Notes under the pieces: model-generated
Told to the model about the DNA's origin: nothing
The model's input: only the letters and a program-made list of their open reading frames with translations
Database searches by the model: none
Shown here: piece by piece, positions 1 to 64,000 of the stretch
Position numbering within the stretch: the stretch's first letter is position 1
Layout: the number at the start of each line of letters is the position of its first letter
Translations under genes and position numbers: made by a program
NCBI GenBank assembly: GCA_016933175.1
Contig: JAFGBK010000116.1
Span: 53,571 to 117,570 of the forward strand
Length of the DNA stretch: 64,000 bases
DNA from: Candidatus Krumholzibacteriota bacterium
Lineage (GTDB): Bacteria > Krumholzibacteriota > Krumholzibacteriia > JACNKJ01
Direction of reading: 5' to 3'

Positions 1-1668
1 CGCCTCGTGCAGGTCCGCCGGCAGGTGCCGGGATTCGATGGCGTCCACGGCCTCGCGGTGCCGGGCGATCACGCCCAGCATGGGTTCGCGGTTGCGGTCG
101 TACTCGGCGAAGGGCTCCTTGACGGCGGCGATCTCGGCGCTGGCGGCGTAGGCCTCGCCGCCCATGATGGCGGTGAGCGCCGCTGCGTAGGCGCGGCCCG
201 CGTCGCTGTCGTAGGGCAACCCCTCGGACATGACCAGGCTGCCGAGGTTGGCGTAGCCCAGGCCCAGGGGCCGGAAGCGGTGGCTGTTGACGGCGATGGG
301 CTCCACGGGGTAGCTGGCCCGGTCGACGATGATCTCCTGGGCGATGACGAAGAGCCGCACGGCCTGCCGGAAACGCGCCACGTCGAAGTCCCCGCCCGGC
401 CGGCGGAACTTCATGAGGTTCAGGCTGGCCAGGTTGCAGGCCGAGTCGTCGAGGAACATGTACTCGCTGCAGGGGTTGCTCGCGTTGATCCGCCCCGCTT
501 TGGGGCAGGTGTGCCAGCGGTTGATGGTGTCATCGTACTGCACGCCGGGATCGCCGCAGATGTGGGTGCCCTCGGCGATGAGGCGCAGCAGCTCGCGGGC
601 CCGGTGCCGGCCGATGACATCGCCGGTGGTGATGGCGTAGGTCTCCTGGTAGCCGTCCTTCTCCACGGCCCGGAAGAAGCTGTCGGTGCAGCGCACGGAG
701 AGATTGGAGTTCTGGAACATCACCGAGCCGTAGGCGTCGCCGTTGTAGGAGCCGTCATAGCCGGCCTCGATGAGGGCCCAGGCCTTCTCCTCCTCGTTCC
801 GCTTGGCGCTGATGAACTCCTTCACGTCGGGATGGGTGATCTTGAGGCTCTGCATCTTGGCCGCGCGGCGCGTCTTGCCGCCCGACTTCACGACGGCCGC
901 GATCTGGTCGTAGACCCGCATGAAGGACAGGGGGCCGCTGGGCTTGCCGCCCCCCGCCAGCAGCTCCTGCGAGCTGCGCAGGGTCGATAGGTCGGTGCCC
1001 GTGCCCGAGCCGAACTTGAAGAGCATGGCCTCGCTGGTGGCGAGGCGCATGATGTCCTCCATGTTGTCCGCAACAGACTGGATGAAGCAGGCCGAACACT
1101 GGGGATGCTTGTAGTTGGACTCGACGCGCAGCGCGGTGCCGGTTTCGGGATCGTAGCGGAAGCCGCCGGCGCTCCCCTCGATGCCACTGACGTGGTAGAG
1201 GCCGAGATTGAACCAGACGGGGCTGTTGAAGGCGCCGTACTGGTTGAGGGTCAGGTGGACCATCTCGTGGTAGAAGTTCTCGGCGTCCTCGGCGCTCGCG
1301 AAGTAGCCGTCCTCGCGCCCCCAGTCGGCGAGGGTGCGGGCCACGCGGTGCACCAGCTGGCGCACGGAGTACTCGCGCTCGGGCTTGCCTAGCTCGCCGA
1401 AGAAGTACTTGGCGCCGACGACATTGGTGGCCAGCATGGACCAGTCCGCCGGCACCTCGACGTCGTCCTGCTCGAAGACGACGCGGCCCTCCTCGTCGGT
1501 GATGCGGGCCGAGCGGCGCTCCCAGCGGACCTCGTCGAAGGGATGTACGCCCGCCCGGGAAAAGTGCCGGGTGATGCGGAGCCGTCCCCGCCGCGGGGCG
1601 GGAGCGGGCTCGTCAGCCCCGGCGCGGCCGACCGACGCGGGAACGGTGCTGCTGCTGGTGGGCTCCAT
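1..1668 (-). CDS. nrdJ: Vitamin B12-dependent (class II) ribonucleotide reductase, N-terminal part; runs off the left edge
   Basis: Minus-strand translation MEPTSSSTVPASVGR...FGELGKPEREYSVRQLVHRVARTLADWG...NSPVWFNLG...PQCSACFIQSV...KFGSGTGTDLSTLRSS...NPCSEYMFLDDSACNLASLNL is class II RNR. AGGAG Shine-Dalgarno precedes ATG at 1668; an in-frame alternative ATG lies at 1731. Confidence 0.93.
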   Translation of the reverse strand, partial: MEPTSSSTVPASVGRAGADEPAPAPRRGRLRITRHFSRAGVHPFDEVRWERRSARITDEEGRVVFEQDDVEVPADWSMLATNVVGAKYFFGELGKPEREYSVRQLVHRVARTLADWGREDGYFASAEDAENFYHEMVHLTLNQYGAFNSPVWFNLGLYHVSGIEGSAGGFRYDPETGTALRVESNYKHPQCSACFIQSVADNMEDIMRLATSEAMLFKFGSGTGTDLSTLRSSQELLAGGGKPSGPLSFMRVYDQIAAVVKSGGKTRRAAKMQSLKITHPDVKEFISAKRNEEEKAWALIEAGYDGSYNGDAYGSVMFQNSNLSVRCTDSFFRAVEKDGYQETYAITTGDVIGRHRARELLRLIAEGTHICGDPGVQYDDTINRWHTCPKAGRINASNPCSEYMFLDDSACNLASLNLMKFRRPGGDFDVARFRQAVRLFVIAQEIIVDRASYPVEPIAVNSHRFRPLGLGYANLGSLVMSEGLPYDSDAGRAYAAALTAIMGGEAYAASAEIAAVKEPFAEYDRNREPMLGVIARHREAVDAIESRHLPADLHEA

Positions 1669-1875
1669 GTTGCTCTCCTGCAAATAGGTGTTTTCTTCTT
1701 GATGTCCGTTGTCGGATCGTGTTCCTGACATATTATTCTTCCGCTCGCGGCGGCGCCGCCGTTGGCCCGGCCACCGGGACGCCGAGATCCCGCCCGTGAG
1801 GGTCGTGATGCTCGCGGGATCCGTGATGGCTCGTAAAACTGTTGGGAATCCAGCAGTTAGGTGCCCAGGCCCCAC

Positions 1876-1929
1876 CCCCAACATCTTGGGGGCAGATCTC
1901 TTTTAACCACGATATGGTGCGCCTGTCAA
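1876..1929 (-). promoter_or_regulatory. nrdJ promoter with two NrdR-like boxes (CCCCAACATCTTGGGG 1876-1891; CCACGATATGGTGCGC 1907-1922), -35 TTGACA 1924-1929, -10 TAAAAG 1900-1905
   Basis: Two 16-bp sites with centres exactly 31 bp apart, similar to NrdR consensus ACACWATATATWGTGT; one lies in the -35/-10 spacer. Confidence 0.5.
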
Positions 1930-1975
1930 GTGAATCGGGAGGGCCCGCCGCCGGACCGCAATTTCTCACGAAGGT

Positions 1976-2105
1976 GAAGAAACCCCGGAATCGAAACGAT
2001 CCCGGGGCCTTGCGGTTGTCCAGATGCAAATCTCGGAAGACAATCAGGTTGTTAGCCTGTCTTCAGGACGGAGCCAGTATACCACTCCGCGCGCCGCCGG
2101 GTCAA
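1976..2105 (-). ncRNA. Candidate small RNA: promoter TTGACC-N18-TATACT (2076-2105) followed by ~95 nt ending in a terminator-like hairpin (about 1983-2008)
   Basis: Minus strand: TATACT -10, then GAAGACAGG..CCTGATTGTCTTC stem and CCCCGGGATCG-TTT-CGATTCCGGGG followed by TTTCTTC; no ORF of note. Confidence 0.35.
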
Positions 2106-2524
2106 TCGGGAGCCGCCAGACGGTCGCGCAGGCGCCCGGCGAGGTCCGCCAGGGCGTCGGAATCGCCCGCCGCGGGCCGCCAGGGGCAGCGCAGGCCGTC
2201 CCCGTCCCGCCGGGGCAGCAGGTGCAGGTGGAAGTGGAAGATGACCTGCCCGGCGGCCTTCCCGTTGGCCTGGTGGAGGTTGATCCCCTCGGCCCCCGTC
2301 TCAGCCACGAGCTCGGCGGCCACGCGACGGGCCGCGGCGAAGACGGCGTCGCGGTCGGCCGCCGCCAGATCGAACAGGTCCCGGGCGTGGGCCTTGGGAA
2401 TGATCAGGGCGTGCCCTTCCGCTCCCGGGGAGATGTCAAGGAAGGCGAGGATCCGCGCGTCTTCCCAGATGCAGTGGGCGGGCAGCTCGCCGCGCACGAT
2501 CTTGCAGAACAGGCAATCATCCAT
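2102..2524 (-). CDS. HIT (histidine triad) family protein
   Basis: MDDCLFCKIVRGELPAHCIWED...GHALIIPKAH...QVIFHFHLHLLPRR (HxHxH motif). Confidence 0.93.
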   Translation of the reverse strand: MDDCLFCKIVRGELPAHCIWEDARILAFLDISPGAEGHALIIPKAHARDLFDLAAADRDAVFAAARRVAAELVAETGAEGINLHQANGKAAGQVIFHFHLHLLPRRDGDGLRCPWRPAAGDSDALADLAGRLRDRLAAPD

Positions 2525-2596
2525 CGCGCCACCTCCTGGACTCATTCTCGCCTGGCCGGCGCGACCTGTAAAGGCTCAAGCCGGCCGGTACCGTTC

Positions 2597-2625
2597 TTGC
2601 CCGTTCCGGCGGAGGAGGTTATCCT
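2597..2625 (+). promoter_or_regulatory. Putative sigma-70 promoter TTGCCC-N17-TATCCT
   Basis: Located 24 bp before the ATG of the 2649 gene. Confidence 0.3.
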
Positions 2626-2648
2626 CACCGCATAACAGGAGGTACGGC

Positions 2649-3401
2649 ATGTCAGCCACCCGCCCCCTCGCCGCGTTCGCGGCGGCTTCCCTGGCGATGC
2701 TCCTGCTCGCCAGCGCCTTCCCGCCCGCGCGGGCGGGGGACCCCAACGCCGGCGTCGAGGCAGTGCCCCGCTTCCTGGAATACGATGGGAACGAGGGGAT
2801 CCTGTCCTACGAGATCACCGTGCGAAATCTGGGCAGCCTGCCCGTCAACCACATCACGCTGGCGACGGAGCCCGAGAGCCTGGAGGGCTCCTTCGCCCTG
2901 GACGACCTGGGTCCCGAGGCCTCGGCCCTCCGGCGCTTCACCTTCCGGATCGACGAGGGCACGAACCTCTTCCAGCCGCGCTTCCTGTTGAGCTACACGG
3001 ATTCCGAGGGGGAGCGCATCCGCCCCGACACGGGACGCTCCCCTCTGGCGGCCAGCATCGATTTCGCCGCCTGCGACGTGGCGGAGGGCCGGGTGACCCT
3101 GCACTTCACCCTGACCAATCCTCACGCGGAGCCCATGCTCTTCCTGGAGCTTTACACCGAGAATCCGCACCTGACCGACGGCACCCGCTTTCTGGGCGAC
3201 CTGGGACCGGGCGCGACCCTCGAGGTCGACATCCCCTTCCGCCTGCCGGCCGGCGAGCGCCTCTTCAATCCAACCTGCTACCTGCGCTATCACGCCTTCC
3301 TCACCGAGGGAACCCGGATCCATCGGCTCTTCTACACGCTGCTGGAGACGGATCTGCGGCAGGTGGAGCAGGCTCTGGCCAAGCGGGCCCGGGACCATTG
3401 A
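2649..3401 (+). CDS. Secreted hypothetical protein
   Basis: Signal peptide MSATRPLAAFAAASLAMLLLASAFPPARAG; AGGAGGTACGGC before ATG. Confidence 0.75.
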   Translation: MSATRPLAAFAAASLAMLLLASAFPPARAGDPNAGVEAVPRFLEYDGNEGILSYEITVRNLGSLPVNHITLATEPESLEGSFALDDLGPEASALRRFTFRIDEGTNLFQPRFLLSYTDSEGERIRPDTGRSPLAASIDFAACDVAEGRVTLHFTLTNPHAEPMLFLELYTENPHLTDGTRFLGDLGPGATLEVDIPFRLPAGERLFNPTCYLRYHAFLTEGTRIHRLFYTLLETDLRQVEQALAKRARDH

Positions 3402-3433
3402 CCGCGCCGCGCCGGCGTCCGAGCTCGACGTGA

Positions 3434-3463
3434 AAGGCCCTCCCGCCGCAGCGGGAGGGCCTT
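3434..3463. terminator. Strong bidirectional hairpin terminator AAGGCCCTCCCGC-CGCA-GCGGGAGGGCCTT
   Basis: Perfect 13-bp stem with 4-nt loop after the 2649 gene. Confidence 0.75.
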
Positions 3464-3607
3464 GCCACTACTCCTCTTGAAAAACGGGCCGAATACCTAG
3501 AGTCTCTAAAGTAGGGGAGGAGAAGTCCCCATGAAGCTCCTCCTCCCCTGGCCGTTTGGAATGATACCGGATACTCGGGCACTCAGGCCTAGGCAGGACT
3601 CGTGCCA
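3464..3607 (-). ncRNA. Candidate sigma-54-dependent small RNA (promoter 3592-3607, 13-bp stem-loop 3513-3549, terminator 3434-3463)
   Basis: Minus strand TTGGCACGAGTCCTGCC fits YTGGCACG-N4-TTGC with one mismatch; AGGGGAGGAGGAG/CTTCTCCTCCCCT stem; no convincing ORF. Confidence 0.35.
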
Positions 3608-3732
3608 ATCGCATCGGGAACCGGAAGCAAACGGATGGCGCAAGCCATTGATTCCCAATGGATTGAAAGAAGTCTGCTGGAAACTGAGGAAACCTCGTCA
3701 GGCGGACCTGGCTATCGGCAGACAAAAAACGA

Positions 3733-3759
3733 GGAGGCGTAAAAATGCTTTACGCCTCC
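3733..3759 (-). terminator. Rho-independent terminator of the 3785-4153 gene
   Basis: Minus strand GGAGGCGTAAA-GCATT-TTTACGCCTCC then TCGTTTTTTG. Confidence 0.8.
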
Positions 3760-3784
3760 CTCCCGATTCCGGCTGACATGACGG

Positions 3785-4153
3785 TCAGTCTTTCTCGTTG
3801 TGACCTGTCACGTCCTGGCTGTCGAAGCTCCACGACCGCCCGCCGAGGATGCCCGCGTGGAGTGTGATGGGATTGTAGGGCTCACGCAGCCAGAGGAATT
3901 TGACCAAGTCGCTGCTGTAGCCGTCCAGGGGCTCCAGGCTGCCCCAGACGTGGGTATGCGAGATGCCCTGGAACGTGATGCGCACCGTCTGGGTCGTCAC
4001 CATGAGGAAGTGCTCTCCCCCCACCTCGAACTCGGTCATGCCCGGTTCGATGACGACCACGTAGACTGTTGGCATGTCGGCGTTCCCGTTGCCGACGGGC
4101 ATCAGCGCAGCCAGGACAAGGAGGAGTGCCAAAGTGCCGAGTATCTTCTTCAT
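3785..4153 (-). CDS. Small secreted hypothetical protein
   Basis: MKKILGTLALLLVLAALMPVGNGNADMPTVYVVVIEPG...; signal peptide; followed by terminator. Confidence 0.7.
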   Translation of the reverse strand: MKKILGTLALLLVLAALMPVGNGNADMPTVYVVVIEPGMTEFEVGGEHFLMVTTQTVRITFQGISHTHVWGSLEPLDGYSSDLVKFLWLREPYNPITLHAGILGGRSWSFDSQDVTGHNEKD

Positions 4154-4238
4154 TCCGCACCTTCCCTGACGAGTCTCGCGGCCGGGACCGGAGCACGCCC
4201 CCGCCACATGACCAGTATGACCCTTGCGGCGCGCCAAA

Positions 4239-8756
<4,518 letters not shown>

Positions 8757-8925
8757 GGGCCGTCCTCGGGATCGGGGCGCAAGGCCCGTAAAGATTCTTT
8801 CCGTCACAGAAAGTGTAGCGCGTGGATGCCGTCAACTCCAGCCCCAAGAGGCCTTTTGCTGGCCTGGGATGGCCGCTCCCGCTATGATTCACGCGCCATC
8901 CCCTTCATCGACACGGAGGCCCCCG

Positions 8926-9759
8926 ATGATCCGACGCGCCCTTGCCGCGCTGGCGCTCGCCCTGCCGGTTCTGCTCCTCGCCGTTTCCTGCTCCGACAAG
9001 ACCGACAATCCCTTCGATCCCGGCTTCACGGTCTTCGAGGTGCCCTCCGCGTACGCCACCATCCAGGCGGCGGCCGCCCAGGCCGAGGCGGGCGACCGCA
9101 TCGTCGTGACGGGCCGCGATGAGGACTACAACGGCGACGTCCTGCTGCCGGCGGGCGTGATACTCATGTGCCGGGAGAACTCACTGCTCATGCCCGTCAT
9201 CCGCGGCGGGATCACCGCCATCGGCTCCTCCAGTAGCCAGACCGGCGTCGCCGACCTGCGCATCGAGGGCTTCCGGGTCGTCAACGAGGCCGGCAGCGGC
9301 ATCCTCCTGCAGGACTGCCAGCTGGCCATCGTCAACTGCTGGATCGACAGCTGCGCCGGGGCCGCCGTCGAGATCGTCGGCGACGGCGCCGTGGCTGTCA
9401 GCCGCTGCGACCTGCAGGCCTGCGCGACGGGCGTCCTGATCCGCGATGTCACCGAGGCGGCCCACTACCCCGACGCCGGCCATCCCGCTGGGCAGGGACC
9501 GAGCGTGGTCAACTGCAACTTCCTGGACAACCTGGTGGGAGCTGACTACCGCAACCTGGTCTTCGAGAGCCTGGCGGCGGCCGACACGGCGTACGTCAAC
9601 CTTAACTACTGGGGCGGCGACCTGGACACCTACATCAGCCCGCCGGACAGCACCATCATCGACCACAAGGACGACTCCGGGAATCCGGGCTACGCCGACA
9701 CCGAGGGGGATGGGTTCCAGTCCACGGTCACGCCCTGGCCGCGCGAGTGGCGGGACTGA
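8926..9759 (+). CDS. Lipoprotein with right-handed beta-helix (pectate-lyase-like) fold
   Basis: MIRRALAALALALPVLLLAVSC lipobox; repeated beta-helix-like strands (GILLQDCQLAIVNCWIDSC..AVEIVGDGAVAVSRCDLQAC). Confidence 0.75.
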   Translation: MIRRALAALALALPVLLLAVSCSDKTDNPFDPGFTVFEVPSAYATIQAAAAQAEAGDRIVVTGRDEDYNGDVLLPAGVILMCRENSLLMPVIRGGITAIGSSSSQTGVADLRIEGFRVVNEAGSGILLQDCQLAIVNCWIDSCAGAAVEIVGDGAVAVSRCDLQACATGVLIRDVTEAAHYPDAGHPAGQGPSVVNCNFLDNLVGADYRNLVFESLAAADTAYVNLNYWGGDLDTYISPPDSTIIDHKDDSGNPGYADTEGDGFQSTVTPWPREWRD

Positions 9760-9768
9760 GACGGCCGG

Positions 9769-10461
9769 TCAGGCCGCCGCGCCGCCGTCGTCCCCCTCGC
9801 CCAGCCTGCACAGCACGCAGTTGCCGCAGTCCATCTCGCGGGGCGGCGCGTACTCCTCGCCGGCGTGGATGGCCCGCCGCTCCTCCAGCTTGTTGATGCC
9901 CGCCATGAGAAAGCCCAGGGCGACGAAGGCGCCCGGCGGCAGGACCATCACCAGCAGGGGCGGGAAGTCGGGGCCGAAGAGGGTGTAGCCCAGCAGGCTG
10001 CCGTTGCCCAGGATCTCGCGCACGGCGCCCAGCAGCATCAGGCTCAGGGTGAAGCCCAGGCCCATGCTGAGGCCGTCGAGCAGGGAGGCGCCGACGCCGT
10101 TGCGGCTGGCGAAGGCCTCGGCCCGGCCCAGGATCACGCAGTTGACCACGATGAGGGGGATGAACAGCCCCAGGTTGCGGTGCAGGTCGTAGAAGAAGCC
10201 GTGCATGACCAGGTCGACGATGGTCACGAAGGTGGCGATGATCACGATGAAGGCCGGGATGCGCACTTTCTTGGGGATGAAGCCCCTGAGCAACGCGATG
10301 ATCCCGTTGCTGCAGATCAGGACGAAGGTGGACGCCAGGCCCATGCCCATGCCGTTCACGACCGAGGTGGTGACGGCCAGGGTGGGGCACATGCCCAGCA
10401 CGAGGCGGAAGATCGGGTTCTCCTTCCACAGGCCCCGGATGAAGATCTGTCCCGCGGTCAT
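9769..10461 (-). CDS. rnfE: Ion-translocating ferredoxin:NAD+ oxidoreductase subunit E
   Basis: MTAGQIFIRGLWKENPIFRLVLGMCPTLAVTTSVVNGMGMG...; operon position. Confidence 0.93.
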   Translation of the reverse strand: MTAGQIFIRGLWKENPIFRLVLGMCPTLAVTTSVVNGMGMGLASTFVLICSNGIIALLRGFIPKKVRIPAFIVIIATFVTIVDLVMHGFFYDLHRNLGLFIPLIVVNCVILGRAEAFASRNGVGASLLDGLSMGLGFTLSLMLLGAVREILGNGSLLGYTLFGPDFPPLLVMVLPPGAFVALGFLMAGINKLEERRAIHAGEEYAPPREMDCGNCVLCRLGEGDDGGAAA

Positions 10462-11057
10462 GGCTGGCCTCCCTCGGTTGCCGCGCCCAGGATCTCGTCC
10501 CGGTGGGCCTGGTACTGCTCCAGCCCGCGCTGGATGGCGTCGGCCAGCGCCCGCCCCGTCACCGTGGCGCCGGTGACGGCGTCCAGATCGCCGCCGTCCT
10601 TGGCCACGCGCCAGTCCGTGTCGGCGAGGCCGTGGCCCCGGTAGTAGGCGTCCAGCAGGGCCGGCTCGGCGTACTTGGCGCCGAGGCCCGGCGTCTCCGC
10701 GTGCTGGAGCAGGCGCACGCCGCTGACCTTTCCGTCGGCCTCCAGGCCCAGCATGACGACGATCTCGCCGGAATAGCCCAGCGGGGTAACCGCCTTGTAG
10801 GCACAGCCGCTGATGGCCCCGTCCCGGCGGCCGCGGAAGCACTCCAGGGTGTCGCCGGGGGCCAGGGCGATGCGGACCACGTCCTGGTCCGGCGCGTTGT
10901 CGTAGGCCGGCAGCACCTGGCGGATGGCCCGCAGGCTCGCCGCCCGCGCGGCCGCGGCGATGGGACCGGCCGTGAAGTCGGCCACCTGGGCCAGGGCCAG
11001 GGCGGCGACGGCGCTGATCAGCGCCAGGCGGAGCGAGAGATTGAGCATGGTCTTCAT
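10458..11057 (-). CDS. rnfG: Electron transport complex subunit G (covalent FMN site)
   Basis: N-terminal TM, LEADGKVSGVRLLQHAETPGLGAK, DAVTGATVT FMN attachment motif. Confidence 0.93.
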   Translation of the reverse strand: MKTMLNLSLRLALISAVAALALAQVADFTAGPIAAAARAASLRAIRQVLPAYDNAPDQDVVRIALAPGDTLECFRGRRDGAISGCAYKAVTPLGYSGEIVVMLGLEADGKVSGVRLLQHAETPGLGAKYAEPALLDAYYRGHGLADTDWRVAKDGGDLDAVTGATVTGRALADAIQRGLEQYQAHRDEILGAATEGGQP

Positions 11058-12184
11058 GCCGCCTTCGCCTCCTCGTAGAGCTTGCGCTTCGCGCCGAAGA
11101 CCTGGGGCTTCGTGTAGCGGTCGATGAGCGGCGTGGCCGCGTTCATCAGCAGGATGGCGAAGCTGACCCCCTCCGGGTAGCCGCCCCACAGGCGGATGAT
11201 GACGGTGATCAGCCCGCAGCCCACCGCGAAGATGAACATGCCCCGGCGCGTGACGGGGCTGGTGACCATGTCCGTGGCCATGAAGAAGGCGCCCAGGAAC
11301 AGACCGCCGCTGAAGGTGTGGTAGAGCGGGTTGGCGTAGCGCTCGGGATCACCGAGCCAGGCGGCGCCCGTGAAGAGGAAGACCGTCGCGATGAAGCCCA
11401 CCGGCACCTGCCACTTGATGTGCCCCTTGCGCAGCAGGAACAGGCCGCCCAGCAGCAGGGCGATGACGCTCACCTCGCCCAGGCAGCCGCCGCGCATGCC
11501 CACGAGCAGCTTCCAGACGGGGAAATCCGCGCCGGCCATGGCCTGCGGCACCGTCTGCCCCACGCTGAGCGCCTCGCGGATCGCGCCCAGGGGCGTCGCG
11601 GCCGTGGTGGCGTCCACGGTCAGGGGGCCGCCCTGGGCCGGCCAGGTGGTCATCTGCACGGGGAAGGAGACGAGCAGGACCACGCGCGCCACCAGGGCCG
11701 GGTTGAAGGGGTTGTAGCCCAGACCCCCGTAGATCTGCTTGCCGAGGACGATGGCCGCCAGGCAGCCCACCACCACCAGCCACCAGGGGCTGCCCGCCGG
11801 CAGGTTCATGGCCAGCAGCAGGCCGGTGACCACGGCGCTCCAGTCTCCCAGGGTGCCGGGTCGGCCCAGCATCCTCCGGAAGGCCCACTCGAACAGCAGG
11901 CAGCCGGCCACGGCGATCGCGTAGACCTGCAGCGCCGCCAGCCCGAAGAACCAAAGCCCCACGAGGATGCCCGGCACCAGGGCCCAGACCACGCTGCGCA
12001 TGATGCGCGGCACGTCCTGGTCCCGGTGCACGTGGGGCGACGTGCTGACGACCAGGCGCGGCGCCCGGGGCGGCTCGGCCTTGTCCGGCGGCGCCGGCTT
12101 CGCGGGCGGGGGCGCCGGCGGATCGCCGCCGGCAGCGGCGACCTCCGGCGGCGACGCGCCCGTCTTGTCCTGTTCCATGCTCAT
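11054..12184 (-). CDS. rnfD: Electron transport complex subunit D
   Basis: RLVVSTSPHVHRDQDVPRIMRSVVWALVPGI..., ATTAATPLG flavin-site region, GRRGMFIFAVGCGLITVIIRLWGGYPEGVSFAILLMNAATPLID. Confidence 0.93.
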   Translation of the reverse strand: MSMEQDKTGASPPEVAAAGGDPPAPPPAKPAPPDKAEPPRAPRLVVSTSPHVHRDQDVPRIMRSVVWALVPGILVGLWFFGLAALQVYAIAVAGCLLFEWAFRRMLGRPGTLGDWSAVVTGLLLAMNLPAGSPWWLVVVGCLAAIVLGKQIYGGLGYNPFNPALVARVVLLVSFPVQMTTWPAQGGPLTVDATTAATPLGAIREALSVGQTVPQAMAGADFPVWKLLVGMRGGCLGEVSVIALLLGGLFLLRKGHIKWQVPVGFIATVFLFTGAAWLGDPERYANPLYHTFSGGLFLGAFFMATDMVTSPVTRRGMFIFAVGCGLITVIIRLWGGYPEGVSFAILLMNAATPLIDRYTKPQVFGAKRKLYEEAKAA

Positions 12185-12218
12185 CGATCGACTCTCCCTT
12201 GCGCCTTGCGGCGCGGCC

Positions 12219-13544
12219 CTAGGCCGCGCCCTGCTGGCGCATCTTCTGGATGCGGCGCAACTCCGCCTTCCCCCGCTTGATGAGCTGCACGAGGGGCCGG
12301 TAGGCCGGACAGCAGAACGCGCAGCTGCCGCACTCGATGCAGTCGGCGACGTTGAAGTCCTCCAGATCCTCCCAGCGATCGCGCTCGCACAGGACGCCCA
12401 GGGTGCTGGGCAGAAGGCCCATCGGGCAGGCGTCCACGCAGGCGCCGCAGCGGATGCAGGCGTCGGCCAGGTACTGCACCACCTCGGCGTCGGGCAGGCA
12501 CAGGACGCCGCTGGTGCCCTTGATGATGGGCACGTCGAGGCTGAACTGCGCGATGCCCATCATGGGTCCGCCGTAGACGACCTTGGCCACGTCCTCGGTG
12601 AGCCCGCCGCAGAAGGCGAGCACGTCGCCCAGGGGCGTGCCCACGCGCAGGCGCAGGTTCTTGGGCTGGCGGATGGCGGCGCCCGTCACCGTGGTGACGC
12701 GCTGGATCAGGGGCCAGCCCTTCGCGATGGCCTCGTAGGCGGCCACGGCCGTGCCGACGTTCTGCACGAGGCAGCCCACGTCCATGGGCAGGCCGCCGGC
12801 GGGCACGGTGCGCCCCGTCAGCGCGTAGATGAGCTGCTTCTCCGAGCCCTGGGGATACTTGACCTCGAGCAGCGCGAAGGCGACGTCCAGGTCCGGCGGA
12901 CAGGCGGCCTTCAGCGCGTCCAGGGCGTCGGCCTTGTTGGCCTCGACGCCCACGTAGGCCTTGGTCACGCCGAGGACCTTCATGAACAGGCCGACGCCCT
13001 CCATGACCTCGCGCGGTTGCTCGAGCATGACGCGGTGGTCGCTGGTCAGGTAGGGCTCGCACTCGGCGCCGTTGAGGATGAAGGTGCCGATGGGCTTGTC
13101 CTTGGGCGGGCTCAGCTTGACGTGGGTGGGGAAGGTGGCGCCGCCCATGCCCACGAGCCCCGCGTCGCGCAGGGCGTCGCGCAGGGCCGCGGGGTCCATC
13201 TCGCGCCAGGCGCCCCGGGGCTGGACGCCCTCCCACCAGGCGTCCTCGCCGTCGGCCTCGATCTCCACGGCGGTCATCTCCAGGCCCAGGGGATGGGGCA
13301 GCTCCTTGACGGCCGTGACCTTGCCGCTGGTGGGCGCGTGCACGGCCACGGAGACGAAGCCGCCCGGCTCGCTGAGCGGCTGGCCGCGGCCCACCCGGTC
13401 GCCCTTGGCGACGACGGGCTTGCCCGGCGCGCCCAGGTGCTGGGCCAGGGGCACCACGTAGCGCGCGCCCAGGGGCATCTCCTCCACCGGCAAGGCGGCC
13501 GTGCCCTTGTTGTACTGGGGATGGATGCCACCCTTGAACTTCAT
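12219..13544 (-). CDS. rnfC: Electron transport complex subunit C
   Basis: KFKGGIHPQYNKGTAA..., CIRCGACVDACPMGLLP and CIECGSCAFCCPAYRPLVQ ferredoxin motifs. Confidence 0.95.
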   Translation of the reverse strand: MKFKGGIHPQYNKGTAALPVEEMPLGARYVVPLAQHLGAPGKPVVAKGDRVGRGQPLSEPGGFVSVAVHAPTSGKVTAVKELPHPLGLEMTAVEIEADGEDAWWEGVQPRGAWREMDPAALRDALRDAGLVGMGGATFPTHVKLSPPKDKPIGTFILNGAECEPYLTSDHRVMLEQPREVMEGVGLFMKVLGVTKAYVGVEANKADALDALKAACPPDLDVAFALLEVKYPQGSEKQLIYALTGRTVPAGGLPMDVGCLVQNVGTAVAAYEAIAKGWPLIQRVTTVTGAAIRQPKNLRLRVGTPLGDVLAFCGGLTEDVAKVVYGGPMMGIAQFSLDVPIIKGTSGVLCLPDAEVVQYLADACIRCGACVDACPMGLLPSTLGVLCERDRWEDLEDFNVADCIECGSCAFCCPAYRPLVQLIKRGKAELRRIQKMRQQGAA

Positions 13545-13565
13545 GCTACCCTCCCTCGGCGGGCT

Positions 13566-14375
13566 TCAGTGGACGGGCTTCTTCGCGTCCAGGTGGAGTT
13601 CCACGATGGCGCCGGTCGGGCACTCGCCGGCCACGGCCGGATCGCGCGGCGGATGGTCGTAGTCCACTAGGGCGAGCCAGTCCTCGACCTTCATGCTCTC
13701 GTCGCCCACGAACTTCTCGCACTTCTTGCAGCCGATGCAGGCCACCTGGCAGGCCTTGCGCGCCACGGGCCCCTTGTCGCGGCTGCTGCACAGCACGTGG
13801 ATCGGGGCGCTCTCGGGCACCAGCTTGATGAGGTCCTTGGGGCAGGCCGCGACGCACTTGCCGCAGGCCGTGCAGCGCTCGGGGATGACCCGGGCGATGC
13901 CGCCCTCGGTGATCTCGATGGCCTGGAAGGCGCAGGCAACTTGGCAGTCGGCCAGACCCAGGCAGCCCCAGCGGCAGAGCTTGTCGCCGCCCGCCAGCAG
14001 CGCGGCGCTGGCGCAGCTGGCCATGCCGTTGTACCGGAACTTGCTGGGCGCCACCTCGCGCGTGCCCTGGCAAAGGACCAGGGCCACCCGGCGCTCCTTC
14101 TCCTCGACGACCAGGCCCATGATCCTTGCCACGGCCACCGCCGTCTCGGCGCCGCCCACGGGGCAGCCGTCAGGCGCGGCCTCGCCCCGGGCGACGGCCG
14201 CCGCGAAGTCGTTGCAGCCGGCGTAGCCGCAGCCGCCGCAGTTGGCGCCCGGCAGCACGTCCAGGATCTTCTCCTGGCGCGGGTCCACCTCCACGGCGAA
14301 GAATCGGGCCGCGAGGCCGAGGCCCAGCCCCGCCAGCAGTCCCAGTCCGGCCATGACGGTTGTCGCGACGATCAC
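13566..14375 (-). CDS. rnfB: Electron transport complex subunit B (Fe-S)
   Basis: LPGANCGGCGYAGCNDFAAAVARGE, CTACGKCVAACPKDLIKL. Confidence 0.95.
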   Translation of the reverse strand: MIVATTVMAGLGLLAGLGLGLAARFFAVEVDPRQEKILDVLPGANCGGCGYAGCNDFAAAVARGEAAPDGCPVGGAETAVAVARIMGLVVEEKERRVALVLCQGTREVAPSKFRYNGMASCASAALLAGGDKLCRWGCLGLADCQVACAFQAIEITEGGIARVIPERCTACGKCVAACPKDLIKLVPESAPIHVLCSSRDKGPVARKACQVACIGCKKCEKFVGDESMKVEDWLALVDYDHPPRDPAVAGECPTGAIVELHLDAKKPVH

Positions 14376-14400
14376 CGCTTGCTCCTTTCGCGCGCCGGGA

Positions 14401-14973
14401 TCAGACGATGCCCGCGAAGCCCATGAAGGCCAGGGAGAGGATGCCCGCCGTCACCAGGGCGATGGCCGTGCCCTTGAAGGCCCGGGGCGTGTCGGCCAGA
14501 TCCAGCACCTCGCGGATGCCCGAGAAGAGCAGGATGGCCAGGCCGAAGCCCATGGCGCCGGCGAAGCCGTAGACCGTCGTCTCCAGGAGGTTGTACTCCT
14601 TCTGGATGTTCAGGATGGCCACGCCCAGCACGGCGCAGTTGGTGGTGATCAGGGGCAGGAAGATGCCCAGCGCCGAGTAGAGGGCCGGGCTGACCTTCTG
14701 CAGCACCAGCTCCACCAGCTGCACCATGGATGCGATGATGAGGATGAAGGCCAGCGTGCGCAGGTACTCGAGGCCGTAGGGCACCAGCAGGTAGTGGTAG
14801 ACCAGCCAGCTGACGACGCTGGCCAGGGTCATGACGAAGATGACCGCGCCGGTCATGCCCATGGCCGTGGAAAACTTCTTGGAGACGCCCAGGAAGGGGC
14901 AGATCCCGAGGAACTTGTGCAGTACGAAGTTGCTGACGAAGATCGCACTGATGAACAGGAGGATGATCTCCAT
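14401..14973 (-). CDS. rnfA: Electron transport complex subunit A
   Basis: [47 protein letters not shown]... Confidence 0.95.
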
Positions 14974-15112
14974 GGCCCGGACCCCCATCACCTGGTGTTG
15001 GAGCGCTGGAACAGGGCCAGTAAAAGGCATAGTGCCTTCAATTTCAAGAGGATGGTGAGCACGGGCAGAGAGCCGAACCTAACTGCCCGTGGCCCCGGGC
15101 CGGCGGCTGCGG

Positions 15113-16447
15113 CTAGGGTCCCGTGGAGTCCGCCGGCGCCGGCCAGGCGAAGTCGAGCTGGTCGGCGGGCAGGCTGTAGACCGTCGGGTAGTCGGACCGG
15201 CGGAAGTAGCGCCGACCCTCCACGGGCGGCCCCAACTCCAGGGCCAGGGGCTCCCGCGCGACGGTGAACGCGAGGCGCCAGGTCCCCGGCGCCGCCAGGC
15301 GCCAGGCGTCGAGCTGGTCGCGGCGCGGCAGCAGGGCCTCCACGCGCTCCGTGGAGACGCGCACCATCTGGTTGAGGAGCCGCACCACCTGGCCGCCGTC
15401 CACAACCCGGCCCGCCGCGTCCCGCCACAGCCAGTCCTCGCCCGGATCGCGGACCAGCGCGCCGCCGGGACCGTCGATGCGCTTCACCTCGCCCGGCAGG
15501 TAGGTGAACAGCACCACGGACATGTAGGCGCTGAAGGATTCCAGCAGGGGCGCGACGGTGACCGAGTCCATCAGGAAGCCCGAGGGGCGGTCGGGATTGC
15601 GCGCGAACCAGAGGCCGTAGCGCCGGCCGCCGATGTCCAGGCGGTGGGGGCGCTCCTCGCCGCTCAGGTGCGCGGACACCGAGGCCAGGGGATCGTCCAG
15701 CCCATAGATGCCCAGCCGGTCCGCCTCCATGTCCACGAAGTCCAGGACGGTGCCGCGCCACAGGATGTTCAGCAACACCTCGACGGCATCGCCGCTGGCC
15801 CGGTAGGGCTCGGGCCGAAGGATGGCCCAGCCGTCGCGCTCCCGGACGATGCTGAAACGGCCGCGTGGATTGGCGATCTCCAGGCGCTCGAGACGATGCA
15901 GGGGCACGCCGGCCATGGGGCGCTTGTCCCGCAGCTCGCTCTCTCCCTTGAGGAATCGCGTGCGCAGCAGTGTCGAGACCAGGGCCAGGGAGTCGCGCCA
16001 GCTGACCTGCACCCAGAGCCGCTTCTCCACGGGATTGAGGTCGCCGAAGCGCATGGTGTCGCGGCCGGCGGCCGTCTCCAGGATGACCGTCAGGGCGGGC
16101 GCGCCCAGGCCGACCTCGCCCCACTTCTCGCGCGGCAGGGGCGGCAGCCAGCGCTCGACCTCCTGGAACTCCAGGGTCGCCAGCATGAGGGCCACGGTGG
16201 TCGAATCGGCCAGGTCCTCCAGGGGCGCGGTCAGGCGCCAGGAGGTGCCGCTGCGCTCCACCCGCAGCCCGCGGTCGGGGAAGCGGATCTCCACCGCCCG
16301 CACGGCGGACGCCTCGTAGGGCGCCAGCAGACCGCGCGCGAAGCGCGCCTCGGAGCTCTCGCCGGGGCCGCGCACGCCGAAGTGCCACAGGGCGGCCAGC
16401 AGGACCAGGACCGTGCCCACCAGCCAGAGGGTGCGTCGCCAGGTCAC
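15113..16447 (-). CDS. DUF4340 domain-containing protein
   Basis: VTWRRTLWLVGTVLVLLAALWHFG...; GTG start overlaps stop of the upstream GldG-like gene; gene order ABC-permease-GldG-DUF4340. Confidence 0.8.
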   Translation of the reverse strand: MTWRRTLWLVGTVLVLLAALWHFGVRGPGESSEARFARGLLAPYEASAVRAVEIRFPDRGLRVERSGTSWRLTAPLEDLADSTTVALMLATLEFQEVERWLPPLPREKWGEVGLGAPALTVILETAAGRDTMRFGDLNPVEKRLWVQVSWRDSLALVSTLLRTRFLKGESELRDKRPMAGVPLHRLERLEIANPRGRFSIVRERDGWAILRPEPYRASGDAVEVLLNILWRGTVLDFVDMEADRLGIYGLDDPLASVSAHLSGEERPHRLDIGGRRYGLWFARNPDRPSGFLMDSVTVAPLLESFSAYMSVVLFTYLPGEVKRIDGPGGALVRDPGEDWLWRDAAGRVVDGGQVVRLLNQMVRVSTERVEALLPRRDQLDAWRLAAPGTWRLAFTVAREPLALELGPPVEGRRYFRRSDYPTVYSLPADQLDFAWPAPADSTGP

Positions 16448-17832
16448 GGTGCGCCTCCCGGGCGGGGCCGCCGGCGGGCCAGCAGCAGGCGCAGGGGCCA
16501 CAGGGCCAGGAGCAGGCCCGGCATTACGGCCAGGATGAGAATGCCGTAGACGCGCCGCGCGGCGCGCCCCATGCGAAGGAGCCCGGCGCGCTCGGGACGT
16601 TCCCGCGGCGTGATGGCGTCCCGCTCCTGGACCAGCCAGGCCGCGGCGTTGAGCAGCAGGTCCGCGTTGCCCTGCCAGTCGATCTGATCGTGCCGGACGA
16701 AGTGGCTGTCCCCGACGACCACCAGGCGGCCGCCGCCGGATTCGCTCGCCGCGGCCAGGACGAGGGGGCCGCCCCGCTCCCGCCCCTCGTCGAAGTGGAC
16801 GTGCTCGGAGGGCGGATCCAGCTCCTCGAAGCTGCGCGGAGAGCTGTAGAGCAGCGGCGCGGCGATGCTGTCCACCGCGAAGGGCCGCGCCACGGGGAAG
16901 GCCGTCAGGGCGGGCAGGCGCAGGAAGGGCAGGGTGATGGGATGGGGGGCGTAACGGCTGACCACCGGCACCTCGAATCCCTTGTCCATGTTGATGTTGG
17001 CTTCGCCCAGGTCGATGACGAAGCCGCGGCCTGGATGGATGCCCCGCCGCGCCAGCAGGGGTTCGAGGTTGGCCGCGAACGAGCCGTCGGCCATCTCGGC
17101 GTCGGGATCGAGGAGCAGGAGCAGCGAACCGCCCGCGTCCAGCCAGGCCTCCAGGCCGGCGACCAGGAACGCGGGCAGGCCGCGGCGCGGCCCGGCCAGG
17201 ATCAGGAGATCCGTGCCGGCGGGAACCCCGCCCTGGCTCTCGCTCACGGCCTGCCAGGCCTCGACCGCGTAGCCCTCGGCCTTCAGGACCAGCTTCAAGG
17301 CCACGAGCCCCTCGCCCGAGTCCAGGGGCAGCAGGCCCGGCCCCTGGACGACGCGCGCGACGATCTGCCGCGCCTGCGTGACGCGGCGCAGGGCGCGGGT
17401 CAGCGCGGCCTCGTCGAGCAGGTAGCCCCCGGCGGCGTCCCGCTCGGCCACGAAGATCTCCCGCCGGCCCTCGTGCTCCAGCAGGATGCTGCCCGGCTCC
17501 TTGATGCCAGCGGCCAGGGCCCGGCGCGGGTGTTGCCCCGGATCCACCAGCTCCCAGGAGATCCGCGGCCGTCCCGCCGCGGCGGCGCCCAGCAGGGCGG
17601 CGGCGCGGCTGCGCTCGGGCTCGCGGTCGGGCAGGAAGAGGGTGATCGACAGGGGCGAGGACAGGGAATCCAGGACGGCCTCGGCCTGGGGCGGGAGGGT
17701 GTGGATCCGGTCGGGGCTGACGTCCCAGCGCAGGCGGTGGCGCCCGGCCAGGAAGACCACCGCGGCGCCGAGGGCCAGCAGCGCGGCCACGCGCAGCAGG
17801 GAGTGCAGCCACCACTTCGCGCGCGGGCCCAC
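16444..17832 (-). CDS. GldG-family ABC-transporter-associated protein
   Basis: RWDVSPDRIHTLPPQAEAVLDSLSSPLSITLFLPDREPER... and C-terminal TM segment. Confidence 0.82.
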   Translation of the reverse strand: MGPRAKWWLHSLLRVAALLALGAAVVFLAGRHRLRWDVSPDRIHTLPPQAEAVLDSLSSPLSITLFLPDREPERSRAAALLGAAAAGRPRISWELVDPGQHPRRALAAGIKEPGSILLEHEGRREIFVAERDAAGGYLLDEAALTRALRRVTQARQIVARVVQGPGLLPLDSGEGLVALKLVLKAEGYAVEAWQAVSESQGGVPAGTDLLILAGPRRGLPAFLVAGLEAWLDAGGSLLLLLDPDAEMADGSFAANLEPLLARRGIHPGRGFVIDLGEANINMDKGFEVPVVSRYAPHPITLPFLRLPALTAFPVARPFAVDSIAAPLLYSSPRSFEELDPPSEHVHFDEGRERGGPLVLAAASESGGGRLVVVGDSHFVRHDQIDWQGNADLLLNAAAWLVQERDAITPRERPERAGLLRMGRAARRVYGILILAVMPGLLLALWPLRLLLARRRPRPGGAP

Positions 17833-17835
17833 GCC

Positions 17836-18621
17836 TCACTCCCCCGCCCGCAGGGAAGCCAGGGCGCGCCGGGCCAGATCCAGGCCCAGGCCCGCCAGAA
17901 CCGCGAAGTAGACCAGATCGGCCGTGTCCACCAGGCCGCGCAGGAAGGGCGCCAGGTGGCCCAGGGTCGACAGGGCCGGCAGCAGGCCGCCCGGGAAGCC
18001 CGTGGCGCCGGGCCGGGCGAAGCCATCCAGGGCCCAGAGCAGGAACATCAGCGCGAAGCTCCCCGCCGCGGCGATGACGGGGCTGCGCGTGAAGGCGCCC
18101 AGGATCAGGGACAGGGCCAGGAAGGCCGCGCCCATGAGCAGCAGCCCCAGGTAAGCCGTGGCCACCACCGGCAGGGCCAGGTCGCCATGGGGCGCCAGCA
18201 GAAGTTGCGCGGGCAGTGTCAGCGCCAGCAGGAAGGTGTAGAGCAGCAAGGCCCCGCACCACTTGCCCAGCACGAGCGGCCATTCGCCCAGGGGGCTGGT
18301 CATCAGGAGCTCCAGGGTGCCGCCGCGCCGCTCGTCGGCCAGGAGCCCCATGCCCAGCAGGGGCAGGAAGACCAGGCAGAGGAAGGCCAGCCCGCCCAGA
18401 TTCTGGGCGAGCAGGGCGTCATTGAGATCGAGGAACTGGGGCGGCATGCCCATCATGCGCAGGCGGGCGGCCAGCTGCACGCTGGCGCGCATGTACTCCT
18501 GCAGGTCCAGCCAGGCGATGATGCCGGCCAGCAGCACGAAGGCGCCGCCCAGGGAGCCGGCCAGGGGCGAGCGGAAGCTCGTGACGAGCTCGCGCCGCAG
18601 GATGCCCAGCCAGGCCCTCAC
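17836..18621 (-). CDS. ABC-2 type transporter permease (GldF-like)
   Basis: Multiple TM; LVFLPLLGMGLLADERRGGTLELLMTSPL...; GTG start overlaps preceding gene stop. Confidence 0.85.
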   Translation of the reverse strand: MRAWLGILRRELVTSFRSPLAGSLGGAFVLLAGIIAWLDLQEYMRASVQLAARLRMMGMPPQFLDLNDALLAQNLGGLAFLCLVFLPLLGMGLLADERRGGTLELLMTSPLGEWPLVLGKWCGALLLYTFLLALTLPAQLLLAPHGDLALPVVATAYLGLLLMGAAFLALSLILGAFTRSPVIAAAGSFALMFLLWALDGFARPGATGFPGGLLPALSTLGHLAPFLRGLVDTADLVYFAVLAGLGLDLARRALASLRAGE

Positions 18622-19547
18622 GGCCCCACCTCGCCGCGGACCACGCGCAGGAAGATCTCCTCCAGGCCCGCGCGGCCCGGCTGCAGCTCGTAGAGCCGGC
18701 CGCCGCGCTCCTGCACCCAGGCGGCCAGGACCGCCGGGGCCTCGGGATCGTCGTCCACGGACAGCAGCCAGCGGTCGCCCGCCTCCCCCCGCGGCGTGGC
18801 CTCGCGCACGCCCGGCGCCTGCGCCCAGTCGGGCGGGCCGTCCGGGAAGCGGGCCCGCAGCTCCAGACGCCGCCCGCCGTCGAGGCTGCGGCCCAGCTCC
18901 TCCAGGGAGCCCTCGGCCACGGCCCGGCCCCGATCCAGGATGAGCACGCGGTTGCAGACGGCCTCCACCTCGGACAGGACGTGCGTGGACAGGACCACGG
19001 TCCGCTCGCCGCCGAAGCCACGGATCAGGTCGCGCAGGTCCGAGACGAGCAGGGGATCCAGCCCGGCCGTGGGCTCGTCCAGGAACAGCAGCTCCGGCTC
19101 GTGCAGGAGGGCCTGGGCCAGCCCCAGGCGCTGGCGCTGGCCCTTGGACAGGGCGCGGGCCGGCCGCCTGTCCAGGCCGGCCAGCCCGCAACGCTCCACG
19201 ACGCGCTCGCGGGCCTCGCGCAGGCGGGCTCCGGCCAGGCCGTAGAGGCTGCCGGTGAAGTCCAGGTGGCCCCGGACGGTGAGGTCGGGAGTGAGGGGAT
19301 TGGCCTCGGGCAGGTAGCCCGTGCGCCGCCTCAGGTCGCGCCCGAGCTCCGCCAGGGGCCGGCCCTCGAACTCCACGCGGCCGGCGTCGGGAGTCATGAA
19401 GCCGGTGAGGATGCGCAGGGTCGTGGTCTTGCCGGCGCCGTTGGGGCCCAGCAATCCCAGGATCTCGCCCCGGCCGATGCCGAAGCTGAGTCCCCGGAGC
19501 GCCACGGTTTCCCCGTAGCGCTTGTGCAGTTCGTGGACCTGGATCAC
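18618..19547 (-). CDS. ABC transporter ATP-binding protein (GldA-like)
   Basis: LLGPNGAGKTTTLRILTG, LSKGQRQRLGLAQALLHEPELLFLDEPTAGLDP. Confidence 0.93.
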   Translation of the reverse strand: MIQVHELHKRYGETVALRGLSFGIGRGEILGLLGPNGAGKTTTLRILTGFMTPDAGRVEFEGRPLAELGRDLRRRTGYLPEANPLTPDLTVRGHLDFTGSLYGLAGARLREARERVVERCGLAGLDRRPARALSKGQRQRLGLAQALLHEPELLFLDEPTAGLDPLLVSDLRDLIRGFGGERTVVLSTHVLSEVEAVCNRVLILDRGRAVAEGSLEELGRSLDGGRRLELRARFPDGPPDWAQAPGVREATPRGEAGDRWLLSVDDDPEAPAVLAAWVQERGGRLYELQPGRAGLEEIFLRVVRGEVGP

Positions 19548-19579
19548 AGGAATGGAGTTAGCCGTTCACGGAGGGCCTG

Positions 19580-21013
19580 TCAACCGGCATCGCTCCGCGC
19601 CGCCGCCAGCAGGGCGGCCAGGCCGGCCGGCGTGGGATCGGCCGTGGCCAGTCGCCGCGGGAAGGCGAGGGTCCATCCCCAGGCGCCGGCCGCCAGGACC
19701 GCCGGCTCCCCGCCGGATTCCGCGCGCGCCGCCAGCTCGGCCAGACGACCGGCAGCCGGCGGCCGCCGGCCCACGTGGAGATAGGCGCCCGCGCGGAGAG
19801 GCTCCTCCGTGGCCAGGCGCCGCAGGGACAGGTGGGACAGGGCGGCGAGGTACTCCTCGTGGCGCCAGGATCCCGTGGCGCCCAGCTCCAGGTCCAGGAT
19901 CTCCCCGTCCCAGAGGGCCCCGCCGGCCGGGTCGGGTTCGCCGGCATCCCGGCCGCCGGCAACGCCGTCCCGGTCGTCGCCGGCCGCGGGACGGAAGACG
20001 GCGGCGCGACGCACGGCCGCGACGTCCGGCTCCGGTCCCCCGCCGGCCGGACTCGGACGCGCCGCCAGAAAGGCCGCCCAGCGCTCCCGCGCCTCGTCGC
20101 GCCAGGGCTGGCGGACACGACCCGCCTCCAGGGCCGAGGCCATGCCCTCGAGCAGGGCCTCGGCGCCGGGCTCCCACCGTGCCAGGGTCAGCAGGTGGCA
20201 GCCGGCGGCGAAGGCCGCCGCGGCGCGCTCGGCCGCCGGCACGGCGGCGGCGGCGCCCATCTCCAGGGCATCGCTGATCACCAGCCCGGCGAAGCCCGTC
20301 TCGCCGGGCAGGAGCTCGCGCAGCAGGTCTTCGCGGAAGGTGGCCGGGCGCGGGTCGTCGTCCCCCGCCAGGCGGACATGCGCCGTCATCACGGCCGGCG
20401 CGCCGGCCTCGACGCCGCGGCGGAAGGGGACCAGCGCGGCCGCCCGGTCGGCGGCGACTGCGGGCAGCACCTCGTGGCTGTCCTCCCGCGCATCGCCGTG
20501 GCCGGGAAAGTGCTTGATGACGCCGAGGACGCCGGCGGCGGCCAGGCCCCGCAGGGCCGCGGCCACCATGTCGGCCGCGGCGTCGGGATCGCCGCCGAAG
20601 CTGCGGCTGCCGATGACGGGATTCTCGGCGCCGTCGTCCAGGTCCGCCACGGGCGCACACAGGGCGTCAGCGCCCAGGGACGCCGCGCGGGCCGCCATGG
20701 CCCGGTGGCAGGCGGTCACGGCCCCGACGCCGGCCAGGGCCTGGGCCCGCGGCGCGGGCCAGTCGCCGCCCAGCTGCTGGATCCAGCCGCCCTCCTCGTC
20801 CAGGAAGACGGCCAGCTCGCGGCCGGCCGCCTCCTCGAGACGGCGGCGCAGGGCGGGCAGCGCGTCGCCGCCCGCCGGCAGGTTGTCGCGGAAGAGGATG
20901 ACCGCCGGCGGCCGCCAGGCCTCCAGCAGGCGCAGGAAGTCCTCGGGCGGTCGCACGCCGCGGAAGCCGAGCAGCCAGTGAGCGCCCGTGGCCCGGCGCA
21001 GGGCGCGCTCCAC
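19580..21013 (-). CDS. Glycoside hydrolase family 3 / beta-N-acetylhexosaminidase-like (NagZ-type)
   Basis: GVIKHFPGHGDAREDSHEVLP, AVMTAHVRLAG, GLVISDALEMGA. Confidence 0.87.
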   Translation of the reverse strand: MERALRRATGAHWLLGFRGVRPPEDFLRLLEAWRPPAVILFRDNLPAGGDALPALRRRLEEAAGRELAVFLDEEGGWIQQLGGDWPAPRAQALAGVGAVTACHRAMAARAASLGADALCAPVADLDDGAENPVIGSRSFGGDPDAAADMVAAALRGLAAAGVLGVIKHFPGHGDAREDSHEVLPAVAADRAAALVPFRRGVEAGAPAVMTAHVRLAGDDDPRPATFREDLLRELLPGETGFAGLVISDALEMGAAAAVPAAERAAAAFAAGCHLLTLARWEPGAEALLEGMASALEAGRVRQPWRDEARERWAAFLAARPSPAGGGPEPDVAAVRRAAVFRPAAGDDRDGVAGGRDAGEPDPAGGALWDGEILDLELGATGSWRHEEYLAALSHLSLRRLATEEPLRAGAYLHVGRRPPAAGRLAELAARAESGGEPAVLAAGAWGWTLAFPRRLATADPTPAGLAALLAAARSDAG

Positions 21014-21333
21014 TAGGCTTCCTCGACGATGACGGCGGTGCCGTAGGCCAGCAGCTCGGCGGCGGATTCCATCATCTCGGACGTGGAGAAGCGCACGGCT
21101 AAGATGGCGTTGGCGCCGAGGGCCTCGGCCTCGGCGCGCATCCGGTCCAGGGACTGCTCCCGGCACTCGCCCATCATCTTCGTGTACTCCAGCACCTCGC
21201 CGCCCACCAGGTTCTTGAACTTGGCCATGATGTCGTGACCCACATGGCGGGTGCGGACGGTGTTGCCCCGGACCAGGCCCAGGACCTTGACGACATTGTA
21301 ACCGGGCAGGACGCAGGTGGTGGTGATCAGCAT
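21013..21333 (-). CDS. YbjQ family (UPF0145) protein
   Basis: LPGYNVVKVLGLVRGNTVRTRHVGHDIMAKFKNLVGGEV..YTKMMGECREQSLDRM..ANAILAVRFSTSEM. Confidence 0.9.
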   Translation of the reverse strand: MLITTTCVLPGYNVVKVLGLVRGNTVRTRHVGHDIMAKFKNLVGGEVLEYTKMMGECREQSLDRMRAEAEALGANAILAVRFSTSEMMESAAELLAYGTAVIVEEA

Positions 21334-21347
21334 GGTACCAACCTCGT

Positions 21348-21782
21348 CTAGCGAACCACGTCGCGGTAGGGATCCCTGCGGTACTCGATCCAGCGCTCGC
21401 GCGCCTTCACCAGGAAGAGGAGAAGCAGTCCCAGCAGCACGGCGCCGCCCGCCCAGCGCAGCAGGGCGGGCAGCGCCGGATCCAGGAGCCAGGCCCCGAG
21501 GCTCCAGACCAGCAGCACCAACGTCCCCGCCACCACGAGCAGCCAGCCCAGGGGCAGGCCGGCCCGCTTGGCGAGTGTGCGGTCCAGTTCCTCGAGGACG
21601 TCGTCCGCCGGATCGCGCAGGCGGACGCCGGACAGGCGGCGGCCCAGGTCCTCCAGGCGCGCCAGCTCCGCGCGCAGCTCCGGCGAGGCCGCCAGGGCCT
21701 CCTCCAGCTCGCGGCGCTCGGCGTCGTCCAGCTCGCCGTCCATGTGGGCCATCATCAGGCGGCGGATGCGTTCGCGGTCCAT
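21348..21782 (-). CDS. Putative anti-sigma factor
   Basis: Directly downstream of an ECF sigma gene; soluble helical N-terminus (AHMDGELDDAERRELEEALAASPEL) plus two TM segments. Confidence 0.7.
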   Translation of the reverse strand: MDRERIRRLMMAHMDGELDDAERRELEEALAASPELRAELARLEDLGRRLSGVRLRDPADDVLEELDRTLAKRAGLPLGWLLVVAGTLVLLVWSLGAWLLDPALPALLRWAGGAVLLGLLLLFLVKARERWIEYRRDPYRDVVR

Positions 21783-22391
21783 TCAGCTCACCTCCGCATC
21801 GGCGGCCAGGGTCCCGCTCTCATCCCCCAGCCGCGCGTCGATCGCGCGGCGCAGGGCCGAGCGGGCGTAGAACAGCCGGCTCATCACCGTGCCCCGCGGA
21901 ATGTCCAGCGCCTCGGCGATCTCCGTGTAGCTAAGGTCGCGGAAGTGGCGCAGCACGATGATCTCTCGATGCTCCGGACTCAGCGTCTGCAGGGCTTCCC
22001 AGACCAGGGACGCACGCTCGCTGGCCACGAGGGCGCGAAAGGGATCCGCCCCGCGGCCCGGCGGGTCCACGCCGCCGTCGCGCTCGCAGACCAGGGGACA
22101 CTCGCCATGCCGACCGCGCTTGGCCATGAAGTTGAAACAGAGGTTGCGCAGGATGCGGTAGAACCAGGGGAAGAAGGGCCGCTCCGCGTCGAAGTGGTCC
22201 ATGTGCCGCAGGGCTCTCAGGAAGGCTTCCTGCACCATGTCGCGCGCGTCCTCCTCGCTGCCCAGGTAGCCCAGCGCGATCCGGGTGGCCTCGCCCGCAT
22301 AGCGTCGCGCGAGACGGGAGAAGGCCTCGCGGTCCCCGTCGCGGGCGCGCAGTAACAGGGCCTTGTCCGGTTCCGCGCCGTCAGACGGCAT
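21783..22391 (-). CDS. ECF-family RNA polymerase sigma factor
   Basis: FSRLARRYAGEATRIALGYLGSEEDARDMVQEAFLRALRHMDHFD; LSPEHREIIVLRHFRDLSYTEIAEALDIPRGTVMSRLFYAR. Confidence 0.93.
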   Translation of the reverse strand: MPSDGAEPDKALLLRARDGDREAFSRLARRYAGEATRIALGYLGSEEDARDMVQEAFLRALRHMDHFDAERPFFPWFYRILRNLCFNFMAKRGRHGECPLVCERDGGVDPPGRGADPFRALVASERASLVWEALQTLSPEHREIIVLRHFRDLSYTEIAEALDIPRGTVMSRLFYARSALRRAIDARLGDESGTLAADAEVS

Positions 22392-22452
22392 GCTCTACCT
22401 CCCGGTGGCTGAATGATTCGGCATCCTAAACCGAAGCGCGCCGGGGAGGCAT

Positions 22453-22480
22453 AAAAAAAGTGGGCTTACGGCGTGCCCAC
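22453..22480 (-). terminator. Rho-independent terminator (AGTGGGC-N9-GCCCACT + T7)
   Basis: Minus-strand hairpin followed by TTTTTTT. Confidence 0.8.
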
Positions 22481-22666
22481 TCCTGGTCGATCTATGCGAA
22501 AGGGGGAATCCTGTCTCTCTCTGGGCACGCGCTATCAAGGCGCGTGCCAGGTGGCCCGCTGCAGGGGCCGAGCAGCGCCAGGGCTTGCCCCGCAAGGGAT
22601 TGAGGGCTTCGCTCCGGGCCGGGCCGGCGCCGGGGCCGTATGGGTCCTGACCACAACGGTGGTCAA
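22481..22666 (-). ncRNA. Candidate structured ncRNA ending at terminator 22453-22480
   Basis: No convincing ORF; perfect hairpins GGCACGCGC-TATCAAG-GCGCGTGCC and TGACCAC-AACG-GTGGTCA, CGCTGC..GCAGCG; weak promoter TTGACC-N18-CATACG (22637-22666). Confidence 0.35.
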
Positions 22667-22696
22667 TGCGCCGTCGAACTGTCTAGAAAAGGGGAA

Positions 22697-22719
22697 GGCC
22701 GCCCCCCGCGGGGGCGGCC
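22697..22719 (-). terminator. HU gene terminator GGCCGCCCCC-GCG-GGGGGCGGCC
   Basis: Perfect 10-bp stem, minus-strand tail TTCCCCTTTTC. Confidence 0.7.
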
Positions 22720-22745
22720 CCGAGTTCGGCGCAGCGGCGGATCGC

Positions 22746-23027
22746 CTAGAGCGTGTTCTTGAGCGTGGCCGCGGGCTTGAAGCCGACGGTCTTGCTGGCC
22801 TTGATCTGGATCTTTGCGCCGGTCTGCGGATTGCGACCCGTGCGGGCCTTGCGACGGCGGACCGTCCAGGTGCCAAAACCGGGATAGGAGAAGCGCTTTT
22901 CCTTCCTGATGGTCTTGCCCATCACGTCGAAGGTGGCGTCGATCACCTCGGCGCAGGCCTTCTTGGTGATGTCGGTCTTGACAGCCTTGGAATTCCACAC
23001 GGTGTCGATCAGCTCAGCCTTGGTCAT
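22746..23027 (-). CDS. HU family DNA-binding protein
   Basis: MTKAELIDTVWNS...KRFSYPGFGTWTVRRRKARTGRNPQTGAKIQIKASKTVGFKPAATLKNTL. Confidence 0.96.
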   Translation of the reverse strand: MTKAELIDTVWNSKAVKTDITKKACAEVIDATFDVMGKTIRKEKRFSYPGFGTWTVRRRKARTGRNPQTGAKIQIKASKTVGFKPAATLKNTL

Positions 23028-23111
23028 GATTCAAACCGCCTTTCCGAGAGTATCCTCTACAGGTCGGGATTGTCCCGCGGTTGTTGTAGGCCAAGGCCGG
23101 AAAGCTGGCAA

Positions 23112-23150
23112 GCAAAATCTGCGCAGAGGCGCTACAAATGAGCCTCTGCG
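23112..23150 (-). terminator. Terminator hairpin CGCAGAGGC-N-GCCTCTGCG with T-rich tail
   Basis: Minus strand CGCAGAGGCTCATTTGTAGCGCCTCTGCGCAGATTTTGC just past the 23171 gene. Confidence 0.6.
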
Positions 23151-23170
23151 AGGGGTCCGCCCTCTCTCGC

Positions 23171-23638
23171 CTAGCCGTCAGGCTGCTTCCCGGTGTTCAG
23201 GCCCGGCAGATCCCCGAAGTCATCGCGTGATTCACGGGGAGTATCGGGATCGGAGAAGAAGACATGACCCCGGTCCACCTGCCACTCCACCAGGCGCGTG
23301 TCGCGGAAGAAAAGATAAATGAGGGTGCGGGGCTGGGGCAGGGGGCCCTCGCGGAATTCGTAGGTCCAGCGCTGCTGGTGCTCGCTCTTGACGCGGTAGA
23401 GAGGCCGCCCCCAGGCCAGGAAGACCTGAGTCGGGTTCATGCCCCGGCGGACCTCGCTGCGATCCATGTTCTCCAGGAAGGGATCGTTCTGGTTGCTGCT
23501 GGCGTACTGGCGGCGGAGCTGTTCGATCTCCGGATCGATGGCCACCGGCGCCCGCAAGGACTGGCGGCAGCCGGTTAGGGCCAGCAGCAGCAGGAGGGGC
23601 AGCAGGTGTCGGATCGCGCGGTGCGTCGAACAGGTCAT
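23171..23638 (-). CDS. Lipoprotein with SmpA/BamE-like segment
   Basis: LLPLLLLLALTGC lipobox; EVRRGMNPTQVFLAWGRPLYRVKSEHQQRWTYEFR. Confidence 0.65.
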   Translation of the reverse strand: MTCSTHRAIRHLLPLLLLLALTGCRQSLRAPVAIDPEIEQLRRQYASSNQNDPFLENMDRSEVRRGMNPTQVFLAWGRPLYRVKSEHQQRWTYEFREGPLPQPRTLIYLFFRDTRLVEWQVDRGHVFFSDPDTPRESRDDFGDLPGLNTGKQPDG

Positions 23639-25008
23639 GGCTTCCCTCCTTCGGCAGGCGAACGGTCAGAGTCTAGACCCTCGCCAGGCAGAAGCAAACC
23701 CAAAGTTTCCGCGCCGCGGCGCAGGCGCTGCGCGGCATCGGCGGCGATCTGCTCGCTGCCCGTTCCCAGCAGGCGCGTCTCGAAGCGATCGCGCCAGCGT
23801 GGGAGCTGCCATTGCTGGCGCAGGAGATCCTGGCACCATCGCAGCAGGTCGCCGCGCCCGCCGCCCGCGGGCCCCTCGCCGCGCCAGTTGCCCTCGTCCA
23901 GGCGCTCGTAGATGTCATCCTTCGCCGTGATGACCTGGTAGCGGGAGAACTCGCCCTTGCGCACGCGATCGATCACGCGCTCCACGCGTTCCGACACGAG
24001 CGCGAGATCGGCGGCCGCGAAACCGCGCACCTGCACCTCCAGCGGTTGCGGGCCCGGTGACGTGTAGTCGTACCAGGCCCCGGCGCTGGCGGCCAGGCCC
24101 GGCGCGACGAAGCCCTCGCGCAGCAACTGGCTGATGACTCCCGCCGTCAGGGCGCAGGCGGCAGCCTGGGGACCGTCGCCGCGCGGGCCGGGATACTGGA
24201 GGACCATCAGGGGCGTCGCCCCTGATGCCCGCTGCTCCAGGCGTCCGGCACCCGGGTGGATCAGGGCAGGAACCGCCGTTGGCGGCGACGGACCGCCGGG
24301 CAGGCGGTCCAGGTCCACCTGCCAGCAGCGGATGAAGTCCTCGGGATCCAAGTCTCCGGCGGCCAGGACCAGGACGGCGCCCGCGTGGTAGCGCGCGTCC
24401 AGCCAGGCGCGCAGGTCCGCCGGCGCGGGCGGGCGCGCGTCCTCGGGCCGCGCCTGGAGCTGACGCCAGCGGTAGGGATGATCGCCGAAGTGGCGCCGGG
24501 CCATGGCGTCACGCAGGGCGACCTCGGGACTGGCGGCCAGGCGTTCCCACTCGGCCTCCTGCTCGCGCCAGGCGCGGTCCAGTTCGGCCTGATCGAAGCG
24601 GCCGGGATGCTGCAAGCGGGACAGCAGATGCCTCAGCACGTCCTCGTGCCCGGCGGCCGGGCCCGCCAGGCAGAGGCTGGCGCCGTCGGGCTCCAGGCTC
24701 GTCGCCCGGGTCCAGCCCCGCGCGCGCAGCCAGGCGTCCAGGGGCTCCCGCCCGGGAGCGCCCTCGAGCACCGAACCCAGGAAAACGCGCGGCGCCAGGG
24801 CCGCCAGGACGGGATTCACGGCCGCATGGGCCGTGCCGGCCGGGAAGGCCACGCCCAGGCAGATCCAGCCGGGGCGGCCCGTGTCCGCGGCCAGAACCCG
24901 CCCGCCGGCCGCCAAATCCAGCTCCTCCCGGGACAGGGCGGCCCGCGCGGCGGTGGAAACGACCAGGATCAGCAACGCCAGGCAGACTCGTGCGTTCCGA
25001 GTCGTCAC
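23635..25008 (-). CDS. Secreted M16-like (insulinase-fold) protein without recognisable HxxEH zinc motif
   Basis: Signal peptide; two-half M16-like organisation (DARYHAGAVLVLAAGDLDPED); no HxxEH. Confidence 0.6.
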   Translation of the reverse strand: MTTRNARVCLALLILVVSTAARAALSREELDLAAGGRVLAADTGRPGWICLGVAFPAGTAHAAVNPVLAALAPRVFLGSVLEGAPGREPLDAWLRARGWTRATSLEPDGASLCLAGPAAGHEDVLRHLLSRLQHPGRFDQAELDRAWREQEAEWERLAASPEVALRDAMARRHFGDHPYRWRQLQARPEDARPPAPADLRAWLDARYHAGAVLVLAAGDLDPEDFIRCWQVDLDRLPGGPSPPTAVPALIHPGAGRLEQRASGATPLMVLQYPGPRGDGPQAAACALTAGVISQLLREGFVAPGLAASAGAWYDYTSPGPQPLEVQVRGFAAADLALVSERVERVIDRVRKGEFSRYQVITAKDDIYERLDEGNWRGEGPAGGGRGDLLRWCQDLLRQQWQLPRWRDRFETRLLGTGSEQIAADAAQRLRRGAETLGLLLPGEGLDSDRSPAEGGKP

Positions 25009-25853
25009 GGGTGGGCCTCCTTCGGTGGGATCGCCCCGGAATCCATGATGTCGGGATCCGGCGCCTCCGGGTGGGCCAGGGCGTCGGCGACCATGTCCAG
25101 GAAGGGCAGCAGCCAGGGCGCCAGCCCGGCGGCTGGTTCGCTCTCGAAGTCGGGCCGGACAGCGCGCAGGGCCAGGTAGTAACCGGCCCCGGCGCGGCGC
25201 ACGGCCGGCTCCAGGTGGAAGCCCTCGCCGTCCCAGCCATGGCGAGCCAGCTGCGTGGCCAGCAGCCGCCCCAGGCGGCCGTTGCCGTCGGTGAAGGGGT
25301 GGACGGACTGGAACTCGTAGTGGAAGCGACCGGCGGCGAGGAAGGGATCCTCGCCGGCGGACAGGTCCTCCCGCGCCCGCGCCAGCAGGGCCTCCATCAG
25401 CTCCGGCACGCGCAGGGGATGGGGCGGCGTGAAGACGGGCCGCCCGGCTCCGGAGCCGGACTCACGCACGATGCGGACCTCGCGCCGGCGCCAGACGCCC
25501 ACATCGGCCGAGAGACCGCCCATGAGCAGACCGTGCAGGTGCCGGAGAGCCCGCGGGCTCCACTCCCAGCCGGCGCCGGCGCTCTCGAGGAAGTCCTGGG
25601 CGCGCCGGCAGCCCAGCAGCTCGCGCTCCGGGCGCCCCGGGCGGGCGGGCGCCGGCCCGGCCAGGAGCCGCCAGGCCCGGGGCCAGGACAGGGGATTCCC
25701 CTCGATGCCCGCGTTGCACCAGGCCGCGTAGCCACCGCGTCGCTCACGTTCCGCGGCATCGGACGGCGGGCGCCAGACCGCGCGCAGGGCGGCCAGGTGC
25801 TCCAGGCGCCCGCGCAGGCCCTCGCCGCCCCTGTCTGAACCGGCAGCCTCCAT
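25005..25853 (-). CDS. Fic family protein (putative AMPylase)
   Basis: HPFTDGNGRLGR Fic motif; N-terminal GIEGNPLSW inhibitory-helix-like (S/T)xxxE(G/N) segment. Confidence 0.92.
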   Translation of the reverse strand: MEAAGSDRGGEGLRGRLEHLAALRAVWRPPSDAAERERRGGYAAWCNAGIEGNPLSWPRAWRLLAGPAPARPGRPERELLGCRRAQDFLESAGAGWEWSPRALRHLHGLLMGGLSADVGVWRRREVRIVRESGSGAGRPVFTPPHPLRVPELMEALLARAREDLSAGEDPFLAAGRFHYEFQSVHPFTDGNGRLGRLLATQLARHGWDGEGFHLEPAVRRAGAGYYLALRAVRPDFESEPAAGLAPWLLPFLDMVADALAHPEAPDPDIMDSGAIPPKEAHP

Positions 25854-25979
25854 CACGCGTCCTTCCGTCGCGCGCCAGAAATGGGCGGGAACTTTCCGCC
25901 CCGCCGTGGGTATGCCGACCTGCAACCCCCAGAACGAGGCCCCCAAGAGACCCCCGGGTGGAATTCGAGGCACCGCCCG

Positions 25980-26017
25980 GGGGTCGGCTTGCAAGCCGAC
26001 CCCGATTACGATATAGT
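25980..26017 (+). promoter_or_regulatory. carD-like gene promoter TTGCAA-N17-TATAGT with perfect 24-bp palindrome GGGGTCGGCTTGCAAGCCGACCCC (25980-26003) over the -35
   Basis: Palindrome read directly; -35 TTGCAA at 25989-25994 is its centre; -10 at 26012-26017. Confidence 0.5.
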
Positions 26018-26047
26018 AGGCAGCCTGACGAAACCAGGAGAAGCCCA

Positions 26048-26533
26048 ATGGATTTCGCCAAGGGGGAATTTGTCGTCTATCCGCGCTACGGAGTGGGGCG
26101 GGTCCTGGGCGTGGCCAAGAAGAGGTTCGCCGACCAGTCGGAACGCTGTCTCGGCATCCAGTTCGACCATCAGAACCTGACTCTTTACCTGCCCGTGCAT
26201 CGCCTGGACAAGGTGCGGCTACGCAAGGTGATGTCCGGCGGGATCGTACGGCGGGTGATGGAGGCCCTCAAGTCACGCGCACGTTACGATCCCAAGCAGA
26301 GCCACAAGGACCGGCTCAAGGACTACCAGGCCAAGTTCAACACCGGTGATCCGATCCTCATGGCCGAGGTGGCCCGCGACCTGGCGCGCCTGTCAAAGCG
26401 GCAGGAGCTGACCATGGAGGAGGAGAGCCTCTGCCGGGAATCCATCACCCTCCTAGCCCGCGAGATCGCCATCCGACGCGACAAGGAGACCGCCGAGGTC
26501 CGCGCGGACATGGAGCAGCTCCTCTACCGCTGA
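26048..26533 (+). CDS. CarD/CdnL-family transcriptional regulator
   Basis: FAKGEFVVYPRYGVGRVLGVAKK...LTLYLPVHRLDKVRLRKVMS...; AGGAG before ATG. Confidence 0.88.
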   Translation: MDFAKGEFVVYPRYGVGRVLGVAKKRFADQSERCLGIQFDHQNLTLYLPVHRLDKVRLRKVMSGGIVRRVMEALKSRARYDPKQSHKDRLKDYQAKFNTGDPILMAEVARDLARLSKRQELTMEEESLCRESITLLAREIAIRRDKETAEVRADMEQLLYR

Positions 26534-26540
26534 CGCACCC

Positions 26541-27812
26541 TCAGCCCGACATCTCGCCACCGGACCGCTTGCCGCCACCGTCCAGGGCCTCGGCCCAGAG
26601 TTCGGCGGGGTGGCGCACGGCCACCGGGAGGTCCGCCTCCCGAACGGCTTTCTCCCACTGGAGGCGGCAGCCCGTGTTGGCCGTCAGCAGCTCCTTGGCG
26701 CCCGTGGCGCGCAATTCCGCCAGTTTCTCGCCGATCATGGCCGACGACAGGGCGCGCTGGCGCAGGAAGTAGGTGCCGCCGGCGCCGCAGCATCGCTCCG
26801 GATGGTCCATCTCGACGCGCTCGAGCCCCGCGACGGCGTCCAGCAGGGCCCGCGGCCCGGCGGCAATGCCCTGGGCGTGGATTGCGTGGCAGGGATCGTC
26901 GTAGGCAACGCGGCGGGGGCGATCCAGGCCCGGCGCGGCAGCCAGGACCGCGGGATCGAGAACCTCGCTGAGGTCCCGCACCCGTTCGCTGAAGCGGCGC
27001 GCCCGCGCGGCCCACGCGGGGTCGTCCGCCAGCCATCGGGCGTACTCCTTCAGGGCCGCCCCGCAGCCCGCCGTCTGGGTCACGATGAGGCCCGGCCGGG
27101 TCTCGAAGGCGGCGATGTTGCGCCGCGCCAGATCGCGGGCGACCTCGGCGCGGCCCAGGTGCTGGTGGATGGCGCCGCAGCAGGCCCAGCCGCCGATCAA
27201 GTCGTAGCCCCCATGAGCGTCCAGGAGTCGCAGGGCGGCGCGCTCCTCGGCCCGGTGGAGCAGGCCGCTCACGCAGCCCGGAAAGAAGAGATGGGGCGCT
27301 CCGGGCCGGGGCGGAGGCGCCGCCGGCCCGCGGGGAAGACGGCGGGGAATCCAGCGCAGGCCCACCAGCCACTGCAGGCCGGGCAGACGGTGGAGGCCCA
27401 GCCACAGGGGCAGCTCCAGCAGACGCAGGACGCCGAGCACTGCCAGCAGGGGCCGCCAGCGGCGCAGGCGGGCGGGCCGGGTGAGAAGGCCGTCCAGGAT
27501 CCAGGCCTCCAGGCGGCGGGCGATGGGCCCGGCCCGGCGGTTGGCGGCCAGACGCACCTGGGCCCGGTCGAGCAGGGATCCGTAGGGCACGCCGGCCGGG
27601 CAGCAGGCCTGGCAGGCCAGGCAACCCACGCACTCGCGCAGGTAGCGGTCCCAGACGCCACGGTCCGGATCGCCGGCTTCCAGAAGGTCCATCAGGCGCA
27701 GGCGACCGCGCGGGCCCGAGCCCTCGTCGCGGCGCAGGTGGTAGGTCGGGCAGACCTCGAGGCAGAGGCCGCAGACCACGCATTCCCGGGTATCGAAGCG
27801 GGGCTCAGCCAA
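26541..27812 (-). CDS. glcF: Glycolate oxidase iron-sulfur subunit-like (two CCG domains); probable TTG start
   Basis: CVVCGLCLEVCPTYHLRRDEGSGPRGRL, CVGCLACQACCPAGVPYG, CCGAGGTYFL, HPERCCG. Confidence 0.85.
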   Translation of the reverse strand: MAEPRFDTRECVVCGLCLEVCPTYHLRRDEGSGPRGRLRLMDLLEAGDPDRGVWDRYLRECVGCLACQACCPAGVPYGSLLDRAQVRLAANRRAGPIARRLEAWILDGLLTRPARLRRWRPLLAVLGVLRLLELPLWLGLHRLPGLQWLVGLRWIPRRLPRGPAAPPPRPGAPHLFFPGCVSGLLHRAEERAALRLLDAHGGYDLIGGWACCGAIHQHLGRAEVARDLARRNIAAFETRPGLIVTQTAGCGAALKEYARWLADDPAWAARARRFSERVRDLSEVLDPAVLAAAPGLDRPRRVAYDDPCHAIHAQGIAAGPRALLDAVAGLERVEMDHPERCCGAGGTYFLRQRALSSAMIGEKLAELRATGAKELLTANTGCRLQWEKAVREADLPVAVRHPAELWAEALDGGGKRSGGEMSG

Positions 27813-30414
27813 GGAGCCACCTCCCGGGCGCCAGGCGGCCCTCCGGATCCATGGCGTGGAGGACCCGTTCCAGCCAGGGGCGACCGGCCAGGCCACGGAA
27901 ACGGCTGGGCCCCTCGGCCCCCTGAGTGTTGAGGACGGCGCAGCGCTCCAGGGCGCGACCGCCGGTCAGGGGGCCGGGGCTGAGCCAGTCGCCATCCTCG
28001 CCCGCCAGGCGCAGGCGCAGCCCGGCCAGGTCCAGGACCCAGCGCTCCCCCAGGTAGGGCAGGCAGTCCAGCAGGCGCCGCGGGCCCGCCCGCAGCTCCC
28101 GCAGGACCCGGGGCTGTCCGGGGCGTGGCGGCCGGGGAAAGTCGCGCAGGGTTTCGAGCCAGGGGCCCGCCCGGTCCTCCTCGGCGGCCACCTCGGCGGG
28201 CGCGAGTCCGGCGCGGGACAGGCGGTCCCGGGCCCCGCGGTCCGCGGCGTCCACGGTGACCGCGTCGCCCTCCAGGCGCAGGCCCACGCGCCAGGCGCGC
28301 GGCAGGCCGGGCAGGTCCAGGCCAGGCGGGGCCAGGATCACGCCGGCCGGATCGTCCAGCTCCGCGTACACGCGGAAGGCCGCGGCCTGGGCCGCCTCGC
28401 GGTCGGTGTAGGCCAGCAGCAGCAGGCGTCGCACCTCGGGCAGGGGCCGCGTGCGCAGCGTCAGGCGCGTGAGGACGGCCAGGGCGCCCCGGCTGCCGGC
28501 CAGCAGGCGCGGCAGGTCGTAGCCGGTGACGTTCTTGACCACGCGGCCGCCGGCCCGGAAGGCCTCGCCGTGGGCCAGCAGGCCGGCCAGGCCCAGGAGC
28601 CGATCGCGGGGGCTGCGCTGCCCCGCGCGGAAGGGCCAGGACTCGTCGCTGGCCACCACCCCGCCGACGCTGCGCCGGTCGGGGAAGGACACCTCCCAGT
28701 CCAGCTCCTGCCCGGCCTCGGCCAGGGCGGCCTGCAGCTCGCTCCAGGGCGTGCCCGCCCGGACGGTGACCGTGAAGTCCGCCCGGGCGTGTTCCAGGAT
28801 CCCCTGCAGGGAGGCCAGGGAGACGATGTCGTGCACGGGCCCCGGCAGCTCGGGCAGCTCCTCGCGCAGGCGTGCGCCGCTTGCCAGCAGCAGGCGCCCC
28901 CGCCCGGCCTCGTCGGCCAGGAGCTCCGCCAGCTCGCCCTCGCGGCCAGGGCGGTGGAAGCGCGGGTCCTCCTCGGCCGTGGGCCGCGCCGGCCCCTCCA
29001 GCACGTGCAGGAAGCGTCCCGGCGCCGGCGCGTCGGCGGCCGGGAAGATCTTCCCCGGGTTGAAGCGCCCCTGGGGATCCAGGGCGGCCTTGAGGGCGAG
29101 CTGGGGATGGCGGTCGGCCGCGGACAGGGCCAGGGGCAGCCAGGCCGACTTCTCCAGGCCGATGCCGTGCTCGCCGCTGAGCGTGCCCCCCAGCTCCACG
29201 GCCAGGCGCATGATCCCCTCGGTGGCCAGGTGCAGGCGGCGGCGCTGATCGGGATCGTCGCGGTCGTATCCGATGTTGGGATGCAGGTTGCCGTCGCCGG
29301 CGTGGAAGGTGTTGGCCACGGGCAGATCCTGGGCGCGGACGATCTCCACCACGCGGCGCACGGCCTCGGGCAGGCGGCTGATGGGCACGCAGATGTCCTG
29401 CACGCTGATGTCGCGGTAGAGCCGCCCCAGCGCGCCGAAGGCGCCCTTGCGCCCCCGCCAGAGCAGCAGCCGGGTCTCTGGGCTCTCGGCCTCCTCGACA
29501 CGGAGGGCGCCGTGGCCGCCCAGGTGCTCGCGCAGGGTCCGCCGGCCGGCCGCCACCGCCGCGGGCGGCCCTTCCAGCTCCAGGAGGACCACCGCCTCGG
29601 CGTTCTCCGGCCAGCCCGCGTGGAAGACCGAGGCCTCCACGGCCCGGATGGCCTCGGCGTCCAGGATCTCCACGGCCGCCGGCCGCAGGCCCGCCTCCAG
29701 CAGCTCGCTGACGGCCGCGCAGGCCGCCTCCAGCCCGGCGAAGGGCGCCAGCAGCGTGGCCACCGCCTCGGGCAGGGGCACCAGGCGCAGGCCCATGGCC
29801 GTCACCAGGGCCAGCGTGCCCTCGCTGCCCGCCAGCAGCCCCACGGCGTCCAGCGGATCGCCGCCGGGCCAGTCGCCGCCCAGGTGGTGGATCTCGCCGG
29901 CGTCGTCCACGATCTCCAGCCCCAGCAGGTGCTGGGTGGTGACGCCGCTGCGGAAGCAGTGGGGTCCACCGGCGTTCTCGGCCAGGTTGCCGCCGAGGGT
30001 GGACACCGTCTGGCTGCTGGGGTCCGGCGCGAAGCGCAGGCCGTGGGGCGCGGCGGCCTCCTGCAGCTCGCGGTTGACGAGTCCGGGCTCCACCCAGGCC
30101 TGGCGCGCCGCCGGATCGAGGGACAGGATGCGCCGCATGCGCGTGAAGGAGACGACCCAGCTCCCCTGGGCGGGCACGGCGCCCCCCGACAGCCCCGTGC
30201 CGGCGCCGCGGGCCGTCAGGGGCACGCCCATCTCGCGGGCCAGGCGGACGACGGCGGCCGTCTGCTCCGCGCTGCGGGGAAGGAGGACAACCTCGGGCGT
30301 GCGGCGGGCCAGGCGCTGGCTGTCGCCGTCGTAGAGCAGGCGCTCGACGCGCCCGGCGAGGACGTCGGCGGGATCCAGGATGGCGTGCAGCCGGCTCAGC
30401 AGTCGTCGGTCCAC
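27805..30414 (-). CDS. FAD-linked oxidase: GlcD-GlcE-like fusion protein
   Basis: N-half LTARGAGTGLSGGAVP..PDPSSQTVSTLGGNLAENAGGPHCFRSGVT (GlcD); C-half TVTVRAGTPWSELQAALAEAGQELDWEVSFPDRRSVGGVVAS..RAGGRVVKNVTGYDLPRLLAGSRGALAVLTRLTLR (GlcE); no stop between. Confidence 0.85.
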   Translation of the reverse strand: MDRRLLSRLHAILDPADVLAGRVERLLYDGDSQRLARRTPEVVLLPRSAEQTAAVVRLAREMGVPLTARGAGTGLSGGAVPAQGSWVVSFTRMRRILSLDPAARQAWVEPGLVNRELQEAAAPHGLRFAPDPSSQTVSTLGGNLAENAGGPHCFRSGVTTQHLLGLEIVDDAGEIHHLGGDWPGGDPLDAVGLLAGSEGTLALVTAMGLRLVPLPEAVATLLAPFAGLEAACAAVSELLEAGLRPAAVEILDAEAIRAVEASVFHAGWPENAEAVVLLELEGPPAAVAAGRRTLREHLGGHGALRVEEAESPETRLLLWRGRKGAFGALGRLYRDISVQDICVPISRLPEAVRRVVEIVRAQDLPVANTFHAGDGNLHPNIGYDRDDPDQRRRLHLATEGIMRLAVELGGTLSGEHGIGLEKSAWLPLALSAADRHPQLALKAALDPQGRFNPGKIFPAADAPAPGRFLHVLEGPARPTAEEDPRFHRPGREGELAELLADEAGRGRLLLASGARLREELPELPGPVHDIVSLASLQGILEHARADFTVTVRAGTPWSELQAALAEAGQELDWEVSFPDRRSVGGVVASDESWPFRAGQRSPRDRLLGLAGLLAHGEAFRAGGRVVKNVTGYDLPRLLAGSRGALAVLTRLTLRTRPLPEVRRLLLLAYTDREAAQAAAFRVYAELDDPAGVILAPPGLDLPGLPRAWRVGLRLEGDAVTVDAADRGARDRLSRAGLAPAEVAAEEDRAGPWLETLRDFPRPPRPGQPRVLRELRAGPRRLLDCLPYLGERWVLDLAGLRLRLAGEDGDWLSPGPLTGGRALERCAVLNTQGAEGPSRFRGLAGRPWLERVLHAMDPEGRLAPGRWLLG

Positions 30415-30462
30415 GGGCCTGCCTCGTGTGGGCGCCGCCGGGCGCGGCGCGGTCGCTCTCTC

Positions 30463-30492
30463 TGAATAATGACACCGGCCACCCGCGGTCAA
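30463..30492 (-). promoter_or_regulatory. Putative promoter TTGACC-N18-TATTCA for the glc operon
   Basis: Divergent intergenic region. Confidence 0.4.
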
Positions 30493-30506
30493 TCGGAATG
30501 GGCGCC

Positions 30507-30536
30507 TTGCCGGCCGACACGCGCGACCTTTATTGT
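30507..30536 (+). promoter_or_regulatory. Putative promoter TTGCCG-N18-TATTGT for lpd-lipA
   Basis: 36 bp upstream of lpd ATG. Confidence 0.35.
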
Positions 30537-30571
30537 GGACGGCGTCGCCTTTCATCTGCCAGGAGGTGCTC

Positions 30572-31990
30572 ATGGCCGAACGCTACGACCTGGTGATCCT
30601 GGGCGCGGGACCCGGAGGCTACGTGGCCGCCGTCCGCGCCGGCCAGCTCGGACTGCGGACCGCCGTCGTCGAGAAGCGCGAGTCGCCGGGCGGCACGTGC
30701 CTGCACTGGGGCTGCGTTCCGACGAAGGTGCTCCTGCACGCGGCGGGTCTCCTGGAGGACGCGCGCGGCGCCGCGGCCTTCGGCGTGCAGCTCGGCGCGC
30801 CGGCCCTGGACCTCGGCACGCTGCACAAGCGCAAGGCCGTCACGATCAGGCGACTGGCCAAGGCCATCGAGAACCTGCTGGACGCGACCGGCGTCGAGCG
30901 CGTGCGGGGCCGCGGGCGGCTGGACGGTCCGGGCCGCGTCCTCGTCGAGGGCGACGGCGGCGCGCGCGCCCTGGCGGCCGAACGCGTGCTCCTGGCCACG
31001 GGCAGCGAGACGTCCTGGCCGCGGGGCTTCGAGCCGGACGGGAAGCGGATCCTCAGCAGCGACCACGCCCTGACCCTGCCGGCGATCCCCGCGGAGGTGG
31101 TCATCGTGGGCGCGGGGGCCATCGGCCTCGAGTTCGCCTCGATCCTGCACGCCTTCGGCGCGCGGGTGACCCTGGTGGAGCTGCTCGACCGCATCGCCCC
31201 CACCGAGGACGCCGAGCTGAGCGAGGCCCTGCGAGCCATCCTGGTCAAGAAGGGCATCCGCGTCCACACGGGCGCGCGCCTGGCCCCTCCCGGCAGCAGT
31301 GGCGATGACCGCCTGGCCCTGCGCCTCGAGGCCGGCGGCGAGGAGACGGCCCTCGCGGCCGATGCCCTGCTGGTGGCCACGGGCCGCCGCCCCGTCACCG
31401 GCGGCATCGGCCTGGAGACCGTGGGCCTGAAACCCGACGCGGGCGGCTTCCTGCCCGTGGGGCCCCGTCAGGAGACGGCGGCCGAGGGCATCTGGGCCAT
31501 CGGCGACATCGTCCCCGGTCCCCAGCTGGCTCACCTGGCCAGCGCCGAGGGCCTGGTGGCCGTGGCGCACATGACCGGCGGCGATCCCCGCCCCATCGAC
31601 CGCGATCTCTGCCCGGCCTGCATCTACTGCCACCCGGAGCTCGCCTCGGTGGGCCTGACGGAGCAAACGGCGCGCGAGCGCGGCCTGGCGGTGGAGACGG
31701 CCGTCTTCCCCCTGGCCGCCAACTCCAAGGCCACGCTCATCAACGCCGGACAGGGCATGGTCAAGCTGGTGGCCGAGGCCGGCGACGGGCGCCTGCTGGG
31801 CGCGCATGCCCTGGGCCGCGGGGCCACCGAGCTCATCGCCGAGGGCGGCCTGGCGGTGCAGGCCGGCCTGAGCGCGGCCGCTGTCGGCCGTGCCATCCAC
31901 GGCCATCCAACGCTCTCGGAGGTCTGGATGGAGGCCGCCCATGCCCTCGCGGGCCGGAGCATCCACCTGCCGCCCGGGGGCGAGGGCTGA
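30572..31990 (+). CDS. lpdA: Dihydrolipoyl dehydrogenase
   Basis: YDLVILGAGPGGYVAAVRAGQLG...ESPGGTCLHWGCVPTKVLL; C-terminal GHPTLSEVWMEAAHA. Confidence 0.95.
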   Translation: MAERYDLVILGAGPGGYVAAVRAGQLGLRTAVVEKRESPGGTCLHWGCVPTKVLLHAAGLLEDARGAAAFGVQLGAPALDLGTLHKRKAVTIRRLAKAIENLLDATGVERVRGRGRLDGPGRVLVEGDGGARALAAERVLLATGSETSWPRGFEPDGKRILSSDHALTLPAIPAEVVIVGAGAIGLEFASILHAFGARVTLVELLDRIAPTEDAELSEALRAILVKKGIRVHTGARLAPPGSSGDDRLALRLEAGGEETALAADALLVATGRRPVTGGIGLETVGLKPDAGGFLPVGPRQETAAEGIWAIGDIVPGPQLAHLASAEGLVAVAHMTGGDPRPIDRDLCPACIYCHPELASVGLTEQTARERGLAVETAVFPLAANSKATLINAGQGMVKLVAEAGDGRLLGAHALGRGATELIAEGGLAVQAGLSAAAVGRAIHGHPTLSEVWMEAAHALAGRSIHLPPGGEG

Positions 31991-31992
31991 TC

Positions 31993-32877
31993 ATGAGCCG
32001 GGATCCCGCGCGCGCCGAGCCCCAGCGCCGCCCCGCCTGGCTGAAGGTGGCGCCCGTGACCGGCGAGGGCTACCGGACCATCAAGGACCTGGTGGCCCGC
32101 CGCCACCTGCACACGGTCTGCGAGGAGGCGCGCTGCCCCAACCGTCACGAGTGCTGGGGCGCCCGCACGGCCACGCTGATGCTGCTCGGGGACCGCTGCA
32201 CGCGAAGCTGCGCCTTCTGCGGCGTGGGCAAGAAGCGCCGGCCCCTGCCTCCGGATCCGGAAGAGCCGGGCCGCGTGGCCGCGGCCGTGCGCGAGCTGGG
32301 ACTGCGCCACGCCGTCCTGACCAGCGTCACCCGCGACGACCTGCCCGACGGCGGCGCCGCTCACTGGGCCGCCACCCTGCGCGCCATCCGCGCGGCGTGC
32401 CCGGGCACGACGGTGGAGGCCCTGGTGCCGGACTTCGGCGGCGACGCGGATGCCCTGGCCCGCGTCCTGGCCGAAGGCCCCGAGGTGCTGTCGCACAACG
32501 TGGAGACGGTGCCCGAGCTCTACGCCCGCGCGCGGCGGGACTCGGACTGGGAGCGCTCGCTGGCCCTGCTCGGCCGGGTGGCGCGGGCCGCACGGCATCG
32601 ACCGGTGCGCGTCAAGAGCGGCATGATGCTGGGTCTGGGCGAGAGCCAGGAGCAGCTGCGGGAGGCGATGGCCCGCCTGGTGGAGGCGGGGGTCGAGATC
32701 CTGACCCTGGGCCAGTACCTCCCCCCCAGCCGCCGTCACCTTCCCGTGGCGCGCTTCGTGCCCCCGGAAGCGTTCGACGAGCTGAAACGCCTGGGCGAAG
32801 CCCTGGGCTTGCGCCACGTGGAGGCGGGCCCCTTCGTGCGTTCAAGCTATCGCGCCGAGCGGCACCTGCGCGTCTAG
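31993..32877 (+). CDS. lipA: Lipoyl synthase
   Basis: CEEARCPNRHECWGARTATLMLLGDRCTRSCAFCGVGKKR; TSVTRDDLPDGGAAHWA; KSGMMLGLGE. Confidence 0.97.
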   Translation: MSRDPARAEPQRRPAWLKVAPVTGEGYRTIKDLVARRHLHTVCEEARCPNRHECWGARTATLMLLGDRCTRSCAFCGVGKKRRPLPPDPEEPGRVAAAVRELGLRHAVLTSVTRDDLPDGGAAHWAATLRAIRAACPGTTVEALVPDFGGDADALARVLAEGPEVLSHNVETVPELYARARRDSDWERSLALLGRVARAARHRPVRVKSGMMLGLGESQEQLREAMARLVEAGVEILTLGQYLPPSRRHLPVARFVPPEAFDELKRLGEALGLRHVEAGPFVRSSYRAERHLRV

Positions 32878-32929
32878 CCCGCGTGGCGCGGGGCCGGCGC
32901 GGGCGCCGCCCGGCGAACCGGACGCGGGC

Positions 32930-33160
32930 CTAACCCCGCTCTATCTCCTTCATCGACTTGATCTCCCTCACCTGCATGGCGATGACGAAGATGAGCAGCA
33001 CGCTGGCGAACTCCAGCAGGCGCGAGGGCGCGTAGCCGCGCAGCAGGGTCAGGTCCATCAGGTTGGCGATCTTCTCCCAGACGGCGATGGCCGCCAGGAT
33101 GAAGGCGCCGATGAAGAAGAGGCGGCTGATCCAGCTTATAAATCCGTGCATGCCTCGCAT
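32930..33160 (-). CDS. Small membrane protein
   Basis: 76 aa with two hydrophobic segments. Confidence 0.5.
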   Translation of the reverse strand: MRGMHGFISWISRLFFIGAFILAAIAVWEKIANLMDLTLLRGYAPSRLLEFASVLLIFVIAMQVREIKSMKEIERG

Positions 33161-33168
33161 CCTCCTCC

Positions 33169-33465
33169 CTAGTCGCGCGGGAACGCCCGGATGTCGGGCT
33201 GGAACTCGTTGGTGCGCAGGTTATAGCCAACCATCCGCACGGTTCCCGCTTCATCCTGGAACCAGAGCTGGAAGAGGTGGGCGAAGTCCGCGCTGTTGCT
33301 CACGGCGATCAGATCCCCCCACTCGGCGGGAATGGAATCGGGGCTGGGCATCTCCATGACCGCGATGTCGCCCTCCGTCGGCTCGGGGCGATGTTCGATC
33401 TTGGCGCAGCCCAGCGCCAGCAGCAGGGTGACCAGGGCGAGGCAGGTTCCCAGACGAACCAGCAT
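33169..33465 (-). CDS. Small lipoprotein
   Basis: MLVRLGTCLALVTLLLALGC lipobox; AAAGGAGGATCG before ATG. Confidence 0.65.
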   Translation of the reverse strand: MLVRLGTCLALVTLLLALGCAKIEHRPEPTEGDIAVMEMPSPDSIPAEWGDLIAVSNSADFAHLFQLWFQDEAGTVRMVGYNLRTNEFQPDIRAFPRD

Positions 33466-33757
33466 CGATCCTCCTTTCAGGCGCCGCCAGGCGCGGCGCG
33501 AGCCATCCTTCATCCGGGCACGGACAGCCTCTCTCCCCCGGCGCGAGCGCGGGACGCCCGAGACTGTCGCAAAGATGAGAGCCCCCGGAACTGGGATGTG
33601 ACGGTACTGCAAGGAACCGGTGGCGTCAAAGGATTTAGACGGCCCGACTCCTGAATGGCGACAGGCTGCCCACGCGGCGAGCGAGGGAAACCGCGGAGAG
33701 CGGCGCCGCCCGACGCCAGTCAGGCCGCGGCGTGCGGCGGCACCGTCTCCGACGATG

Positions 33758-35200
33758 TCACTTCAGCAGCACCAGGCGGCAGGCGGCGGCCCGGCCGCCC
33801 GCAGCGACGCGCGCCTGGTAGACCCCCGCGGGCAAAGATTGGCCGTTCGCGCCCCGACCCGACCAGGAGGCGCCGCCGGCGCCGCCCTGGGCGCCCAGGT
33901 CGCGCCGGGCGACCCGTCGGCCGCGGGCGTCGAAGATGTCCAGGCGGGCGGGGCCGGCCGGCAGGCCCTCCCAGGCGAGGATCGTGCGCGGATTGAAGGG
34001 ATTGGGCGAGGCCGACAGGCGGGCGGCGAGCGCGGCAGGCGGGGCTGGCGCGGCCGTGGGGCCCGCCGGCACGTCGAGGTCGCAGGGCGGCAGGCCCAGG
34101 GAGACAGGCCCGGCCAGGGGCGCTCCCGTGGCCGCGTCGAGGACGCGTACGCCGGAGGCGCCGAGTGTCTGGTCGGCCAGGTAGAGGTCGCCGGAGGCGT
34201 CCACCTCGACGTCCGTGTAGACGTAGCCCGATCCCGCCAGGACGGTGCTCGCGCCGCCGCCCGTGGACGGATCGAAGCGCACGAGGGCCGTGTTGAAGCC
34301 CGCGTCGCTGACGACGGCGTAGGCCGTGTGGGCGTCGACCAGGGCGACGGCGTTGACGTCGCCGCCCAGGGCGGCCTCGGTGACGACCGGGCCCAGGCTG
34401 GCCATGGCCAGGGGATCCACGCGCTCCAGGCCCCCGTCGGCCAGGCCGTAGATGCCGGCGCAGCAGGCATAGACGAGGCCGTCATCGCCCAGGGTCAGCT
34501 CCCAGGCCGGATTGGCGCACTGGAGCGGGACGGCCTGGACGCCGGGCTGCGCCGGGTTGGCATCCACGAGCTGGTCCGTGGCCGTGTCGATGACGGCCAG
34601 GTAGCTGTCCCCCACCGGCAGCCAGTAGTAGTCGCGGTCCAGGCGCTGGATGGCCACCAGCAGGCGTTCGCCGGCCAGGACCGCCTGGCCGACCTCGCAG
34701 GACCCGTCGGCGTCGGCCCAGGCCGACAGGTCCACCACACCCAGCTCGCCGCCCGTCCCCGGATCGACGACGAGCACGTCGTCGCGCTCCTGGCGGGGCA
34801 GGTAGGCCTTGGCGCCGTCGGGCGAGAGGACCAGGCACTGCGGGTTGCTCGAAGTGCCCGCTGAGAACTGGCGCACCGTTTCCCAGTCCTGCGAGGGATC
34901 GACCACCTGGACGTTGTCGGCGCCCAGTCGGTTGACCACGTAGACCAGGCCGCCGTGGCAGGTCAGCACGGCGTCCGCGTGGATGCTGGCCAGGTCGGCA
35001 TGGCCCGTCCACGGCGCGGCGCTGTCCAGGGCGCCCAGCGCGCCCGTGACGTAGTCCGAGCAGGCGACGGCGATGTAGGGCTCCTGGGCGATGGCCGGCG
35101 CGGCGAGCAGGACCGCGAGCAGGGCGGCGACCGCCGCGCGCCGGCGGGACCGCCGCGACGCGGCCGGACGCGGGAGGTGGAGCGGAAGCGTTCGGGGCAT
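33758..35200 (-). CDS. Secreted YncE-like beta-propeller protein with C-terminal FlgD-like (T9SS type A-like) sorting domain; same operon as BtuB-like receptor
   Basis: Signal peptide; repeated VYVVNRLG..VQVVDPSQ../AYLPRQERDDVLVVDPGTG/..YLAVIDTATDQL; C-term SASPNPFNPRTILAWEGLPAGPARLDIFDARGRRVARRDLG...LVLLK. Confidence 0.82.
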   Translation of the reverse strand: MPRTLPLHLPRPAASRRSRRRAAVAALLAVLLAAPAIAQEPYIAVACSDYVTGALGALDSAAPWTGHADLASIHADAVLTCHGGLVYVVNRLGADNVQVVDPSQDWETVRQFSAGTSSNPQCLVLSPDGAKAYLPRQERDDVLVVDPGTGGELGVVDLSAWADADGSCEVGQAVLAGERLLVAIQRLDRDYYWLPVGDSYLAVIDTATDQLVDANPAQPGVQAVPLQCANPAWELTLGDDGLVYACCAGIYGLADGGLERVDPLAMASLGPVVTEAALGGDVNAVALVDAHTAYAVVSDAGFNTALVRFDPSTGGGASTVLAGSGYVYTDVEVDASGDLYLADQTLGASGVRVLDAATGAPLAGPVSLGLPPCDLDVPAGPTAAPAPPAALAARLSASPNPFNPRTILAWEGLPAGPARLDIFDARGRRVARRDLGAQGGAGGASWSGRGANGQSLPAGVYQARVAAGGRAAACRLVLLK

Positions 35201-35211
35201 GGTCCGTCCTT

Positions 35212-37326
35212 TCATGGCGCGAGGCCGGCGCGGCCCTCCCACTCGAGGGTCAGGAGCCAGGTGCGGCCGGGAAGGGGATAGCCGAGCATGTCCTCGACGC
35301 GGGCGCCGTCGAGGTTGATGCCCTCGAGGGTCAGGCGCAGCCCGCGGGGCAGGCGGCGGCCGAGGCCGGCGCTCCAGACGCGGGCCGCGGGCAGGGAGCG
35401 GTCGGGATCGTTGTAGCGGTCAGTGTAGACGCGGCTTCGCCAGTCCACCTCGGCGAAGGCCTCCCAGGGCCCGCGCGCCGCGCCCAGGCGGGCGAACAGG
35501 CGCGCCGGGCTGGCGTAGGGCAGGCACTTGCCGTCGTAGGGATCCAGGCCGCTTCGATCGCGGGCCGCCTGGTCCGTGCGGGCCAGGCTCAGGGTGGCGC
35601 CCCGCCAGGCCAGGCGCAGGTCGAGCTCGCGGCCCGTGACGCGGCTGGCGCTGATATTGAGGGCGCGCACGGCGTACTGGCTGTTGCGCGTGAAGAGGAT
35701 CTGGTCCTCGCGGTCGCGGCGGAACCAGGTGGCCGCCAGGTCGGCTGTGAGGCCGCCGCGGTGCCAGGCCAGGGAGAGGCCGGCGTCCGTCTGGACGCCC
35801 GTCTCGGGCGCCAGCTCGGGATTGCCCTTGACGGCCACGTCCTGGCCGAAGAGCTCGAGCAGGGTGGGCGCGCGGTAGCCGTCGCCGGCGTTGGCCAGCA
35901 GGTCCAGGCGGAAGCTCCCCGCCGGGCCCTCGCGCTCCACGGCGCCCAGGCGCAGGCCCGCGCGGCGGAAGCGCTCGCGGGTGCGGTGCTCGGGCTGGGG
36001 CTCGGCGGGCAGCCAGGGCGGACCGGCGGGGCCGAAGTAGTTGTCGCGGATCCTCTCCTCGCCGTAAGCCGCCGCCAGAAAGAGCCGCGCCAGGGCCAGG
36101 CGGGCTTCGGCCTCGGCCCGGTCCAGGCGCCGCCGGCGCTCGTACTCGGGCGGCTTGTCGGGATTGAGCACCTCGGGCAGGAAGCGGTCCCGCCGCGCCT
36201 CGGCGCGCAGGAGCAGGTGCAGGGGAAGCAGGTAGAGATCCGCGTGGCCCTGGAGGCCTCGCGCGCGCAGCCGGTCGCGGGTCTCGTCGCGGGAGAGGGC
36301 GGTGGTCGTCTCCTTCTCGGGATTGAGGAAGCGGGCCGTGCCGTCCTGCAGGTAGCCCTGGAGGCGCAGCCGCAGGCGTCCGGCCAGGACGGGGCTCGTC
36401 CAGGCCAGGCGGCCGTCGTGCCCGCTGCGCAGGGAGCGGGTGTGATAGCTGGGCAGGGTCTCGGTGCCGGGGACGCCGTTCTCGCGGCGCAGGTAGCGGT
36501 AGCTGGCGGCCAGGGCGCCGGGCAGGCCGCCGCCGGGCGCCTCCCAGCGCAGGCGGGCCAGCAGGTCGCCACCGGTGAAGTCGGCGTTTTCGCGCACGCG
36601 CAGCGTATCATCGGCCGTGTTGGAGACGGTGGTGCCGCGGCGGTCCAGGTAGGTGAAGTCGGCCTCGCTGCCGAGCCAGGCGCCCGCCACCGACCAGCGC
36701 AGGCGCCAGGGTCCGCCGCCGGCCAGCGCCGCCGACACGCGCCGCGTGCCGTAGCTGCCCAGGCCCAGGGCGACGCGGTCGGCGCCCGCCTCGCCGGTGA
36801 CCACGTGGACGGCCCCGGCCGGCGCGCCGCCGCCCAGCTCGGCGGGCACTCCGCCGCGGAAGACCTCGACGCGCTCGACGCCGGCCAGGGGCAGCTCGTC
36901 CAGCAGGGCGAGGCCCGTGAAGGGGTGGCGCAGGTCCACGCCGTCGAGGAAGACGGCCACCTCCTGGCCGCCCGAGCCGCGCAGGTGGGCCGTGGAGAAG
37001 GCGCCCAGGCCGCCCTGCCGGCGGACCTCCAGGCCGGGCAGCTCGCGCAGGAGCGAGGCCACGGTGGCCTGGCGGTGCGGGCTCGCGGCGGGAAAGACGA
37101 CGCTGGTGGCCAGGCTCTCGCGCTCGCGCAGGGCGTGGCGCACGACGGGATCGCCCATCACCAGGATGGGCGGCAGGACGTAGACGCTGTCGACCGCCGA
37201 CCAGACGGCCGGCGCGAGGGCGGCGCTGTCGGGCGGCGCCTCAGCGGCGGCGACCCCGGCGAGGCACAGCAGCAGCGCGCATACCGGCAGCGGGGCCGGG
37301 CGCGACGTGGCGGGCGTTGATCTCAT
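35212..37326 (-). CDS. TonB-dependent outer-membrane receptor, BtuB-like (cobalamin uptake)
   Basis: Plug domain (VASLLRELPGLEVRRQGGLGAFSTAHLRGSGGQEVAVFLDGVDL..VERVEVFRGGVPAELGGGAPAGAVHVVTG), beta-barrel, terminal aromatic region; cobalamin riboswitch upstream. Confidence 0.92.
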   Translation of the reverse strand: MRSTPATSRPAPLPVCALLLCLAGVAAAEAPPDSAALAPAVWSAVDSVYVLPPILVMGDPVVRHALRERESLATSVVFPAASPHRQATVASLLRELPGLEVRRQGGLGAFSTAHLRGSGGQEVAVFLDGVDLRHPFTGLALLDELPLAGVERVEVFRGGVPAELGGGAPAGAVHVVTGEAGADRVALGLGSYGTRRVSAALAGGGPWRLRWSVAGAWLGSEADFTYLDRRGTTVSNTADDTLRVRENADFTGGDLLARLRWEAPGGGLPGALAASYRYLRRENGVPGTETLPSYHTRSLRSGHDGRLAWTSPVLAGRLRLRLQGYLQDGTARFLNPEKETTTALSRDETRDRLRARGLQGHADLYLLPLHLLLRAEARRDRFLPEVLNPDKPPEYERRRRLDRAEAEARLALARLFLAAAYGEERIRDNYFGPAGPPWLPAEPQPEHRTRERFRRAGLRLGAVEREGPAGSFRLDLLANAGDGYRAPTLLELFGQDVAVKGNPELAPETGVQTDAGLSLAWHRGGLTADLAATWFRRDREDQILFTRNSQYAVRALNISASRVTGRELDLRLAWRGATLSLARTDQAARDRSGLDPYDGKCLPYASPARLFARLGAARGPWEAFAEVDWRSRVYTDRYNDPDRSLPAARVWSAGLGRRLPRGLRLTLEGINLDGARVEDMLGYPLPGRTWLLTLEWEGRAGLAP

Positions 37327-37387
37327 GATGACGCGCGGGCGGGAACAAGCCCCACCCCCTCCCTTCCTCGAGGAGAGTCGGAGCGAA

Positions 37388-37567
37388 AGGTCGGGGCAGG
37401 TCTCCTGACTTACGGGCTTCTCTTGACCGCGCGCCTTCCCGGATCGCATCCAGTGGCGTGAGTGGCGGTCACCCGATCACAGTGGCGGGACCGTGGCGGA
37501 TTCTCACCGCGCTTCCCTATTCTACCCTCCGGCGGACGCCGTCGGGTCACCTCCGGCCTTCGTGACG
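37388..37567 (-). ncRNA. Cobalamin (B12) riboswitch
   Basis: Minus strand GGGAAGCGCGGTGAGAATCCGCCACGGTCCCGCCACTGTGATCGGG...GCCACTGG...CGGGAAGGCGCGCGGTCAAGAGAAGCCCGTAAGTCAGGAGACCTGCC; last part is the B12 box. Confidence 0.96.
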
Positions 37568-37770
37568 CGCAGCAGTGTAGCGCGGACCGCCGGATCCGGC
37601 AAGCCGGATTCCGCATCGCGTCGGAGCGCGGCGAAATCCCTGACTCCGGCCAAGCCGGGACTTCAAATCGCCGAAGTTCTGTTGTAGAGTGAGGCGCCCC
37701 CGTCGCCCGCCGGCGCCGGGGATATTACCTTGTACCGGCAACCACAGATCCAATCCTCGCGGGGTGCAAG

Positions 37771-38634
37771 TTGGGCTACCGGATCCTGAAGAAGCGGGTC
37801 CTCGTCGCGGACCCGAAGACCGTCTACTTCGAGGTGGACGCGGCGGCGGTGGCCGCCAAGGCCAAGGCCGGCCAGTTCATCATCCTCCGGGTGTCGGAGC
37901 CGGGGGAGCGCATCCCCCTGACCATCGCCCAGGCGCGGCCGGATGACGGCGTCACCACCATCGTCGTGCAGGAGGTGGGCAAGACCACCCACGACCTGTG
38001 CAACCTGGAGGAGGGCCAGGAGATCCTGGACTTCGCCGGCCCCCTGGGCCAGCCGACCCACATCGAGAAGCGCGGCACGGTCTGCTGCGTGGGCGGGGGC
38101 ATCGGCAACGCGGTGGTCTGGCCCCAGGCCAAGGCCTTCCACGAGGCGGGCAACAAGGTGATCTCCATCATCGGCGCGCGGACGAAGGGCCTGCTGATCC
38201 TCGAGGAGGAGATCCGGGCCGCCAGCGACGAGGTCATCGTCACCACGGACGACGGCTCCTATGGCCGCAAGGGGCTGGTCACCGACGCGCTCAAGGAGGT
38301 CTGCGAGCGCGAGACGGTCGACGAGTGCATCACCATCGGGCCGGTGATCATGATGAAGTTCGTGGCCGCCACCACGAAGCCCTTCCAGGTGCCCACACAG
38401 GTGAGTCTGAATCCGATCATGGTGGACGGCACGGGCATGTGCGGCGCCTGCCGCGTGACCGTCGGCGGGCAGACCAAGTTCGCCTGCGTGGACGGCCCCG
38501 AGTTCGACGGCCACCAGGTGGACTTCGACGAGCTGATGAAGCGCCTCGCCTACTACCGCGACCTCGAGAAGATCAGCTACGACCGGGCGCTGGAGCGCGA
38601 GTGCCGCTGTGGCAAGTGCGAGGGGGGTGAGTGA
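37771..38634 (+). CDS. Sulfide/dihydroorotate dehydrogenase-type FAD/NAD-binding protein; NfnA-like subunit (TTG start)
   Basis: VTTIVVQEVGKTTHDLCNLEEGQEILDFAGPLGQPTHIEKRGTVCCVGGGIG; MCGACRVTVGGQTKFACVDGPEFDGH [2Fe-2S] site. Confidence 0.9.
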   Translation: MGYRILKKRVLVADPKTVYFEVDAAAVAAKAKAGQFIILRVSEPGERIPLTIAQARPDDGVTTIVVQEVGKTTHDLCNLEEGQEILDFAGPLGQPTHIEKRGTVCCVGGGIGNAVVWPQAKAFHEAGNKVISIIGARTKGLLILEEEIRAASDEVIVTTDDGSYGRKGLVTDALKEVCERETVDECITIGPVIMMKFVAATTKPFQVPTQVSLNPIMVDGTGMCGACRVTVGGQTKFACVDGPEFDGHQVDFDELMKRLAYYRDLEKISYDRALERECRCGKCEGGE

Positions 38635-40076
38635 TGGCCGACGACGGGAAGAAGCGCCGACCCATCAACCGCCAGGATCACAAGACCCCCATGCCCGAGC
38701 AGGCGCCCGAGGCGCGGATCCTCAACTACAAGGAAGTGCCGCTGGGCTACACGCCCGAGATGGCCATGAACGAGGCCACGCGCTGCCTGCAGTGCAAGAA
38801 GGCGCCCTGCCGCACGGGCTGCCCCGTGGACATCGACATCCCGGCGGCCCTGGACCTCATCGCCGAGGGCGACTTCGCCGGCGGCTACCGCAAGATGCGC
38901 GAGACGAACTTCCTGCCGGCCATCTGCGGGCGGGTCTGCCCGCAGGAGGACCAGTGCGAGTCCATGTGCGTGCTCGGCAAGAAGAACGAGCCCGTGGCCA
39001 TCGGGCGTCTCGAGCGCTTCGTGGCCGACTGGGCAATGCAGCACGAGGACAGCGAGGCCGGGGCCGAGATGCCCGTCTGCAAGCCGGCCACGGGCAAGAA
39101 GGTGGCGGTCATCGGCTCGGGGCCGGCGAGCCTGACGGCGGCCAGCGACCTGGTGCAGCTCGGCCACGAGGTGCACGTCTTCGAGGCCCTGCACAAGCCG
39201 GGCGGCGTGCTCTTCTACGGGATCCCGGAGTTCCGCCTGCCCAAGGCCACCCTGGTCAAGGAGATCGACGGCCTGGCGAAGATCGGCGTGACCTTCCACA
39301 TGAACTACGTGGTGGGCGCCACGGAGACCCTGAGCGAGCTGCGCGAGCGCTTCGACGCCGTCTTCATCGGCACCGGGGCGGGCCTGCCCTGGTTCCTGGG
39401 CATCCCGGGCGAGAACCTCAACGGGGTCTACAGCTCCAACGAGTTCCTGACGCGCGTCAACCTCATGGGCGCCTACAAGTTCCCCGAGAGCGACACACCC
39501 GTGAAGCCCGGCAGCCGGGTGGTCGTCGTGGGCGCGGGCAACACGGCCATGGACTCGGCGCGCACGGCCAAGCGGCTGCAGCCCGAGCACGTGACGCTGG
39601 TCTACCGGCGCAGCCGGGCGGAGATGCCCGCGCGCGTGGAGGAGATCCACCACGCCGAGGAGGAGGGCATCGAGTTCAAGCTCCTCCACACGCCGGTGGA
39701 GATATTCGGGGACGAGAAGGGCAACGTCACGTCCGTGAAGCTCCAGAAGATGGAGCTGGGCGAGCCCGACGCCAGCGGCCGGCGGCGCCCCCTGCCCATC
39801 GAGGGCAGCGAGTTCGTGGTGGAGGCCGACTGCGTGGTGGTGGCCCTGGGCAACGGGCCCAATCCCCTGCTGACCAGGGTGGAGCCGGAGCTGGAGCTGA
39901 GCCGGCGCGGCACCATCGCGGTCGACGAGGAAACGCTGGAGAGCAGCATGAAGGGCGTCTTCGCGGGCGGCGACATCGTCACGGGCGGCGCGACGGTGAT
40001 CCTGGCCATGGGCGCCGGCCGCCAGGCGGCGAGATCCATCCAGAGGTATTTGACAACGGGTTCCGCGGCGTTTTAA
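38631..40076 (+). CDS. gltA: NfnB/GltA-like NADPH-dependent glutamate-synthase-type oxidoreductase
   Basis: CLQCKKAPCRTGCPVDIDIPAALDLI, CGRVCPQEDQCESMC, AVIGSGPASLTAASDL, GNTAMDSARTAKRL. Confidence 0.92.
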   Translation: MMADDGKKRRPINRQDHKTPMPEQAPEARILNYKEVPLGYTPEMAMNEATRCLQCKKAPCRTGCPVDIDIPAALDLIAEGDFAGGYRKMRETNFLPAICGRVCPQEDQCESMCVLGKKNEPVAIGRLERFVADWAMQHEDSEAGAEMPVCKPATGKKVAVIGSGPASLTAASDLVQLGHEVHVFEALHKPGGVLFYGIPEFRLPKATLVKEIDGLAKIGVTFHMNYVVGATETLSELRERFDAVFIGTGAGLPWFLGIPGENLNGVYSSNEFLTRVNLMGAYKFPESDTPVKPGSRVVVVGAGNTAMDSARTAKRLQPEHVTLVYRRSRAEMPARVEEIHHAEEEGIEFKLLHTPVEIFGDEKGNVTSVKLQKMELGEPDASGRRRPLPIEGSEFVVEADCVVVALGNGPNPLLTRVEPELELSRRGTIAVDEETLESSMKGVFAGGDIVTGGATVILAMGAGRQAARSIQRYLTTGSAAF

Positions 40077-40128
40077 TTTCAGACATCCGGTTCCGACCGG
40101 ACCATTACTCCTCCAAGATGTGCGTAGA

Positions 40129-40163
40129 GCCGGCGGCCGCCCTGGTCGCCGGCGTTTCTTTCA
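40129..40163 (+). terminator. Rho-independent terminator GCCGGCG..CGCCGGC + TTTCTTT
   Basis: Downstream of the nfn-like operon. Confidence 0.65.
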
Positions 40164-40186
40164 TCCCTGCGAATCAGCTGTGTGAT

Positions 40187-40531
40187 TCAGATTGGTTCAA
40201 GGACCTTCAACGGAACCCATCCGCTCATTCCCGTCTCATCTGTCGCCCAGATCCAGCCGGACTCTTCCAGCGACGCCGTAAGCACCTCGCCCTCGCGCAC
40301 CGGCAGCTCGACGGGCTCGTATTCGCGCAGGAGCATGGCGGCGCCGCCCTCCACGCGCAGCCAGGCCGCGGGAAACCAGCGGCCCACACCGTCCTCCGCC
40401 ACGCACCAGGTCCAGCCCGGCCATTCCGATGCGCGCTCCTCGACGCGGAGCCGCGCGCCGGGGCCGAAGCGCAGCGGCGCCGCGTACTCCGTGGCGAAGT
40501 TGCGAACCGCGCGGTAGCGAACGGGCGTCAC
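40187..40531 (-). CDS. SH3-domain-like protein (GTG start)
   Basis: Two SH3-like repeats (PGARLRVEERASEWPGWTWCVAEDGVGRWFPAAWLR; GEVLTASLEESGWIWATDETGMSGWVPLKVLEPI). Confidence 0.7.
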   Translation of the reverse strand: MTPVRYRAVRNFATEYAAPLRFGPGARLRVEERASEWPGWTWCVAEDGVGRWFPAAWLRVEGGAAMLLREYEPVELPVREGEVLTASLEESGWIWATDETGMSGWVPLKVLEPI

Positions 40532-40770
40532 TTCCGCCGGATGAGGTTGAGGAGGAGCACCAGGATGATGGCCCCCACCAGCGCCGTGACCAGCGAGCCC
40601 GCCAGGCCGCTCAGCGTGATGGTCAGGGACCGGAACAGCCAGCCGCCCAGCAGGGCGCCGAGGATGCCCACGAGGATGTTGCCGATCAGGCCGAAGCCGC
40701 TGCCCTTGACGATGCGCCCCGCGAGCCAGCCGATGACCGCGCCGATGATCAGGAACCACAGGAAAGCCAT
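40528..40770 (-). CDS. GlsB/YeaQ/YmgE family membrane protein
   Basis: MAFLWFLIIGAVIGWLAGRIVKGSGFGLIGNILVGILGALLGGWLF. Confidence 0.93.
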   Translation of the reverse strand: MAFLWFLIIGAVIGWLAGRIVKGSGFGLIGNILVGILGALLGGWLFRSLTITLSGLAGSLVTALVGAIILVLLLNLIRRK

Positions 40771-40941
40771 GCCGTCCTCCTTCCAGCCGGGGCCTAGACG
40801 GACCCCCGCCACCGCCTGCGTGAATCCATGCAATAGAAGCGCGCCGGCCGAGAGTACCGGCTGGCGTGCGGGAAGACAAGGCGATGGAATGATCGGCGGA
40901 CGCAATCGCCACCGCACGCCTCGAGCGTGGCCGGCGCGGCG

Positions 40942-41703
40942 TCAATCCTCCGCCGGCATGGCGAACAGGGCGCTGTCCACGGGCGCGTTGTGCGTGATCG
41001 TCTCGACGACCAGGGTGCTCGAGCCGCCCTTGCGGCCGTGCACGACGCGGTGGGGCACGAGCACGCCGTCCACCTCGCGGTAGTCGGCGAGCTCGCTGTG
41101 GTGGGACAGGGCCACGAGGAGCCCGGTGCCCTCGTCGAAGACGAGCCGGCGGCGCGCGCGCGAGGTCTCGACCACGATCACCGCGTCCGCCCCGCGCCAC
41201 TCGCGGCCGGCCACGCGCAGGTCCGGGAAGTACTCCCGCATCTGCAAGGGCCCCTGGGGATTGGCCAGCCAGGCGTCGGTCCAGGTGCGGACGTCATCGT
41301 CGCGGCGCAGGCCGCGCTGATCCTGCCGCCAGCCGGCGCGCCCGTCCCAGCCCTCGCCATGGGGCCAGTGCGGGCCCTGCCCCCGCAGCCGGTACCTGCC
41401 ATCGGCCGTGCCCACGATGGTCAGGCTGTCCTCCTCGAGGACGGGCGGCTCCCGGCTCGGCAGGTCGGTGACCATGCGCCCGCCGAGGATGCGCGTCTCG
41501 AGCTTCTCGATGGCCTCGCGCCCGCCCAGCGCCTCCACGTAGCGCGCCAGGACCTCGCCCACCGTGGGCAGCGCACCAGCGGCGTCCCGGGCCGCCGGCG
41601 GCGCGGCCGGCGCCTTCGCGGCGCATCCCGCGGGCGCCGTCAGCGCCAGCGCGAGCGCCAGCAAGGCCAGACCCCTCACCATCCCCTTTCGTCGACTCCA
41701 CAT
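40942..41703 (-). CDS. Lipoprotein, LolA/outer-membrane lipoprotein-sorting-like
   Basis: Lipobox LTAPAGC; LARYVEALGGREAIEKLETRILGGRM; VPHRVVHGRKGGSSTLVVETITHNAPVDSALF. Confidence 0.7.
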   Translation of the reverse strand: MWSRRKGMVRGLALLALALALTAPAGCAAKAPAAPPAARDAAGALPTVGEVLARYVEALGGREAIEKLETRILGGRMVTDLPSREPPVLEEDSLTIVGTADGRYRLRGQGPHWPHGEGWDGRAGWRQDQRGLRRDDDVRTWTDAWLANPQGPLQMREYFPDLRVAGREWRGADAVIVVETSRARRRLVFDEGTGLLVALSHHSELADYREVDGVLVPHRVVHGRKGGSSTLVVETITHNAPVDSALFAMPAED

Positions 41704-41821
41704 CGCGATCCTCCTCTCCGGTCAGTGTGCGGCAGTGGCGCAACACCTTTGCCACTGCACGCCATGTGCCGGGGCCGCGAACGGCCTTGATCATCTCAAC
41801 CGATTGCCACGAAGTCGCTTA

Positions 41822-42814
41822 TCAATGCGACGGGCAACGCCGGCCAGGTCCGCGCGGCCTGGATGTGTCCGGACGGACACGTCCCGCCACCCGATGAACC
41901 AGGAGGGTCAGCCAGCGGCTGGGCTCCCGCTTCTGCCCGAAGTCGAAGTCCGACCAGGCCCGGTGGATCGACCCGGCCCGGAATCGACCCTCCGGGTCCC
42001 CACCGGCGAGCAGCAGGTCCACCACCTCGCCGAGACGCGCGTCGCGCCGGGCCGCTGGCAGGCGGGAGAGCACGTCCACGAAGCGCAGGATGCGGTAGTC
42101 GGTGAAGGGGTACTTGAGGCGCTCCCAGCCCGTGCCGATCCGGGAGTCGTGGCCGGCGTAGCGGATCGTGCCCCGCCGCTCCCAGCAGCCGAGGAGGAAT
42201 CCGGCCAGGCGCCGGGCCGCCGCGCCTCGGGCGAGGCGCGGGATCTCGGCCAGGGCGCCCGCCACGCAGAGGCTGGCGAAGGCGCAGCTCGGCTCGCCTT
42301 CGCGCGGGCCGCCTGGCTGGCCCGTGTTCTTGCACCAGAACCCGCCGTCGGGCCGCTGGCGGGCAAGCAGCCAGTCGTAGACGCGGCCGAGGCGGGGATC
42401 CTCGCCGTAGCCGCAGGCCGCCAGGGATCCGGCGAGGATGCCCGTGAAGCACTCGGCCGGAGTCGGGGGCGGCGCCCACCCGAAGGCGCCGCACGGCTGC
42501 TGCGTGCCCAGCACGTACTCGCAGGCGGCGGCGACGCGCGGCGCGTCCCGCCTGAGCCCGAAGTCGGCCAGCACGCCCAGGACCCAGAAGGTCGTGTCCG
42601 TGCGCGGCCACCATTTCTGGATGTCCGTCGCCGAGCCCCAGCGGCCGCTGCGGTGCTGCCGGGCGAAGATCGCCCGGACGGGCCCATGGCGGCGCACGGC
42701 CCGCCGCGCCCGCAGGACCTCGCCGTCGTCCTCGGCCCGGCCGAGAAGATCCGTCAGCGTCCGGTACCGGACGTGGGGCTCTCCGGCGAGCAGCCACTCG
42801 ATGGGAGGAGCCAT
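41822..42814 (-). CDS. Prenyltransferase/squalene-oxidase-repeat (alpha/alpha toroid) protein
   Basis: Repeats such as QHRSGRWGS..., QQPCGAFGWA, QRPDGGFWCKN. Confidence 0.65.
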   Translation of the reverse strand: MAPPIEWLLAGEPHVRYRTLTDLLGRAEDDGEVLRARRAVRRHGPVRAIFARQHRSGRWGSATDIQKWWPRTDTTFWVLGVLADFGLRRDAPRVAAACEYVLGTQQPCGAFGWAPPPTPAECFTGILAGSLAACGYGEDPRLGRVYDWLLARQRPDGGFWCKNTGQPGGPREGEPSCAFASLCVAGALAEIPRLARGAAARRLAGFLLGCWERRGTIRYAGHDSRIGTGWERLKYPFTDYRILRFVDVLSRLPAARRDARLGEVVDLLLAGGDPEGRFRAGSIHRAWSDFDFGQKREPSRWLTLLVHRVAGRVRPDTSRPRGPGRRCPSH

Positions 42815-42835
42815 GCGCCCTCCGTCGGCGGCGCC

Positions 42836-43177
42836 CTAGGCTTCCGGCGTCTTCGCTTCCTTGCCGCGGCGCAGCGTGTTCATCCCCTTGACGACCATGA
42901 AGATGGCCCAGGCGACGATGAGGAAATCCAGGACGGTCTGGACGAAGGTGCCGTAGTTGAGGGTCACCGCTGCAGCCTCGGCCGTCTCGTGCCTCAGCGT
43001 CACGGCCAGCTCCGTGAAGTTCACGCCTCCGATCAGCAGCCCGATGGGGGGCATGATGACATCCGACACCAGCGAGCTGACGACCTTGCCGAACGCGGCG
43101 CCGATGATGATGCCGATGGCCATGTCCATCGCGTTGCCCTTGACCGCAAACTCCTTGAACTCGCTCATCAGACTCAT
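42836..43177 (-). CDS. mscL: Large-conductance mechanosensitive channel
   Basis: [54 protein letters not shown]. Confidence 0.97.
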
Positions 43178-43345
43178 TGCACCGGCCTCCTGTCAGCGCA
43201 TAACGAAACGATCCGCGGCGCCGCGCTCGCGCCGTCGCGGGGTGGCATCATCCCAGATGAGGTGCGGGATCGAAGGTGCCGGCGGAGGTTGCCTGCTGGG
43301 GCCCCCGGAGTCAAGCGCCTTGGCCGGCGCCGGCGAGCCCCGGCA

Positions 43346-44254
43346 TCAGGACGCGGCCGCGGCGCCATGCGCCGCCAGCCAGGCGGCGAGCTCCGGGCCG
43401 ATGGCGATGTCGCGGACCGCGGCCGGGTCCAGGCTGCGCTCCTCGTAGCAGACGGTGGCCAGTTCCTCGAGGCGCTTCGCGCGCCGATCCGCCGGCACCT
43501 CCCCGTGCAGGTTGTAGGGATAGACGTGCCCGGGCGGCAGCAGGCGCCGGCGGGCCGGCGCGATCTCCACGGCCAGGAGGGTCGTCAGGACGGCCTGGTG
43601 CAGGAACACCTGGTGGAGCCGGTCGCCGCAGGCCCGCCGCTGGAAGTCCTCGTCCCCCACCAGGGCTGTGAAGCGCTCGCACCAGCGGCGCAGCAGCCCC
43701 AGCGCCGGCCGCACGGCGTAGAGGGCCGAGTTGAAGTAGGCGCGCAGCCGCTCACCCTCGATGAAGGACTCCACCGTGTCCGCCAGGTCGGCCACGCCGG
43801 CGTTCGCATAGACGCCGCGCCAGAAGGCGTCCAGCGGCGCGTCCGCGCCCAGGCCCACGTTGCGATGGTGCACGGGCCGCAGGGCCGCGTCGGCGTCGCC
43901 GCCCAGGTCGAGCAGGTCCACGGGCCCGACGACGAGGTTCTCGGCGGCGACCATGACCAGGGTGTCCGCCGCTCCGTCGGCCCGCGCCTCGGCCGCCGCC
44001 GCGGCCGCCACCTTGCTCGCGTAGAGGTAGCCGCGCAGCGCAGCCGGCACCTCAGCGGGGAACACCTGGACGCCGTCGCCGGCAAGCTCGCCGCAGGCAG
44101 CGTCGCCGGCCGCGCAGTCGAAGATCCAGACGGGACTGCCGGCGAGCCGGCCGCCGAAGTCGCGCAGGCTCGCGACGAGCAGGCGCGCGCGCGGCACCTG
44201 CGCGGGCGCGGCGACCCACGTCGCGAAAACGACTCCGCCGCGCGGCGCCGTCAT
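43346..44254 (-). CDS. Hypothetical protein (possible nucleotide-diphospho-sugar-transferase-like)
   Basis: MTAPRGGVVFATWVAAPAQVPRARLLVASLRDFGG...; overlaps upstream gene. Confidence 0.55.
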   Translation of the reverse strand: MTAPRGGVVFATWVAAPAQVPRARLLVASLRDFGGRLAGSPVWIFDCAAGDAACGELAGDGVQVFPAEVPAALRGYLYASKVAAAAAAEARADGAADTLVMVAAENLVVGPVDLLDLGGDADAALRPVHHRNVGLGADAPLDAFWRGVYANAGVADLADTVESFIEGERLRAYFNSALYAVRPALGLLRRWCERFTALVGDEDFQRRACGDRLHQVFLHQAVLTTLLAVEIAPARRRLLPPGHVYPYNLHGEVPADRRAKRLEELATVCYEERSLDPAAVRDIAIGPELAAWLAAHGAAAAS

Positions 44255-45036
44255 CGCGCTCCGCCCCGCCGGGCGAAGCAGAGCCCCGACCAGGAGGCGT
44301 CGATGGCGCTGATCTTGTAGTCCACGAAGCCGCGCGCCAGCCCGTACTCGCGCACGACGCGCTGCGTGAGGTCGCTCCGCAGGCCGCCGGCCCGCTTGGG
44401 CCAGCAGATCCACAGGCGCCCGCCCTCGGCCACGGTGCGCGCTGCGGCCAGGAAGCGCCGGTCCAGGTGGGCCAGGGACCGCGCGAAGAGCAGGACCACG
44501 TCGGCATGCCCCCGCGCCTGGCGCCGGATGTGGACGCCAGCCGGCAGGCGGCCCAGCGTGGCCTCGAAGCCCGCCGGCGATCCCAGCAGGGCCACGGTGG
44601 CGCCGCTGCCGATGCCCAGCTTCTTCGCCAGGGGCGCGCCGGCGTAGCTGGCGAAGGTCCCGGGCACAACCGGCTCGGCGGGAGGCGTGCGCAGGGCCTT
44701 CGTCAGGGCGCCGCGGATGCGCGGCCAGGTGGTGAAGACGGCGTCGGGAAGCAGCCTGCGCACGCGCGCCGTCTTGGCCACGTCGCCCGCGACGAAGACC
44801 AGGGGCACCTGCCGCGTTGCCCTCTGCTGCCTGAGCCAGACGCCCAGCTCGCGCCCCTGGGACGGCGTGCGCGCCAGGTCGATGACGAAGGCCTCGGGCG
44901 GGTCGTCGCGCAGGCCGCGCAGACCCGCCGCGCCGCCGCCCGCGAAGCACCGCACGCTGTGCCCCGCCTTCTCCAGGCGCGCGGCGCGCTCGCCGCACTC
45001 CTCCTCCTTCCAGTGGACCAGCACGACGCGGCTCAT
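44251..45036 (-). CDS. Receiver-like domain fused to DUF3052-like domain
   Basis: N-term REC-like (VVLVHWKEEE...AFVIDLARTPSQGRELGVWLRQQ...VPLVFVAGD); C-term LAKKLGIGSGATVALLGSPAGFEATLGRLP..LWICWPKRAGGLRSDLTQRVVREYGLARGFVDYKISAIDASWSGLCFARR. Confidence 0.65.
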   Translation of the reverse strand: MSRVVLVHWKEEECGERAARLEKAGHSVRCFAGGGAAGLRGLRDDPPEAFVIDLARTPSQGRELGVWLRQQRATRQVPLVFVAGDVAKTARVRRLLPDAVFTTWPRIRGALTKALRTPPAEPVVPGTFASYAGAPLAKKLGIGSGATVALLGSPAGFEATLGRLPAGVHIRRQARGHADVVLLFARSLAHLDRRFLAAARTVAEGGRLWICWPKRAGGLRSDLTQRVVREYGLARGFVDYKISAIDASWSGLCFARRGGAR

Positions 45037-45067
45037 GGCGCGCATCCTCCGGGTCCGCGGCGGACCC

Positions 45068-45535
45068 TCACGGGTTCAGCCGCCAGATCTGGAAGTTCAG
45101 CCAGGACGCGAAGCCCACCCAGGCCAGGTAGGGCAGCAGCAGGACCCCGGCGGCGGGCGACTGCCGCCAGAAGCCCGCGGTCACCGCCAGGATCAGCAGC
45201 CAGAGGGCCACGATGTCCGCGAAGGCCGGCCCCGGCCGGTGCAGCCCGAAGAAGATCCAGGACCAGAGGCCGTTGAGCACGAGCTGGGCGAGGAAGAGCC
45301 CCAGCGGCCAGGCCGCGCCGGAGAAGCCGGCGCGGCGCCAGATGAGCCAGGCCGCCACGCCCATCAGGGCGTAGAGGACGGTCCAGACGATGGGGAAGAC
45401 GACGCCCGGCGGCGTCAGGGCCGGCTTGGCGAGCCCGGCGTACCAGGCACCGGGCCCCCAGCGCGCGCCGATCCAGCCGGGCGCGAAGGAGATGAGCACC
45501 CAGGCCGCCAGGCCGATCCAATTCATGCGGTTCAT
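45068..45535 (-). CDS. tspO: TspO/MBR family protein
   Basis: WYAGLAKPALTPPGVVFPIVWTVLYALMGVAAWLIW...NGLWSWIFFGLHRPGPAFADI. Confidence 0.95.
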   Translation of the reverse strand: MNRMNWIGLAAWVLISFAPGWIGARWGPGAWYAGLAKPALTPPGVVFPIVWTVLYALMGVAAWLIWRRAGFSGAAWPLGLFLAQLVLNGLWSWIFFGLHRPGPAFADIVALWLLILAVTAGFWRQSPAAGVLLLPYLAWVGFASWLNFQIWRLNP

Positions 45536-45590
45536 GGCTCCCTCCGAAGCCGCCCGGCGCCGCAGCGACGCGATTCCTGCGCGGGCCGCC

Positions 45591-46514
45591 TCACAGCGCG
45601 CGCTCCATCTCGTACTGGTCGACGAGGTGGTCGAAGCCGAGCCTCTCGACGAAGGCGCGCATGCCCGCGTCGGACGCGTCCACGTTGAGCAGATTGATCT
45701 TCGCGCCGTCCGCCGGCAGGCGCTCGGCCAGGCCGCGCAGCAGGGCCGTGCCGGCGCCGCGCCGGCGCCGGTCGCGGCGCACGACCAGGGTCAGGAGCCA
45801 GCGGAAGAACGGCGCCCAGGCCAGGGCGCCCACGCAGTCTTCGCCATCGAAGGCGCCCAGGCAGAGCAGCTCGCCGGGCAGGCGCATCACGGCCTCGCAG
45901 CTGCACTCCCAGGAGGGCTGCCAGTCGGCCTCGCCGGCCAGCGCGAGCACCTGCCGCCGATCCACCTCGCGCAGGGCGAAGAGGGAAGGCCCCGCCGCGG
46001 GCAGCAGGTCTGGCGCCGGCGGCACGGCGGCATCCGACAGGAGCGGCGCCGGCGGCAGCGCGGCCGGGTCCAGGGTGTAGCAGCGCAGCTCCCGCGTGAC
46101 GGCGAAGCCCGACTTCTCGTAGGCGCGGCGGGCGCGCGCGTTGTCCTGCAGGACCTCGAGGACGAAGCGCTTGACGCCGCGCGCGCGCAGGCCAGGCAGG
46201 GCATGCTCGAACATCCGCCTCGCCAGGCCGCGGCCGCGATAGACCGGCACGATGCCCGTGCCGGCGTCGAAGGCCGCCGGCTCGCCGCGCCAGGGCCCCA
46301 GCCCGACGAGGAGGAAGCCCACCAGGCGGTCCCCGTCGTAGGCCCCCACCGATGCCGCGTAGTCCACGCCGTTCTTGGCGCCCCGCAGGCGCAGGTTCTC
46401 CTCGGTCACGTGGGAGGCGTCCATGCTGTAGTCGGCGAAGGCATCGCGGAAGGCCGTGTGGAGCTGGTCGAACTCCACGGGACCCAGGCGCAGCGCGTCG
46501 GGGCCGCCGCTCAT
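45591..46514 (-). CDS. GNAT family N-acetyltransferase (tandem GNAT)
   Basis: GTGIVPVYRGRGLARRMFEHALPGLRARGVKRFVLEVLQDNARARRAYEKSGF; second RRDRRRRGAGTALLRGLAERL. Confidence 0.85.
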   Translation of the reverse strand: MSGGPDALRLGPVEFDQLHTAFRDAFADYSMDASHVTEENLRLRGAKNGVDYAASVGAYDGDRLVGFLLVGLGPWRGEPAAFDAGTGIVPVYRGRGLARRMFEHALPGLRARGVKRFVLEVLQDNARARRAYEKSGFAVTRELRCYTLDPAALPPAPLLSDAAVPPAPDLLPAAGPSLFALREVDRRQVLALAGEADWQPSWECSCEAVMRLPGELLCLGAFDGEDCVGALAWAPFFRWLLTLVVRRDRRRRGAGTALLRGLAERLPADGAKINLLNVDASDAGMRAFVERLGFDHLVDQYEMERAL

Positions 46515-47353
46515 GGCCTTCCCCCTCCGGCTGGCGGGCGCGGACCGCCGGGCGCGCCGCCGTGCAGCCGGCGCAGCCGCGCTAGGCAGTCGGGCGGGAT
46601 CCCCGCCGGCTCCTCGCCGCAGGCGCGGATCAGCCACCAGACGCGGGCGGCCTTCTCGGCCAGCTCCAGCCGGTCCAGGGCCGTCTCCAGGTCGGGGCCC
46701 ACGGCCAGTGCGCCATGACAGGCCCAGACCATCACGTCGGCGCGGCCCAGGGCCGCGGCCGTGGCCGCGGCCAGCTCGACGCCGCCCGGCATGGTGAAGG
46801 GCAGGGCGGCGATGCCCCCGAGAAAGAGCGCCGTCTCGGGCATGAGGGGCAGCAGGGCCGCCTCCAGGGCGCCCTCCGCGCGCAGGGAGGGCAGATGGCT
46901 CAGCGCGATGAGATGGTCGCAGTGGGAGTGCACGACGGCGCCGCCCGGCGGCAGGGCCGCGTGCAGGGCCCGGTGCGAGGGCAGCTCGCTGGTGGGCGCC
47001 CGCGAACCGGCGCTGGCCACGAGCCGGTCCCCGTCGCGGCCCAGCAGGCAGAGGCCGCCGGCGGGATCCGCGGCGATCTCGTGCATGCGGCTGCCCGTGG
47101 CGGTGACCAGGAGGTAGCGGTCCGCGCCGGGCCAGTCCGCGCCACCGGCGGCGGACGCGCCGCCCGGCGCAGCGGCCGCGCCGGCGGGCGTCGCCTCGAC
47201 GACCTCGCCCGGGGTGAAGGGCTCCATCAGGTCGCGGGGTCCGATCTGCAGGGACAGGTTGCCGCCGTTGGCCTCTCCCCAGCCGTGGCGGTCCAGGCGC
47301 GCGGCCACGGCGGCCACGCGCTCGAGAATCTCGGGGCGGACGGACGCGGGCAT
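46511..47353 (-). CDS. Class II aldolase (rhamnulose-1-phosphate-aldolase-like)
   Basis: RHGWGEANGGNLSLQIG; HSHCDHLIALSHLP; WACHGALAVGPDLETALDRLELAEKAARVW. Confidence 0.85.
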   Translation of the reverse strand: MPASVRPEILERVAAVAARLDRHGWGEANGGNLSLQIGPRDLMEPFTPGEVVEATPAGAAAAPGGASAAGGADWPGADRYLLVTATGSRMHEIAADPAGGLCLLGRDGDRLVASAGSRAPTSELPSHRALHAALPPGGAVVHSHCDHLIALSHLPSLRAEGALEAALLPLMPETALFLGGIAALPFTMPGGVELAAATAAALGRADVMVWACHGALAVGPDLETALDRLELAEKAARVWWLIRACGEEPAGIPPDCLARLRRLHGGAPGGPRPPAGGGRP

Positions 47354-47458
47354 GCTCCTCCTCACCATCTGCGTGGCACAAGGGGCCACGACCTCTGGGA
47401 CCACCTCGAAGGCGGGAACCCGCCACCGACATGGGGCATCCCAATCACCACCGACGCT

Positions 47459-48433
47459 TCAATACCAGGTACGGACCATGCGCAGGCCGGTGGCGCCGTC
47501 GGCCTCGTCGGGAAAGGCGCGGTCGCGGTACCAGCCCGACAGGGCCTCGAAGGGGCCGTCGTGGCTGCCGCCGCGCAGGCCCTTCTCCAGATCGTAGGCG
47601 TTCACGTCCACGGGGTCCACCAGCGGTTCGTAGTCGATCCAGTCGCCGTACCAGTCCTGGACCCACTCGCGCAGGTTGCCGGCCAGGTCGCTCAGGAACA
47701 GGTAGGCGTCGCCCTGCGGCGAGTAGCTGGCCACCGGCAGCGGCCCGGCCTCGCAGGGCGGAGCCGCCGGCGACGAGCGCCCGTTGCAGGTGGCGCAGTC
47801 GGGATTGCGGTCGCCCCAGGAATACTGCCGGTGATCCGGGTAGCGCGCGGCGTACTCCCACTCGGCCTCGGTGGGCAGGCGCCAGCCCATGGCGTCGTAA
47901 GGGTTTCCGCCGGGCCCGCAGACCCACTCCAGGCCCTGGATCACGTAGCTGCGCGGCAGGCCTTCGGCCTGATTGCGCCAGTCGCAGAGGGCCGCCGCCC
48001 CGTACCAGGTGACGCGGCGCAGCGGCAGGCCCGGATCCGCGCCGCCTCGCAGGGCGAGGCTGTCGCCCGCCGCGTCGTAGAGCAGCTCCTCGTGGCCCTG
48101 CAGGGCCAGCAGGCGGTCCCCCGTCTCGCTGAAGTAGAGCACGTCGCCCACCAGCGCCGCCTCGCCGTGGCGCCGGCCCGCGTTGAAGAGGGGCAGGGCC
48201 TCGTGCACGGTGAGCTCCGTCTGCGCGATGATGAAGCCGCGGCGCAGGGACACCCGCCGCGTGCCCTCGTAGGGATCGAAGAGCCCCGGCTCCCCCATGC
48301 GGTAGCTGCCCGCCGGCACGTAGCTGAAGCCCGGCGGCGGCGGCTCGACGCCGCCGTCGTTGTCCCAGAAGCAGCCGGACGCCAGCAGCAACGGCAGTGT
48401 CAAGAGCAGGATTCGGCGCGCGGGAACGATCAT
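47459..48433 (-). CDS. Formylglycine-generating-enzyme-like (SUMF1 domain) lipoprotein
   Basis: Lipobox LLASGC; GWRLPTEAEWEYAARYPDHRQYSWGD..LSDLAGNLREWVQDWYGDW..GLRGGSHDG..TGLRMVRTWY. Confidence 0.87.
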   Translation of the reverse strand: MIVPARRILLLTLPLLLASGCFWDNDGGVEPPPPGFSYVPAGSYRMGEPGLFDPYEGTRRVSLRRGFIIAQTELTVHEALPLFNAGRRHGEAALVGDVLYFSETGDRLLALQGHEELLYDAAGDSLALRGGADPGLPLRRVTWYGAAALCDWRNQAEGLPRSYVIQGLEWVCGPGGNPYDAMGWRLPTEAEWEYAARYPDHRQYSWGDRNPDCATCNGRSSPAAPPCEAGPLPVASYSPQGDAYLFLSDLAGNLREWVQDWYGDWIDYEPLVDPVDVNAYDLEKGLRGGSHDGPFEALSGWYRDRAFPDEADGATGLRMVRTWY

Positions 48434-48504
48434 GGGACCTCCAGGCTTTCGCGGCGGACGTCATGGGTATAATATCGCCCCTTCACCCCCGTGGGAAGGA
48501 CGCC

Positions 48505-51141
48505 ATGCTGCCTCCCGGCCATCCCTACGAGAAGCTCCTCGAACGCGTCGCCAAGCCCGGACGCTACACGGGCGGCGAGCACCAGGAGGTCCGCAAAGAT
48601 CCCGGCGCGCTGCGCTGCCGCGTGGCCCTGGCCTATCCGGACGTCTACGAGGTGGGGATGAGCCACCTGGGGCTCAAGATCCTCTACAGCCTCGTCAATG
48701 CGCGCGAGGACCTGGCCGCCGAGCGCGTCTACGCCCCCTGGCCCGACATGGAGGCCGAGCTGCGCGGCGCGGGGCTGCCCCTGGTCAGCCTGGAGACGGC
48801 CACGCCGCTCTCGGACTTCGACGTGCTGGGCGTCTCCCTCCAGTACGAGTTGACGGCCACGAACCTGCTCACGTTGCTCGACCTGGGCGGCATTCCCCTG
48901 CGCGCGGCGGACCGCGGCGACGGCGACCCGCTGGTGGCCGCCGGCGGACCCATGGCCTTCGAGGCCGAGCCCCTGGCGCCCTTCGTCGACGTCTTCGTCA
49001 TCGGCGACGGCGAGGAGGCCCTGGTGGACCTCATGGATCACTGGGCGCGCCTCGGGGAGCGGGGCCTGCCGCGCGCCGAGCGCCTGCGCCGCCTGGCGGC
49101 CGGCCGCGGCCGCTACGTGCCGTCCCTCTACCGGGCGGCGCCCGACCCGGCCACGGGCCTGCACGTGGTGCTGAAGCCGGCCGACCCCGACCTGCCCTTT
49201 CCCGTCAAGCGCGCGCTGGTGGAGAGCCTGGACGCCTGGCCCTTCCCCACCGACACGCCTGTCGCCGAGAGCCGCGCCGTCTTCGACCGCCACGCCATCG
49301 AGCTGGCCCGCGGCTGCCAGGCGGGCTGCCGCTTCTGCCAGGCGGGGATGATCTACCGACCTCTGCGCGAGCGACCGCCGGCCCAGGTCGCCGGGACGGT
49401 GCTGCGCGGCGTGCGCGAGGCCGGCTACGACGAGGTGAGCCTGAGCAGCCTGTCCACGGCGGACTACTCCGCGCTGCTCCCCCTGGTCGAGCGCCTCATG
49501 CCCGAGCTCGAGGACGAGCGCGTCAGCCTGTCCGTCTCGAGCCTGCGCGCCTACGGCCTCGCCGAGGCTCTGCTGGACGAGATGGCGAAGGTGCGCGCCA
49601 CCAGCCTCACCTTCGCCCCCGAGGCGGGCAGCCAGCGCCTGCGCGACGCCATCAACAAGAACGTCAGCGACGAGCAGCTGATCGAGAGCGCGCGGCGGGC
49701 CTTCCAGCGCGGCTGGAACCACATCAAGCTCTACTTCATGATCGGCCTGCCGGGCGAGACCGGCGCCGACCTGGCCGGCATCATCGACCTGGCCGCCCGC
49801 TGCCGCGACACGGCGCGGGATCTGCCCGGCCGGCGCCGCCCGGCGCGGGTGATCGTCTCGGTGAGCAACTTCGTGCCCAAGCCGCACACGCCCTTCCAGT
49901 GGGCGGCCATGGACCCGCCCGAGCGCCTGCGCGCCAAGCAGTCGCGCCTGCGCCGCCTGGCCCGCGAGCGCGGCCTGGACATCAAGCTGCACGACGCGGC
50001 GGCGAGCCGCCTGGAGGGCATCCTCAGCCGCGGCGACCGCCGCCTGGCCGACGTCATCGAGCTGGCCTGGCGCCGCGGCGCCCGCTTCGACGGCTGGGAT
50101 GACCAGTTCCGCCCCGACATCTGGGAAGGCGCCCTGGCCGACGCGGGCGTGGACCCGGCGCCCATGCTCGGCGCCCTGCCGCTTGACTCGCGCCTGCCCT
50201 GGGAGCACCTGCACCCCGGCGTGACGCGCACCTTCCTGCACCGCGAGTGGGAGCGCGGCCTGGCCGGCCTGACCACGGCGCCCTGCGGCCTGGCGCCGGT
50301 GGATCCCGCGGGCGCGGACGGCGCGCCGGGCGCGGAGGACGTCTGCCACCACTGCGGTCTGGCCTGCGACCTGGAGGAATTGGCCGCGCGGCGGCGGGCC
50401 GCCCATGCCGAGCTGGCGGCCCTGGCGGCGGCGCCCCGCGCGGCGGCGACGGAGCCCCGCCGCTACCGCCTCGTCTACGCGCGCTACGGCCCGGCCAGCA
50501 GCCTGGGCCACCTGGACCTGCTGCGCCTGTGGCCGCGCGTCCTGCGCCGGGCCGGCCTGCGCGTGGCCTACAGCCGGGGCTACCATCCCCACCCGCGCCT
50601 GAGCTTCTCGCCGGCCCTGCCCACGGGGGCCTGGAGCGTGGGCGAGCAGATGGAGGTCGTCCTGCGCGAGGACCTGCCGCCGGCGGACCTGCTCGCCCGC
50701 CTGGCGGGCGCCCTGCCGCCGGGCCTGCGCCTGCTGGAGGCCCACGCCGGCGAGGCGCGCCCCCTGGCGAAACGCCTGGCCGCCCAGCGCGTACTGGTGG
50801 CCTTTGCCGGACCGCCCGGCGGGGACCTGGCGGCGGCCTGCGCGGCGCTGCTGGCCCGCGCCACCATCACGGTCACGCGGGAGCGCAAGCAGGGCGTTCG
50901 CGCCCTGGACGTGCGGCCCACGCTCCTGGCCCTGCGGCCGGCCGCGCCGGAGGACCTGCCGGCGGCGGCGGCGCTGCTGCCGGGGGACGACTGGGCCGGC
51001 GGCCTGCCCGCGCGCGTCCACCTGGAGCTGGCCCTGCAGCGGGCGTCGGTGAAGCCCGCCGAGCTGGCCCTGCTGCTGGGCGGCGAGGCCGGGACTGTCC
51101 GCGTCCTGCGCCTGGGATTCGCGCTGGAGAAGGAGCCATGA
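48505..51141 (+). CDS. TIGR03960-type B12-binding-like radical SAM protein fused to TIGR03936/DUF2344 domain
   Basis: DVYEVGMSHLGLKILYSLVN; ELARGCQAGCRFCQAGMIYRPLRER; C-term YRLVYARYGPASSLGHLDLLRLWPRVLRRAGLRVAYSRGYHPHPRLSFSPALPTG. Confidence 0.9.
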   Translation: MLPPGHPYEKLLERVAKPGRYTGGEHQEVRKDPGALRCRVALAYPDVYEVGMSHLGLKILYSLVNAREDLAAERVYAPWPDMEAELRGAGLPLVSLETATPLSDFDVLGVSLQYELTATNLLTLLDLGGIPLRAADRGDGDPLVAAGGPMAFEAEPLAPFVDVFVIGDGEEALVDLMDHWARLGERGLPRAERLRRLAAGRGRYVPSLYRAAPDPATGLHVVLKPADPDLPFPVKRALVESLDAWPFPTDTPVAESRAVFDRHAIELARGCQAGCRFCQAGMIYRPLRERPPAQVAGTVLRGVREAGYDEVSLSSLSTADYSALLPLVERLMPELEDERVSLSVSSLRAYGLAEALLDEMAKVRATSLTFAPEAGSQRLRDAINKNVSDEQLIESARRAFQRGWNHIKLYFMIGLPGETGADLAGIIDLAARCRDTARDLPGRRRPARVIVSVSNFVPKPHTPFQWAAMDPPERLRAKQSRLRRLARERGLDIKLHDAAASRLEGILSRGDRRLADVIELAWRRGARFDGWDDQFRPDIWEGALADAGVDPAPMLGALPLDSRLPWEHLHPGVTRTFLHREWERGLAGLTTAPCGLAPVDPAGADGAPGAEDVCHHCGLACDLEELAARRRAAHAELAALAAAPRAAATEPRRYRLVYARYGPASSLGHLDLLRLWPRVLRRAGLRVAYSRGYHPHPRLSFSPALPTGAWSVGEQMEVVLREDLPPADLLARLAGALPPGLRLLEAHAGEARPLAKRLAAQRVLVAFAGPPGGDLAAACAALLARATITVTRERKQGVRALDVRPTLLALRPAAPEDLPAAAALLPGDDWAGGLPARVHLELALQRASVKPAELALLLGGEAGTVRVLRLGFALEKEP

Positions 51142-52523
51142 GCACGGCGACCACCAAGAGCGATCGCGCGGCCGCGACGCGCTACGACCACACCGAGGGC
51201 AGCGTCCTGCGGTCCATCATCCACATGGGCCTACCCTCGATGATCGGCTTCGCCGCGACGAACGTCTACGACATCGTGGACATGTTCTGGGTGGCCAGGC
51301 TGGGCGCGGAGAGCGTGGCCGCCGTGACGGTCTTCTTCTCCTTCTACTGGGTCATCAGCTCGGCCAACCAGATCGCCGGCTCGGGCTCCCTGGCCGTCAT
51401 CAGCCGGCGCTACGGCGAGAAGGACCCGGGCAAGACCGAGGCCGCCATCAAGGAGGCCCTGCTGCTCAAGTGGGCCCTGGCCCTGGTCTGCGGCCTCGCG
51501 GGCTACGCCTTCCTGCGGCCGGTGCTGAGCCTGCTGGGCGCCACGGGGACCGTCCACGAGCAGGCCGCGCGCTACGGCGCCGTTCAGCTCCTGGGCCTGG
51601 GCTTCTCCTTCGCCAGCTTCACCATCTACACGGCCCTGCGCGGGGTGGGCGATCCGCGCAAGGCCATGGTGCTGATGCTCTCGGGCGTGGGGCTGAACAT
51701 CATCCTCGATCCCCTGCTCATCTTCGGCCTGGGGCCCTTTCCGGAACTCGGCGTCACCGGCGCGGCCCTGGCCTCCATCATCGGCTTCGGCGCCACCTTC
51801 TTCGCGGGGCTGGTGATCTTCTACGGCGGCTGGACGGCCGTGCGCCTGCGCCTGCGCGGCAGCGTGGGCGTGCGCATGGCCGGCATGGGGCAGATGCTCA
51901 ACATCGGCTTCCCGTCGGGGATCAGCTCCGTCTCCTTCTCGCTGGCGCGCGCGGTGATCATGTCGCTGATCGCGGCCTTCGGCGCCGAGATCATCGCCGT
52001 CTACGGCATGGCCCAGCGGGTGACGGCCCTGGGCATCATGGTGGTCGTGGGCATGGGGCTGGGCCTCTCCGCCCTGGTGGGGCAGAACCTGGGCGCCGGC
52101 AAGCCCGAGCGGGCGCGGCGGACGGCCGACGCGGCGACGCTGTTCTGCGGCCTGGCGCTGACGGTCTTCGCGGTCGTGACCATCCTGTTCGCGCGGCCCA
52201 TCGCGCGGGCCTTCTTCGACGCGCCGGAGCTGATCGAGCAGGGCGTCGTCATCCTGCGCATCTTCTCGCTGAACCTGCCCTTCGTAGGCTTCATCATCTC
52301 CATGGAGATGGCCATCACCGGCGCCGGCCAGACGCGGTGGCCCATGTTCTTCTCCATCCTCGCCAGCTGGGTCCTGCAGGTGCCGCTGATCCTGCTGGTG
52401 ACGCGGGCCCTGCACCTGGGGCCGACAGCCGTCTGGTGGTCCATGGTGGCCGCCGAGGTCATCGCCCTAGGCCTGTTCCTGCTCTACTACCGCCGCTACC
52501 GCTGGCTGGCGACGAAGGTCTGA
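51138..52523 (+). CDS. MATE family efflux transporter
   Basis: 12-TM pattern; LPSMIGFAATNVYDIVDMFWVARLGAESVAAVTVFFSFYWV; LGLSALVGQNLGAGKPERARR. Confidence 0.93.
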   Translation: MSTATTKSDRAAATRYDHTEGSVLRSIIHMGLPSMIGFAATNVYDIVDMFWVARLGAESVAAVTVFFSFYWVISSANQIAGSGSLAVISRRYGEKDPGKTEAAIKEALLLKWALALVCGLAGYAFLRPVLSLLGATGTVHEQAARYGAVQLLGLGFSFASFTIYTALRGVGDPRKAMVLMLSGVGLNIILDPLLIFGLGPFPELGVTGAALASIIGFGATFFAGLVIFYGGWTAVRLRLRGSVGVRMAGMGQMLNIGFPSGISSVSFSLARAVIMSLIAAFGAEIIAVYGMAQRVTALGIMVVVGMGLGLSALVGQNLGAGKPERARRTADAATLFCGLALTVFAVVTILFARPIARAFFDAPELIEQGVVILRIFSLNLPFVGFIISMEMAITGAGQTRWPMFFSILASWVLQVPLILLVTRALHLGPTAVWWSMVAAEVIALGLFLLYYRRYRWLATKV

Positions 52524-52652
52524 CGCGGGCGGCCCGCGCCGCGGCGCCATGCGGACGCCACGGTCCTTTCCCATGAACGAAAAGGCCGGCCCGGCGCGGC
52601 GCCGGACCGGCCAGGTGGGCGGGCTCTGCGCCCCGCCCGTGCCCACGGGATC

Positions 52653-53816
52653 TCACTCCAGCTCGGGCTGCGCGATCTCTCCGGCCTCGGCCATCACGAC
52701 ATTGCCGTCGGGCTCGAGAACGGGCTCCGCCGCGGCGGACGTTTCCTCGCACTCGCCCGCCGGCGTCCCGGCCAGGTCCTCCTCGGCCGCGGGCGCGAAG
52801 CTGCCGGCCAGGATCGCCAGGTCCAGCGCGGGCAGCTCGGGATCGTCCACGCGATCGGCCAGGCGCGCGGCGCTGGCCAGGGCGCTGGCGTGCTCGCTGT
52901 CGGCGGCGACGGCCCGCTCGTAGGCCGCGCGCGCCATGGCCAGGTAGCCCGCGCGCTCGAGGGCCACGCCCAGGTTGTTCTGGGCGCAGGCGATCGCGGG
53001 CGCCAGCTCGGCGGCGCGGGCCAGGGGCACCAGGGCATCGTCGAACCGCTCCTGCTCGATGAGGATCAGGCCCAGGTTGTTCAGGGACCAGGCGTCCTCG
53101 GGATCGAGGCTCAGGGCCTGGTGGTAGGCGGCCGCGGCCTCGTCCGCGCGGCCGAGGTTGTGCAGGGCGCGCCCGCGCAGGCGGTCCGCCTCGGCGTCGC
53201 CCGGCGCGGCCTCGCGCACGCGGTCCACCAGCTCGAGGGCCTCCTCGTTCCGGCCCAGCTCCATCAGGACGCGGCCCAGGTTGAGCAGGCTCTTGCGGTG
53301 CTCGGGCCGGATGGCCAGGGCGGCGCGCAGGGCGGCCTCGGCCGCCGCGGCGTCGCCGCGCTTCCACTCGGACAGGCCGAGCATGTAGTTGCCCCAGACG
53401 TGCTCCGGGTGGTGGTAGGCGAAGGCCGTGAACAGGTGCGCCGCCTGGTCATAATCGCCGGCCAGGTAGGCGTCCTCGGCGGTGAAGTAGTCCACGTCCG
53501 CGGGCGGCGCGGCGGGCGACGCCTCGTCCTCGGTGGACGTCTCGGTCTCGGCGGGCGCGGCGGCCGGCTCGACCGGCGTCACGTCGCTCTCAGCGGCCGC
53601 GGCGTAGGCTCCGGCCCGGGTCTCGTCGTCCAGGGACGCCTCGGCGCGGGCCCAGTCCGCCAGGCTCCGCTCGACCTCGGCGCTCTCACCCTCCTGCTTC
53701 TGGACGCCGGTCTGGAGGCCATAGGCCGCCAGGATGGCGATGACGACGATGACCACCCCGCCCAGCACGAAGCGGAGGGGCCAGCCTTCTCGGGTGTCGG
53801 TGCTCTTGCGGTTCAT
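52653..53816 (-). CDS. Membrane-anchored tetratricopeptide repeat protein
   Basis: Single N-terminal TM; TPRs (WGNYMLGLSEWKRGDAAAAEAALRAALAIRPEHRKSLLNLGRVLMELGRNEEALELV...). Confidence 0.85.
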   Translation of the reverse strand: MNRKSTDTREGWPLRFVLGGVVIVVIAILAAYGLQTGVQKQEGESAEVERSLADWARAEASLDDETRAGAYAAAAESDVTPVEPAAAPAETETSTEDEASPAAPPADVDYFTAEDAYLAGDYDQAAHLFTAFAYHHPEHVWGNYMLGLSEWKRGDAAAAEAALRAALAIRPEHRKSLLNLGRVLMELGRNEEALELVDRVREAAPGDAEADRLRGRALHNLGRADEAAAAYHQALSLDPEDAWSLNNLGLILIEQERFDDALVPLARAAELAPAIACAQNNLGVALERAGYLAMARAAYERAVAADSEHASALASAARLADRVDDPELPALDLAILAGSFAPAAEEDLAGTPAGECEETSAAAEPVLEPDGNVVMAEAGEIAQPELE

Positions 53817-54179
53817 CGTTTCCCTCCTCGGTTTGCCCCTGCGGGGCGCGGTCCAATGGGGCCACGGCAAGGGGCCGGCCAGGACGCGACGCGACCATAC
53901 CGATTATGCAAGCCGCTATCGGTGAAGGGATTGCCCGGCCGGCGGCGGCTTCCGGCTCTCGCGTTGAGCGGTGGTGGCATGTCCCGCCGGACACGCCGCG
54001 GGTTCCCGTAAACACGGAGGCGGTGACGCAGGCCCCGCCGAATGGCCCTTTGGGAGACTCGCTTCCTGTGATAGAATGGTTGAAGAATTGAGATATCGAC
54101 GTGATCCGAGGCCGGTGGGGCCTGCTTACTCCCCCGCCAGCGCCCGCGGCGCGGATCCCCGCATGGGAGGTCCCCCGTC

Positions 54180-54746
54180 ATGAGGCGCCGCACCCGACCG
54201 CCGGACGCCCGGGCCGCCACGCTCGCTCTCGCCCTGCTCGCTGCCGTCCTACTCGCGCCCGCGCCCGCCGGCGGGGCCGTGCGCCTGCGGGCCTCGGCCT
54301 TCGGCAGCGCGGGCCAGCCGGCGTCGAGCCCCAACGCCGTCATCAACTCGACACTGGGCCAGCCGACGCCCATCGGCGTCGGCGCCGCCGGCGGCGTCGT
54401 CCTGCACGCCGGCTTCTGGTACGCCCATCGATTCACGGGGCTGACGGACGCGCCCCCGGCGGGCGCGCCGGCCTTTCGCCTCTGGCAGAACTACCCGAAT
54501 CCCTTCAACCCGGCCACGACCATCCGCTTCACCCTGGCGGAGGCGGGTCTGGTGCGCCTGTCGGTCCTCGATCCGCGGGGCCGCCTGGTGCGCCGCCTGG
54601 TGGACGGGCCCTGGCCGCCCGGCACCCACACGGTGGTCTGGGACGGCACCGACGACGCCGGACGCCCCGTGGCCTCCGGCCTCTACCTCTACCGCCTCGA
54701 GGCCGGCGGCCGGCGCGCCGTCCGGCGCAGCCTGGTCCTCAAGTAG
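54180..54746 (+). CDS. Secreted protein with C-terminal FlgD-like / T9SS type A-like sorting domain
   Basis: Signal peptide; GGVVLHAGFWYAH; LWQNYPNPFNPATTIRFTLAEAGLVRLSVLDPRGRLVRRLVDG..SGLYLYRLEAGGRRAVRRSLVLK. Confidence 0.82.
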   Translation: MRRRTRPPDARAATLALALLAAVLLAPAPAGGAVRLRASAFGSAGQPASSPNAVINSTLGQPTPIGVGAAGGVVLHAGFWYAHRFTGLTDAPPAGAPAFRLWQNYPNPFNPATTIRFTLAEAGLVRLSVLDPRGRLVRRLVDGPWPPGTHTVVWDGTDDAGRPVASGLYLYRLEAGGRRAVRRSLVLK

Positions 54747-54755
54747 ACGAGGGAG

Positions 54756-56222
54756 ATGGACATGAAACGCATGGCGACGATCCTGGCGGCGGGCCTGGTC
54801 CTGCTCGCGGCCGCGGCCGGGGCCGAGGTCCCGCGCCTGATCAACTACCAGGGTATCCTGACCGACGAGGAGGGCGATCCCCTCGAAGGGACGCACACCC
54901 TGTCCTTCAGCGTCTACGCCGACAGCGGCCAGGGCGCCGCCGCCCTCTGGACCGAGCGTCACGAGAACGTGCCGGTGGAACGCGGGCTGTTCAACATGCT
55001 GCTGGGCGGCATCATGGACATCCCGCCCTCGCTCTTCGCGGGCGGCGAGCGCTGGCTGGGCGTCACCGTGGACACCGATCCCGAGGTCCGGCCCCGCATG
55101 CGGATCGCCGCCGTGGCCTACGCCCTGCGGGCGGCCGTAGCCGATTCGTCCCTCGGCGGCGGCAGCGCCGACGCCGACTGGCTCATCACGGGCGACGACA
55201 TGGTCGCCGGCGTGGCGGGCAACGTGGGCATCGGCGCCACGGCGCCGGCCCGCCGGCTGCAGGTGGGCGACACGGGCATCCCCGACGCCGAGGGCATGAT
55301 CCGCCTCGCCTCGCGCTCGGGCACCCAGGGCTCCAACCGCGCCTGGGACATCGGCGTGCCCGAGACCGACAGCGACACCTCGGGCCCCGGCTACTCCTTC
55401 GTCATCGACGACACCCAGGCCGGAGACGATCCCGAGTTCATGGTCAAGTACGGCACGGGCCACGTGGGCATCGGCACCACGGCGCCGGCGGCGCCGCTGG
55501 AGGTCGTCAAGCCCACGGACTCGACCGCGGACGCCGCCCTGCAGGTCACCACCCGCTACCTGGTCGGCGGCTATCCCATGAGCAGCTACCTGCGCGTCGA
55601 CCGCACGGCCATCGACGGCGCCACGTCCCTGGGCGACGCCAACGTCAACGTCAACGGCACCTCCGCCGGGAACGTCTACCTGGCCGCCGGCGGCGGCGAC
55701 GTGGGCGTGGGCACCACCCAGCCGGATGCCCGCCTGGACGTGGCCGGCGACCTGCGGGCCGACGCCATCCGGTGCGACGGGCACGCCTACGTGGACATCC
55801 TGCACATCACCGGCGCCGATCTGGCCGAGCGCTTCCCGGCCAGCGAGGCGGCGGCGCCCGGCACGGTGGTCGCCATCGACCCGGCGCGGCCGGGCGAGCT
55901 CTGCGTCTGCCGCGAGGCCTACGACCGGCGGGTGGCCGGCGTGGTGAGCGGGGCGCGCGGCCTGCCGGCGGGCGCCGTCCTCGGCGGCCTGACCGCGGGC
56001 CCGGAGGCCCTGCCGGTGGCCCTGAGCGGACGCGTCTGGGTGCGAGCCGACGCCACGGGCGGGCCCATCGCGCCCGGCGACCTGCTCACCAGCGCGGCGA
56101 CGCCCGGCCACGCCATGGCCGCGCGCGACGCCGCGCGCGCCCAGGGCGCCGTCCTGGGCAAGGCCATGACCGCCCTGGATGCTGGCACCGGCTGGGTGCT
56201 GGCGCTGGTCAACCTGCAGTGA
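54756..56222 (+). CDS. Secreted tail-fibre-like repeat protein
   Basis: Signal peptide; GNVGIGATAPARRLQVGD, GHVGIGTTAPAAPLEVV, GDVGVGTTQPDARLDVAGDL repeats; DLAERFPASEAAAPGTVVAID. Confidence 0.8.
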   Translation: MDMKRMATILAAGLVLLAAAAGAEVPRLINYQGILTDEEGDPLEGTHTLSFSVYADSGQGAAALWTERHENVPVERGLFNMLLGGIMDIPPSLFAGGERWLGVTVDTDPEVRPRMRIAAVAYALRAAVADSSLGGGSADADWLITGDDMVAGVAGNVGIGATAPARRLQVGDTGIPDAEGMIRLASRSGTQGSNRAWDIGVPETDSDTSGPGYSFVIDDTQAGDDPEFMVKYGTGHVGIGTTAPAAPLEVVKPTDSTADAALQVTTRYLVGGYPMSSYLRVDRTAIDGATSLGDANVNVNGTSAGNVYLAAGGGDVGVGTTQPDARLDVAGDLRADAIRCDGHAYVDILHITGADLAERFPASEAAAPGTVVAIDPARPGELCVCREAYDRRVAGVVSGARGLPAGAVLGGLTAGPEALPVALSGRVWVRADATGGPIAPGDLLTSAATPGHAMAARDAARAQGAVLGKAMTALDAGTGWVLALVNLQ

Positions 56223-56233
56223 GGAGGGATGCC

Positions 56234-58054
56234 ATGGGACGCGCACTCGCCTGCCTGCTGCTCGGCGCCGCGCTGGCGGGTCCCCTCGCCGCCCAGCAGA
56301 TGCCCCCGCCGCCCGCGCCGGCCATGCCCCGGGACCTGCCGATGGAGTTCGTCCACTTCGACGCCGAGCGACTGGCCCTGTCGCAGGACTGGGCGCCGGG
56401 CGCGCTGCGCGCCGAGCTCGCACAGCGCGGCATCGTCCTTTCCGAGGACGGCCTCGCGCACGTGACCATCGCCGGACCGGAGGGCGCGGTGGCCGTCCCC
56501 GCCCGCCTGGTGACCTCCGTGGGCGGCCGGGACGACGTCGCCTGGCGCCGCTGGCGGGATGCCTGGGTGCCCGTGACGCGCCTGACGGAGCTGGCCCGCA
56601 GCCTGCCCGCGGGGCATTTCCTCGGGCGGGTCCAGGCCCCGTGGCCGGCCGACGTCCAGGGCGAGGGTACCGCCGCGATCAACTCCGACGGCTACCGCGA
56701 CGGCGGCGCCGACGGCACCGGGCTGACCGTCGCCATCATCGACGGGGGCTACGACGGCCTCACGGAGGCCTGGGAGAACGGCGACATCCCGAGCCCCTAC
56801 ACCTGGATCAACTACACCCCGCATCCCCTCGAGTCGCAGGGGGATCACGGCACCGCCTGCGTGGAGCAGGTCTACGATCACGCCCCCGGCGCCGACTACC
56901 GCCTCTACATGATCGACTCGGCGACGGACCTGGGGCTGGCGGTGGCGGACGCCGCGGCGGCCGGCGTGGACGTCATCTCCATGTCGGTCGTCTGGCCGAT
57001 CGCGGGCTGGGAGGACGACGCGGGAGCTCCCTGCGCCGCCGTGAACGAGGCGGCGGCGAATGGGATGCTCGTCTTCATCTCGGCGGGCAACTTCGCGGAG
57101 TGCCACTGGCAGGGCGACTACGATCCGGGCGGCGACAGCTCCGCCTGGCACGACTTCCAGTACGGCGACGAGGCCATCGACGTCGTCGTCGCCGACGGCG
57201 CGGAGGCGGCCTTCACCATGCAGTGGAACACGGTGGGGGACATCTACAACTACGACCTCTACCTCCTGGACGCCAGCCAGGCCGTTCTCGCCTCCAGCAC
57301 GAACCCGGACAACCACTTCGAGAGCCTGAGCTGGCCCAACGAGACGGGCGCCGACCAGACCGCCTATCTCTGCGTCCATCGCGTGTCGGGCGGCATAACC
57401 GAGTTCGAGATCTTCAGCGGCGGCTGCGCCTGGCAGCAGCACGCCATGGCCTGGAGCTCCGTCGCCTCCCCCGGGAACGCCACCGCGCCCAACGTCTTCG
57501 CCGTGGGCGCCGTGCCCTGGGGCGACTATGGCTCCCCCAACGGCACCGACGGCATCCTGGCCGGCTACAGCAGCCAGGGGCCGAGCAACGGCGGCATGAC
57601 GCTGCCCGACCTGTGCGCGCCCACCGCCGTGACCTGCTTCACCGCGCCCTGGGGCATGGGCGGCACGAGCTGCTCGGCGCCCTGCGCGGCGGGGGCGGCC
57701 GCCGCCTTCTGGTCGGCGGACCCGGGACTGCACGTGGACGCCGTCCGCTGGCTGATCCTCGAGCAGGCCGGCCAGTGGCGGGACTGGGGCGACTGGGGGA
57801 ACGACAACGTCTACGGCCGCGGCGGGATGATCCTATACGAGTTCGCGCCGCACACCGTCTGGGTCTCGCGGGCCTACGGCAACGTGGCCGACGACCCCGC
57901 CTACCCCCTCTACACGGTCCAGTACGCGCACTACTGCGCCGAGACGGGCGGGCGGCTGCTGCTCTTCCCCGGCGGCGTCTACCCCGAGGCGGTCAACCTG
58001 TCGCGCGAGCTGACCGTGGAGACCACCGGCCCGGAGGCGGTACTGGGGGAATGA
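56234..58054 (+). CDS. Secreted S8 (subtilisin-like) serine peptidase
   Basis: TVAIIDGGYDG (Asp), GDHGTACVEQV (His), MGGTSCSAPCAAGAAAAFW (Ser); signal peptide. Confidence 0.9.
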   Translation: MGRALACLLLGAALAGPLAAQQMPPPPAPAMPRDLPMEFVHFDAERLALSQDWAPGALRAELAQRGIVLSEDGLAHVTIAGPEGAVAVPARLVTSVGGRDDVAWRRWRDAWVPVTRLTELARSLPAGHFLGRVQAPWPADVQGEGTAAINSDGYRDGGADGTGLTVAIIDGGYDGLTEAWENGDIPSPYTWINYTPHPLESQGDHGTACVEQVYDHAPGADYRLYMIDSATDLGLAVADAAAAGVDVISMSVVWPIAGWEDDAGAPCAAVNEAAANGMLVFISAGNFAECHWQGDYDPGGDSSAWHDFQYGDEAIDVVVADGAEAAFTMQWNTVGDIYNYDLYLLDASQAVLASSTNPDNHFESLSWPNETGADQTAYLCVHRVSGGITEFEIFSGGCAWQQHAMAWSSVASPGNATAPNVFAVGAVPWGDYGSPNGTDGILAGYSSQGPSNGGMTLPDLCAPTAVTCFTAPWGMGGTSCSAPCAAGAAAAFWSADPGLHVDAVRWLILEQAGQWRDWGDWGNDNVYGRGGMILYEFAPHTVWVSRAYGNVADDPAYPLYTVQYAHYCAETGGRLLLFPGGVYPEAVNLSRELTVETTGPEAVLGE

Positions 58055-58061
58055 TTAAGGA

Positions 58062-58090
58062 TTGATCTGCGGCCCGGCAGGGGCTATGCT
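58062..58090 (+). promoter_or_regulatory. Putative promoter TTGATC-N17-TATGCT
   Basis: Upstream of the 58263 gene; leaves a ~165-nt leader with a 9-bp perfect hairpin at 58221-58242. Confidence 0.4.
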
Positions 58091-58262
58091 CGCCCTGTCG
58101 ACGATCCGTCTCCGCTCACACCCTCGCGCCGGCTGCCGGCGCCTGGTGATTGCCGCGCACCGGCCGACATCGGCCGCCCTCCTCCCGACACCATCCACGC
58201 GACACGACGATCCACCGCGCCGCGGCCGTCGTCACGGCCGCGTGTTCGAGAGGAGGACCTTC

Positions 58263-59117
58263 ATGAGCTTTCAGTCACGCACTCCCCTCTTCATCGTCCT
58301 GGCACTGCTGCTCGCCGCCCTGCCCGCGGCGGTGGCCGCCCCGGCGTCCGCGGGCGGCACGGACGCCGTCGGCGCCACGATTCCCATCAACGGCATGGAG
58401 ATGTACGTCGAGACCGTGGGCGAGGGGGAGCCCTTGGTGCTCCTGCACGGCTTCACGCGGAGCTGCCGCGCCTTCGACCCCTTCGTCGAGGCCCTGGCGG
58501 CCCGCTACCGGCTGATCATCCCGGACCTGCGCGGGCACGGCGGCTCCACCAATCCCGGCGGCACCTTCACCATGCAGCAGTCCGCGCGGGACGTCCTCGC
58601 CCTGCTGGACCACCTGGGCGTCGAGCGCTGCCAGGGGATCGGCATCAGCGCCGGCGCCGTGACCCTGCTCCACGTGGCGACGGCGCATCCCGAGCGGGTC
58701 GAGGCCATGGTGCTCGTCGGCTCGGGCAGCCGCTACCCCGACCACTGCCGCGAGCAGCTCGCGCAGCTCTCCGCGCGGACCTACTCCGAGGCCGAGATGG
58801 ACCGGCTGCGGGCGATCCACCGCCACGGGGACGAGCAGATCCGCGCGCTGCTGCGCCAACTCGGCGAGCTCGCCGGCGTCGAGGGCGACCTGGCCTTCAC
58901 ACCGGAGGATCTGTCGGCGATCACGGCGCGGGCGCTGCTCGTCCACGGTGACCGCGACTACTGCTTCCCGGTGCCGATGGTGGCGGAGATGTACGCGGCC
59001 ATCCCCGAGGCCTACCTGTGGGTCGTACCCTACGGCGGCCACGTGCCCATCTACGGAAGCTGGGCCGGGCCCTTCACCGAGACCGTGCTGGCCTTCCTGG
59101 GCGGCGCGTGGCGGTAG
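58263..59117 (+). CDS. Secreted alpha/beta hydrolase
   Basis: Signal peptide; PLVLLHGFTRSCRAFDPFVEAL, DLRGHGGST, GISAGA nucleophile elbow, LLVHGDRDYCFPV, GGHVP. Confidence 0.92.
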   Translation: MSFQSRTPLFIVLALLLAALPAAVAAPASAGGTDAVGATIPINGMEMYVETVGEGEPLVLLHGFTRSCRAFDPFVEALAARYRLIIPDLRGHGGSTNPGGTFTMQQSARDVLALLDHLGVERCQGIGISAGAVTLLHVATAHPERVEAMVLVGSGSRYPDHCREQLAQLSARTYSEAEMDRLRAIHRHGDEQIRALLRQLGELAGVEGDLAFTPEDLSAITARALLVHGDRDYCFPVPMVAEMYAAIPEAYLWVVPYGGHVPIYGSWAGPFTETVLAFLGGAWR

Positions 59118-59145
59118 GCGCGCCGCCGCACGGCCGCGACGTGCG

Positions 59146-60483
59146 TCAGCGCGATCCGCGCGTCCCGGCGCGGATGACGTATCCGCCCTCGGTGACGGCG
59201 TAGACCTCGACCGCGCCGCGGCCCCACACCGCGCGGATCGTGCCCGTCACGGCCGCGGGGGCGGCCTGGGGCAGCCAGACGTTGCCGTCCCAGTGGTAGA
59301 TGCTCGCGCTGGCGCCGACGGCGTAGACGTCGTAGGCGGCGGCGCCCCAGACGCCGTGCAGGGCCTCGTCGACGCCGGCCAGGGTGTGATCGGCCCAGGT
59401 GGCGCCGTTCCAGTGGTAGATCGCGCCCTCCTCGCCGACGGCGAAGGCCTCGCCCCCCGGCGCGACCCAGACGTCGTGAAGGGCCGCCGTCATGAAGGCC
59501 TCCTTCGTCCCCGTCCAGCTGGTGCCGTCGAAGTGATAGAGGCTGTCGAAGGCGCTGGCCTTGACCGCCCAGACGTCCTCCGGGCCGCTGCCGAAGATGC
59601 CCGACACGAGGTCGTAACTATAGCCGATGATGAAGCCGTCGAGCTCGTCGCAGTCCCAGTACTCCGCGTTCGGGGAGTCGCCGCTGATGGCCGCGCCGCC
59701 CAGGTAGAGGCTGCAGTCGTCCGTGCCCCAGATGGAGCCGTAGCAGTCGAGCATGGTGCTCTCGTCGAAGGAGGACCAGCTCTCGGCGTCGAGGTCGTAG
59801 CGCCAGGCCCGGGCGTAGGTCGCCCCCATGTTCGCCACGCCGCCCCCGACCCAGAGGTGCTCGCCCTCGAATCCCCAGCAGCTCCACAGGGGCACGTCGG
59901 CGATGCCGGTGCCGAGCATGAGGGTCCACTCGCCCGGATCCCCGAGCCTGTGCGCGACCTCCCCACCGGCGCCGCAGGCGAAGACCTGCGTCGACGAGCC
60001 CCACAGGTCGTAGAGCGCGACGCCCAGCGAGCCGTCGACCACCCAGTCGCCCGGGGCGACGCCGACGCCGACGCCGGTCAGCACGACGCCGTCGCAGTCG
60101 TTGCCGAGGACGAGGGTGTCCACCTTCTGACCCGCACTCTGGGGCGCGAAGCGGACGTGGATCGTGGTGTCGGCGGGATAGGTGAGGTCGATATCGAACT
60201 GGGCGATGACCTGCTGGGCTTGCGGGTCCCAGAGATGGAAGTCGGGGTCGACGAGCGTCACCGCGTAGGTGATGTGATCGTCGTCACCCTCGACGTCCCC
60301 CGCCGAGACGGTGACCGAGTCCACCTTCGCCTCGCCCACTGCCACCGATCCGAAGTCGATGACATCCTTGTCCTGCTCGCAGTTCGGCTCCGCGCCGTTG
60401 TCGGGCGGGGAGCTGGTGGCCATGCACTGGACCATGCCGGCCAGCAGCAGCAGGCACGTAAAAACCGTCAGTGATGATCTCAT
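59146..60483 (-). CDS. Secreted protein with ASPM/SPD-2/Hydin-like Ig domain and beta-propeller-like repeats
   Basis: DVIDFGSVAVGEAKVDSVTVSA..DTTIHVRFAPQSAGQKVDTLVLGNDCDGVVLTGVGVG; repeats of ..IYHWNGATWADHTLAGVDEALHGVWGAAAYDVYAVGASASIYHWDG. Confidence 0.75.
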   Translation of the reverse strand: MRSSLTVFTCLLLLAGMVQCMATSSPPDNGAEPNCEQDKDVIDFGSVAVGEAKVDSVTVSAGDVEGDDDHITYAVTLVDPDFHLWDPQAQQVIAQFDIDLTYPADTTIHVRFAPQSAGQKVDTLVLGNDCDGVVLTGVGVGVAPGDWVVDGSLGVALYDLWGSSTQVFACGAGGEVAHRLGDPGEWTLMLGTGIADVPLWSCWGFEGEHLWVGGGVANMGATYARAWRYDLDAESWSSFDESTMLDCYGSIWGTDDCSLYLGGAAISGDSPNAEYWDCDELDGFIIGYSYDLVSGIFGSGPEDVWAVKASAFDSLYHFDGTSWTGTKEAFMTAALHDVWVAPGGEAFAVGEEGAIYHWNGATWADHTLAGVDEALHGVWGAAAYDVYAVGASASIYHWDGNVWLPQAAPAAVTGTIRAVWGRGAVEVYAVTEGGYVIRAGTRGSR

Positions 60484-60656
60484 CGCGACCTCCCGGTTCC
60501 GGGGATGGATCATGGGGAGTGCGGATGATTCGCCTAACCTTTATCGCATATTTGCGAAAATAATGCAACAACCCTGCAATGGAATCCCGGCTCCGATGCG
60601 GTCCACCGGGACCGGCGGAGTGTTTCGCGGCGGGAGGACGGCGCGGGCCCGTCGGA

Positions 60657-61124
60657 TCAGATCAGCCGCGCGAGATCCGCGAGCACCTCGTCGGCGTGCT
60701 CCGCGGGCTTCACCGTGGGGTAGACCCTGGCGATCCGGCCCGCGGGATCGACGAGGTAGGACATGCGGACGATGCCCATGTAGGTGCGCCCGGCCATCGT
60801 CTTCCTCTGCCAGGCGCCGTACTTCTCGATCATGGCGTGGGATTCGTCGGACAGGAGCGTGAACGGGAGATCGTGCCTGGCCGCGAACTTCGCGTGGCTC
60901 GCGACCGAATCCTTGCTCACGCCGAGGACCTGGATGCCGAGCTTCCGGAAGTCCGGGAGGCGGTCGCGGATCGCGCAGGCCTCCTTCGTGCAGCCCGGGG
61001 TGTTGTCCTTGGGATAGAAGTACACGAGCACCCACTGGCCCGCGTAGCTCGACAGCCGGTGCGTCGCGCCGTCCTGGTCGGGCAGCGCGAACGCGGGAGC
61101 CTTCGTTCCTTCCTCCAGCGCCAT
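60657..61124 (-). CDS. bcp: Thioredoxin-dependent peroxiredoxin (BCP/PrxQ)
   Basis: APAFALPDQDGATHRLSSYAGQWVLVYFYPKDNTPGCTKEACAIRDRLPDF. Confidence 0.96.
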   Translation of the reverse strand: MALEEGTKAPAFALPDQDGATHRLSSYAGQWVLVYFYPKDNTPGCTKEACAIRDRLPDFRKLGIQVLGVSKDSVASHAKFAARHDLPFTLLSDESHAMIEKYGAWQRKTMAGRTYMGIVRMSYLVDPAGRIARVYPTVKPAEHADEVLADLARLI

Positions 61125-61189
61125 GGCTCCTCCTTCCGGGTCGCTTTCGTCTTCGGGACGGCGAGCGCCTCGCACGCGTGGGAGCCGGC

Positions 61190-62191
61190 TCAGTCCCCCG
61201 CCGCCGCGTAGCGGAACACCAGCCGGGTCTCGTCGAGGTTGTGGACCATCTTCTCGACGCCCCCCTCCACCACGACCGAGGAGATGGAGCGCGTCGTCTC
61301 GAAGCGGTGGGGCAGGAGGGTGCCGGGCTCGGTGAGGAGGACGACCCGGTTGGTGAAGTCGAATTCCCCCATGGTCGACGCGTCACCCTCCAGGCCCATG
61401 AGCTCGAACAGCTTCGCCACCACGCTGTCACGTTGCTCGGGGTCGATGTACGAAGACAGCTCGATGCGCACGCAGGAACGGGGATCGGCGCCGTCCGCGC
61501 AGGACGCGCACTCGAGGACGCCGAACTCGTAGACCATGGGGAAGGTCACCGACGGCATGACGGGGCTCGGCTCCTCGGACGCCATCGAGTAGACCGCCCC
61601 GAGCTCGTACTGCTCGCCCGCCCAGGTCCAGATCATGGCGTTCCAGATCTCGGCGGCCTTGTTGAAGAGCGCCTCCTCCCGCAGGACGGACTCCATCAAG
61701 GTGCCCACTCGAGCCGTGGCCTCGGCGCTCGCGAGGCTGTCCAGCATCGGCGCGAAGAAGGCGCGCATGCGCGAGGCGATCTCGTCCATCCCCTCGATGC
61801 GCAACAGCTCGCCCCGGGGACTGACGACGTAGTCGGGCGAGATGTCGCCGAGCTGCATCATCAGGCCGCTGATCTCGGCGGCGCGACCGCCGTCCCCCCC
61901 GTCCACCGTGACGTTCCTCATCTCCGAATGGCGGATCCGCAGGCCGTCGGGGGCCGGTTCGATGCGCAGGGTGTACTCGCCGGTGGTGGTGATGTCGCTG
62001 TGACGGGACTCCATGTCCCGCAGCCGCCGCTTGCTGCTTTCGACCAGGATCTCGGTTCCGGCGGGCCAGTCGAAGCGCAGGGCGATGATCTCGTTCTTGA
62101 CGGATGACCCGTCTTCGTCGGACCGGGCGCCAACCGCTCCCGGCATGGCCATCAACGCCGCGTGCGCGACGAGGAGGATCCATCGTTTCAT
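61190..62191 (-). CDS. Secreted hypothetical protein
   Basis: Signal peptide MKRWILLVAHAALMAMPGAVGA; DUF6263-like overall layout only guessed. Confidence 0.6.
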   Translation of the reverse strand: MKRWILLVAHAALMAMPGAVGARSDEDGSSVKNEIIALRFDWPAGTEILVESSKRRLRDMESRHSDITTTGEYTLRIEPAPDGLRIRHSEMRNVTVDGGDGGRAAEISGLMMQLGDISPDYVVSPRGELLRIEGMDEIASRMRAFFAPMLDSLASAEATARVGTLMESVLREEALFNKAAEIWNAMIWTWAGEQYELGAVYSMASEEPSPVMPSVTFPMVYEFGVLECASCADGADPRSCVRIELSSYIDPEQRDSVVAKLFELMGLEGDASTMGEFDFTNRVVLLTEPGTLLPHRFETTRSISSVVVEGGVEKMVHNLDETRLVFRYAAAGD

Positions 62192-62350
62192 CGGCTCACC
62201 GCTCCTGTCGGACATCGTGCGTCCGTGCATCCCCTGGCCGCCGGCGATGGACGCGAGTCATGACGCCATCGACCCCTCAAGCGGCGGTATGATACACTTT
62301 TGTGGTTCCGTTGGGAACACTGCCGCACGGCGCACCGAGGAGGAGACACG

Positions 62351-64000
62351 ATGAGGCATGCCAGGATTCTGCTGCTCGCAACGCTGCTGGTGAGCGCGGC
62401 GAGCCTTCAAGCCGGCACGATCCACCCGGCCCTCGAAGCCATGATGGCCGGTTCGGACGCCAGCGACGTGTTCAAGGTCATCGTCCACATGAGCGAGCGG
62501 GCCCCGGTCGACCGACTCGACCAGGATCTCAAGGCGCGCCGCGCCCCGCGCCGGGAGCGCCACGAGGCGATCGTGCTCGCCCTCCAGGCTGCCAGCCGGT
62601 CGCAGGCGGACCTCGCGGCCCGCCTCGACGCGCGCCTGCGCGCGGGCGCCGTCATCGGCTACACGAGCCACTGGATCGCGAACCTCGTCGTGCTCACGGC
62701 GACGAGAGCGGAGATCGAGGCCGTCGCCTCGCGTCAGGACGTCCGCCTGGTCGAGCCCGACTTCACGCCCGTGCTCATCGCGCCCGTGAGAGACTGGGAC
62801 CGGGTCGGCGGTGCGCGCGAGATCGGCGTCACGCCGGGACTGCGCGCCATCCGCGCCCCAGAGGTCTGGTACGAGCTGGGCTACACGGGCCTGACGCGCC
62901 TGATCGGCAGCCTCGACACGGGCGTCGACGGCGACCATCCCGCCCTGGCGGACCGCTGGCGCGGAAACCATGCTTCGTGGCAGGAGTGCTGGCTGGACCT
63001 GCTCGACGGCGGCACCACCTTTCCCCTGGACCTGGACGGCCACGGCACGCACACCATCGGCACCATGACCGGCGTGGCGCCCGACGACAGCATCGGCGTC
63101 GCCTGGGGCGCCGAGTGGATCGCCTGCAACGCCATCGACCAGTCCGTGAGCGAGGAGCTCGACAACGACATCATCGCCGCCCTCGAGTGGTTCGCCGATC
63201 CGGACGGCGATCCCGGCACCGTGGCGGACGTGCCCGACGTGATCCAGAACTCCTGGGGCGTCGGCGAGCACCTGGGCTATCCCGCCTGCTTCTCGCTCTG
63301 GTGGGACGTCATCGACAACTGCGAGGCCGCGGGCATCGTCACGGTCTGGTCCGCGGGCAACCAGGGACCGGACTCCGCGACCACCAGCTCGCCCGCCGAC
63401 CGCGCGGCCACGCTGACCAACTGCTTCTGTGTGGGCGCGGTGGACGCCACGAGCTACGAGTGGCCCTACCCCGTCGCCGACTTCTCGAGCCGGGGACCCA
63501 CCACCTGCGAGGTGCCGCCGGGCCACGAGATCAAGCCCGAGCTGGTCGCGCCGGGCGTGGCCGTCTACTCCTCCCTCCCGGACGGCGCCTACGGCGACAA
63601 CGACGGTACCTCCATGGCCGGCCCGCACGTCGCCGGCGTCGTGGCGCTCATGCGCCAGGCCGATCCCAATCTGGACGTGGACACGATCAAGGCGATCCTC
63701 ATGGCCACCGCCCGCGACGAGGGGGACGCCGGCGAGGACAACACCTTCGGCCACGGCTTCGTGGACGCCTACGCGGCCGTGTCCCAGGTCATCGCGGGCT
63801 TCGGCACGCTGCAGGGGCAGGTCGTCAACGCCAGCTGGGGCGGCGTCCCCGTGCCGGGCGTCCGGCTCGAGCTCGTCGGCAACGGCTGGACCTTCTTCAC
63901 GGACGCGGACGGCCACTACCTCGGCCGCGCCGCGCCCGGCAGCTACACGCTGCGCGCGAGCCGGACGGGCTTCGCCCCGCAGGAGTTCCCGGTCGTTGTC
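62351..64000 (+). CDS. Secreted S8 (subtilisin-like) serine peptidase with C-terminal carboxypeptidase-regulatory-like domain; truncated by window end
   Basis: RLIGSLDTGVDGDHP (Asp), DLDGHGTHTIGTMTG (His), DGTSMAGPHVAGVVALM (Ser); C-term GTLQGQVVNASWGGVPVPGVRLELVG..TDADGHYLGRAAPGSYTLRASRTGF. Confidence 0.95.
   Translation, partial: MRHARILLLATLLVSAASLQAGTIHPALEAMMAGSDASDVFKVIVHMSERAPVDRLDQDLKARRAPRRERHEAIVLALQAASRSQADLAARLDARLRAGAVIGYTSHWIANLVVLTATRAEIEAVASRQDVRLVEPDFTPVLIAPVRDWDRVGGAREIGVTPGLRAIRAPEVWYELGYTGLTRLIGSLDTGVDGDHPALADRWRGNHASWQECWLDLLDGGTTFPLDLDGHGTHTIGTMTGVAPDDSIGVAWGAEWIACNAIDQSVSEELDNDIIAALEWFADPDGDPGTVADVPDVIQNSWGVGEHLGYPACFSLWWDVIDNCEAAGIVTVWSAGNQGPDSATTSSPADRAATLTNCFCVGAVDATSYEWPYPVADFSSRGPTTCEVPPGHEIKPELVAPGVAVYSSLPDGAYGDNDGTSMAGPHVAGVVALMRQADPNLDVDTIKAILMATARDEGDAGEDNTFGHGFVDAYAAVSQVIAGFGTLQGQVVNASWGGVPVPGVRLELVGNGWTFFTDADGHYLGRAAPGSYTLRASRTGFAPQEFPVVV

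Follow-up and report, generated by a model that had tools for sequence, protein, structure and literature searches.

BtuG of Bacteroides is a beta-propeller lipoprotein of the cell surface, which captures cobamides as a lid on the TonB-dependent receptor BtuB. A BLAST search of 313 human gut genomes reported BtuG only in Bacteroidetes (PMC6143338), and lipoprotein-capped TonB transporters in general have been described as seemingly exclusive to this phylum (PMC10404256). In BtuG2, residue Trp194 is reported to narrow the B12 pocket, and the net charge of −18 is thought to attract the vitamin (PMC10404256). Other surface partners of TonB receptors are found in Bacteroides, namely the DUF4374 siderophore-binding lipoprotein XusB, the DUF4465 protein BtuJ, and BtuH. 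XusB has the same propeller fold and hands siderophores to a TonB receptor (PMC13142918), and DUF4465 spans several phyla (PMC13398666, PMC13142918). The type IX secretion system (T9SS), too, was seen in Bacteroidetes alone when surveyed in 2016 (PMC4793230).

The locus described here belongs to a Candidatus Krumholzibacteriota bacterium and lies in a window of 64,000 nucleotides, the whole stretch of DNA that was analysed. It is judged highly probable, from sequence comparison and a structural model, that its propeller would be a T9SS-exported, BtuG-like surface cap that captures cobamides and hands them over to its own BtuB-like receptor.

Operon Organization and Regulatory RNA

The riboswitch, the receptor gene and the propeller gene follow each other in this order on the minus strand of the window (Table 1). 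The aptamer covers positions 1–189 of the Rfam model in full, its score standing against a gathering score of 31.5, and it is the one cobalamin riboswitch found in this genome, which is 93% complete. The receptor gene runs from an ATG at 37326 to a stop at 35212.

Table 1. Features of the receptor–propeller locus, in window coordinates.
Feature	Position	Strand	Basis
Cobalamin riboswitch aptamer RF00174, complete	37378..37569	-	cmscan 99.6 bits, E 1.1e-23
BtuB-like TonB-dependent receptor, 704 aa	35212..37326	-	Plug and TonB_dep_Rec_b-barrel over cut-off
Intergenic gap, 11 bp, with Shine-Dalgarno-like AAAGGACGG inside	35201..35211	-	sequence
Secreted BtuG-like beta-propeller with predicted T9SS-type tail, 480 aa	33758..35200	-	sequence, domains, model
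Sec signal peptide region, residues 1–39, without lipobox	35084..35200	-	sequence; model helix 16–32
Propeller domain, residues 40–386, net charge −34	34043..35083	-	charge count, model
C-terminal FlgD/T9SS-type sorting domain, residues 394–480	33761..34021	-	FlgD_ig 34.2 bits vs cut-off 27

A first-pass annotation, made from the letters alone, had read this locus as a B12 riboswitch upstream of a TonB receptor, followed 11 bp later by a propeller protein that has a signal peptide but lacks a lipobox and ends in a FlgD-like domain, and each of these elements is borne out by the domain, RNA and coordinate analysis, the FlgD_ig match falling on residues 415–467. Nothing was seen that splits receptor and propeller, as a consensus scan of positions 33400–37900 found neither promoter nor terminator. 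The sequence that leads from the aptamer to the start codon shows no better folding than its shuffled versions (z 0.06), so that no expression platform is claimed here; since no terminator was seen, control by the riboswitch would probably be translational.

Similarity of the Propeller to BtuG

The family libraries Pfam and NCBIfam label only the tail of the propeller protein, and a scan of the genome contigs with this protein as single query gave no relatives. A family profile was built from 31 relatives and searched against all PDB sequences. The top matches are the BtuG structures 8okv, 8p97, 8puj, 8bmy, 8bn0, 8bmx, 8baz, 8bai and 3dsm, which make up all nine matches under E 1e-6; with the profile restricted to the propeller, BtuG is matched at E-values of 6.5e-9 to 4e-7, and nothing else falls below 1e-3. 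This similarity is weak and partial, extending mainly over about 110 residues, and the fold alignment has an identity of some 15%. The stretch aligned by the profile includes Trp194 of BtuG2, a position located by counting along the alignment, and the propeller domain is strongly acidic, with a net charge of −34.

The AlphaFold2 model of the window propeller (pLDDT 88.4) leads to the same family. BtuG1-3 are among its top Foldseek matches, with TM-scores of 0.65–0.76 normalized by target length, whereas E. coli YncE reaches 0.63–0.66 and XusB 0.62–0.65, both below the best BtuG value. One archaeal S-layer propeller protein ranks by E-value above the BtuGs, YncE and XusB, yet it overlays poorly on the model. 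When a lipoprotein-type relative from Nitrospirota was folded separately, its first 14 fold matches were all BtuG, with TM-scores of up to 0.82, the larger BtuG1 chain excepted. The resemblance to BtuG proposed by the first-pass annotation is thus strengthened, as BtuG supplies the best sequence matches in the whole PDB and a fold match above those of YncE and XusB. A YncE or lactonase identity was considered and rejected, because BtuG outranks both in sequence and in fold. The protein is most likely a variant that would work like BtuG, as far as its sequence and model indicate, and it is not classed as BtuG because the lipoprotein signal, one of the defining features of that family, is absent.

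It could be argued that the locus encodes a general surface propeller of the YncE/YVTN or XusB-like type, which binds another ligand, such as a siderophore, and merely shares the operon. The seven-bladed fold is versatile, the model is matched by YncE and XusB as well, and XusB passes siderophores to a TonB receptor while having the same fold (PMC13142918). Nevertheless, both rank below BtuG, and the Pfam models YNCE (PF21783) and DUF5074 (PF16819) match neither the window protein at E 1 nor any of the 31 relatives at E 0.01. The constant linkage of the propeller to cobalamin riboswitches and cobalamin genes, described below for the class and for other phyla, also speaks against another ligand, which is considered quite improbable; a cobamide-binding, BtuG-like propeller is preferred.

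Receptor Types With and Without a Propeller

The best NCBIfam match of the window receptor is TonB-B12, the BtuB equivalog TIGR01779, with 87.7 bits against a cut-off of 599.7, a score that leaves it outside the equivalog. A profile of the propeller-paired receptors finds Bacteroides BtuB1 as its best PDB match (172 bits), followed by E. coli BtuB with 148 bits. Four members of the class (G026, G035, G045 and G047) have the riboswitch and lack the propeller, and their solo receptors match TIGR01779 over nearly the full length with 283–317 bits, their best PDB match being E. coli BtuB (212 bits, versus 88 for Bacteroides BtuB1). Judged by these scores, the type of receptor appears to track the presence of the propeller cap, on the basis of four solo genomes from two genera, which is what would be expected if cap and receptor dock.

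Conservation Within and Beyond the Class

The class was sampled with 78 genomes from 43 genera, the named relatives being mostly Krumholzibacteriota. The cobalamin riboswitch is present in 68 of the 78 and a propeller orthologue in 62, a match beyond the common tail being required for the latter. Both occur in 59 genomes, and in 51 of these the propeller gene shares the strand of the riboswitch and is located 2038–2436 bp downstream of it, with the receptor between them in the class loci that were read out; several of the remaining cases look like contig breaks. The gaps between receptor and propeller are mostly of 60 bp or less, with some overlaps, single values being rough because start codons were picked by rule. 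The pairing of the propeller with a riboswitch-regulated BtuB-like receptor is therefore conserved in the class, and it extends to other phyla.

For the cross-phylum scan of GTDB genomes a closer subset of relatives (A4) was used, the full alignment (A3) being too diverse for patterns. The scan gave 58 loci, under names that include Krumholzibacteriota, Eisenbacteria, Latescibacterota, Gemmatimonadota, Nitrospirota, Thermodesulfobacteriota, Myxococcota, Spirochaetes and Binatota, single names being possibly wrong because nearly all of these genomes are metagenome bins. The first-pass idea of a lineage-specific protein has to be abandoned, since relatives are present in several other phyla. A cobalamin riboswitch lies upstream in 38 of the loci searched; of those in which it is lacking, most end at a contig end, and one (L126) has a broken receptor gene. 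Four distant loci (L166 and L168–L170, from Polyangium and one deltaproteobacterial genome), with neither receptor nor riboswitch found alongside, were set aside as distant paralogues.

Several neighbourhoods contain further cobalamin genes. Downstream of the L143 propeller lie genes for a BtuF-type periplasmic binding protein, a histidine phosphatase, CobU, a CobT-type phosphoribosyltransferase and CobS. The L157 propeller precedes a CobD/CbiB-type protein, an aminotransferase, CobU, a CobT-type protein and CobS, and that of L158 precedes CobN. The surroundings of the L147 propeller comprise an FecCD permease, an ABC ATPase, an AP_endonuc_2 protein, a receptor, ExbB and TonB. These neighbours, of the BtuF, CobU/T/S, CobN and BtuCD types, support a role of the propeller in B12 uptake, as far as gene context can indicate it.

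Export Tags and the Type IX Secretion System

FlgD_ig is the only tail model that exceeds its cut-off in the window protein, TIGR04183 (T9SS sorting) remaining under its own; among the 31 relatives, the tails match FlgD_ig in 30 and Por_Secre_tail in 20 (E 0.01). T9SS genes over cut-off are present in the genome, with SprA_N on contig C62 and, on C70, a PorU sortase adjoining a PorV family gene. Further matches to the C-terminal part of the PorU model, the part that holds the tail, come from dozens of other proteins of this genome. SprA is also found in 66 of the 78 class genomes.

Across phyla, the propellers are of three main kinds. Some have a FlgD/T9SS tail without a lipobox, like the window protein and its tailed relatives, in which a lipobox is absent; others have a dockerin-like tail (L148 and L150–L153); and those of Nitrospirota, Myxococcota, Spirochaetes and others have a lipobox and no tail. 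SprA was found in all 18 searched genomes whose propeller bears a FlgD/T9SS or dockerin-like tail and in none of the 18 others, which include two loci with neither a tail nor a clear lipobox (L147 and L162) and one fragment (L173). On the tree, the tag changed at least five times, and it agrees with SprA in 42 of 42 scored rows. The association is nevertheless descriptive, because just two strictly independent tag/SprA pairs lie on supported branches, too few for significance. The delivery to the surface by a different route, suggested in the first-pass annotation, gains weight from these T9SS components and from the way in which SprA tracks the C-terminal tail.

The tail might instead be a generic FlgD-like domain, with the propeller retained in the periplasm, where it might buffer B12. 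That FlgD_ig is the sole model over cut-off would fit this, as would the lack of a GldM match in the genome, in a search that matched no control genome either. Such a location is considered very improbable, given SprA, PorU and PorV in the genome, the dozens of proteins sharing the C-terminal part, and the restriction of the tail, across phyla, to SprA-bearing genomes, most other propellers having a lipobox. Export through the T9SS is the preferred reading.

T9SS cargo may be anchored or released, and in P. gingivalis PorU cleaves the tail and attaches the cargo to LPS. An exported propeller without a lipid anchor could thus be set free, acting like the haemophore HasA as a soluble B12 scavenger instead of a tethered lid, and its strong acidity would fit long-range capture. 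This is regarded as rather unlikely, since the same protein is lipobox-tethered in relatives of other phyla, the tracking of the cap by the receptor type suggests a stable complex, and the genome encodes PorU. An anchored cap is favoured.

Proposed Mechanism and B12 Demand

The model proposes that, when intracellular B12 is low, the riboswitch would permit the joint production of receptor and propeller, and that B12 would repress it. The receptor, to judge from its domains, would reside in the outer membrane and be driven by TonB. The propeller would pass the inner membrane via Sec, and its C-terminal tail would then direct it to the type IX system for the passage of the outer membrane, presumably with the use of SprA, PorV and PorU, the last of which probably cuts off the tail and anchors the protein. 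Once at the surface, the acidic propeller may capture cobamides as BtuG does and, sitting on the receptor like a lid, pass them on for import, after which a BtuF-type protein, whose gene lies on another contig (C109), would carry them onward.

Two other genes of the window had been called consistent with a demand for B12, and both are there. The B12-dependent nrdJ is real, its match in the genome being C131:53019-54932, although the left end of the window clips it to the visible part at 1–1362; the radical-SAM protein at 48397–51141, a putative B12 binder, contains Radical_SAM_N2, Radical_SAM and DUF2344 domains. CobS was not found in the genome by a search that matched in 10 control genomes, and for this reason the organism probably imports complete cobamides, though part of the genome may be missing.

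Comparison with Known Systems

In the open-access literature, no paper was found that describes BtuG-like caps from these phyla or a B12 protein with a T9SS tag, nor was a vitamin-capture T9SS cargo of this kind in the literature searched. No priority is claimed for T9SS outside Bacteroidetes; what appears to be new, on the sequence evidence, is a BtuBG-type system whose export tag is exchangeable and which occurs beyond the phylum said to confine it. A BtuG-like cap with its own BtuB-like receptor occurs in genomes of several other, mostly uncultured phyla, with differing export tags. The comparison inclines slightly towards the view that B12 uptake with a propeller cap is old and spans phyla. 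Its surface tag would then have been swapped according to the export machine of the host (a lipobox without T9SS, a T9SS or dockerin-like tail with it), and Bacteroides BtuG would be only one branch of the system. If the cap binds B12, the capped strategy would be a general answer to B12 scarcity and not a speciality of the gut. The tag swap also offers a clean experiment, with the cap constant and the anchor varied, and the T9SS of uncultured phyla gains a concrete candidate for a nutritional cargo.

With BtuG1-3 of Bacteroides thetaiotaomicron (8bai, 8bmy, 8okv, 8p97, 3dsm) the window protein shares the predicted seven-bladed-type propeller fold, detectable sequence similarity, acidity and a gene paired with that of a BtuB-like receptor, downstream of a cobalamin riboswitch; it differs in lacking the lipobox, in its C-terminal T9SS-type tail, in its low identity and in a host that is not a member of Bacteroidota. 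Its receptor, like BtuB of Bacteroides (BtuB1, 8blw) and of E. coli (1nqe), is a TonB-dependent receptor under a cobalamin riboswitch, but it scores far under the BtuB equivalog cut-offs; the paired receptors are nearest to BtuB1, whereas propeller-less relatives have an E. coli-type BtuB in their place. T9SS cargo with sorting domains has a similar C-terminal beta-sandwich-type tail, common to many proteins of this SprA/PorU/PorV genome, although FlgD_ig describes the tail of the window protein better than the usual T9SS models do. Among the other surface partners, XusB is a seven-bladed propeller too, but a weaker fold match than BtuG, and DUF4465 (BtuJ) is a separate family, whose domain is unmatched in the window protein and the 31 relatives.

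Propeller loci of irregular form and their C-terminal tags

The secreted BtuG-like propeller and its relatives do not all carry a FlgD/T9SS tail or a lipobox (L numbers denote loci, and G numbers genomes of the class). In L148 and L150-L153 the propeller ends in a dockerin-like tail with DFDGDCVVDFSDFLAFASAFG repeats in place of the FlgD/T9SS tail, despite the presence of the translocon component SprA in these genomes, and this tail is a third kind of tag. The L147 propeller bears a C-terminal extension of 130 residues and has neither lipobox nor T9SS tail; a separate secreted protein of 143 aa, encoded downstream, looks similar to this extension. The AP_endonuc_2 protein of the same locus is presumably CbiR-like. 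In L143, the lipoprotein-type propeller directly follows the riboswitch, with no receptor in between.

Within the class, a search of G025, whose propellers are in tandem, found no cobalamin riboswitch. The only one found in G022 is distant from the propeller and adjoins a stretch read as N; the receptor ahead of this propeller is broken.

Features and their coordinates
Feature	Locus	Position	Strand	Remark
Tandem propeller paralogues	L090 (G025)	3-1112; 3694-5178		n=2, one contig
Riboswitch region	L104 (G022)	about 6913-7510
Second cobalamin riboswitch, different YncE-like propeller protein	L149	11079-12457
Second cobalamin riboswitch, reductase-like protein	L106	876-3379		class genome
Second cobalamin riboswitch, reductase-like protein	L107	1047-3475		class genome
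Propeller locus	L147	5911-10087		Thermodesulfobacteriota bin; also FecCD, ABC ATPase, AP_endonuc_2, ExbB, TonB
Operon	L143	1155-6578		riboswitch, lipoprotein-type propeller, BtuF-type protein, CobU/T/S
NrdJ, B12-dependent ribonucleotide reductase	window	1-1362	minus	563 bits

Other B12-related genes and receptors

Since the second riboswitch of L149 precedes a different YncE-like propeller protein, matching PF21783 and PF16819, a second B12-regulated propeller family may exist. The proteins that follow the second riboswitches of L106 and L107 resemble, at their start, ribonucleotide reductases with an ATP cone, and are perhaps B12-independent reductases under B12 repression. The NrdJ match, which is truncated at the window's left edge, is the sole one to the NrdJ model in this genome.

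Four class members (G026, G035, G047 and G045; loci L098, L099, L100 and L110) have a cobalamin riboswitch and lack the propeller. Their receptor is an E. coli-type BtuB, differing from the propeller-paired receptors, and the class therefore holds a natural contrast between capped and uncapped B12 receptors.
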